38,677 nt of DNA. It comes from Deltaproteobacteria bacterium (lineage in GTDB: Bacteria > Bdellovibrionota_C > UBA2361 > OMII01). Location of the stretch: positions 1-38,677 of the forward strand of contig CANIHJ010000009.1 in NCBI GenBank assembly GCA_947467385.1, written 5' to 3'. This document shows, in pieces, positions 1 through 38,677 of this stretch (positions within the stretch are counted from its first letter, which is position 1; each line of letters opens with the position of its first letter). A model generated the notes under the pieces. The model did not search any database, was not told the origin of the DNA, and saw only the letters and a list, made by a program, of their open reading frames with translations. A program made the translations under genes and the position numbers.

Positions 1-2003
1 ATCTGGTCGTTCGATGTTCCGGTCTTGCCCGCAACAGGTCGCCCCAACTCCTTTACGCGATACCCGGTGCCGTGGTCGACGACCCCCTTCATCATGTTTG
101 CCATGACAAAGGCGCTGCTGTCGCTAATGACCTGCTGCCCCTTCCCAACCTTTTCAGCCTCGTAGTCGTAGAGCACCTTTCCGTAGCGATCCTTGATCTT
201 GGTGACAAACACCGAGTCAAAGAGAACCCCTTTCGCTGAGAACACTCCATACGCCCTTGTCATCTCAAGTGGCGTCACTTCGCTGCTTCCGAGTGAAATG
301 GAAAGATTTCTTCCAAGCGGGCTCCGGATCCCGAGCAGGCGTGCGTACTGAATCGCGGCATCGACACCTATGCGCGAAACGATGTCGGCAGACACCAGGT
401 TACGGGACTTCTCAAGCGCCGTCCGCAGCGTAATCGGGCCAAGGAACTGCTCGTCGAAATTCGCGGGCGTCCAGAACGTGTCGCCGACCTTGAAGGTTCT
501 CGCCGTATCGATCATGATCGTCGACGGGGTGTAGTGAAACTTATCGATGGCTGCTAGGTAAATGACAGGCTTAAACGATGAGCCCGGCTGGCGAAGGGAC
601 TGGGTGACACGATTAAACTGGCTCTGGTTGTAGTCGTATCCACCCGCCATCGCCCGAACTTCCCCGCTATTCGGATCTACCAGCACAACCGCTCCCTCGA
701 TGTCCGGAGTCTGGTCAAGGACAAACCTGCCGCCCCCCTGCGGCTCCTTCTTTGCGTCCTTGCCGCTAGCGGGCTGGTACTCGCGCCACGCGACCTCTAT
801 GACGTCTCCTGGGCGGATAATCTCGGCGGGCGACCCCGAGCGTGTCGAGTCGTCCGGCAACAGGAGCTTTCGTGCCCATGTGGACTCATTAACGTTGACC
901 GTTATGCTCTCCCCGCCGACGAGCACCTTAGCAGCGCCCTGGGAAATAGAGCGGACGAATGCTGGGTAGGGGGCTTCCCGATCGGAGAATCCCTGGCCAT
1001 ACTTTGCGGCATACTCGCCCTCACTCATCTTTGCGAGCGGGCCACGCCAGCCGCGGCGCTTGTCCACCTCGCGCAGGCCCTTGCGCAACGCGGCTATTGC
1101 CAGGGTGTCGGCACGAACATCAACCGCCGTCGTAACCTCAAGGCCATCGCTGTCAAGATCAAGGTCCTTCCAGTTCTCCTGGAATACGCGGCGAATCTCG
1201 CCTACATAGTAAGGGGACGCGAAGATATTCTGCTGAGAGGCTGGATACAACGCCACTTTTTCGTCAAGCGCATTGTCCATCTGGGCTCGCGTTATGAATC
1301 CCGCCTCGACCATCTGAGTCAGCACTTGCTGTTGGCGCTGGCGCGATTTCTTCGGGTTCTTGAGCGGAGAGTAGCTGCTGGGGGCCTTGGGCAGCCCGGC
1401 AAGTATGGCCGCCTCCGCAAGGGTCAAGGCAGACAGCTCCTTGTGAAAGTAGATCCTGGCTGCAGCCTTGATGCCATACGCCGTATTTCCGAAGAAAATC
1501 TGGTTGAGATAAATCTCAAAAATCTCGTCCTTGGTGAAGCGCCGCTCAAGACGGTACGAGAGGATCGCTTCCTTGCCCTTTCGCACGAAGCTCTTTTCCG
1601 GCGTGAGGAGAAGGTTCTTTACCACCTGCTGCGTGATAGTCGATGCCCCCTGCTTTGCGTTGCCGCTCTGCATGTTCTTGAATACGGCCCGCAGGATGCT
1701 CACCGGATCAACGCCATGGTGGGTGTAAAACGAAGCGTCCTCGGCTGCCAGAAAAGCCTTTCGGACGATGTCGGGAACCTCGTCGAGCTTGGCAGGGTAG
1801 CGCCGCTCCGAGAAGAACTCGGCTATCAGGGTGCCGTCTCGGGCGAGTACACGGGTTACCGCCGCCGGATTGTAGTCCTCGATGCGGGAAAGCCGTGGAA
1901 GGTCCCGCGTCAGATAGAAATACCCCCACGCGGTGAAGAGTGCTGCGACGAGGGCGAGGGAGACGCTCACCGTAAAAATGAGGTAGAAAAGCTTCCTAAA
2001 CAT
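1..2003 (-). CDS. mrcA: Class A (bifunctional) penicillin-binding protein 1A, C-terminus cut by window edge
   Basis: Periplasmic, membrane-anchored enzyme that polymerises lipid II (glycosyltransferase) and cross-links peptidoglycan (transpeptidase). The start is the ATG at 2003, giving about 667 residues inside the window. Residues ~5-25 form one N-terminal membrane segment. The glycosyltransferase domain carries EDASFYTHHGVD from residue 88 and GASTITQQ further on. The transpeptidase domain shows SSFK with the catalytic Ser at about 475, an SRN motif at about 515-520, and KTGT from residue 660 just before the edge. The region between the two domains holds an OB-like insert typical of PBP1A. 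The order of domains and all motifs are intact, so it reads as active. Only the extreme C-terminus is missing. mrcA (ponA) is assigned by domain order; mrcB-type proteins are less likely because of the insert between the domains. It follows an ABC module on the same strand with a 126-base gap. Confidence 0.93.
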   Translation of the reverse strand, partial: MFRKLFYLIFTVSVSLALVAALFTAWGYFYLTRDLPRLSRIEDYNPAAVTRVLARDGTLIAEFFSERRYPAKLDEVPDIVRKAFLAAEDASFYTHHGVDPVSILRAVFKNMQSGNAKQGASTITQQVVKNLLLTPEKSFVRKGKEAILSYRLERRFTKDEIFEIYLNQIFFGNTAYGIKAAARIYFHKELSALTLAEAAILAGLPKAPSSYSPLKNPKKSRQRQQQVLTQMVEAGFITRAQMDNALDEKVALYPASQQNIFASPYYVGEIRRVFQENWKDLDLDSDGLEVTTAVDVRADTLAIAALRKGLREVDKRRGWRGPLAKMSEGEYAAKYGQGFSDREAPYPAFVRSISQGAAKVLVGGESITVNVNESTWARKLLLPDDSTRSGSPAEIIRPGDVIEVAWREYQPASGKDAKKEPQGGGRFVLDQTPDIEGAVVLVDPNSGEVRAMAGGYDYNQSQFNRVTQSLRQPGSSFKPVIYLAAIDKFHYTPSTIMIDTARTFKVGDTFWTPANFDEQFLGPITLRTALEKSRNLVSADIVSRIGVDAAIQYARLLGIRSPLGRNLSISLGSSEVTPLEMTRAYGVFSAKGVLFDSVFVTKIKDRYGKVLYDYEAEKVGKGQQVISDSSAFVMANMMKGVVDHGTGYRVKELGRPVAGKTGTSNDQ

Positions 2004-2129
2004 CGAACATCAGGTTATCCGTCCTCCGTTCGGGAGGAAAGGTCCAGAACCCAAAAAGAGGGGCTTGGCAGTATGGCTGACGCTGTTGAGAAGTCCCCTG
2101 GGGCCTCGCGGAATCCCTTCCGCTGCCGC

Positions 2130-3575
2130 CTACTTCTGAGCTACTGCAGGAGCTGGGGTCTCAAGGGGCACAAGCGCCTCCTCGTGCGGAACAATTCGCT
2201 TTGCCTCAACATCCCGGATGAGAACTACCGGCCCCTGCTCCCCGATTCGGGCGTAGCGCTCCGGCCCCGATGTGCCCGAGACCTCCTTGCCCACCGTCAC
2301 GGTCACTGTCTCCTTGGCATCCCCCTTCTTAGTAATCACGAGGGCAACAAACGGCATGGAAAAGGCATCCGCCGGAACTGCTCCCGGCTCTGGAAAGCCG
2401 CTCGCCCTGAGGGCAACAACATCCCGAAGATACTCCTCCACAAAGACAGGGTCACTCAGCTTGCCATTCACGTTCCAGTCTGTCTCGTTAGTCGCGATCT
2501 CAACCGGCAACGCACCGTCTGATGTCGCCGCACGCAGGGTGTAGATATCACGCTCGCCAAACATGAAGAGCCGATTCTCCCGCAGGTCATCCACTCCCTT
2601 CGTGAGGCCAGAGAAACCCGATTCCTCGTCGACGCTGAAAACCGAAGGGGCTCCGTCGTAGAAAAAGTAGCCGCCTTTTCCTCCTTCTCCCGCGGAAGCA
2701 ACCACTCTTCGGCTTACAGGCTCAATCCCTGGCCGAAGCGACACATCAACCGCCACATCCGGCTTGTCGAGGCGAAAGCGGCCCAAATCCCCCTGCTGCC
2801 CGTCGAGGAACTCCTTTACCGAAAGCTCGCCAAGCGCTGAAACAAGGGAGCTCATGGCTTCCGCCGATGCCGGCAGGTCCTTCGGCTCCGCAATACGCCA
2901 CTCTCCGACGGCTGGCTGCGTGATTTTAACTTTTCCCCGAGGCGTCGTGACGACAACCTCACGCACATCCGAAGGCTGGATGACGAGCGGGTTCCTTGAG
3001 CGCACATCTTTCGAGGACTTGTTGAGCGAGGAGAATGCCGCTGCGTCCATCAGGTAGATACCCCCGCGCCCCGACACCTTGGCATAACGCCGATTTTCGA
3101 GATACGCATTCTCTTTGCCGAATGCCACCTCCGTCTGGCTGCCGGCCTTGTCGACAACTGTCATGGTCAGCACTGGCTTATCGAGTCCATACACCGAGAA
3201 ATCAGCCGACTGGTCTTTCTCCGAGAGCGGGCCGGTGATCTGGAGAGCCGCAACCGCTTTTGCAAGCTCGCTTACCACTTGCTCGTCAAGCGGCGCGTTT
3301 TTAAGCTCCTCAACCTCCCATATAGCCGCGGAAGCAGCATTCTTCGAAGAGGGTTCGCCCTGCGCGGGGCCGGTCATCTTTTGAATGAGATGGTAGGGAG
3401 CGCTGCCCTCCCCGCTCACTACTATCCCTATGCGCCCTATATCGTTGGGCTCAAGCCCTCGGAAAACCGGCTGGGTCGCAGCACGGCTCTCCCGCTTCGG
3501 AATTGACACCTTCGAAAGATACATCGCCGACGCGGCGAGAATGACAGCGAGAATGAGCGTTTTGCGCAGATTCAT
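2130..3575 (-). CDS. DUF4340 domain protein of a GldAFG-type ABC module
   Basis: A 481-residue protein with one N-terminal membrane segment (residues ~5-21) and a large extracytoplasmic region made of repeated beta-rich units of the DUF4340 type. Recurrent patterns such as DIGRIGIVV, DVREVVVTTP and the 'W.v..p' strands are visible. The start chosen is the ATG at 3575 because GGAGG lies six bases upstream of it. An in-frame upstream start at 3635 would overlap the preceding gene. It is the last gene of a four-gene run (ATPase, permease, GldG-like, DUF4340), 32 bases after the GldG-like gene. In known genomes DUF4340 proteins accompany such ABC-2 systems, but the transported substrate is not established. 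Membership of the module is well supported; the biochemical role is unknown. Confidence 0.82.
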   Translation of the reverse strand: MNLRKTLILAVILAASAMYLSKVSIPKRESRAATQPVFRGLEPNDIGRIGIVVSGEGSAPYHLIQKMTGPAQGEPSSKNAASAAIWEVEELKNAPLDEQVVSELAKAVAALQITGPLSEKDQSADFSVYGLDKPVLTMTVVDKAGSQTEVAFGKENAYLENRRYAKVSGRGGIYLMDAAAFSSLNKSSKDVRSRNPLVIQPSDVREVVVTTPRGKVKITQPAVGEWRIAEPKDLPASAEAMSSLVSALGELSVKEFLDGQQGDLGRFRLDKPDVAVDVSLRPGIEPVSRRVVASAGEGGKGGYFFYDGAPSVFSVDEESGFSGLTKGVDDLRENRLFMFGERDIYTLRAATSDGALPVEIATNETDWNVNGKLSDPVFVEEYLRDVVALRASGFPEPGAVPADAFSMPFVALVITKKGDAKETVTVTVGKEVSGTSGPERYARIGEQGPVVLIRDVEAKRIVPHEEALVPLETPAPAVAQK

Positions 3576-3607
3576 TGCACCTCCGGCCCAACGGGCACCG
3601 TTTATCG

Positions 3608-5218
3608 TTACGCGAGCATGATCCGACGTCTCCACCAGACGAAGAGCCCGAAGATAAGAATAACCTCGGGGCCGATAAAGCTCAGCGCGAGGATGATGCT
3701 GTACGTTGTCTGGGCGAAGGGCGAGCTCGATGCTTTAATCTTCTTTGGCCCAATCGCAATGCTGCCCTCCTCGCCTACAACCCAATTCATGACGTTGAGC
3801 GCGAGGTCACGGTTCCCGTACAGGCTGAAATTGCCGTTCTCAAGCCACGAGGCATCTCCGAACACGACGACTCTCGTCTGCGGCTCAATCCCCTCCTCTT
3901 TGCCTCCCTCCTGCTTCGGAAGCCTCTTCTCATATGCCACCGCAATCGACACCGGCCCCTTGAGGTCCTCGGGATCGAGCGACGCTTCAGGATTCTCAGT
4001 CTTGAGGAGCGCATCGAGGTTTTTCTCTGCCCATGACTTCGGGCCAGACTTCACGATTTCCGTCATCGTGACGCCAGCCGGGCTGTCTTTTGGCGCAGTG
4101 ACGCTCGTCGAGAACGTAAATACAGGCGGCTCAACCTGGCTCATCTTGCTCGTTATGGCGTGCGGGCTGAAGGACTGTGCCACAAATTGCACGCCAAGCT
4201 GCGGGCCGGCAAAGAGCCGCAGCTGCTCGTCAAGGATAACGTCGCGGCCAACATCGATGCTGAAAGCTTTGGCGATGAGCCTCACGTCATCGTTGTCACG
4301 ATCCTCCCCGTTCGCGAGGAGAACAAGCCGGCCGCCCTTCTCCGCGTACTGAATCAGCGCCTCGCGCTCGGTCTCCTGGAGCGGCCGCTTCGGGGCCGCA
4401 AGGATGACTGCGGCAGCATCAGCCGGCATGGAACCAGACTGAGCCAGCAGGAGTCCCTCGATGTTGACGTGCTCGTCATTGAGCCCGTCAGCAAACTCCT
4501 TCATTCCGCCCTGGTTCGCCGACTGGAGGCTTGGCTCCCCATGGCCCTGCACGTAGTAGAACTTTTTTGCTGCGCCCCGCGAGAGCTTCACGATGGCGTT
4601 TGTGATCGACTGCTCGTCGACCGCATTCAGTCGGCTTACGGCTTTTGCGCTTCCCTCACCGTACTCGATGTAGAGGAGGTTGCCGGGCTTCATGCCCAGC
4701 TGGTCGATCTCAACGGGACGGGCTGCTGGGTCGATAATCTCGACACTCACCTTCTTGTCGTTATTGTACTTATAGAGGTTAAGCAACTGCCGAGTCTGAT
4801 TCTTGTCCTGCACCTGAGGATTGTCGATGGCGATAAGCTTAACCGGCGCCGCCAGCGCGGAAACAACCTTCACCGACTTCTCGGAAAGGCTGTACACACC
4901 CTCGGAAGTAAGGTCCAAGCGCTTGTCGTTCATCGCGGCATAGATGTTTGCAACAACCAAGAGGCCCACGAAGACCGCCGTGTAGAGCGCAACATTGTAG
5001 CCGAAGCGGGCTGTGCGGCCGGAGATGACGGCTGTCGCCTTCGAAAAGCTCGAAAGGCCAGACGTTACGGCCCACGCCACAAGGCATAGCGCCCCCACAA
5101 CAAGGTGCAGGACAATAAGGGGCTGCTCAAGAAACGAGCCGACGATTACCGCTCCCAACACCCCAAAGAGCAGGAGCACGGTTCCGATGTACCCAAAGAA
5201 GCGAAGCGCCATTTCCAT
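3608..5218 (-). CDS. GldG-like ABC-2 auxiliary protein (ABC_transp_aux family)
   Basis: A 536-residue membrane protein. It has three hydrophobic segments in the first ~95 residues (about 8-30, 33-52, 74-94), then a long soluble domain, then a C-terminal membrane segment (about 505-528) ending in RRR. The soluble part begins with the DLTSEGVYSLSEKS stretch typical of GldG-like proteins and contains a Rossmann-like section with YVQGHGEP and AEKGGRLVLLANG. AGGAGA lies at good distance before the ATG at 5218. The family partners the GldF permease; in Bacteroidetes the trio is tied to gliding, elsewhere to unidentified export or envelope functions. Neighbours on both sides belong to the same module. 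Confidence 0.88.
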   Translation of the reverse strand: MEMALRFFGYIGTVLLLFGVLGAVIVGSFLEQPLIVLHLVVGALCLVAWAVTSGLSSFSKATAVISGRTARFGYNVALYTAVFVGLLVVANIYAAMNDKRLDLTSEGVYSLSEKSVKVVSALAAPVKLIAIDNPQVQDKNQTRQLLNLYKYNNDKKVSVEIIDPAARPVEIDQLGMKPGNLLYIEYGEGSAKAVSRLNAVDEQSITNAIVKLSRGAAKKFYYVQGHGEPSLQSANQGGMKEFADGLNDEHVNIEGLLLAQSGSMPADAAAVILAAPKRPLQETEREALIQYAEKGGRLVLLANGEDRDNDDVRLIAKAFSIDVGRDVILDEQLRLFAGPQLGVQFVAQSFSPHAITSKMSQVEPPVFTFSTSVTAPKDSPAGVTMTEIVKSGPKSWAEKNLDALLKTENPEASLDPEDLKGPVSIAVAYEKRLPKQEGGKEEGIEPQTRVVVFGDASWLENGNFSLYGNRDLALNVMNWVVGEEGSIAIGPKKIKASSSPFAQTTYSIILALSFIGPEVILIFGLFVWWRRRIMLA

Positions 5219-5244
5219 GCTGAATGTCTCCTAAATGTAACCGA

Positions 5245-6015
5245 CTACCGCCACCTGAGCGCGTCGAGCGCCCGCTGCGAGAGGAAGAGCCCAAGCGTTA
5301 TCATGCTCACGAAATAGACCGTCGCCTTGAGCGTAACAACCCCGCGAACGAAGTCTTGAACCTGGTCAACTGGTGAGAGGTAGCGCAGCACATCTGCGAC
5401 GGTGCCGTCGAGGGACTCCGCCGGAGCCTGAATCACGTACAGGAGAAGAAGCGTCACCATGCTGCTGACGCCGGCCACGATCTGGTTCTCCGTAAAGGAG
5501 GAAACCGCCATGCCGATGCTCGCAAAGCCCAAAGTGCAGAGCAGCACTCCAACAAAACCCGACAGAATCGGCGGCACCTCAGGCGCCCCGTACACAATGA
5601 GAAGCAGCGGAAAGATAAACGAGATGCTGAGCATGGCAAAGATAATGACAGCCAAGCTCAAAAACTTCCCCATAACTATCTCAAACACCGAGACCGGAGA
5701 GGTGAGAAGCAGTTCAAAGGTTCCGCGCCGCTTGTCCTCAGCCACGATGCGCATCGTAAGAAGCGGAACGAGGAAGACCAGAATTACTATCATCGTCTGG
5801 TATACCCCTTCGATAATCGTCTGGTTGAGGTTGGGAAGCGGCATGCCACGCATCGAAAGGTATGCCGACATCTGGTACATCCGCAGGAAGAGCGAGAAGT
5901 AGTTGAAGAAGAAGAAGCCGACGAGGAGCGTAAACCCCGTAATGACGAAGTACGCTATGGGAGACACGAAGAACGAGAGCAGCTCACGCTTGCAGATTGC
6001 GATAATGTTTCGCAT
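5245..6015 (-). CDS. ABC-2 type transporter permease (GldF-like)
   Basis: A 256-residue integral membrane protein with about six hydrophobic segments (first at ~13-37, last at ~230-250). The conserved ABC-2 stretch MRIVAEDKRRGTFELLLTSP lies near the middle, including the E-x-x-x-G-T-x-E-x-L-L signature of GldF/NosY-type permeases. AGGGGAA precedes the ATG. It sits 17 bases after the ATPase gene and 26 bases before the GldG-like gene, so the three are clearly co-transcribed. The expected role is the membrane channel of the complex. The gldF symbol is not assigned because gliding is not shown here. Confidence 0.9.
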   Translation of the reverse strand: MRNIIAICKRELLSFFVSPIAYFVITGFTLLVGFFFFNYFSLFLRMYQMSAYLSMRGMPLPNLNQTIIEGVYQTMIVILVFLVPLLTMRIVAEDKRRGTFELLLTSPVSVFEIVMGKFLSLAVIIFAMLSISFIFPLLLIVYGAPEVPPILSGFVGVLLCTLGFASIGMAVSSFTENQIVAGVSSMVTLLLLYVIQAPAESLDGTVADVLRYLSPVDQVQDFVRGVVTLKATVYFVSMITLGLFLSQRALDALRWR

Positions 6016-6032
6016 GACGATTCCCCTTTACC

Positions 6033-6779
6033 TTATGCACCCTGGTTTACGCACGCCGCAGCATCAACAACCTCGTCGTGACTGACGCTCTCAAGGAAGA
6101 CCTGCTCCAAGCTCTTGTCGCGGGTGAGATCCGAGAGTCGGCTCTCCATGACCACGCGACCTCGGCTAATGATGACCACCTTGTTGCAGACCATCGAAAC
6201 CTCTGGAAGGATGTGAGTGCTCAGGAGCACCGTGTGGTCCTGCCCAAGCGACTTAATGAGCTGGCGGATCTCGATAATCTGCCTCGGGTCAAGGCCGCTT
6301 GTCGGCTCATCGAGAATGATCACCTGCGGATGGTGAATGATGGCCTGGGCAAGTCCAACTCTCTGCCGATATCCGCGCGAGAGGTGCTGGCACAGCTTAT
6401 TGCGAACATCCTTGATAAAGCACCGCTCCAGGACCTCGTCGATACGCGAGGCGAGCTGGGCACGGGCTACGCCCTTAATTTCGCCCACGAACTTTAGGTA
6501 CTCGCGAACGGTCATCTCGCCGTACAGCGGCGGATTCTCCGGCAAGTAACCGATTCGGCGCCTCACCTCGTCGGCTTGGGCTATGACATCGTACCCCGCA
6601 ACCGTTGCGGTGCCCGACGTCGGCGGAAGGTATGTGGAGAGCATCCGAATAGTGGTCGTTTTTCCGGCGCCGTTGGGCCCAAGAAACCCCACGATATCCC
6701 CCTTAGCGGCGCTGAAGCTCACGTCAATAACCGCCTTGTAATCCCCGTAGCTCTTGCAAAGATTTTTTACCTCTATCAT
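6033..6779 (-). CDS. ABC transporter ATP-binding protein (GldA-like)
   Basis: A 248-residue ATPase subunit. Walker A GPNGAGKTT is at residues 34-42, the ABC signature LSRGYRQR at 133-140, Walker B VIILDEP at 153-159, and the H-loop STH at about 190-193. The GYRQRVGLAQA variant of the signature is typical of the GldA/NatA/CcmA-like group that pairs with ABC-2 permeases. It is the first gene of the minus-strand module and lies behind a 232-base gap that probably holds the module promoter; on the minus strand there is TTGAAA near 6955, but no convincing -10 at standard spacing. It supplies ATP hydrolysis for the adjoining permease. Confidence 0.94.
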   Translation of the reverse strand: MIEVKNLCKSYGDYKAVIDVSFSAAKGDIVGFLGPNGAGKTTTIRMLSTYLPPTSGTATVAGYDVIAQADEVRRRIGYLPENPPLYGEMTVREYLKFVGEIKGVARAQLASRIDEVLERCFIKDVRNKLCQHLSRGYRQRVGLAQAIIHHPQVIILDEPTSGLDPRQIIEIRQLIKSLGQDHTVLLSTHILPEVSMVCNKVVIISRGRVVMESRLSDLTRDKSLEQVFLESVSHDEVVDAAACVNQGA

Positions 6780-7011
6780 CTGTCTCTCTCTAATATCCTT
6801 GCCCGCTCACATGACCCTTCCACGATGTGGCACCGGGCTGCCGCTGCTCTTTTAACGGCGTCGTTGCAGCCCTAGGGGACTAACGACTCTAAAAGACTGA
6901 GTAATTCTAGGCGGCAGCCTTTTGCTATAGTGGTCATTCCCCAGCCAAATTTCAAGATAAATTCCGAGAACGCCGAGCAGCGGCAGAACTCCCGAGTCCC
7001 TGCCCTCGCCG

Positions 7012-9288
7012 CTAGCGGTTACCAAAAAGCGACTGGGCTACACCTTGAAGCTCAACTTCAGGGAAATCCTTCATCGATGGAAGCATGGCTATCAGCGCGG
7101 CCCGAACCTGATCCACGTCACCGTACCTGCCGCTGCGAATTCCCTCCTGCACGGCAACCGCCGCGACCCCGAAGGCGAAGCTGCTGAGGCGGACGCTGAA
7201 GTCGGCCGCTGTTGAAAGGTATACCCGTCGATGCAGCTTCGCCACTGGAAATACTCTGCCGAGCCCGGGGTGATAAAGCGATATCCCCTCCGGCTGCTCG
7301 TGCGAAAACCACTTCGCCCCAACCGCTGCCGCAACCACGCTTGCGAAGTACATCGATACCTCAAGAACGAAGCTCTCCATGCTCTCCCCGACGAGGCTCT
7401 CCATGCCGGGCTTGACCGTTGCCTCGGGCTCAAAGCAGGCCTCTACTACTCGGTCCATCTCCTCAAGGTCTCCAAGCCCCCCGGTCAGCACCGCCCCCAT
7501 CTCCGTCAGGCGCTTTTTGCCCTTCGCCGCGCTTGCAAGAAACTCCTCGACCTCCTGGCCGGTCGCCATCTCCCACCACCGCGGGGCGGGGACGGAGCTA
7601 AGCAAATTCCCAACGCCCTGGATCTCTGCGACTATTGACTCAAGAGAGGAAAAATTGTCGCCACTCGCCCCAAGCAAGATGCGATCCCTTACGAACGCCT
7701 CGATAGGAATTCGCGTGTGGCTCTTTGAGAGCTGAATCGTGAGGTGGCTAGGCGAGATGTCACCCCAGGTGCCGGCCTTCTGCTCAACCAAGACATCCCC
7801 CAGGTAGAGCGCTAGAACCCGGGAAACGACAGACACATCTAGCTTGCCCAGCGCGCCCCACTGGCCCTCATGCGGGAAGTCTCCCGCAGGCGCAAAGCGG
7901 TTAATAAAGTCATCGAGAAGGGCAAAGTCACCGAGGTCGCGCCGCAGCGGTAACCTCCACGACTCAACGACCGTCCACGCCGCGCTTCGCGCAACGGAGA
8001 AATCTCCGCTCAACAGGTCGGCGACGCCCCCCTCCATCTCAGTCCCCACTTGTGCGGTCTTCGGGGCAAGATGAGCAGCGATATCCTCCCTGAGCTTCGC
8101 AGTTGACGTCGGGGCGAGCTTCTCAAGGATACGTAGCTCCTCCTCCGCTTCCCGGCCCCGACCCGCCGCGCACAAGACCCTCACGAGAGCATCCCGCGCC
8201 GAGAACCGATCCCGCTGAAAGAGCGATTGCCTGAGCGATACCTCCGCCTGTCCAAGCGCACCCAGGCGCCCAAAGACAGTGCCAGCATGGAACGACGCCT
8301 CAGCCGCGCCGAAGCCTCCTCGCTTAGCAACAGCCTCAAAGTTCTTCAGGGCCTCGCCAAGCCCGTCCTCGTCGCCGCTCGGATAGGACAATCCACGGTG
8401 GGCTATCCCGCGAACAAGGTACGACTCCGCGTAGCCCTCGTCCTTAGAAATGGCAAGCGTTGCCGCATCGATGGCGCGACTGAAGTCTCCGGTCATGTTG
8501 TACGAGCGGCCGAGCTCGCACGCAGCTAGTGCCCCTATCTCTTCATTGAATGTGAGCGTATGCAGGATCGTCCGAGCCTCGTTCATCTGCTTGAGGAGAA
8601 GGCGAAACCTCGCTGCGAGAAGCATCGAATGCGGCGACGCTCCTCCACGCTCTGGATACTCTTCATACGCCTCAAGCGCCTCTTCCGGCAGGCCAAGAAA
8701 GCTGAGGCTAAGAAGCTCCACAAACCAGGCCTTTTTTAGGTCACCTTTACCCGACTCTCGGCACTTCCTGGCGAGGTAGTAGGCCTCAAAGATCGATCCG
8801 CCCCGGAATGCGCTCTCTGCCTGGGCAATCGGGTCTGCCATCTTTTTCTTTCCGGTGCCCAGCATTCCGAGGATAAGGGCTATCTCCGGCCTATCGAGAT
8901 ATATGGCTGCCCCATCATCGCTCGGCAGCACAGACGAAATTCCTGCCTGTAGCTCAGACACGCCCTCCAGCTCCCCGCACGGCCGGATTGCAACACCGGA
9001 AACTTCCTGTATGTGGAAGAAGGCCCGCTCAAGCGCCACCGCAGCCGGAACAGGTACGCACTGGGCGCCTTGGGTTCTTAAGGCGCCGAGTGAAAATACT
9101 ATCGTCTTGGCCTCGGCTTTCTCCGGGAACCAGATGTCGTCGATGGCCCTAACGCCAAGCTCGTCGAATGGCCCCCACTGCCGCCCTGCATCGTATGGCG
9201 CAATCTCGTGAGCAACAACATCAAGCACCGGAAGCTTTGAGAGCTTAAGCGCCTCCAGGCTGGCGATCGTGCGCGTCTTCGTTGGCAT
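7012..9288 (-). CDS. Large TPR protein with a duplicated C-terminal domain, function unknown
   Basis: A 758-residue soluble protein without signal peptide. Residues 1-150 form an unrecognised domain rich in acidic and aromatic positions. About 150-400 consist of helical TPR-like repeats, with typical patterns such as ACELGRSYNMTGDFSRAIDA and AEASFHAGTVFGRLGALGQA. The C-terminal half contains two related blocks, about 487-553 and 640-715. Each has a hydrophobic helix ending in a small residue plus V (ALYLGDVL; SMYFASVV), then G-x-W, a strand, a proline-containing turn and a second helix. The gene starts 9 bases after the lysS stop, so it is probably translated from the lysS transcript. The Shine-Dalgarno sequence is poor. 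I do not recognise a function; the repeats suggest a protein-protein scaffold. Confidence 0.75.
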   Translation of the reverse strand: MPTKTRTIASLEALKLSKLPVLDVVAHEIAPYDAGRQWGPFDELGVRAIDDIWFPEKAEAKTIVFSLGALRTQGAQCVPVPAAVALERAFFHIQEVSGVAIRPCGELEGVSELQAGISSVLPSDDGAAIYLDRPEIALILGMLGTGKKKMADPIAQAESAFRGGSIFEAYYLARKCRESGKGDLKKAWFVELLSLSFLGLPEEALEAYEEYPERGGASPHSMLLAARFRLLLKQMNEARTILHTLTFNEEIGALAACELGRSYNMTGDFSRAIDAATLAISKDEGYAESYLVRGIAHRGLSYPSGDEDGLGEALKNFEAVAKRGGFGAAEASFHAGTVFGRLGALGQAEVSLRQSLFQRDRFSARDALVRVLCAAGRGREAEEELRILEKLAPTSTAKLREDIAAHLAPKTAQVGTEMEGGVADLLSGDFSVARSAAWTVVESWRLPLRRDLGDFALLDDFINRFAPAGDFPHEGQWGALGKLDVSVVSRVLALYLGDVLVEQKAGTWGDISPSHLTIQLSKSHTRIPIEAFVRDRILLGASGDNFSSLESIVAEIQGVGNLLSSVPAPRWWEMATGQEVEEFLASAAKGKKRLTEMGAVLTGGLGDLEEMDRVVEACFEPEATVKPGMESLVGESMESFVLEVSMYFASVVAAAVGAKWFSHEQPEGISLYHPGLGRVFPVAKLHRRVYLSTAADFSVRLSSFAFGVAAVAVQEGIRSGRYGDVDQVRAALIAMLPSMKDFPEVELQGVAQSLFGNR

Positions 9289-9297
9289 GTGTGCAGC

Positions 9298-10821
9298 TTA
9301 CTTGTTGTGCTCCGGCCTCATGAGCGGAAAGAGGACAACGTCGCGCACATTCTCCTGCCTCGTAAGCAGGGCCAGCACGCGGTCAACCCCAAGGCCCCAA
9401 CCGCTGATGGGCGGCATGCCGTGCTCCATGGCAACAAGGTATCCCTCGTCGACATCCATAGCCTCCTCATCACCGCCAGCTTTCGCTGCAGCCTGCTCAA
9501 CGAAGCGCTCGCGCTGGTCAAGCGGATCAACGAGCTCTGAGTACGCCTTTACTATCTCCCACCCGTTAACGACAACCTGGAACTGTTCGACCATGCTCGA
9601 GTCCGCGTCGCTCACGCGCGCAAGGGGCTGCAAGATCTTCGGATAGTTCACAAGAATCGTCGGGCGAATAATCTTCGGCCGGCTTACCTTCTTATAGAGG
9701 TTGTCGATGAGGGTCGTGAGGCCCATGCTCTTCATCCCCTCAAATTCAATGCCGCGGCCCTTAATCTCCGCGCGCAGCGCATCCGCCGAAGAGAACTGCA
9801 TGATGTCGACGCCCGAATCTTTCTTGATAAGGTCGACGTAGTTCTCTCGGGGCCACGGGGTGCTCCAGTCGACGACCTGCTCATTTCCGTCGCGGTCCCG
9901 GATCGGGAGCTGCTTGGGAAGGTTGAGGCGGGTGAAGAGGTAATCGAACAGGCGCTCCGTGAATCGGATGTTATCCTCAAAGCTCCAGTACGCCGCGTAG
10001 TGCTCAAGGTGCGTGTGCTCTGGGAGATGGGAGGGATCGTGGCCCTCATTGCGAAACGCCTTCCCCATCTCAAAGATCTTCTCAAACCCGCCAACGACCA
10101 ACTCCTTAAGGGGAAGCTCGACCGAGATGCGCAGCACCACATCGATATCGAGCGCGTTATTATGGGTGTGGTATGGCCGGGCGGCAGCACCCGTCGCCTG
10201 GTGCTGGAGCGTCGATGTCTCAACTTCCGTGAACCCCTCCCGCCAGTAGAACTCACGGAGTCCGCGCAGAAAATCAGAGCGCAGGGCAAAGCGCTTGCGC
10301 GTCTCCTCGTTCGCCATGAGGTCCAGATAGCGCTGTCGGTACAGGAGCTCCCTGTCCTTCAGCCCATGAAACTTGTCCGGTGGCGGAAGGAGCGCCTTGC
10401 CGAGGAGGGTCCACTTGTGGACAAGGATCGACTTCTCTCCGGTCTTCGTTGTGAAGATGGTCCCCTCAACACCCACGTAGTCGCCCAGGTCGTGGTTCTT
10501 TGTGATGAGCTTGTACAGGTCTGGCCCAAGCTGGTCCTTCTTGAAGATCACCTGCATACGCCCGGTGAAGTCCTGGAGGTGCGCAAAGGTGATGCTCCCC
10601 ATCTGGCGAAAGAGCATGATGCGACCCGCGGTGCGAACCTCGGCGTTTTCCGCAAGCTCCCGCGCATCCTTAAGGTCGAGCGACTTGTCAAAGCGAGCCG
10701 GGTACGGATGAACGCCGGCCGCCTTGAAGGCCTCAAGCTTGGCAAGGCGATTGGCCCGTTCGGCCACCCGGTCCGTTACCACTCCCACCTCTGCCTGTGC
10801 GTGCGATTCCTCGGTCGTCAT
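9298..10821 (-). CDS. lysS: Lysyl-tRNA synthetase, class II
   Basis: Charges tRNA-Lys with lysine. The start at 10821 (507 residues) has GGAG a short distance upstream; an in-frame start at 10881 exists but lacks such support. The N-terminal OB anticodon-binding domain (about 35-150, with AGRIMLFRQMGSITFAHLQD) precedes the class II core. Motif 1 is around GFTEVETSTLQ, motif 2 is FRNEGHDPSHLPEHTHLEHY, and motif 3 is GWGLGVDRVLALLT. Length and domain order are normal. The active-site text is divergent: PEFT of motif 2 reads PEHT, and the usual GNxxSELND stretch reads IVKAYSELVD. The presence of the anticodon domain argues against the EF-P lysylase EpmA. Downstream is the TPR protein; upstream is a GH15-like gene. 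Confidence 0.9.
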   Translation of the reverse strand: MTTEESHAQAEVGVVTDRVAERANRLAKLEAFKAAGVHPYPARFDKSLDLKDARELAENAEVRTAGRIMLFRQMGSITFAHLQDFTGRMQVIFKKDQLGPDLYKLITKNHDLGDYVGVEGTIFTTKTGEKSILVHKWTLLGKALLPPPDKFHGLKDRELLYRQRYLDLMANEETRKRFALRSDFLRGLREFYWREGFTEVETSTLQHQATGAAARPYHTHNNALDIDVVLRISVELPLKELVVGGFEKIFEMGKAFRNEGHDPSHLPEHTHLEHYAAYWSFEDNIRFTERLFDYLFTRLNLPKQLPIRDRDGNEQVVDWSTPWPRENYVDLIKKDSGVDIMQFSSADALRAEIKGRGIEFEGMKSMGLTTLIDNLYKKVSRPKIIRPTILVNYPKILQPLARVSDADSSMVEQFQVVVNGWEIVKAYSELVDPLDQRERFVEQAAAKAGGDEEAMDVDEGYLVAMEHGMPPISGWGLGVDRVLALLTRQENVRDVVLFPLMRPEHNK

Positions 10822-10907
10822 GGAGCTCTCCACTTTTTCTGTAGGCGTTGATTGTAGCCCAAAAGCTGCGCTCTCGTACACCGCTCAAAGCTCAGAAACG
10901 CCCTCTT

Positions 10908-12605
10908 CTAGGCCGCTTTCCGCCTTCGGGTGCTGCTGGAGAAAGCTTCGCGCTCAAGGATACGCTCCCGAATGCGCGTCGCATGGAGCATTTCGCCAAC
11001 CGACCAGTTGAGGGGGGTATGGGGAGAGGGAAAGATGCGCTCACGGCCCGAAGGACCCACGTCAGCGATGAAGCACTCCGGCATCGTAAAGGGCGGGATA
11101 GCGATGATACGGGAATTTCCATCGATGCCCTGATCAATTGAAACCTCGCCTTTGCCCGTTATGAATCCAAGGCCGCGCTTAAAAAACCTGTCATGAAGGC
11201 TCCGGTAGCGCTTGGCCCCCGAGACGAGGTGCTGCTCGCCGGACCAGGCCGCAAGCTGCCAGACAAGGTGCGTCCACGCCGCTTTTCTGCCCCTTGGCAC
11301 GAGGCGCTCTCGGGCCTTCATGCCGGAGCTCGCGTCGCCTGAAGGCCCCCCAAACAGCTCCGTGAGCTTGGCCGCTGTCTCATTTCGAAAAAAGCCGCTG
11401 CGCTGGTACGAGTCCTTGGCGTAGCGGTAGATTCCGCCTGACGCGGAATCTACGAGCTTCAGGATCTCCTTCAGAAGCTTCTCCTCCATGACTTTGGCCC
11501 AAAGGGCGTTTTTTCCTGCCCGCTCGGCCAGGAACTGCGGATAGTCGAGAAGAAGCAGGTAGATGAGCGAGCCGTCACCCTCTCTGTAACGCACATCGCT
11601 CCTTGGGTACTGGGGGCTCTCATGCGGCAGATCTCGTATCATCGCCTTCACCGCAGCGCGATCCATCCTCTGCACGGCTTGCTCCAACGCAAGCTTCCTG
11701 TACGGCTTCGGCAGGTAGCGCCGCTGGGCCTCAAACTCCCTGGCAAGGAAAGAGAACTCTCGCCTGCGCGACAGCTGAGCAAGCCGAACGATGAGCCGAT
11801 GCTCCCACGCCCTCACTGAGCTGCGCACCGCCGGAATCTCCTCCCAGGAGCCGCTGTTCTCGCAGGTCACAAAATCGACGCTGCAAAGAAACGGCACGAT
11901 GCGCCCAAGAAACGTGCGGTGCTTGCGCGACAGGTCCTCAAGAGAGATGGTCCCTTGATCGATTGCGCTCAGCACCTGCCACGCCAGGATCTGCCAGGCA
12001 TCCTGCTTATGGGACCAGCTCTCCTGCGTCGCCGTATTCAAGTTTGTCCGAACACGCGCAAAAATCATCGGCCAGTTGCTCGGCTCTTTTTTAACCTTCC
12101 CGCTCTGTGAGCGAATAATCGCCTGGAAGCGCTTGAGCTGGCTCACCGTGGACATGAAGCTGAGACCTGAGATAAGCATCGCTTTCCCCACCTTGGCCCG
12201 CTTAGCATTCCCGCTCGCCAGGAATCTGGCCCCAATGATCGCGTTGTCGCGAAGCCAGTAGTTCGTGCCCATGGGCCACATGTCGGTGCTCGCAGCTCTT
12301 GCGAGCGTCATTGTAAAGCTCTCCCCATCGAGGTCGCGGACTCGGCGCTGCTCGATCCGAATGTCAAACAATCCGCGCTGAGCGAGGGTGGCTTCAAGAG
12401 CCCGCATGCCCTCGGGCGAGCCTGCAAGCTGAAGCCATTGTCCATAGGACTGCTCCCGGGTGTGGCGGCCCGGAGTGCGCTTTGCAATGCGGCTCTCAAG
12501 CGCCGACAGGAGCTGCTCATCTTGCTTGCGAAGGGCTGCTATACGTTGCCGAGAGGGCATATCGAAAATAAAACTCCGGATTAGGCTCGTCGCGCCGAAA
12601 CGCAT
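10908..12605 (-). CDS. GH15 / phosphorylase-kinase-alpha-like (alpha/alpha)6-barrel protein
   Basis: A 565-residue protein without obvious signal peptide. Several spaced motifs match glucoamylase (GH15) and phosphorylase kinase alpha/beta proteins: NYWLRDN at residues 115-121 (family pattern W-x-RDN), SHKQDAWQILAW at about 198-209 (family 'ND-W-xx-L'), GSWEEIPAVRSS at 252-263 (family 'W-E-E', holding the possible catalytic acid), and PLNWSVGEML near residue 535. These fit the helical barrel, but the match is by eye and the substrate is unknown; it could be a glucan hydrolase or a non-catalytic regulator. The start is uncertain: ATG at 12605, or ATG at 12560 (MPSRQRIA). It lies 86 bases upstream of the lysS start and is divergent to the M42 peptidase. 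Confidence 0.6.
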   Translation of the reverse strand: MRFGATSLIRSFIFDMPSRQRIAALRKQDEQLLSALESRIAKRTPGRHTREQSYGQWLQLAGSPEGMRALEATLAQRGLFDIRIEQRRVRDLDGESFTMTLARAASTDMWPMGTNYWLRDNAIIGARFLASGNAKRAKVGKAMLISGLSFMSTVSQLKRFQAIIRSQSGKVKKEPSNWPMIFARVRTNLNTATQESWSHKQDAWQILAWQVLSAIDQGTISLEDLSRKHRTFLGRIVPFLCSVDFVTCENSGSWEEIPAVRSSVRAWEHRLIVRLAQLSRRREFSFLAREFEAQRRYLPKPYRKLALEQAVQRMDRAAVKAMIRDLPHESPQYPRSDVRYREGDGSLIYLLLLDYPQFLAERAGKNALWAKVMEEKLLKEILKLVDSASGGIYRYAKDSYQRSGFFRNETAAKLTELFGGPSGDASSGMKARERLVPRGRKAAWTHLVWQLAAWSGEQHLVSGAKRYRSLHDRFFKRGLGFITGKGEVSIDQGIDGNSRIIAIPPFTMPECFIADVGPSGRERIFPSPHTPLNWSVGEMLHATRIRERILEREAFSSSTRRRKAA

Positions 12606-12723
12606 GCGTCCTGCATCTATGAAGAGAGTCCTCGTGCGCGGGCGCAGGACTGGTGAAGCATACTACTTTACCGTACGATTCAGGCAATCTTTCTTTGGAC
12701 TTACCCGCACTTGAAGCGCCCCT

Positions 12724-13782
12724 ATGAACTCAAAAGACTTTCTCCACGAGCTCCTCGCTACCCCATCACCCACCGGATTTGAGCAGCCGGTTCAGCGCAT
12801 CGTCCGCGAGAGAATGAAGCGCTACGCTGACTCGATTCAAACTGACCTGCATGGAAACGTAATCGTCGCCCTCAACCCAAAGGCCCCACGCAAGGTCATG
12901 CTCGCTGGGCACTGTGACCAGATAGGGCTCATGGTGCGGCACATCTCAAATGAGGGCTTCATCTATGTGTCTGCGCTCGGTGGCATGGATGTCGGAGTCC
13001 TTCACGGCGCCCGCGTCACAATCCACTCTGAGCGGGGCCCCGTTGAGGGCATCATCGGCCGCAAGCCAATCCACGCCCAATCGGCCGACGAGCGTGACAA
13101 GACCAAGAACGACATCGAGAAGCTCTGGATAGACATCGGCGCAAAGAGCAAGAAAGAAGCCGAGAAGCGCGTTGCCATCGGCGACTGCGCGACCTTCGCG
13201 CTTGGGGTGCTTGAGTTGGGTAACGACCTCATCTGCGCGCCCGGCCTTGACGATAAGGTCGGGCTCTTCGTCGCCATGGAGACGCTGCGCGTGTGCTCCT
13301 CAAAGAAGCTCAACGTCGGCCTCTATGCCGTCAGTACCGTGCAAGAGGAGGTCGGCCTGCGCGGAGCTGCCACCTCTGCGTTCGGCATCAGCCCCGAGGT
13401 GGGGATCGCCATCGACGTGACACACGCCACCGACAATCCTGGGCACGAGAACTCAAAGTCGGCTCCCTGCAAGCTCGGAGAGGGCCCAACGATCACAAGT
13501 GGCCCTAACACAAATCCGGTCGTCGGCAAGATGCTCAAGGAGGCTGCAAAGAAGGCAAAGACTCCCTTCCAGCCAGCCCCCTCACCGCGCCCGCTCGGCA
13601 ACGACGCAAACTCGATTCAGGTCGCGGGCAGCGGCGTTGCGGCCGCAAGCCTCGGCATCCCCAACCGCTACATGCACAGCCAAGTTGAGGTGTGCAGCTA
13701 CAAGGACCTTGAGGGCGCCATTAAGATCTTGGCAGCTTTTGTCCAGTCGATTACTGCGAAGACCGACTTCACGCCGATGTGA
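12724..13782 (+). CDS. M42 family metallo-aminopeptidase
   Basis: A 352-residue cytoplasmic di-zinc aminopeptidase of the M42 family (glutamyl aminopeptidase / deblocking aminopeptidase, formerly 'cellulase M'). Metal and catalytic motifs are in place: AGHCDQIG with His63 and Asp65, GLDDKVG with the bridging Asp at about 176, QEEVGLRGA with the catalytic and metal-binding Glu pair at 208-209, an Asp in AIDVTHA, and the C-terminal metal His in YMHSQVEV. Length is normal for the family, whose members usually assemble as dodecamers and trim peptides after proteolysis. No strong Shine-Dalgarno is visible before the ATG. It is convergent with metH, ending 27 bases from the metH stop. Confidence 0.92.
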   Translation: MNSKDFLHELLATPSPTGFEQPVQRIVRERMKRYADSIQTDLHGNVIVALNPKAPRKVMLAGHCDQIGLMVRHISNEGFIYVSALGGMDVGVLHGARVTIHSERGPVEGIIGRKPIHAQSADERDKTKNDIEKLWIDIGAKSKKEAEKRVAIGDCATFALGVLELGNDLICAPGLDDKVGLFVAMETLRVCSSKKLNVGLYAVSTVQEEVGLRGAATSAFGISPEVGIAIDVTHATDNPGHENSKSAPCKLGEGPTITSGPNTNPVVGKMLKEAAKKAKTPFQPAPSPRPLGNDANSIQVAGSGVAAASLGIPNRYMHSQVEVCSYKDLEGAIKILAAFVQSITAKTDFTPM

Positions 13783-13809
13783 CGGCGTGCACGGCGCAGT
13801 AGGACGAGC

Positions 13810-16800
13810 TCAGATCGAGAAGTAGCACGACTCTGGGTGGTGCACGATGATGGCTGAGGTGGACTGCTCCGGCACCAGCTGCCACTCAGAGCTCAGCGAC
13901 ACGCCTATCTTGGCAGGGTCAAGCAGCTCAAAAATATACTTCTGGTCCTCAAGGTTTGGGCATGCTGGGTAGCCAAAGCTATATCGCTCGCCGTGGTAGG
14001 TCTGCCGGAAGAGCGACTCGATCGTTGCTCCATCCTCCCCAGCAATCCCGAGCTCGTGCCGGATGCGCCGATGCCAGAACTCCGCGAGCGCCTCTGCCGT
14101 TTCGACAGAGAGTCCGTAGAAATGAAGGTAGTCGGTGTACTGATCCGCCTTGAACAACTCGGCGCATTTCTCCGACGCAAGCGCCCCAGAGGTAACAACG
14201 TGAAATCCGACCACGTCCTTGCGACCCGATGAGATCGGCAGGAAGTAGTCCGCGATGCAGCGCCGAGCGTCGGCTATCTGGCGCGGGAACTTGATTCGGC
14301 AGTGCTCCTTGGCATGGTCGTCGGGCTTGTAAATGACAAGGTCGTTCCTGTCGCTGTTGCACGGGAAGTACCCGTACGCAACCTTCGGCTGGATCCAGTT
14401 GCGCTCAATCGCCCGCTCGCACCACTGGTAAAACAGCGGATCGACGTGGCTGTGGATAAAGTCCTTGTACTCCTTCGTCGACCGGCTTCCGCGCCGGTAC
14501 TGCCACTGGTTAGCATAGAGCGCCTTCTTGTTGATGAAGCTGAAGAGCTCCCTCAAGTTAATCTGCGGCTGCTGGACGTAACGCACCCCCCAGAACGGCG
14601 GCTTTGGCACCGACTCAACTGGCGGCACCTTCGTGTCGAAGTACTCGTCGGCCTTCGCCGCAACACGAGCCTCGCGCTCAACGCGCATCTCCCCTTTTCG
14701 CTCCTTGGCGCCGCCCGAATCAGAGGTCAGGACCTTATCCTCAACGCGTCCGGTGAGCTCATCCATGATCTTAAGTCCGGTGAACGCGTCCGCGCCGTAG
14801 AATACCTTTCCGGTCGTGTACGCTGCGCTGAGATCCACCTCAACATACGCCCGATTGAGCGCCGCCCCTCCGCATACAACCGGAGTTGAGATTCCACGCC
14901 GGCTCATCTCCTCTAGGTTTTCCTTCATGACGAGAGTCGACTTAACGAGCAGACCCGACATCCCAATCGCGGTCGGCTTATGCTCCGCCGCCGCCGCAAG
15001 GATGCTCTCAAGCGGCTGCTTTATCCCTAAGTTGACGACCTTGTACCCATTGTTTGTCAGGATGATGTCCACAAGGTTCTTGCCGATGTCGTGCACGTCG
15101 CCCTTCACCGTGGCGATCACCATGCACCCCTTCTGAGCCCCATCCACCTTGTCCATAAACTTCTCAAGGTGAGCCACAGCCTTCTTCATTGTCTCTGCGG
15201 ACTGAAGAACGAACGGAAGTTGCATCTCGCCCCGGCCAAAGAGCTCTCCCACAACTTTCATCCCTTCGAGCAGGATGTTGTTGATGATTTCAAGCGGCGC
15301 GTACGTCTCCATGCCCTTGTCGAGAAGCGCCTCGATCCCCTGCTTGCGCCCGTCGATAATCGTTTTCTTGAGCACCTCCTCGATCGGCCCCGTGAGCGAG
15401 GACTCTTCAGTTTTCTCTGCAACCGCACCCTGAAGCTTCTCTATGAACGCGAAGAGCGGGTCGTAGCCCTCCGAGCGGCGGTCGTAGATCAGGTCGAGTG
15501 TTATTTGAAGTATATCAGGCTCGATCTTGTGAGTTGGCAGTATCTTGCCCTGGTGCACAATAGCCGAATCGAGCCCACTCTTAATCGCCTCGGCCAGGAA
15601 AACCGAGTTGAGTAGCTGCCTCGGATACGGCTTCAGGCCAAAGGATATATTAGAGAGCCCAAGTACTGTGCGGACATCTGGAAAGCGCTCTTTGATAAGC
15701 CTGATTCCGTTGAGGGTTTCGATACCCGCCTTGCGGCTATCCTCATCGCCGGAGCCTATTGTAAAAGTGAGGGGATCAAAGATGAGCGCATCACCTGGAA
15801 TCCCATGGCGCTTCGTGCACAGGTCATAGATGCGCTCGGCGACCTCAAGCTTCTTGTCGGCAGTCTTGGCCATGCCCTCTTCGTCGATCGTGAGAGCAAT
15901 CAGGGCAGAGCCAAAGCGCTTCGCCAGCTCGCAAATGGCGTCGAATTTTCCCTCGCCATCCTCGAGGTTAATAGAGTTGATGATGGCGCGCCCGCCAATC
16001 AGCTTAAGCGCTGCCTCAAGCACGTCAAGCTGCGTTGAGTCGATCATGAGCGGGGCCGTCACCTGGCCAACAAAGCGCGACACGACTTCCGTCATGTCCT
16101 TTACCTCATTGCGCCCGACGTAAGCCGTGCACACGTCGAGAACGTGCGCCCCTTCCTCGACCTCCTTGCGGCCCATCTCCACGATCGCTTCCCAATTCTC
16201 GGTCAGCAGGTGCTCACGGAAGAGCTTTGAGCCGTTGGCGTTGCAGCGCTCGCCGATGATGAGCGGCGAGCTGCCCGGCTGATCGAGCGCAACAGCGGCG
16301 TAGTTGGACGCCACATGAGGCTCAAGTTTTCCCTGTGCCGGCTTGGGCGCAAGGCTCCCCACACGGTTGAAGAGCTCCTTGATATGGGTCGGCGTCGTTC
16401 CGCAGCAGCCTCCCACCATGGCTGCCCCAAAGTCCTTGACGAACACCTCGTGGTAATCAGCGAGCATTTCGGCAGAGAGGTCATAGACGGCCCGACCGCC
16501 GTCATTTCGCGGAAGGCCCGCATTCGGCAAGACCGCAACTGGATATCGCCCGGACGAGCACAGGTATCGCACGTTCTCCTGCATCATGTCGGGGCCTGTC
16601 GCGCAGTTGAACCCAATCATGTCGACCGGCAAGCTATCAAGCACGACTAGCGCCGCAGCAACTTCAGTTCCGACGAGCATTGTGCCAGTCGTCTCAATCG
16701 TCACGGTGACGCATATCGGCACGCGCCGCTTGCAGCGCCTCATCGCTTCGATCGCCGCAGCAACTGAGCACTTGACCTGCAGCATATCCTGGCAGGTTTC

Positions 16801-17277
16801 GATCTGGAGCAGATCTACCCCGCCTTCGATCAATCCCATCATCTGCGGCATATACGACTTGAACATGTCGTCGTACGAAATGTGCCCCAAAGTCGGAAGC
16901 TTTGTGCCTGGACCTACCGAGCCCGCCACGAATCTAGGCCACGCTGACGAGGAAAAATCATTCGCAACCGCCCGCGCCACTTCGGCATTGAGCTTTGAGA
17001 CCTCGTGGGCGCGATCGGCGATATCGTACTCGCCGAGCACCAGGGCAGACGACCCGAAGGTGTTGGTCTCTATCAGATCCGCGCCGGCCTCAAGATACTT
17101 GCCGTGAATCTCCTTGATGAGGTTCGGGCGGGTGCATATGAGGTATTCGTTGCAGCCGTCGAGCCCGCCGTAATCATCCGGCGTGGGGTTCGCCAGCTGG
17201 ATCATGGTGCCCATGGCACCATCGGCGATTATGATCTTCTCTCTTAGGCGTCGCAGGAATCGATCGTTTGGCAGCAT
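13810..17277 (-). CDS. metH: Cobalamin-dependent methionine synthase
   Basis: Transfers methyl from methyltetrahydrofolate to homocysteine through bound cobalamin. The protein has 1155 residues with all four modules. The homocysteine-binding barrel spans about 1-320, with zinc ligands Cys225 (GFNCATG) and Cys291/292 (GGCCGTTP). The pterin-binding barrel spans about 335-600 (GERCNANGSKLF, LSNISFGL). The B12 cap and Rossmann domain span about 640-880, with DVHDIGKN where His729 ligates cobalt. The reactivation domain that binds S-adenosylmethionine spans about 920-1150 and carries RYSFGYPACP. It is slightly shorter than the E. coli enzyme but complete. The ATG at 17277 follows a weak AGAAG. No recognisable B12 or SAM riboswitch precedes it. 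Confidence 0.97.
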   Translation of the reverse strand: MLPNDRFLRRLREKIIIADGAMGTMIQLANPTPDDYGGLDGCNEYLICTRPNLIKEIHGKYLEAGADLIETNTFGSSALVLGEYDIADRAHEVSKLNAEVARAVANDFSSSAWPRFVAGSVGPGTKLPTLGHISYDDMFKSYMPQMMGLIEGGVDLLQIETCQDMLQVKCSVAAAIEAMRRCKRRVPICVTVTIETTGTMLVGTEVAAALVVLDSLPVDMIGFNCATGPDMMQENVRYLCSSGRYPVAVLPNAGLPRNDGGRAVYDLSAEMLADYHEVFVKDFGAAMVGGCCGTTPTHIKELFNRVGSLAPKPAQGKLEPHVASNYAAVALDQPGSSPLIIGERCNANGSKLFREHLLTENWEAIVEMGRKEVEEGAHVLDVCTAYVGRNEVKDMTEVVSRFVGQVTAPLMIDSTQLDVLEAALKLIGGRAIINSINLEDGEGKFDAICELAKRFGSALIALTIDEEGMAKTADKKLEVAERIYDLCTKRHGIPGDALIFDPLTFTIGSGDEDSRKAGIETLNGIRLIKERFPDVRTVLGLSNISFGLKPYPRQLLNSVFLAEAIKSGLDSAIVHQGKILPTHKIEPDILQITLDLIYDRRSEGYDPLFAFIEKLQGAVAEKTEESSLTGPIEEVLKKTIIDGRKQGIEALLDKGMETYAPLEIINNILLEGMKVVGELFGRGEMQLPFVLQSAETMKKAVAHLEKFMDKVDGAQKGCMVIATVKGDVHDIGKNLVDIILTNNGYKVVNLGIKQPLESILAAAAEHKPTAIGMSGLLVKSTLVMKENLEEMSRRGISTPVVCGGAALNRAYVEVDLSAAYTTGKVFYGADAFTGLKIMDELTGRVEDKVLTSDSGGAKERKGEMRVEREARVAAKADEYFDTKVPPVESVPKPPFWGVRYVQQPQINLRELFSFINKKALYANQWQYRRGSRSTKEYKDFIHSHVDPLFYQWCERAIERNWIQPKVAYGYFPCNSDRNDLVIYKPDDHAKEHCRIKFPRQIADARRCIADYFLPISSGRKDVVGFHVVTSGALASEKCAELFKADQYTDYLHFYGLSVETAEALAEFWHRRIRHELGIAGEDGATIESLFRQTYHGERYSFGYPACPNLEDQKYIFELLDPAKIGVSLSSEWQLVPEQSTSAIIVHHPESCYFSI

Positions 17278-17739
17278 GCAGGCGCTTCTTTTTAAAATAT
17301 AGGTAGGCTCCCAACCCCCTCGTGGGTGGCGGCGACGGGTAGCGGCGGGCGGGTCGAGGCTCCATAGAGAGCCGCCCTCGGGATCTTTTATCGCCTCGCA
17401 ACCACCTGTAACTACAGCTATATCAGCTTTATACTCGAGCCGAAACCATGTACCCGTTTATCGCCACCTTTAATGCACAAGCGGCAAGCCGAGCGCTTGT
17501 TCATACAACCTTCCCGCCGCTATCCTCCCCACACTGCATGCATCGACACACCCAAGCAGTCTCAGGTAGCAGCCTTGGAAAGCGAAAAAGATCATTCATC
17601 CCAATGCCCTAGGGCATTATGCCAGGCTAAGAAGTCCCTTTCCCTTACCCCTAGACTTCCTCTATAACTGTGGAGGTTTAAGCACTAAATAAGCGTGGCG
17701 CCATCGGCGTCAAAGGGGCTTAATGTTTCCTTCTCGGAC
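17278..17739. other. Divergent intergenic region between metH and the CxxC repeat protein
   Basis: About 460 bases without a convincing gene. On the metH side the minus strand holds GGCTC-TCTATG-GAGCC (near 17364), nested between GC-rich arms, and AT-rich TATAAA/TATAGC stretches further upstream (17420-17440) that could serve as a -10. On the plus side there is a 16-base perfect palindrome at 17603-17618 and a possible promoter, TTCCCT then 17 bases then TATAAC near 17638-17666, for the downstream gene. GGAGG near 17672 lies too far from any start to be a normal ribosome binding site. A reading frame with GTG at 17695 extends the downstream gene by 15 residues. Confidence 0.5.
17603..17618. 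repeat. 16-base perfect palindrome, possible operator
   Basis: AATGCCCTAGGGCATT reads the same on both strands and lies in the divergent region between metH and the CxxC repeat protein. Its placement just upstream of a possible promoter for the plus-strand gene would suit an operator, but a palindrome of this length is expected roughly once by chance in a window this size, so this is a weak call. Confidence 0.3.
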
Positions 17740-18846
17740 ATGCACAACATGAAGAAATTTATTACGTTTTTGGTGGTTGCAGGCGTTATCGTTGGATTTT
17801 TCTCGCTACGCACGAGAAAAGTTGAGGCTCCTGTTCCCCCTCAAAGCACATCCTCGTCAACAAACAGCGCGACCAATAAGCTCTCAAGCTCAGCACCCTC
17901 TGAGAGCAATCCATCACCGCTTAACCCCCCAGCCCTCAACGGCGCTGGGGATGAGCCCGGATCGTCTGAGCAAGAGCCGATTGTCATCGACGCGGAGGAG
18001 GCGGATCAGGTCAAGCCCGCCGGTGAGGCTTACGCATCTGCGGATGAGGCCATGCAGGCCGTTCTTACAGGTAGCAAGGACTACAACGACGCAATCCTAG
18101 AGCAGTTCACGCTGCCTGGCCCTGAGTGCTCGTGGTGTCCGCAGTTTTACGAGGGTGCCCGTGAGAAGGCCACCAACCCGAACACCCCTCAGGAACAGCG
18201 CGCATACCTTTCCGAGATCCTCGCCATCAGCGGCCGCCTGGAAAACATCCAGACTCTCAGCGAATCAATCAAGACGGCCCGCTCTAATGAAGAGGCAGAT
18301 CTGTATGCTGAGGCGCTTGAGCTCTCTCTCGGAAACGAGGATATCGTGAAGTTCCTCGGCGATCAGATGACCACCCCAAACGACACGCTCCGCGAGGCGT
18401 CAGTGGCGGCGGTCACAAACCAAGGGACGCCCCAGTCGGTGGAGCTCCTGAGCAAGCACGTCAAGGAGCGTGGAGATCCCGACGGCTACTACTCCTCTGG
18501 AATTGGGCCTGCCGAGCTGATCCCCGAGGAGGACGCTCTGCCCCTTGTGCAGGAGCAGATCCACGACCGCAACGACTACTCTCACCTTTGGGTAAAGTCG
18601 GCCCTCAACGCTGGCATGCCTGGCCTTCGAATAGTCTTTGCGGAGCTTGAAAACTCGCAGAATCCAGAGGCAGACAGGGAACTCCTCAAAAACGCCATGG
18701 ACCACGTCAACCTTGAGGATGGCCTCCAGTCATATGCCGAGGAGATCATTGTCCGCAACAAGTCCGTCATTGCGGTTGAGTTTGCGACCAAGATCAAGGA
18801 TGAGTTCAACCAGCAAGAGGACGAGGCACCGGACCTCGATTCGTGA
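17740..18846 (+). CDS. Membrane-anchored helical-repeat protein with CxxC, function unknown
   Basis: About 368 residues. The first ~20 residues form one hydrophobic segment with a Lys/Arg boundary (MKKF...SLRTRK), so the rest is probably extracytoplasmic. A Ser/Pro/Asn-rich linker of ~50 residues follows, then an acidic section, a single C-S-W-C pair about 130 residues in, and a C-terminal half of HEAT-like helical repeats (patterns such as LREASVAAVTNQGTPQSVELLSKH). Starts are ambiguous: GTG 17695, ATG 17740 and ATG 17749 all give the same membrane segment, and none has a good ribosome binding site. The CxxC could be a redox or metal site, but it stands alone. No known family is recognised. 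It is followed by a strong hairpin before the O-antigen ligase-like gene. Confidence 0.6.
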   Translation: MHNMKKFITFLVVAGVIVGFFSLRTRKVEAPVPPQSTSSSTNSATNKLSSSAPSESNPSPLNPPALNGAGDEPGSSEQEPIVIDAEEADQVKPAGEAYASADEAMQAVLTGSKDYNDAILEQFTLPGPECSWCPQFYEGAREKATNPNTPQEQRAYLSEILAISGRLENIQTLSESIKTARSNEEADLYAEALELSLGNEDIVKFLGDQMTTPNDTLREASVAAVTNQGTPQSVELLSKHVKERGDPDGYYSSGIGPAELIPEEDALPLVQEQIHDRNDYSHLWVKSALNAGMPGLRIVFAELENSQNPEADRELLKNAMDHVNLEDGLQSYAEEIIVRNKSVIAVEFATKIKDEFNQQEDEAPDLDS

Positions 18847-18877
18847 TCTCGCTGGGCGCCCCAGCGCCGCGTGAAAA

Positions 18878-18925
18878 GAGAGCCGAGCCTGTGCTAGCCG
18901 CTTCAGGCTGCGCGGCTCGGCTCTC
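18878..18925. terminator. Strong 12-base inverted repeat between two plus-strand genes
   Basis: GAGAGCCGAGCC (18878-18889) pairs perfectly with GGCTCGGCTCTC (18914-18925), and the 24-base loop contains a second small AGCC/GGCT stem. On the plus strand no clean T-run follows. On the minus strand the stem is followed by TTTT, so its intrinsic terminator polarity fits minus-strand transcription better. It lies 32 bases after the stop of the repeat protein and probably limits read-through into the O-antigen ligase-like gene. Confidence 0.55.
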
Positions 18926-18956
18926 GTGTCTTCGGTAGTATTCTGCATCGGTCTCT

Positions 18957-20345
18957 ATGACTGGCGATTCGACATCACAGATCAGGCACAGCCGCCATGA
19001 AGCGCCAGGCTCGTATAGCGCCCTGGCTCGTCCCGCCTCGACCATATTCTCGATCGGCTGCCCCCTGGCGGCATTCCTCATCCCTCTCAAGCTGTCTCTT
19101 GCCTACGCCACCTTGGCGCCCCTTATCATCTTGTGGTGGGTCTCATTCTTCACAAACGCCCAGCAGCGATCCTTCTCTATCGCTGAGCGCCGAACGCTCG
19201 TTCCACTTCTCCTGTTCTTCCTCATGTGTGCCATCTCATCGCTCGTTGGCGTTGATTTCAGGCATGGTCTGTCGGCCCTGATATCGCTCTTCTTTTTTGC
19301 CGGAACGATCCCGGTCTTCCTGCGCTACGCTCCTCTAACCCAAACTGCCGCTGCCTTGTTGGCCGGACAGACGATCGCCTCGGCACACTCGTTTCTCGAC
19401 GCTGCGTTTCCGGGCACCTTCCCCAATATGTTCCAGGGCAAGGTCACCGAGTCCGGGCAGCTTGCTGTCTCAGCCGTCCTGGCAATAAGCCTCATGTGGC
19501 ACTTCGCCGCTCGGGAGGGGCGTATGCCGGCAACCCGCAGGAGCCTTGCTCTGGGGGGCGCGCTTCTCCTCCTGCTCCTCGCAACCAGCTTTCGCGCGCA
19601 CGCGGCACTGCCCCCAAATACGACCGTTGCCATGTGTGCAGCACTGCTGGCCTGCTTTCTTGCATCCGTTCGGCGCTCACTACGTGCCTCTGGTGCGGAG
19701 CAGCGCGTGTGCCTCCTCGCTTCGGTGCAGATTCCGCTGCTGGTGTGTGCACTTCTTGTGAACCTCAAGCGCGGCCCTTGGCTCGGCGTTCTTGTTGGCT
19801 GCGCCCTCTTCTTCGCGGTCTACGCAAAGCGCGTCCTGGCAGGGCTTGTGGCGGCTAGCTGCATCGCTGCGATCTCGCTTGAGCCCATCCGCGATCGCCT
19901 CCTGGCATCGTATGAGCACTTCACCATCTCAGGCGGCCGGAGCACCATGTGGCGCATCGCGCTCGATCTCGCATCCGAGTACCCGCTCGGTATCGGGTAC
20001 CACAACAGCGGCATCGTCCGGACACTTGCTCCAGAGATTCCGCCAGAGCTGAAACATTTTCACAGTAACGTGCTTAACATCGTTGCAGAAACAGGCTGGC
20101 TTGGCGCGGCATTCTTCGCTTGGTTCATCGTCACCCTCTTGCGATCTTGCTTTGTTGATCGCAGGAATATCCTCGCTGTTGGCATGGGGTGCGCGATCGT
20201 GTCGTGGCAAACTGCTGGGCTTGTGGAATACAACATCGGAGACAGCGAGGTACTTATCCTCGTGTGGATGCTGGTCGGCTCCATGTTTTTCTCAATGCGG
20301 GAGGAACGCTCGGAAGCCGCCGGAGCGACGTCGGAAGTGGCGTGA
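18957..20345 (+). CDS. O-antigen ligase / polymerase-like membrane protein (Wzy_C family)
   Basis: A 462-residue polytopic inner-membrane protein with about ten to twelve hydrophobic segments starting near residue 28. The family signature is in the second half: NLKRGPWLG, a periplasmic loop with GGRSTMWRIALDLASEYPLGIGYHNSG, and HFHSNVLNIVAETGWLGAAFFAW, which corresponds to the conserved H-N-x-x-L-x-x-x-x-E-x-G motif of WaaL and Wzy proteins. These enzymes attach or polymerise undecaprenyl-linked glycans on the periplasmic face. No glycosyltransferase genes are nearby, so ligase and polymerase cannot be separated from context. The start has no clear ribosome binding site. It ends 11 bases from the stop of the convergent KAS III gene. 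Confidence 0.82.
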   Translation: MTGDSTSQIRHSRHEAPGSYSALARPASTIFSIGCPLAAFLIPLKLSLAYATLAPLIILWWVSFFTNAQQRSFSIAERRTLVPLLLFFLMCAISSLVGVDFRHGLSALISLFFFAGTIPVFLRYAPLTQTAAALLAGQTIASAHSFLDAAFPGTFPNMFQGKVTESGQLAVSAVLAISLMWHFAAREGRMPATRRSLALGGALLLLLLATSFRAHAALPPNTTVAMCAALLACFLASVRRSLRASGAEQRVCLLASVQIPLLVCALLVNLKRGPWLGVLVGCALFFAVYAKRVLAGLVAASCIAAISLEPIRDRLLASYEHFTISGGRSTMWRIALDLASEYPLGIGYHNSGIVRTLAPEIPPELKHFHSNVLNIVAETGWLGAAFFAWFIVTLLRSCFVDRRNILAVGMGCAIVSWQTAGLVEYNIGDSEVLILVWMLVGSMFFSMREERSEAAGATSEVA

Positions 20346-20356
20346 GCTGTGCAAGC

Positions 20357-21340
20357 CTATCTCGCGTGCAGCACCATTGAGCCCCACGAGAGCCCGGCGC
20401 CAACCACTGCAACGACGATGTGCTGCCCCTGAACTATCTTGTCCCAGTGCATCGAAAGAACAGCCGGTGCGCCCGCCCCGGCCTGATTTCCAAGATGCGT
20501 AACATTGTGCCAGTGATTAGCGGGCGAGATCTCGCGGTTGTTGACGATCTGCTCAAGCATCGTCCTGTTAGCTTGATGGCCGATGAAGACATCTCGGCTC
20601 CAGTCGATCGGGTGTGACTGCTCAATCGCCTTGATCAGCCTCACCGTCTGCCGAACCGAAAAGTCCCGAACGGCGCGGCCATCCTGCCTAAAGAAGCCAA
20701 AACTCTCGACGACTACCGCCTCGCAGCGGGTGGGGTCTGCGGTAAACGTTGAGTCAATAACCTCGAGCTTGCCCTTGTGGCGGGTCGACATGACCCATGC
20801 AGCAGCGCCGTCACCCCAAATTGCCCCGTCAGAGCGGTCGGTATAGTTCACGTGCTGCGTCATCGCAGCAGTGGAGATGCACAAAACAAACTCCGGAAAC
20901 TTGCCCTCTGCAAAGTTGCGCAGGAAGTCGACGTGGAGCGCGAATGCTGGGCAGGCAGTGTACACGTCGTATGCCACGGCGTTTGAATCAAGGCGCTCTG
21001 CGATGCGGACAGCCTCGCCCGACATCGTCTGGCGCGGCGCGCAGCAGTTCACGATGATCATCCCGACATCCTTGGCCGATATGCCTGCCTGCTTGAGCGC
21101 CTTCTGTGCGGCCCCGACACCCATGTCAGTGGCGGACATAGTTGCAACCTCAAGAGCCATTCGGGGATCTTGGTTGCGAGTGGTCTTTATGTACTCTGGC
21201 GTAAGCGTCGTGACGCGCTCAAGGATGCCGATCTTCTCCTCAATCCACTGCGCATTCGTCCCAATGTCGAGGGCCTCGAGGAAGTGGTTGTCGATGGACG
21301 TTGTTGGATGGCATGTGCCCATGCCGAGAATGTCTAGCAT
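20357..21340 (-). CDS. 3-oxoacyl-ACP synthase III-like enzyme with intact catalytic triad
   Basis: A 327-residue thiolase-fold ketosynthase of the FabH group. The triad is complete: Cys130 in YDVYTACPAF, His255 in FIGHQANR, and Asn285 in HLGNQAGAG. The N-terminal NAQWIEEKIGILERV matches the FabH 'WI-x-x-x-x-GI-x-x-R' region. GGGGGA lies just before the ATG at 21340. Only 9 bases separate it from the stop of a paralogous gene upstream that lacks the triad, so the two are co-expressed and probably form a heterodimer. No acyl carrier protein, ketoreductase or other fatty-acid gene is next to it, so it is unlikely to be the housekeeping fabH. Acyl donor and acceptor are unknown. Confidence 0.88.
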   Translation of the reverse strand: MLDILGMGTCHPTTSIDNHFLEALDIGTNAQWIEEKIGILERVTTLTPEYIKTTRNQDPRMALEVATMSATDMGVGAAQKALKQAGISAKDVGMIIVNCCAPRQTMSGEAVRIAERLDSNAVAYDVYTACPAFALHVDFLRNFAEGKFPEFVLCISTAAMTQHVNYTDRSDGAIWGDGAAAWVMSTRHKGKLEVIDSTFTADPTRCEAVVVESFGFFRQDGRAVRDFSVRQTVRLIKAIEQSHPIDWSRDVFIGHQANRTMLEQIVNNREISPANHWHNVTHLGNQAGAGAPAVLSMHWDKIVQGQHIVVAVVGAGLSWGSMVLHAR

Positions 21341-21349
21341 GATATCCCC

Positions 21350-22324
21350 CTAAGCCGCCGCCTCCAGCAAAACACCACCGGAGATGCCGTCCCCTTCATG
21401 CAGGCAGGCGACCTGATCACCTTTCTGCAGGGCCGGCCATAGCGATGCCAGGCTGCAGCCTGAACTTGCGCCGAGTGAGTACCCCTTCTCAGCCGTGACG
21501 CTTACAACCCGATCGGATGGAAGATCGAGGGCGGACGCGATGCACGCAGTGTCCCCCGCAAAGAGCTGCGGGCCAATAAGGTAGCTGCTTTTGACAGCCC
21601 CCAGGTGCAGGATACCAGCGCTGATCCTGTCGCGCAGGAGGCCCTCCGGCATGAGCCTGTCGAAATCGATCGATGCGGTCCTCACCAGGGATATGGGGGC
21701 GCGCACGCTCTGATCACGGGAAAGGAACGAGCTTTTAAGGCGAAGCTTGCCCGCAACCTTGGCCGAGATGAGAACAGCCGAAGCCGCGTCTCCGAAGAGA
21801 GCCGCCGCAAGGGGAGAACCGGCGTAAGAAACAAGCTCAGTAGGCGTGTTAGTGGAGATGCACAGCACGTAGTCCGGCATCCGCTCCGGCTTCCACGAGG
21901 AGAGCATGTCGAGAGAGAGGGCGAGCGCACCGATGCCAGCGGTAACATCGTACGCAGGGACCTTGAGCTTGAGAGCTCCACCGATACGCTGTGCCTCCGA
22001 CGGGCACGTTTGGTAGGGAGTTGCGCAGTCGGCGATGATGAGGCCGAGCTGATCCGGGGTTATGCCCGCTTGGGCAAGAGCCTGATGCGCAGCGGCAACT
22101 GCTAGTGAGGTGGGGGAGTCGCTGGAAACTTTTCGGGCCTCTACAACGTCGGAGTTTTTAGTCGAACTGAGGTAGGCATGAGGCAGGACAGATCGGCGAG
22201 AGCGAACTCCGAACCGGGCGAGGGCCGCCCTGTCCGCTGCCGACGGCGACACCCCGAGCGATGCGAGGAAGTCATCGGTCAATTCTCCACCTGGATAAGC
22301 AGCGCCAGCGCCGAGGATAAACAT
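21350..22324 (-). CDS. Degenerate KAS III paralogue lacking all catalytic residues
   Basis: A 324-residue thiolase-fold protein. It aligns end to end with the downstream ketosynthase, but the catalytic Cys is Ile131 (YDVTAGIGAL), the His position is Pro (LIGPQLFAG) and the Asn position is Tyr (EKGYSLGASSG). The fold-defining parts are kept, including IIADCATPYQT and ALFGDAASAV. The ATG at 22324 is chosen because MFILGAGAAYPGG aligns with the start of the partner and GGAG lies 11 bases upstream; a longer frame to 22426 would need a TTG start and adds residues without family counterpart. A weak promoter, TTGATT then 17 bases then TTGTAC, lies near 22431-22403. The likely role is a structural or specificity subunit for the active partner. 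Confidence 0.82.
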   Translation of the reverse strand: MFILGAGAAYPGGELTDDFLASLGVSPSAADRAALARFGVRSRRSVLPHAYLSSTKNSDVVEARKVSSDSPTSLAVAAAHQALAQAGITPDQLGLIIADCATPYQTCPSEAQRIGGALKLKVPAYDVTAGIGALALSLDMLSSWKPERMPDYVLCISTNTPTELVSYAGSPLAAALFGDAASAVLISAKVAGKLRLKSSFLSRDQSVRAPISLVRTASIDFDRLMPEGLLRDRISAGILHLGAVKSSYLIGPQLFAGDTACIASALDLPSDRVVSVTAEKGYSLGASSGCSLASLWPALQKGDQVACLHEGDGISGGVLLEAAA

Positions 22325-22511
22325 CTGCCAGAATTCTCCAACCTTGAGCGGGCCGCGTGCGTCCGCCCCAGCGCAGAAGGATATCATCCCGAGAGAGGGT
22401 GAGTACAATAGTTGCAGCCCAAACAAATCAATATGTTAGAATTTTCCTTGGGCGTTTTGGCGGCGGCGTCCCGCCCTTTTGCCGGCTCGGTCCTAAGCGT
22501 ACTATGCAGGC

Positions 22512-23390
22512 ATGCGGTTACGCTTCTCCCCCAAAGTGACTTTCACATGCCTGGCGTTATCCCTCTGGATGGTGGGGATGTCGATCTGGCAATGGGGCAG
22601 ACACCTCCAGAAACAGGAACTCATAGCGACACTCAACAACACGCTTCAGCTTCCGCCTGTGCCTCTCACCGATATAATCGCCCAGAACCCGGACTGGGGC
22701 TCCCTTACGTGGCGCAGGGTAACCGTGAGCGGCACCTTCGACTTTGCGCACGAATTCCTCCTTCGAAACCGCTCATTGAACAAGCGCGCGGGCACTCATG
22801 TTGTCACGCCCCTCAAGATCGATGGGCTCGACAATTCCTACGTTCTTGTCGATCGGGGCTTCGTGCCGCTCGGCCGAGAGGGCCTCGATAATCGCAAGCA
22901 GTATCAGCGCCCTGCCCACGTTCAGATGTTCGGCCTTATCAAGGAGTCGATGCCGGCCAAGCTCTTTGCCCCAAACGATCCAGAAACTGGCGGTGGTCGG
23001 CCGTGGGTAGACCAGTTTCTTCGAGTCGATATCACAAAGGTATCGAGACAGCTGCCGTACTCGGTGCTCCCAATCTACCTTGAAACCATGCAGAACCCGG
23101 ACGATCCGCTATTAGCCTCGCAGATTGTGCGCAACAGCTCGGGTGGGCGGCATGACGTGCTCAACGTGACCGGCCCCTCCACGGTGGAAAATTTCGGCAT
23201 GGACTCGCCAGATGCGGAGTATCCGCTCGCGGCCTATGACACCACGCCGCCGCCCGACATCCACCTCGGGTATGTCTATGAGTGGGCCTTTATGGCGCTG
23301 CTGACGATCGGGATTGGGTTGGTTATTCAGATGAGACGGCCAAAAGCCGCGCCTGCTCTTGAGGGCCGGGAGCATTCACCGCTCGAGTAG
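22512..23390 (+). CDS. SURF1 family cytochrome oxidase assembly protein
   Basis: A 292-residue protein with the SURF1 layout: an N-terminal membrane segment (about 9-26) running into WQWGRHLQKQELI, a periplasmic domain, and a C-terminal membrane segment (about 255-273). Family motifs are RRVTVSGTFD, EFLLRNRS, THVVTPLKI, VLVDRGFVP and a late SVLPIYLE. SURF1 proteins help insert heme a into cytochrome c oxidase. No cytochrome oxidase, ctaA or ctaB gene lies in the window, which is unusual for a bacterial surf1. It is divergent to the ketosynthase pair and convergent with a small helical protein. Confidence 0.88.
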   Translation: MRLRFSPKVTFTCLALSLWMVGMSIWQWGRHLQKQELIATLNNTLQLPPVPLTDIIAQNPDWGSLTWRRVTVSGTFDFAHEFLLRNRSLNKRAGTHVVTPLKIDGLDNSYVLVDRGFVPLGREGLDNRKQYQRPAHVQMFGLIKESMPAKLFAPNDPETGGGRPWVDQFLRVDITKVSRQLPYSVLPIYLETMQNPDDPLLASQIVRNSSGGRHDVLNVTGPSTVENFGMDSPDAEYPLAAYDTTPPPDIHLGYVYEWAFMALLTIGIGLVIQMRRPKAAPALEGREHSPLE

Positions 23391-23398
23391 CCCCACCT

Positions 23399-23725
23399 TT
23401 AGGCAGCCGCGCGTTCCTGCTGCATCGCCTTAAGCGTGCCGAGGGATTCAGCGATGTTGCTGAGGTCTAGCTTAATCATCGCCGAAGAGGCCTGAAGAAG
23501 GTTCGCTAGCCGCGATACCTCGCGCAAATCTCCGCTTTGCTTGGCCCGGGATAAGTCCAGCGCAAGTACCCTCTGGCGCCGCACAACTTCGCGGTACGAT
23601 TCCATGCGCTTTACAAGCATCTCGTCGCGGGCTGGAGCGGCTGATACGGCCACGGCTGCCGCGAATATCGCTGCATCCAGGACATCGAGCGCCTTCGTAA
23701 TCTTTTCAGCCACATCCGTCGTCAT
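23399..23725 (-). CDS. Small helical, coiled-coil-like protein of unknown function
   Basis: About 108 residues, almost entirely predicted helix, rich in Ala, Arg, Glu and Leu, with heptad-like spacing in RVLALDLSRAK and VSRLANLLQASSAMIKLDL. There is no signal peptide; the alanine-rich stretch AAIFAAAVAVSAAPA is short and interrupted, so it is probably an amphipathic helix and not a membrane segment. ATG 23725 is used; GTG 23746 would add seven residues and has a GGGTGAAGG just upstream. It ends 8 bases from the SURF1 stop, tail to tail. No family is recognised. Confidence 0.5.
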   Translation of the reverse strand: MTTDVAEKITKALDVLDAAIFAAAVAVSAAPARDEMLVKRMESYREVVRRQRVLALDLSRAKQSGDLREVSRLANLLQASSAMIKLDLSNIAESLGTLKAMQQERAAA

Positions 23726-23826
23726 ACGAGTTTTTCTTAGCGACACCCTTCACCCACATATCTGCCCATAGCCGGCGGGTGCTTCAGGAAAATGCGAGTC
23801 CGGCGGCTGGGCCAACGTCAGCCGCC

Positions 23827-24888
23827 CTACACAGCCCGGTCGAACTGAACGGTAAGGGACGAGACAAGAACCTGGTCGTAGTCGCGAAATCCATCACCTT
23901 GGGGGAAGACACTCTTGGTATCAAAGAGGACTCGATACTCATTTCTCCACAGAAGCCATTCGGTAAGGTCCCAATCGATGTTGGCCGAGAGTCCGGTGAA
24001 ATTAACGCTCTTGCCGTTGACCGCCTCGATGATCACCCTGTCTGGGTCGTCATACCGCTCCACTCGCGTGCCGAGCCGGACCTCCTCATGCAGCGGATAC
24101 TGGGTAACCAACGACCACCCGTGCCACCACGCCGTGCCACCCTGCTCGCGCTGCTGCTGCATTCCCACATCGGCCGTGAAGTACGAGCGCCACCCCGACT
24201 CGCCCTGATACGCAAAGATGAAGTCGTTAAAGAATCGCGTGCCGTGAACATCCCCGAGAAAAGTGTTGTGCGTAAACTGAAAGCCCCTCGCACCACCCCA
24301 CACAACCTGCGTTCCGAGCGCTGCGCTCTCATCCGCGGAAATGTTCTGCCAACCCCGAATGACATGCAGCTGAGCCCTTAGGTCGTCTGAGAACTCGTAC
24401 GTCGCGCGAATGCCCGTTTGGTAGTACGGGGAGTTGTCTGCCACGAGCGAGCGCGTGTAGGTAATATCCCTGCGCGAGATGAAGCTTTCGCACCCTATGT
24501 GCGAAAAGTATATGCCTGCGTCGATCCAGAATTTCGGCGCAACGCGGTACCCGACGTACGCTTCCTGAAAGTAGCGCCAAAACTCCTGGGGCTCTGGGGC
24601 ATAGTTTGCTACGACTGCCGAGCCGTACTGTACCGCAAGCCTGCCCCGATACTCATCGTCATTCAGCTCGACGGAGCCATATCCAAGCCCCAGCGCATAC
24701 TGGTCGTTGTAGTAGGCCTGGGTCGTGTAGGGCCGCTCCCGAGACGGAAGGTCATTAAGGTCATGGGCGTAGTAGGTGTCCGCGTATAGCGTCGTGGTCA
24801 CCTCCGAATCCGCCCGCGCTGCCTGGGCGCTCGCCCCGACGAGGACCCCGATAACCAGGAGTGCTGCACACCGTTGGCGGTTCGTCAC
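23827..24888 (-). CDS. Outer-membrane beta-barrel protein (OmpL-like porin type)
   Basis: A 353-residue protein with a clear signal peptide (MTNRQRC then a hydrophobic core, cleavage likely after an Ala near 23-26). The mature part alternates polar and aromatic residues in the way of membrane beta-strands, ends in strand-like LVSSLTVQFDRAV, and contains the W/Y-rich blocks typical of the putative beta-barrel porin-2 (OmpL-like) family, e.g. FWRYFQEAYVGYRV and GIRATYEFSDDLRAQ. It would sit in the outer membrane as a porin or scaffold. The gene starts 1 base after the methyltransferase stop, so the two are translationally linked. The substrate is unknown. Confidence 0.75.
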   Translation of the reverse strand: MTNRQRCAALLVIGVLVGASAQAARADSEVTTTLYADTYYAHDLNDLPSRERPYTTQAYYNDQYALGLGYGSVELNDDEYRGRLAVQYGSAVVANYAPEPQEFWRYFQEAYVGYRVAPKFWIDAGIYFSHIGCESFISRRDITYTRSLVADNSPYYQTGIRATYEFSDDLRAQLHVIRGWQNISADESAALGTQVVWGGARGFQFTHNTFLGDVHGTRFFNDFIFAYQGESGWRSYFTADVGMQQQREQGGTAWWHGWSLVTQYPLHEEVRLGTRVERYDDPDRVIIEAVNGKSVNFTGLSANIDWDLTEWLLWRNEYRVLFDTKSVFPQGDGFRDYDQVLVSSLTVQFDRAV

Positions 24889-24889
24889 G

Positions 24890-26359
24890 CTACGCCCAGA
24901 AGAAACCTAGCTCACACAGGCGGCTTATCCCATCCAGCACCCGATCCTCGCTCACGCCGCGCTTTTGGGCCACGGACGCCACAACTGCCCTCTCCTCTCC
25001 TGTCGAGCACGCAGCCACAATCTCCCTCTCCTCGTGCGAAAGCTCCAGTGCCTCATGCCGAAGGCTGGTCACGAGGCCACCCTGCTCGGCTTGCCGCACG
25101 GAAAACTGAAGCGGCCGAAGCACCTGCGCGTCCGGCGCTGCCATCTGGTTATCACAGGAGATCTCAACAAATCCGGCACGCCATAGCGTAATGAGCGCGG
25201 CAACGAGGTCTGCGTGCGAAACCTGGCCCGTGGCGGCGCTAGCGTGCGCCTGAATGTCGGCAGGGCGGGCGCCGGGCGCGCCGAAGCTCCCGGCTGCTGC
25301 CAGTATGTCAGAGACCATGCCGGTTGGCGCAGGCAGCTCGCGGCCTGACACAAGCTCCCTAAAACAAGCGCTCGACTCATCATCCCCTCGCGCCCTCCTG
25401 AAGGTCGTGCGGAAAAAGAGCTCCTTAAACACGCTGGCCTTGAGATCTCGCCTGACGGCGTGGCGCTCGTCACACAGCATCGTCTCCCGAAACATCCGGT
25501 TGCGGAACAAGTCGAGAACCTGTTCGCGGGCCACGATGTCCTCGCCAAGCTGCGCCAAAGCTTTCTGGGCGTCGCTTCCCAGGCCTTCCGATGACATCAG
25601 CGACACCTTCGCCTCCGAAAGGAACTGGAGGCCCTCCTGCTGGGCCCTCTCCATGAAGGCGGAAAAGAGGCACGGATTATTGTGCTCCTCAAGAAACTCA
25701 TGAAAAAGGTACGACGACTCTGATCCCTCAAATCGGGCCAGCATCTCACGCAGGTAGCTCCCATAGAGGTCCGACGTCCCCACCCTCTCCGACGCAACGA
25801 CTCGAAGCATCGCAAGACCAGCATTAAGCTGCTCGTCGGGATCGAGGCCGCCGACCAGCGCCGCACCGACCTGCATGATGTCCCGGGCCGCTCCTCGCTG
25901 GCGCCATCCTGGAAGGGTGTTGTACGAAATGAGCGCAACCCCATGTGGTGCGAGGCCCCGCTTGCACAACTGCAGTAGCCGTCTCTGCACATCCTGCGGG
26001 ACCCACGAAAAGAGACCGTGCGCGACGATGTAGTCAAAGCCCGCCCGATCGAGCGCATAGTGCACTAGGTCGGCGCACACCCACTCAATGTTGCCAAGCC
26101 CGAGGGATTCGGACATCGCTCGGGCCTCATCGATGTGCCCCTGCGCGGCATCAATGCCTAGAAAGGAGCTTTCCGGATAGCGCTCCGCGAGGGGAATCAG
26201 GTTTCCCCCGCTTCCGCAGCCGAGCTCCGCCATCCGGCAGGCCGAGGGTAGCGCGGTCTCCAGCCCGTAGAGGCGCGCTATCGCCCCAAGGCGACTCGGG
26301 TCGCACTCCTTGCGGGCGTACGTCTTATAGGGCTTTCTGGTATACGCAGCGTCATGCAT
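24890..26359 (-). CDS. Class I SAM-dependent methyltransferase with methyltransferase regulatory domain
   Basis: A 489-residue protein. Residues ~40-150 form a Rossmann methyltransferase with AELGCGSGGNL (44-54, SAM-binding motif I), Asp70 in FLGIDAAQ, and VCADL after the third strand. Residues ~215-310 match the methyltransferase regulatory domain (FHEFLEEHNNPCLFSAF with a preceding LYGSYLREMLARF). The C-terminal part (about 390-489) is helical and resembles a winged-helix tail. GAGGGAAG precedes the ATG. The family is known for methylation of proteins or cell-surface glycans in some bacteria, but no substrate is proven for this type. Tight coupling to an outer-membrane barrel gene suggests an envelope-related target; this is inference. 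Confidence 0.85.
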   Translation of the reverse strand: MHDAAYTRKPYKTYARKECDPSRLGAIARLYGLETALPSACRMAELGCGSGGNLIPLAERYPESSFLGIDAAQGHIDEARAMSESLGLGNIEWVCADLVHYALDRAGFDYIVAHGLFSWVPQDVQRRLLQLCKRGLAPHGVALISYNTLPGWRQRGAARDIMQVGAALVGGLDPDEQLNAGLAMLRVVASERVGTSDLYGSYLREMLARFEGSESSYLFHEFLEEHNNPCLFSAFMERAQQEGLQFLSEAKVSLMSSEGLGSDAQKALAQLGEDIVAREQVLDLFRNRMFRETMLCDERHAVRRDLKASVFKELFFRTTFRRARGDDESSACFRELVSGRELPAPTGMVSDILAAAGSFGAPGARPADIQAHASAATGQVSHADLVAALITLWRAGFVEISCDNQMAAPDAQVLRPLQFSVRQAEQGGLVTSLRHEALELSHEEREIVAACSTGEERAVVASVAQKRGVSEDRVLDGISRLCELGFFWA

Positions 26360-26418
26360 GGCTTCCCTCGCCTAGCATTGTGGTCGAGCGACGCCGAGGA
26401 AGCAACAGAGGAAGGGGC

Positions 26419-27273
26419 TTATCCGTAGAGCCCCTCTCGGAAAGAGGGATAGCGCAGCTTCAGCGCCAGCAGCTCCTTGAGGCGCCGGTTGATGATGCGC
26501 TGGTTTGAAAGCATTGTATACGCGCCTGACCTGAGCGCCTCTTCCTCTGAAATCGACGGGGGAGTCGGAAGGCCATCGCGCTCACAAATAAAAGACACAA
26601 CATCACGTGCCTGCGCCGGAAGGTCATCCGACACGCACAAGACCTCGGGAAGGGCCAATGCTACCAAGGCGCGCTCAAGCGCTGTGGCGAGGTCTGCTAC
26701 GTGAATCCGGTTCGTCCAGTTTTCGCCCGAGCCGATGAGGCGGTAGCTGCCATTGCGGACGGAGTGCAGAATGCCCCGGTCCGGCCCGTAGATAGCCGGC
26801 AAGCGAAGGGCGCACATCGGCACCTTCGCATGCCGATACGCATCCTCGCTTTGCAGCCGCGCCAGCCCTTGCGGGTTCCATGGGGCCGCAGGCGTGTCCT
26901 CATCAACGATGGATCCGTCCCGAACGCCAAACACTCCCGTAGTACTCAAGTAGATGATTCGGGCGATGTGGGCCGCCGACGAAGCCAGCGCGATGTTCCT
27001 TGCCCCGAGCGCTGGGTCACTGCCCTCCCGCAGCGGCGGAACGCTATCGATGACGGCCGAGAGGCCAGGAAAATCGAGGAAAAGCCGCTCAACCGAGTCA
27101 CGCGACGAGACGTCGACCTGCGCAGCTATCCATCCGCGCTCCCGCCACGCTTCGCACCGCTCGCGCGAGCGGGACGTTATGATGAAGCTCCCCGCCTTGA
27201 GGCGAGAGGCCAAGAGCATAAGGGTATATCCGCCCCCGATGAGCGCACATGAGGGCTTCTCGATCACGGCCAT
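26419..27273 (-). CDS. NAD(P)-binding SDR-like protein (atypical, YeeZ-like)
   Basis: A 284-residue Rossmann protein with ALIGGGYTLMLLASRL near the start (residues ~10-25, dinucleotide-binding loop), IIYLSTTGVFG in the strand before the active site, and YGPDRGILHSVRNG and NRIHVADLATALERAL later. The classical YxxxK pair is not evident, as in the YeeZ/YlbE type of extended SDR proteins, whose role is poorly defined. The start overlaps the end of pdxH by 10 bases, so it is translated from the same message. A nucleoside-diphosphate-sugar epimerase is the alternative, but the early part is too short for a typical one. Confidence 0.72.
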   Translation of the reverse strand: MAVIEKPSCALIGGGYTLMLLASRLKAGSFIITSRSRERCEAWRERGWIAAQVDVSSRDSVERLFLDFPGLSAVIDSVPPLREGSDPALGARNIALASSAAHIARIIYLSTTGVFGVRDGSIVDEDTPAAPWNPQGLARLQSEDAYRHAKVPMCALRLPAIYGPDRGILHSVRNGSYRLIGSGENWTNRIHVADLATALERALVALALPEVLCVSDDLPAQARDVVSFICERDGLPTPPSISEEEALRSGAYTMLSNQRIINRRLKELLALKLRYPSFREGLYG

Positions 27274-27914
27274 AGTCGCTCAATCTTCCATTGAGAGCCT
27301 GCGTCCCTCACGTACCGAATTCGGTCGTGGAGCCTGCTCTTCCGTCCTTGCCAAAATTCAATATACTCGGGACGTAGGCAATACCCTCCCCAGTGTGCAG
27401 GGCGCGACAGGGCAGAGTTGCCAGTCGACGCAACAAGCGCCGAGTGCCGCTCATCTATATCGAGCCGTGAGTTTGCAACCTCACTCTGGGGAGACACAAT
27501 CGCCCCAAGCTGCGCGTTACGCGGCCGGGAGGAGAAGTATGCATCAGACTGTGCTGCCGACAGCTGCTCAACAGCGCCCTCGATTCTCACCTGCCGCTCA
27601 AGCGAGCCCCAATAAAAAAGCATCGCCGCGGAGCTATTCAGAGCAAGCTCCCTGCCCTTGCGGCTGAGGTAGTTGGTGAAAAAGGAAAAGCCGCGGTCGT
27701 CGAGAGACTTAAGCAGCACCATTCTCAGGGACGGCTTGCCATCAGGCCCGACGGTCGCCAGCGCGCAGGCATTAGGCTCAACCTCCGGCGCCTTCAGCGC
27801 CTCCTCAAGCCATGCCCTGAACTGCACCAAGGGGTTCGCTTCAACGGAGCCCTCATGGAGGCTGTCCCGCTCATACTCTTTGCGAACCGCCCTAAATCTT
27901 TCGTCCGTGCTCAT
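27264..27914 (-). CDS. pdxH: Pyridoxine/pyridoxamine 5'-phosphate oxidase
   Basis: A 216-residue FMN enzyme that makes pyridoxal 5'-phosphate from PNP or PMP. Family motifs in order: NACALATVGPDGKPSLRMVLLK, GFSFFTNYLSRKGREL, AAMLFYWGSLERQVRIEG, SPQSE (Q-S-x-x-I/V region), HWGGYCLRPEYIEFWQGR, and the C-terminal signature RLHDRIRY...WKIERLWP. Length is almost the same as E. coli PdxH. The ATG at 27914 has AAGGTGA six to seven bases upstream; a longer frame to 27998 lacks family similarity. It leads a two-gene unit with the SDR-like protein and is divergent to the parvulin gene. PLP is used by TrpB in the same window, but the two are not physically linked. Confidence 0.96.
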   Translation of the reverse strand: MSTDERFRAVRKEYERDSLHEGSVEANPLVQFRAWLEEALKAPEVEPNACALATVGPDGKPSLRMVLLKSLDDRGFSFFTNYLSRKGRELALNSSAAMLFYWGSLERQVRIEGAVEQLSAAQSDAYFSSRPRNAQLGAIVSPQSEVANSRLDIDERHSALVASTGNSALSRPAHWGGYCLRPEYIEFWQGRKSRLHDRIRYVRDAGSQWKIERLWP

Positions 27915-28222
27915 GCTCACCTTCCAACAGCGTGCAGATCGTGCCCGCCTCCCAACTCCTCCTGCGCGAGTATATTGACCCTTGCAGGCCAGCGCCACCG
28001 ATGCCAGCGCGGCGAGGGCCGCTCCTCATCTGCCTCTCCTAGTGGTTGTCGTCATGTCCTGGACTCACAGCTTCAGCGTCTTCAGCCTGATTCGCCTTTT
28101 TGTCGCCTATTTTCGCTCAAATACTCCTTGCCTCTAGGGGTTTAGGTAACTAGTCTTTGGCAATATCGGCTCCGGACGGCCATTGGCCCCGTTTCCGAGC
28201 TTTTGACTGAAAAGGAACCCTC
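27915..28222. other. Divergent promoter region between pdxH and the parvulin gene
   Basis: 308 bases without a gene. On the minus strand TATACT (27974-27969) is a plausible -10 for pdxH, with a poor -35 about 17 bases further upstream. On the plus strand TTGCCT (28128-28133), 17 bases, then TAGTCT (28151-28156) is a plausible promoter for the parvulin gene, leaving a leader of about 60 bases and AAGGA before the ATG. Nothing else recognisable. Confidence 0.45.
28128..28156 (+). promoter_or_regulatory. Predicted sigma-70-type promoter for the parvulin gene
   Basis: TTGCCT and TAGTCT are separated by exactly 17 bases; each matches consensus at four of six positions. The distance to the downstream ATG is 67 bases. 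The spacer contains CTAGGGG. This is by eye only. Confidence 0.4.
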
Positions 28223-29251
28223 ATGAAGTGCTTGCCCGCCCTCCTCTCGACCGTCGCCCTGGCCTTAGTGGCGACCCCAGCGATAGCTGACAACAGCGCC
28301 GCCCTCAACAACCCGGCGACCGTTCTCGTAACCGTTGATGATCAAAAGATAACGGTAGCGGACCTCAACAAGGAGCTTGAGCAGCCGCAGCTTAAGATGC
28401 TCGCCGATTCGCTGCAGGAGGACCCTGAAACCCTGATGACCTTCAAGGGCTCAGTTCTCGCCTCAAAGATCGACAACGAGCTGCTCCTCAAGGCAGCCAA
28501 AAGCTCGCCATCGTACAATGCGCAGGATATCAAGAAGGAGTTCGACGGCCTTGTCGAGCAGAAGGGAGGCCGAAAAAAAATTGAGGAGATGCTGACGCCA
28601 TACAACATGTCCTGGGAGCGCTTCGAAGCCGACACCCTGAACCACCTTATCGTTCAACGCTACCTCGACAAGGACCTCCTCAAGTCCCTCACGGTCTCCG
28701 ATGAGGACCTCAAGAAAGCCTTCGACGCCGACCCGGAGCAATATGCAACCCCAGAAACGGTAAAGGCCCGCCACATCCTTATCTCAACTCCCGAGGATGC
28801 CACTCCCCAGCAGGTCGAGGCCGCAAAAAAGAAGGCCGAAGAGGTTCGCGCCAAAGCTGCCGCTCCGGGAGCGGACTTTGCCAAGCTTGCTTCCGAGTAC
28901 AGCGACGACACAGCCTCCAAGCCTGACGGGGGCGACCTGGGTGAGTTCGAGCGGGGAATGATGGTTCCAGAGTTCGAGAAGGCAGCTTTTGACCTACCGG
29001 TAGGCACTATTAGCGAGCCGATCAAGACAGAGTTCGGGTTCCACATTATTAAGGTGGAGGCCCACACCCCGGCTGGAAAGCCAGATTTTGCCGCGGCAAA
29101 GGAGAAGATTCGTGCAAACCTCCTCGCCCAGGCGCAGGAGAAAGCTGTCACCGAGCGCATCGCAGCGCTGCGCAAGAGTTCAAAGATCACATTCCTTGTC
29201 CCCGAGCTCAACGTCCCAGATTCACCCGAGGGTGAAGTTTCAGCTCGCTAG
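28223..29251 (+). CDS. Periplasmic peptidyl-prolyl cis-trans isomerase, parvulin type (SurA/PpiC-like)
   Basis: A 342-residue exported foldase. The signal peptide is MKCLPALLSTVALALVATPAIAD, with cleavage likely after AIA near residue 22. A SurA_N-like helical chaperone domain spans about 30-170 (TVDDQKITVADLNKEL, LASKIDNELLLKAA). The rotamase domain spans about 180-280: VKARHILIS, FAKLASEYSDD, GGDLGEFERGMMVPEFEKAAF, and TEFGFHIIKVE. A short helical tail follows. AAGGA precedes the start. It probably assists folding of outer-membrane or periplasmic proteins. Without the second rotamase domain of SurA, PrsA/PpiC-like is the safer name. It is followed by a small membrane-protein gene 20 bases on. 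Confidence 0.92.
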   Translation: MKCLPALLSTVALALVATPAIADNSAALNNPATVLVTVDDQKITVADLNKELEQPQLKMLADSLQEDPETLMTFKGSVLASKIDNELLLKAAKSSPSYNAQDIKKEFDGLVEQKGGRKKIEEMLTPYNMSWERFEADTLNHLIVQRYLDKDLLKSLTVSDEDLKKAFDADPEQYATPETVKARHILISTPEDATPQQVEAAKKKAEEVRAKAAAPGADFAKLASEYSDDTASKPDGGDLGEFERGMMVPEFEKAAFDLPVGTISEPIKTEFGFHIIKVEAHTPAGKPDFAAAKEKIRANLLAQAQEKAVTERIAALRKSSKITFLVPELNVPDSPEGEVSAR

Positions 29252-29271
29252 GGTCGGGGGCCGCTTTTTCG

Positions 29272-29694
29272 ATGAAATTTAGGATCATCAAAGGTGAAAC
29301 CGAACACATCACACTTCGTGGGAAGCGTGTTCGGAATCCCACTGTGCTCCTTCAGGTAGGCCGCGTTTCCCTGTCGTGGCGGGCGGCTCTGCTCGGGGTC
29401 ACCCTCGTCATCATCCAAATCCTCGACGGGTTCTTAACCTTCGCCGGCGTCTCGGTCTTTGGTACGGACGTGGAGGGAAACGTCCTCATTCGCGACCTGG
29501 TGTCGACATTTGGGGCGGTAAAGGCCCTCTTCTTCATCAAGGCTATCGCAGTTGTCTTCGTGATCTTACTAACCCTACGGGCCCATCGCCGACGCTGGAT
29601 ACGCCCCATCATCATGGGGCTCGTCGTAGTATACTTTATCCTGGCAATCGTCCCGTGGGCTGTAGTGCTGAGCCGCCACGCTCTGTGGCAATAG
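29272..29694 (+). CDS. Small three-helix membrane protein (DUF5658-like)
   Basis: A 140-residue protein with three hydrophobic segments: about 37-60 (ALLGVTLVIIQILDGFLTFAG), 82-102 (KALFFIKAIAVVFVILLTL) and 110-132. The first segment carries I-L-D-x-x-L-T, the second is preceded by a charged loop with EGNVLIRDL, and the arrangement resembles DUF5658 proteins. Function is unknown. It follows the parvulin gene by 20 bases and is probably co-transcribed. It ends 4 bases from the stop of a convergent gene. Confidence 0.62.
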   Translation: MKFRIIKGETEHITLRGKRVRNPTVLLQVGRVSLSWRAALLGVTLVIIQILDGFLTFAGVSVFGTDVEGNVLIRDLVSTFGAVKALFFIKAIAVVFVILLTLRAHRRRWIRPIIMGLVVVYFILAIVPWAVVLSRHALWQ

Positions 29695-29698
29695 CTGC

Positions 29699-30154
29699 CT
29701 ACTCGCCGTACTGGTCAACAAAAAACGGAAGCTTTGCGCCCTCGAACGGATTGCCCTGCGACCCGAGAACTGTCTGCCCGGTGAGAGACTTGATATGCCT
29801 CAGCAGCCTGTCTCCAGATCCCTGGTCGATTATGCGACTCTGCTCCTTGATTACCTCAACGCTAGCGTCCGGCTTCTCAAGCTGGTGCCACTCTGAAAAG
29901 TTGCCCCGCTGAAACCGACCGTCGGCCGAGTATCGCGCAGTTTCGCACGACTTTAGTGAGAGCCGCGAATCGGCGCTTAATTTCTCTACCGTGGTAGAGG
30001 TGACCAGAAATCCGCCATCGCGCTGCCGGACCACGGAAGCCTGCTGCTCACTTGCAAGCATGGAAAAGTATACGGGCGATGCCCGCTCCGAAAGCCTGGA
30101 AAGAAGCTCCTGCCTCGCCTCTGGCCTCATCGAGATGCTCGTCTCTGGTGACAT
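29699..30154 (-). CDS. Unrecognised 151-residue soluble protein
   Basis: The start at 30154 is chosen because GGGGGAA lies four bases before this ATG; a further in-frame ATG at 30166 has weaker support. The protein is hydrophilic, has no signal peptide and no membrane segment, and contains alternating strand-like stretches (ASVVRQRDGGFLVTSTTVEK, SRLSLKSCETARYSADGRF) before a helical, proline-containing C-terminal part ending in FFVDQYGE. I see no motif that names a family. It lies 150 bases downstream of the DAHP synthase on the same strand and could be read from the trp transcript or its own promoter. Confidence 0.55.
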   Translation of the reverse strand: MSPETSISMRPEARQELLSRLSERASPVYFSMLASEQQASVVRQRDGGFLVTSTTVEKLSADSRLSLKSCETARYSADGRFQRGNFSEWHQLEKPDASVEVIKEQSRIIDQGSGDRLLRHIKSLTGQTVLGSQGNPFEGAKLPFFVDQYGE

Positions 30155-30304
30155 CGTTTCCCCCATTGAAAGAGTTGGCTACAACAGTTGAAAGTATAAG
30201 GACCAGCGGATCCTTACTCAAAAATATGTTGAGCCACGTCAGCCTAAAAGGTCCCATAACACCTCAAAGCCACTCTCGGTACTGGAGAAAACAGGGCCTT
30301 GCGA

Positions 30305-31324
30305 CTACGCCAGCCGGAGCTGCTCACGGGCCTCATGCAGCCGTTCAAGCTGCCTAAAAAGGGCCTCTGCCTCAGCAAAGCTGAGCGTCTGGGCGCCGTC
30401 GGAGAGAGCCTGTTCGGGGCTTTCATGCACCTCTAACAAGCAGCCGTCAGCGCCCGCCATGAGGCCCGCCATAGCCATGTTCGGCACATATCGCCGAATC
30501 CCTACGCCGTGGGAAGGATCCACAACGACCGGGAGATGCGACTTCTCCTTAAGGTACGGAACGGCATTGAGGTCGAGCGTGTTTCGGTACGCCTTCTCAT
30601 ACGTGCGAATGCCGCGCTCGCACAGGATTATGCGGTCGTTGCCCTTTGAGAAGATGTATTCAGCCGACTGCAGCAGCTCCTCAAGTGTCCCTGAAAGGCC
30701 ACGCTTAAGAAGCACCGGCTTTCTGGTCTTCCCAAGCTCGTCGAGGAGCGAAAAGTTCTGCGAGTTGCGCGCTCCAACCTGAAAGACGTCCACGTGCGGA
30801 AGCATCGCGTCAATCTGAGACGCGTCGAGCACTTCCGTAACCACCTTAACCTTCTGAGCGTGCGCTATAGAGGCAAACATCTTGAGCCCCTCGATGCCCA
30901 GGCCTCGAAAGGAATACGGCGAGCTCCTCGGCTTGAACGTGCCCCCGCGCATAGCCTTAACTCCCTGCGCGACCAAGAAATCGACGGTTTTGGCAACCTG
31001 CTCTTCCCCTTCGATCGAGCACGGTCCTGCTATCACTGTGTGGCTCCCCTCCCCAATGCACACCCCGTCCCCGAGGTCCACCTGGGTTGGCTTCACCTTC
31101 CACGTGCGAGACACAAGCTTATAAACGTCAGTGACGCGGTGGACATCCTTCACGCCTGGACACTGGTGCACCTGGCGAAGATCCACCTCACGGCTCCCTA
31201 TAGCAACGAGGTACTCCCCACTCTGGGTGGATACTGCGGTTGTTGAGAAGCCGAGCTGTGACACAAACCCCTGCACCTGCTCCCGCTGCTGTGCGGGTAT
31301 CCCTGGCTGTAGCGTGATAATCAT
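30305..31324 (-). CDS. aroF: 3-deoxy-7-phosphoheptulonate synthase (DAHP synthase), type I-beta with N-terminal regulatory-like domain
   Basis: First enzyme of the shikimate pathway: phosphoenolpyruvate plus erythrose 4-phosphate to DAHP. 339 residues. An N-terminal ferredoxin-like extension (about 1-70, with VDLRQVHQCPGVKDV) precedes the barrel, as in Thermotoga-type enzymes where it mediates allosteric control. Catalytic motifs: AGPCSIE with metal ligand Cys102, RGGTFKPRSSPYSF, QVGARNSQNF, VLLKRG, and DPSHGVG. The gene starts 3 bases after the trpA stop, so it ends the trp operon. The position suggests regulation with tryptophan demand. The symbol follows the common name for this type; aroG or aroH naming is equally possible. 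Confidence 0.94.
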   Translation of the reverse strand: MIITLQPGIPAQQREQVQGFVSQLGFSTTAVSTQSGEYLVAIGSREVDLRQVHQCPGVKDVHRVTDVYKLVSRTWKVKPTQVDLGDGVCIGEGSHTVIAGPCSIEGEEQVAKTVDFLVAQGVKAMRGGTFKPRSSPYSFRGLGIEGLKMFASIAHAQKVKVVTEVLDASQIDAMLPHVDVFQVGARNSQNFSLLDELGKTRKPVLLKRGLSGTLEELLQSAEYIFSKGNDRIILCERGIRTYEKAYRNTLDLNAVPYLKEKSHLPVVVDPSHGVGIRRYVPNMAMAGLMAGADGCLLEVHESPEQALSDGAQTLSFAEAEALFRQLERLHEAREQLRLA

Positions 31325-31327
31325 GGC

Positions 31328-32131
31328 CTACCTCATCTTCGAAACAAATTCTTTCACAGCCTCTTGCATCGCTGCACCATCGCTCTGGGAATCGCTCGAC
31401 CCGCGTGGGACGTGCGAAATAGCACGGAGGAACGCGCTGCCAACGATGGCGCCCGACGTGTGCTTCGTCACCGCCTGAAAGCTTGCGCGGTCGGAAACGC
31501 CGAATCCAACGATAAGCCGACTTCGCAGCCCCATAGCGGAGAGCCTCTCAAAAAAAGCCTCGCGCTCCCCTGTTATGTTCGCGCTCCCGCCGGTGACTGC
31601 GTCGGACGAAAGGACGTAGAGAAAAGCCGGGCCCTCTGCATCGAAAGCCCGAACCCGCTCAGGCTCCGTGCGGGAAGTCACGAGAAACACGGGGTTCAGA
31701 CGGTACTTGGCGAAGAGCGCCTTGTAGCGGTCCTGATAGCCGTCAAAGGGCATGTCGGGCAGGATAAGTGCGTCAGCTCCGCACTCTGCCGCCTCCCGAA
31801 AAAACCGCTCCGCGCCGTAGCGCTCGACCGGATTGAGGTAGCCCATAAGAAGGATGGGCATCGTTATGCCTTGTCCCCGAATCTCCTTAAGCTGTGTCAT
31901 GAGAGTTGCCACCGTCATGCCATTTTGGAGTGCCGCTAAGTTGCTCTCCTGAATCGTCGGCCCATCCGCAACCGGGTCCGAAAAGGGGAAGCCCACCTCA
32001 ACCATGTCGACACCACTCTGCTGAAGCGCATCGAGCACCACACACGTGTCGTTAAGGCGCGGATAGCCCGCCGTAAAGAACACCGAAAGCGCCCCCTTTT
32101 CGGGAAGCTGAAGAAACCTACTGCACGTCAT
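31328..32131 (-). CDS. trpA: Tryptophan synthase alpha subunit
   Basis: Cleaves indole-3-glycerol phosphate to indole and glyceraldehyde 3-phosphate and passes indole to TrpB. 267 residues. The catalytic pair is Glu45 ([10 protein letters not shown]) and Asp56 ([12 protein letters not shown]). The phosphate-binding region [10 protein letters not shown] and the loop with SSDAVTGG are present. The ATG at 32131 is supported by GGGGAG ten bases upstream and overlaps the end of trpB by 14 bases; an upstream frame to 32200 lies inside trpB and has no family match. Confidence 0.96.
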
Positions 32132-33317
32132 CTGAAATTTTCTCCCCAAAAGCCTCAAGGTACGTTGCCATGTCCTTGTCGCCCCGCCCGGAAACAACAA
32201 CTACCACGCGGTCCTCTTTTTTAAACTTAGCGCCCTTCAGGTAGGCGACAGCGTGTGCCGACTCAAGTGCCGGTATAATCCCCTCGCGTCTAGCGAGGAG
32301 CTTCGCCCCGTTGAGCGCCTCTTCGTCCGTTACGCTGGCGTATGTTACACGCCCGCTTACGTGAAGGTGCGCGTGCTGCGGTCCGATACCCGGATAATCA
32401 AGCCCAGCAGAGATCGAATGGGCCTCCTCAACCTGGCCATCTTCGCTCTGCATAAAAAGCGTCTTGCTGCCGTGAAGTATACCCGGATGCCCAAGAGCTG
32501 TCGTCGCAGCTGAGCGGCCACTCGTGAGGCCGCAGCCCGCTGCCTCCACGCCAACAAGCTGCACCCTCGGATCCTCAATAAAGTGGAAGAAGGCTCCCAT
32601 GGCATTGCTGCCTCCACCGACACAAGCGATAACGTGTGTCGGCTGCCTGCTGCCGCGGGCAGCGCACTGCTCCTTAATCTCCTTGCTGATGACCGACTGA
32701 AAGCGCGCAACCATGTCAGGAAAGGGATGCGGGCCCACAACCGATCCTATAATGTAGTGCGTGTCGTGAGGATTTGCGATCCAGTCACGCATCGCCTCAT
32801 TCGTTGCGTCCTTGAGGGTCTTGCTCCCCGAGCTCACGCCACGGACCTCAGCACCCAGAAGCCTCATTCGCGCCACGTTGAGCGCCTGCCGCTTCATGTC
32901 TACTTCGCCCATGTACACCACGCACGGCATACCCATAAGGGCACACACCGTGGCTGTCGCCACGCCGTGCTGGCCCGCGCCTGTCTCGGCGATAATGCGG
33001 GCCTTTCCAAGCCGGCGAGCGAGCAGGATCTGCCCTATAGTGTTGTTGATCTTGTGTGCCCCTGTGTGGACCAGATCCTCGCGCTTGAGAAGAATCTCGC
33101 AGCCATACATCCTCGAGAGCGTCTTTGCCTCAAACATCGGGGTTGGGCGGCCCGCGAAGTCCCTCAAGAGCCCCTCAACCTCCGCCTGAAACCCCGGCTC
33201 GCTCATCACCTCACGATATTGGAGCTGAAGCTCCCGCACGTTCGGATAGAGCATCTCGGGCACATACGCGCCGCCGAACTCACCAAAGTACCCCTTATCA
33301 CTTACCTCTAGCTTCAT
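32118..33317 (-). CDS. trpB: Tryptophan synthase beta subunit
   Basis: PLP enzyme joining indole and serine to tryptophan; pairs with TrpA. 399 residues, normal length for TrpB1. The PLP lysine is Lys89 in HTGAHKINN. Other landmarks: [10 protein letters not shown] near the N-terminus, [13 protein letters not shown], the phosphate-binding GGGSNAMG, and a C-terminal SGRGDKDM. The ATG overlaps the trpF stop in an ATGA, indicating translational coupling. Bases and codon use match the neighbours. Confidence 0.98.
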
Positions 33318-33955
33318 CCCGACATCCTCTTCTTAAATTCACGCACCTTGCTAATATCCTTCACGCCCGGCTCAACCTCAACTTTGGAGTTGATGTCGAA
33401 GCCGGCACACTGCGAAACGCCTTGAGCTACTTCCAGCGCCTCGCCGATATTTTCTGCGCCAACGCCTCCCGCCAGAAGGAACGGCGTCGCAGCCCGATAC
33501 CTCTGAAGCAATTTCCAGTCAAAGGGCACCCCACTTCCGCCGCGACCGTGGTCGAGAATGACGAGGTCAGCTGCCCCTTCAAGCTCCGAAAGCCTTTCAA
33601 TGTCCGAGGCGCCGCTAACCCCTACGGCCTTGATGATCAACGCTTTCGGCAGCTCCTCCCTGAGCGCCTCCATGTAGCTCCGATCCTCCTGGCCATGAAG
33701 CTGTACCCCCGAGAGGCCCAGGCTCTGCGCTCTTCTGGCTACCGACTCCATCGGCTCATCGCGAAAGACTCCGATCGCCTGCACGCCCTGAGGCAGCGAG
33801 CCAACAACCTCCCGCGTGACTGTTCGGCCAGCGAAACGGGGCGACTCCGGAACAAAAATGAAGCCCAGAAAATCTGGGGCGAGCGCCCCCACGGACGCCA
33901 CGTTCGCAGGATCACGCATCCCGCATACCTTAAGCTTCAACGGCTTGTGGCTCAT
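33314..33955 (-). CDS. trpF: Phosphoribosylanthranilate isomerase
   Basis: Isomerises N-(5'-phosphoribosyl)anthranilate to CdRP. 213 residues from the ATG at 33955, which lies 1 base after the trpC stop; a longer frame to 33979 overlaps trpC. The catalytic Cys is in [12 protein letters not shown] (about residue 11) and the catalytic Asp in [25 protein letters not shown] and FLLAGGVG are the usual barrel motifs. [12 protein letters not shown] shows the normal strand 2 region. trpF is a separate gene here, not fused to trpC. Confidence 0.95.
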
Positions 33956-33956
33956 C

Positions 33957-34760
33957 TTACGCCTTAACGCTCCCCTCAACCGCCTCCACCAGCCGCCGGC
34001 ATGCCTGCTCCGGCTTTGAATGCCTCATAAAGGCCTCACCGATGAGGAATCCCCTGTAGCCGCAGCCCTTGAGCCGAGCTATCGAGAGGTGATCCGATAT
34101 GCCGCTTTCGGCGACCTTGATGAAGTCACCCGGAATCTGGTCGGCAAGCCGCTCCGAGGTCCCGATATCAACCGCAAAGCTCGTGAGGTCCCGATTATTC
34201 ACGCCCACCAGGCTCACCTCCTCACAGAGGTGTGACGATAGCTCCGCCTCGTTGTGGACCTCAAGAAGTACCTCAAGCCCAAGCGATCGCGCCAGCGCCG
34301 CCAAACCCTTAAGCTCCTGCGGCGAAAGCGCTGCGGCTATGAGAAGCACGACATCCGCCCCGGCTGACTTGGCCTCAAGCACCTGGTACGGGTCGATGAT
34401 GAAGTCCTTCCTGAGGATAGGGCAAAAATTAAACCTGCGAGCAACGGTGAGATCCTTCAAGGTTCCCCCAAAGAATCGCTCGTCGGTGAGCACGGATAGG
34501 CCCGAGGCTCCGGCCTGCATGTAGCCAAGGGAGAGCGTCTCAACACAGATGTGCCTGTTGAGATCCCCCTTCGAGGGCGATCGGCGCTTAATCTCAGCGA
34601 TAATGCCCACCTTATCTGGCCGCAGCAGGTACTCACGGAGAGACACCGGACTTGAGCCAAAGAAGAGGCTCTTTTCAAGAAGCTTTACCGGGTAGAGTTC
34701 TTGGCGCTCGGAAACCTCCTTGCGCTTATGAGCAATGATTTCGCCTAAAATGTTTCCCAT
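33957..34760 (-). CDS. trpC: Indole-3-glycerol-phosphate synthase
   Basis: Closes CdRP to indole-3-glycerol phosphate. 267 residues. Substrate and catalytic motifs in order: IIAEIKRRSPSKGDLN, PILRKDFIIDPYQV, EVHNEAEL, VGVNNRDL, and VAESGIS. AGGAG lies seven bases before the ATG. It follows trpD after 10 bases and precedes trpF by 1 base. It is monofunctional. Confidence 0.97.
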   Translation of the reverse strand: MGNILGEIIAHKRKEVSERQELYPVKLLEKSLFFGSSPVSLREYLLRPDKVGIIAEIKRRSPSKGDLNRHICVETLSLGYMQAGASGLSVLTDERFFGGTLKDLTVARRFNFCPILRKDFIIDPYQVLEAKSAGADVVLLIAAALSPQELKGLAALARSLGLEVLLEVHNEAELSSHLCEEVSLVGVNNRDLTSFAVDIGTSERLADQIPGDFIKVAESGISDHLSIARLKGCGYRGFLIGEAFMRHSKPEQACRRLVEAVEGSVKA

Positions 34761-34770
34761 ACCAAAACTC

Positions 34771-35760
34771 CTACAAAGCCACGCTCTTCTTGAGCGCGGC
34801 TAATGCCTTTCCTGATCGGATACTCACGCGCGCTGCCTCAACATGATCTTCAAGTGGCCGCTTTTCATCACGAACAAACATCGCAAGTGCCGCGCTAGCC
34901 GCAACAACATCCTCCTGCGCGCGAGTTCCCCTGCCCTCAAGGACTGCCACAACAATTTCGGCCGACTCCCTCACCGTCCTGCCAGCCGCAAGTGCAGGCG
35001 CCTCAACTGTACCAAGGCCAAAGTTTTGCGGAAGAAGCTCCAGCTCTCCGTGGTGCGTAATAACCGACAGCGGTGCCGTAAGCGTTACCTCATCATGCCC
35101 ATCGGCACTCACGAGTGCGGCAAAATGTCTGCCGCGGCGCCGTAGCACCGCGCCGTAGAGGCGAAGCACCTCCCGGTCGTACACCCCATTCATTTGAAAC
35201 GACGGCGCGGCCGGATTCACAAGAGGCCCAAGCATGTTGAACACCGTCCGAACGCCCAGCTCCTTGCGCACCGGCGCGGCGCGCTTGAGCGCCGGGTGAA
35301 AAAGCGGCGCGTGTAGGAAGCACACACCTGCGGCGTCAATCGACCTCGCCAAGACGTCGCGCTCGCTTGAGAACTTCACGCCAAGCTCCTCAAGCACGTT
35401 TGACGACCCGCACGACGACGAAACTGCATAGTTCCCGTGCTTGGCGACCCGACATCCCGCGCCCGCTAGCACAAAGGCTGTGGCGGTCGATATGTTGAAT
35501 GTGCCGCGGCTGTCACCGCCTGTTCCGCACACATCCACCAGCTCCAGGGGCGAGAGATCCACTCGGCATGCAAGATCCATGAGCGCCTGCGAAAAGCCAT
35601 CAAGCTCATCAGCTGTCACTCCCCTAACCCGAAGCGCCGCCAGCAGGGCCGCAAGCTGACCGCCCGTGGTGGACTCGTGCAGCGCAGCGAGCATAAGCTC
35701 GCGAGACTGCTGCACAGACAGCTTCTTGCCGCTTACAATATCTTCTAGCTGCTCTCTCAT
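34771..35760 (-). CDS. trpD: Anthranilate phosphoribosyltransferase
   Basis: Transfers phosphoribose from PRPP to anthranilate. 329 residues. The PRPP site is DVCGTGGDSRGTFNIST, followed by VAKHGNYAVSSSCGSSNVLE for anthranilate binding, then GVRTVFNMLGPLVNPA and GHDEVTLT. The start overlaps the trpG stop as ATGA. The gene is separate from trpG, as in many non-enteric bacteria. Confidence 0.97.
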   Translation of the reverse strand: MREQLEDIVSGKKLSVQQSRELMLAALHESTTGGQLAALLAALRVRGVTADELDGFSQALMDLACRVDLSPLELVDVCGTGGDSRGTFNISTATAFVLAGAGCRVAKHGNYAVSSSCGSSNVLEELGVKFSSERDVLARSIDAAGVCFLHAPLFHPALKRAAPVRKELGVRTVFNMLGPLVNPAAPSFQMNGVYDREVLRLYGAVLRRRGRHFAALVSADGHDEVTLTAPLSVITHHGELELLPQNFGLGTVEAPALAAGRTVRESAEIVVAVLEGRGTRAQEDVVAASAALAMFVRDEKRPLEDHVEAARVSIRSGKALAALKKSVAL

Positions 35761-36329
35761 AGCTCAACAAAGCTCCTGAGCATTTCATGACCATGCTCGG
35801 TAAGGATCGATTCGGGGTGAAACTGTACGCCGCGAACGCGCAGCCGGTTGTGCCGAAGTGCCATAACCTGCCCACAGTTGTCCACTGCCGTCACCGTCAG
35901 CTCGTCGACTGGGAACTGTTCGTTCTTGACGACCCATGAGTGGTAGCGGCCAACTGAGAAGCTCCTGGGAAGGCCGCGGAAGAGCAGCTCCCTGGGGTCT
36001 ATGACCTCAATCGGCGTCGCTTTGCCGTGAATGGGCTGGTCGATGTTCAGCAACGTTCCGCCAAAAACTTCGCCGATGCATTGGTGCCCCAAGCACACGC
36101 CGAGGATACTCTTGGTCTCGGCGAACTCGCGCACAATCTCCGGCATCATTCCCGCCTCAGACGGAATTCCGGGCCCGGGTGACAAGACTATCTTTTCAAA
36201 CGGCTCCACTTCGCTGAGGGTAATTTCGTCGTTGCGCCTCACCGTGACCTTGACGCCCTCAAGCTCCTCAAGCATCTGAACGAGGTTGTAGGTAAAGGAG
36301 TCGTAGTTATCTAGCATCAGTATCTTCAT
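35757..36329 (-). CDS. trpG: Anthranilate synthase component II (glutamine amidotransferase)
   Basis: Supplies ammonia from glutamine to TrpE. 190 residues from the ATG at 36329, with GGAGG six bases upstream. The nucleophile Cys79 is in GVCLGHQCIG; the oxyanion-hole loop SPGPGIPSEAG and the catalytic HPESI are present. In other bacteria one TrpG-type protein may also serve aminodeoxychorismate synthase (PabA); no pabB is in this window, so that remains open. Confidence 0.96.
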   Translation of the reverse strand: MKILMLDNYDSFTYNLVQMLEELEGVKVTVRRNDEITLSEVEPFEKIVLSPGPGIPSEAGMMPEIVREFAETKSILGVCLGHQCIGEVFGGTLLNIDQPIHGKATPIEVIDPRELLFRGLPRSFSVGRYHSWVVKNEQFPVDELTVTAVDNCGQVMALRHNRLRVRGVQFHPESILTEHGHEMLRSFVEL

Positions 36330-36340
36330 GTTGCCCTCCA

Positions 36341-37747
36341 CTACAGCTCTTGCGCGCGCGAGATCGCGGCCCTGAGCGCCCCAAGCTTCGCGTGCGCCTC
36401 GTTTAGCTCACTTTCCGGAATCGAGTCATGCACGACCCCCATGCCAGCCTGGTACACGAGCCTCTTGTTGATGCTCAGGAATGACCGGATCATGATTCCG
36501 AAAACAGCGTCCCCGTTGAATCCAAAGAAGCCCACACAGCCGCCGTAATGGCCGCGACGTATCGGCTCAAGCTCATCCAGAAGCTCGAGCGCGCGGTACT
36601 TCGGAGCTCCGGAGAGGGTCCCTGCCGGAAAGGTGTCGCTCACGATCTGTGGTGCAAGCCCCACCTGAGGGAGGTTCCCCTCAACCTCAGACACGAGATG
36701 AGTGACGTGCGAAAACTTCTGAACAAAGCGGAATCGTGTGACCTTGACACCTCGGCAGTGCCGACTGAGGTCATTTCGGGCCAAGTCGACCAGCATACAG
36801 TGCTCGGCGTTCTCCTTGGGGTCGTCCAGCAGCTTTTCGATCGCAATACGATCATGATCCTCATCTCCGCTTCTCTTGGTTGTGCCGGCGATCGGATAGA
36901 TGCCCGCGGTGCGCCCTCGGATGATAATCTGTGCCTCCGGAGAGGAGCCGAACAGCCGATATCCGCCGAAGTCTCCGTAGAAGAGGTAGGGCGATGGATT
37001 AATCGTTCTCAGAGCGCGGTACACCTGAAAGTCATCCCCCTCGAACTCCTGCAGGTAGCGGCGTGAGGGCACTATCTGGAATACGTCTCCTCGGGCGATG
37101 TGCCTCTTGCATGCCCTTACGAGCTCCAGGAAGTCCTCATCGGGCACAACCGAGGTTTCGGTGCCGATAGGCCTAAAGGGGAAGGTGCGAACGGGAGAAT
37201 CAAATGCAGCCCGAAGCAGCTGCTCGCGGCTTAGGGGTGCCGGCGCCCCCTCCACGGAGTTCTCAACAACGTGCACCTCATTCCGAAAAGGATTAAAAGC
37301 CAAAATGTAGCGGTACACCGTGAAGGAGACCTCTGGGATCGCCACGTCGTCGTTGCGCGGCTTGGTGAGTGAGATGCTCTCCATGAGCTCGATAGCCTCA
37401 AACGAGGCATACCCAAAGGCCCCGTTCACCACGCCTTTCGGCAGTGGACCACTTTTTAAAGTAAAGGAGCCCAGAAACTGCGAGATCTCTTCCCTAAATC
37501 CGGTCCCACGGCTAGCCGCTCTGGGCGAATCCTCCTTGTCCAACTTGGACACCCGAACCACACCCCGGTCGATCGACAACTGGGCAATAGGATCGCAGCA
37601 GATAAATGAGCGGCAGTCATCCTCACCGCGATAGTCCGAGCTCTCCAGGAGCAGGCATCGGGGGAACCGGTCCCGAAGGCGGAGATACACGGCAACCGGA
37701 GAGGTGAGGTCGGCTATCACGGTGTGGCAGGCGGTCTGAATGTTCAT
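36341..37747 (-). CDS. trpE: Anthranilate synthase component I
   Basis: Converts chorismate to anthranilate with TrpG. 468 residues. The N-terminal domain holds LLLES (32-36), the conserved tryptophan feedback-inhibition motif. The catalytic domain has LFGSSPE, PIAGTTKRSG, EHCMLVDLARNDL, the GTLSGAPK signature, and a final GMGVVHDSIPESE. The start at 37747 has no strong Shine-Dalgarno; an 8-base-pair stem-loop ends 18 bases upstream of it. It is the first structural gene of the operon. Confidence 0.97.
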   Translation of the reverse strand: MNIQTACHTVIADLTSPVAVYLRLRDRFPRCLLLESSDYRGEDDCRSFICCDPIAQLSIDRGVVRVSKLDKEDSPRAASRGTGFREEISQFLGSFTLKSGPLPKGVVNGAFGYASFEAIELMESISLTKPRNDDVAIPEVSFTVYRYILAFNPFRNEVHVVENSVEGAPAPLSREQLLRAAFDSPVRTFPFRPIGTETSVVPDEDFLELVRACKRHIARGDVFQIVPSRRYLQEFEGDDFQVYRALRTINPSPYLFYGDFGGYRLFGSSPEAQIIIRGRTAGIYPIAGTTKRSGDEDHDRIAIEKLLDDPKENAEHCMLVDLARNDLSRHCRGVKVTRFRFVQKFSHVTHLVSEVEGNLPQVGLAPQIVSDTFPAGTLSGAPKYRALELLDELEPIRRGHYGGCVGFFGFNGDAVFGIMIRSFLSINKRLVYQAGMGVVHDSIPESELNEAHAKLGALRAAISRAQEL

Positions 37748-37765
37748 AGTTTAAGGCTCGCTACG

Positions 37766-37790
37766 GGCCAGGCGGCATAATGCCTGTGCC
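37766..37790 (-). promoter_or_regulatory. Stem-loop just upstream of trpE
   Basis: On the minus strand GGC-A-CAGGC pairs with GCCTG-GCC (eight base pairs, one bulged A) around an eight-base loop. The stem ends 18 bases before the trpE ATG. No T-run follows, so it is not a standard Rho-independent terminator. It could affect ribosome access to trpE. Confidence 0.4.
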
Positions 37791-37832
37791 AGGGTACGTG
37801 GGGGATTCCGCGATGTGAAGGGGTATAGTATG

Positions 37833-37846
37833 TGGGCTTACGCCCA
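37833..37846 (-). promoter_or_regulatory. Hairpin holding the leader-peptide stop codon
   Basis: On the minus strand TGGGC-GTAA-GCCCA forms a perfect five-base-pair stem capped by a GNRA-type tetraloop. The TGG is the Trp codon of the putative leader peptide and the TAA in the loop is its stop. A ribosome paused at the Trp codon would prevent this stem from forming. Confidence 0.5.
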
Positions 37847-37888
37847 GAAGGAGGAGAAGGAGAAGATTGGAGAGAGCTTGCTCTTCAT
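37838..37888 (-). CDS. Putative trp operon leader peptide (16 residues)
   Basis: ATG at 37888 to TAA at 37838 encodes MKSKLSPIFSFSSFWA, with one Trp codon two codons before the stop. It lies between the predicted promoter and trpE, 90 bases upstream of trpE, and its last codons form a hairpin. Classical trp leaders carry two or more adjacent Trp codons, so the single Trp is atypical. The start codon lies at the expected transcription start, so translation would be leaderless. A chance frame cannot be excluded. Confidence 0.45.
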   Translation of the reverse strand: MKSKLSPIFSFSSFWA

Positions 37889-37895
37889 GACAACT

Positions 37896-37924
37896 ACCCT
37901 ACGCGCGAGCCGGCAGGAGGTCAA
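37896..37924 (-). promoter_or_regulatory. Predicted sigma-70-type promoter of the trp operon
   Basis: TTGACC (37924-37919), 17 bases, TAGGGT (37901-37896). The -35 matches consensus at five of six positions. The expected transcription start is about seven bases after the -10, i.e. near 37889-37888, which coincides with the ATG of the leader reading frame. Confidence 0.6.
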
Positions 37925-37941
37925 GAAAAACATCCTATTCT

Positions 37942-37975
37942 GAAGACCGCCCCCACCTCCTTTTTGGGAGTCTTC
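37942..37975. repeat. Two-part hairpin upstream of the trp promoter
   Basis: GAAGA (37942-37946) pairs with TCTTC (37971-37975), and inside it CTCC (37957-37960) pairs with GGAG (37967-37970) around a T-rich loop, with a C-rich bulge on the left arm. It lies between the trp promoter and the divergent gene. It could be an operator, a leader structure of the plus-strand gene, or incidental. Confidence 0.3.
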
Positions 37976-38158
37976 CCGAAGGCCTTTAAGCTGCCCCGCA
38001 AACAGCTGCACAGCCAGCCATCCCCCTTCGAAAGCGAAAAAGACCTGTCGCTTCCGGTCGTTGACTGTTCGAATTGCCGCTGTTTCTTGATTACCCTCGG
38101 GCCTTTAGTAGCCGGGGTTTGTTGTGTTCCCTAAGGTTCTAACACGAGAAGGTGCGCT

Positions 38159-38428
38159 TTGAGTAAGCCACACGCCGACGGATTGGTCCCGGATGCTCGT
38201 AAGCTCCTTGAGGCCTACTTGAATGGTCCGGAGGTTACGTACCAGGATCGGGAGGTGACCAAGTTGTTTTACGGGTTGGGCGATGGGTACTCCTACTCCC
38301 TCAAGGAGATAGCGAGGATCTTTAAGACAACGCCCGAAGAAATCCAGAGAATCAACGGGGAGATGAGGTTGAAACTCATAAACCAGGAGCTTCTCTGGGT
38401 GGCCGAGAAAGCCCAAAAGGCAAAATGA
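38159..38428 (+). CDS. Stand-alone sigma-70 region 4-like HTH protein
   Basis: 89 residues. The start is TTG, chosen because GAGAAGG lies six bases upstream, a stop codon closes the frame 25 bases upstream, and no ATG or GTG exists in between. Residues ~27-75 resemble region 4 of primary sigma factors: TYQDREVTKLFYGLGDGYSY, then SLKEIARIFKTTPEEIQRIN as the helix-turn-helix, then a basic helix MRLKLI. Primary sigma factors read 'REREVLRLRYGLGDG-x-x-x-TLEEIG-x-x-x-x-VTRERIRQIE' here. Regions 1-3 are absent, so it cannot be a complete sigma factor. It could bind -35 DNA or the RNA polymerase beta flap as an accessory or anti-initiation factor. It is followed by a terminator. Confidence 0.72.
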   Translation: MSKPHADGLVPDARKLLEAYLNGPEVTYQDREVTKLFYGLGDGYSYSLKEIARIFKTTPEEIQRINGEMRLKLINQELLWVAEKAQKAK

Positions 38429-38450
38429 TTCGGTTTTTTGAACCTGCCTG

Positions 38451-38478
38451 CGTAGAGAGCATTCCAATGCCCTCTACG
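38451..38478. terminator. Convergent-end terminator hairpin
   Basis: CGTAGAG (38451-38457) pairs with CTCTACG (38472-38478), and inside it GCATT pairs with AATGC across a two-base turn. On the plus strand a T-rich run (CCTTTCCCCTCTTTTCTTT) follows. It would end transcription of the sigma-region-4-like gene. The stop codon of the minus-strand gene lies within the right arm. Confidence 0.65.
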
Positions 38479-38677
38479 CCGGCCTTTCCCCTCTTTTCTT
38501 TCCATCCCGCTCACGTGGCGCCCGGCCGTGCCCCACAAGCCGAATGTGCTTTGCAAAGGTACGCATGACGGTGCCCTCCCGTGAAAGCGCGAAGATCCAG
38601 CCGCCGTAGATCCGAAACTGCTCGCCGGTTATCTCAAAGCGCGACAACGCCCCGGATATCTTGTGCTTCTCGATCGG
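38474..38677 (-). CDS. C-terminal fragment of an unidentified protein, cut by window edge
   Basis: The last 67 codons of a minus-strand frame that enters from the right edge and ends at TAG (38476-38474). The visible part is strand-like (SRFEITGEQFRIYGGWIFAL, GTVMRTFAKHIRLVG) and ends in a basic tail with several Arg and Lys. No motif identifies a family. Open frame and convergent placement with a terminator support a real gene. Confidence 0.5.
   Translation of the reverse strand, partial: PIEKHKISGALSRFEITGEQFRIYGGWIFALSREGTVMRTFAKHIRLVGHGRAPRERDGKKRGERPA

Follow-up and report, generated by a model that had tools for sequence, protein, structure and literature searches.

The window analysed in this study, a 38,677-nucleotide stretch of DNA that is contig 9 of a draft deltaproteobacterial genome (1.33 Mb, 61% complete), carries two adjacent KAS III genes on its minus strand: one for a catalytic, FabH-like KAS III subunit (hereafter A; 327 aa; 20357–21340, with its ATG at 21340) and one for a degenerate KAS III partner (hereafter B; 324 aa; 21350–22324, with its ATG at 22324). 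On the minus strand, B and its TAG stop are followed by the nine bases GGGGATATC (21341–21349) and then by the ATG of A. A TTG at 22426 could also serve as the start of B; the ATG at 22324 was chosen because it fits the relatives, in which the distance from the B stop to the A start ranges from −4 to 46 bases. The short spacer, with its Shine-Dalgarno-like GGGGA, suggests that the two genes are co-transcribed and translationally coupled.

A and B align over their full lengths at about 30% identity (E = 2e-32). A exceeds the Pfam cut-offs for ACP_syn_III and ACP_syn_III_C, and B falls slightly below that for ACP_syn_III; A belongs to the KAS III superfamily by its domains and its full-length alignment to FabH, and B by its family profile and predicted fold. 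Both score below the cut-off for canonical FabH (NCBIfam NF006829, 249 bits), A at 171.4 bits and B at 56.1 bits. Alignment to 1hn9 equates Cys130, His255 and Asn285 of A (codons at 20951–20953, 20576–20578 and 20486–20488, minus strand) with Cys112, His244 and Asn274 of E. coli FabH; the corresponding residues of B are Ile131, Pro252 and Tyr282. The FabH-type Cys-His-Asn triad is intact in A of all 27 genomes compared (the Asn is unreadable in one draft sequence); among 23 B proteins, the Cys and the His occur in none and an Asn at the aligned position in three. As the triad is kept throughout A, and the Cys and His are absent throughout B, the loss of these residues from B is neither chance nor a sequencing artefact. 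The preliminary description of this DNA, which reported a KAS III pair nine bases apart with these residues kept in one member and replaced by Ile, Pro and Tyr in the other, is thus confirmed by the alignments and is consistent with the relatives; its statement that the fold-defining motifs of B are intact holds for the N-terminal half, but the C-terminal half is strongly diverged, even though B is still predicted to fold completely. Compared column by column over the same 23 genomes, A has a mean identity of 0.67 and B one of 0.34; over the C-terminal half, the part with the His, the Asn and much of the substrate site, mean pairwise identity is 0.73 for A and 0.21 for B.

Distribution, phylogeny and genomic setting

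Of the 29 genomes of the order that were compared, 26 contain the locus and 25 contain A; a full B lies directly upstream of A in 23 of those 25, so that the pair is conserved in 23 of the 29 genomes. The exceptions are G002, where only B is seen, at the end of a contig, G015 and G020, where no B adjoins A, and G016, G022 and G025, which have neither gene. In G021 and G013, B is 281–283 aa long. In two genomes of a neighbouring family in the same class, G029 and G031, the frame upstream of A is B-like but shortened to about 230–260 aa; the locus is absent from the remaining genomes of the class. The named relatives are metagenome-assembled genomes labelled as deltaproteobacterial, Bdellovibrionales, Oligoflexia or Dadabacteria. 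Two gammaproteobacterial genomes contain A-type genes, 55–56% identical and nested within the A clade; B is not adjacent to them, and neither genome has a full match to B elsewhere, which is consistent with transfer of A alone; inheritance of the locus is otherwise mainly vertical. More distant relatives of A, at 35–39% identity and from groups that include Desulfobacterales and Spirochaetales, are encoded in FASII-like clusters together with FabA-type dehydratases, a KAS II-type synthase, ACP, an acyltransferase and a phosphopantetheinyl transferase.

In a 95-row tree, all B proteins form one clade (support 100/100) that is sister to A (83/98), and A and B, together with some of the distant relatives, are separate from canonical FabH. 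The branches of B are several times longer than those of A. Given that B is monophyletic and sister to A, the simplest view of B is as an ancient duplicate of A. A itself groups with FabH-like enzymes, separate from the OleA of its own genome.

The pair is flanked by SURF1, an O-antigen-ligase-like protein, HEAT and MetH, and in some families of the order a secreted coiled-coil protein and ribonucleotide reductase lie beside it. No biosynthetic partner genes were seen beside the pair in the order; the locus has housekeeping genes around it and a conserved position on the chromosome. The coiled-coil protein, with the motif LPDGRAxRxDxxGxxxVDYxAELE, is found downstream of A in 11 other loci (L069 11111–12205, L084 11109–12080 and nine more) spread over most families of the order. 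It has no informative family match and is absent beside the pair of the window, and no neighbouring gene that would account for a pathway was found.

The earlier remark that there are no fatty-acid genes around the pair holds for the window but not for the draft genome, which contains fabD and an oleA-oleBC-oleD cluster elsewhere. This cluster (contig 11, L123 5154–9850) consists of oleA, an oleB-oleC fusion (alpha/beta hydrolase plus AMP-binding, 869 aa) and oleD, and we assign it to a long-chain olefin or beta-lactone pathway; olefin synthesis is thus covered elsewhere in the same genome. Seven A-bearing genomes contain fabF and have no FabH above the family cut-off, namely G012, G013, G017 and G021, which have the pair, G020, which has no adjacent B, and G029 and G031, which have the shortened B; these are drafts of 70–95% completeness, and the absence of FabH may reflect incompleteness. 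All of them except G012 contain fabD. G016 and G022 likewise have fabF and no KAS III above the FabH cut-off. Other routes of initiating fatty-acid synthesis exist. Most other genomes of the order, including near-complete ones of the window's genus, do contain a canonical FabH, in which position 87 is usually Phe, and a role of the pair in replacing FabH is therefore not general.

A second pair, of a FabH and a degenerate KAS III, occurs in G015 (L124 1642–3655) and G025 (L125 2121–4121), where it adjoins rimI- and pyrD-like genes; its degenerate partner lacks the Cys and the Asn and forms a clade of its own in the tree, which suggests that such pairings recur in these bacteria. Adjacent KAS III-like frames of 353 and 293 aa were also found in an unrelated genome (L126 2594–4537, G051).

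Comparison with known ketosynthase pairs

In type II PKS, the active ketosynthase KS-alpha is paired with an inactive one, chain length factor, which is regarded as setting chain length; these proteins belong to the KAS I/II family (Pfam ketoacyl-synt). A and B match KAS III models and not Pfam ketoacyl-synt, which rules out membership of that group. Closer precedents come from KAS III itself. PqsBC of the alkylquinolone pathway of Pseudomonas aeruginosa is built from two KAS III-like subunits whose heterodimer mimics the FabH homodimer, and one subunit lacks all three catalytic residues, as does B (PMC4807248). In LstAB of lipstatin synthesis in Streptomyces toxytricini, which the preliminary description did not name and which we regard as a second valid analogy, the KAS III genes are adjacent, as for A and B, and encode proteins of 23% identity whose complex is needed for solubility; the catalytic triad resides in LstA, again one subunit of the two, and the partner residue Glu60 of LstB is needed for activity (PMC12141560). 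We found no KAS III heterodimers beyond these two in the literature searched, and both belong to special pathways.

The pair differs from each of them. PqsC has a Cys-His dyad and has lost the Asn, whereas A retains Asn285 in every readable relative; PqsBC is encoded in a signal-molecule operon, whereas the pair occupies one conserved locus in the order with no pqs-type genes nearby; and no PqsB or PqsC chain is among the best 60 PDB matches of the A or B family profile, in which FabH and PqsD rank above. The retained Asn and the PDB matches rule out membership of PqsBC. A link to anthranilate and PQS through the trp operon, raised as speculation in the preliminary description, is unsupported: the trp genes are an ordinary tryptophan operon, no pqs-like genes were seen within the window, and the Asn missing from PqsC is retained in A. 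LstAB catalyses the condensation of two fatty acyl-CoAs as part of a natural-product cluster, and LstA has been described as related to OleA, PpyS and FabH (PMC12141560); no such cluster surrounds the pair, and A, compared with LstA and LstB by description only, groups with FabH-like enzymes and apart from its own OleA. Canonical FabH resembles A in fold, triad, full-length homology and best PDB matches; it differs from the pair in being a homodimer, whereas A is accompanied by a dead B, in the score of A (171 bits against a cut-off of 249), and in its Phe87, which the pair lacks.

These comparisons bear on the proposal that, like PqsBC or LstAB, the pair is dedicated to making a small molecule or an unusual lipid by one condensation step, which may be non-decarboxylative. 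Both characterised KAS III heterodimers do so (PMC4807248, PMC12141560), and the FASII-like clusters around the distant relatives of A would also fit; we nevertheless consider this unlikely, because no biosynthetic neighbours of the pair were seen in the order (its flanks are SURF1, O-antigen-ligase-like, HEAT, and MetH or ribonucleotide reductase), because the locus is mainly vertically inherited, and because A retains the His and Asn for malonyl decarboxylation. The undescribed small-molecule pathway put forward previously is doubtful on the same grounds of housekeeping neighbours, conserved chromosomal place and missing biosynthetic partners.

The Phe87-equivalent loop and the constraint on B

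In FabH-type dimers, Phe87 borders the active site of the other monomer and influences chain length, with Phe at this position selecting acetyl and Thr selecting long chains (PMC3734052). Alignment to 1hn9 places Met106 of A and Cys107 of B at this position. The equivalent loop of B spans T102–I114 (TPYQTCPSEAQRI; 21983–22021, minus strand); the copy in A, which spans residues A101–I113 (APRQTMSGEAVRI; 21002–21040, minus strand), has drifted. The block of residues 98–121 of A and 99–122 of B is the only region in which B is more conserved than A (12-residue bins of 0.63 and 0.57 for B, and 0.57 and 0.49 for A). Ranked by conservation, the core of the loop is at the 100th percentile of B windows, the 25th of A windows and the 67th of ordinary FabH homologues; the loop is the best-conserved 12-residue window of the B family. 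The Phe87 position is occupied by Ala, Ile, Leu, Met, Ser or Val in A and by Cys, Thr, Ile or Val in B, and Phe is absent from both subunits in genomes with the full pair. In OleA, a Glu followed by a Pro reaches across the subunits (PMC7064751); by our own reading of the spacing to the catalytic Cys, this Glu corresponds to the Phe87 position. Such a Glu-Pro is absent from both A and B, and the genome of the window has a separate oleA. The lack of the OleA-type Glu is a further point against a dedicated small-molecule condensation.

Our preferred reading, an A-B heterodimer, predicts this pattern: the loop of B would face a live active site and be kept, whereas the loop of A would face a dead one and drift, and where B is absent A must supply the loop itself. 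The motif T[TCIV]PxExQ was defined on the B family and A was then searched for it, both with the conservation pattern already in view; it occurs in 22 of 23 B proteins, in none of the 23 A proteins with a B partner, and in all four A proteins without an adjacent B (G015, G020, L082 and L083). Position 106 is Thr in these four, and neither Thr nor Cys in any of the 23. The preliminary description took relatives with only one of the two genes to speak against a pair; such relatives do exist for A (G015, G020 and the two gammaproteobacteria), which shows that some genomes manage with A and no adjacent B and that A can presumably act alone, but their A proteins carry a B-type loop, and hence support a heterodimer rather than refute it. 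A tree calculated without the loop places the gammaproteobacterial A next to that of G020, a placement that the 95-row tree leaves undecided; we therefore count two independent events and not four, and a paired sign test of loop against presence of B has no power with two events.

Two further observations concern this loop. The A of the window is the only one of the 23 with a B partner to have lost the loop proline (Ser107), which is consistent with relaxed constraint on the loop of A. In G029 and G031 (L027 1501–2478, L028 1501–2493), A has Phe-Pro at the Phe87 position, as in acetyl-specific FabH, beside the shortened B and in genomes without a canonical FabH.

AlphaFold predicts a complete KAS III fold for the B monomer (pLDDT 94.8), with FabH as the nearest solved structures. 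Since the reading frame of B continues past its TAG stop into A, we folded the read-through protein as one chain, with eight in-frame B-A pairs and A rows as input; single-chain B rows, which a 31-row B-A alignment had set against the A half, were excluded. The model of 655 residues has a pTM of 0.86, with pLDDT below 50 only in the linker region 323–336, and contains a new strand at B105–107 and a bridge residue at A106, both absent from the B monomer model. It suggests that the loops of B and A may pair across a FabH-like interface; as a single model without a homodimer control, it is compatible with a heterodimer.

Alternatively, B could be a non-catalytic protein with a separate job, such as a homodimeric regulator or an acyl/CoA sensor, encoded by a gene co-regulated with that of a homodimeric, FabH-like A. 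The relatives in which A occurs without an adjacent B, and the complete KAS III folds predicted or inferred for both proteins, would allow for this; however, the C-terminal half of B, with much of the FabH substrate site, has drifted in a manner unlike that of a ligand sensor (0.21), B is most constrained at the loop that would serve a partner, and the loop of A is relaxed only where B is present. We regard a separate job as improbable, and less probable than the dedicated small-molecule role.

The constraint on B also bears on its persistence. Synonymous sites are near saturation, so that only the direction of dN/dS is safe, at about 0.10–0.24 for B and about 0.06 for A; B, being well below 1, is constrained and not decaying, and the pair reading survives the comparison with the relaxed selection (dN/dS near 1) that the preliminary description had set against it. 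Together with the complete predicted fold, this rules out B as a pseudogene. That B is a duplicate caught at different stages of loss is very improbable: although B evolves fast, is 281–283 aa long in G021 and G013 and shorter still in G029 and G031, and is not adjacent to A in G015 and G020, full-length B frames persist in most of the order with dN/dS well below 1, one loop of B is more conserved than that of A, and its predicted fold is intact.

A putative heterodimer with a loop-donating partner

We propose that A and B form one heterodimeric KAS III in which B acts as loop donor and which carries out a FabH-like condensation with a primer larger than acetyl, a reading to which we assign a probability of roughly 0.6. 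The idea that the active/inactive pair works as one enzyme, by analogy with PqsBC, is supported as the most likely one by the conservation of the pair and by the loop pattern. From the observed conservation, loss pattern, phylogeny and loop pattern, and from the predicted intact fold of B, we infer the physical heterodimer, its reaction, its primer size and its pathway.

According to this proposal, a duplication of A that preceded the diversification of the order would have given rise to B, which would then have lost its own active site and probably become the permanent other half of A. B would replace the second monomer of FabH and supply half of the interface, and its TPxQT[C/T]PSEAQR loop would reach across into the active-site tunnel of A, where a small residue (Cys, Thr, Ile or Val, instead of the Phe of acetyl-specific FabH) would make room for a medium-chain, long-chain or branched acyl group. 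Acyl-CoA would load Cys130 of A, and the condensation would draw on a malonyl thioester, most likely malonyl-ACP, decarboxylated by His255 and Asn285. Within the normal fatty-acid system, the pair would act as a second primer or elongator, using acyl groups other than acetyl. Given that FabH is present in most of the genomes and that none exceeds the cut-off in some, the larger-primer condensation would take place beside FabH and possibly instead of it in the latter, where the pair may be the initiating KAS III. A stronger version, in which an independently evolved, order-wide KAS III heterodimer with a loop-donating dead paralogue took over initiation from FabH in several genera, is conceivable but doubtful; if true, it would be a heterodimeric starter enzyme in core lipid metabolism and not in a natural-product pathway.

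In conclusion, the pair seems to represent an independent origin of the division of labour known from KAS III heterodimers, maintained over the evolutionary span of an order, at a locus of housekeeping character. Natural controls exist in the relatives whose A has no B beside it and carries the missing loop itself. The purpose of the dead subunit is thereby directly testable by a single loop swap, which may also open a way to redirect the choice of primer in fatty-acid synthesis.
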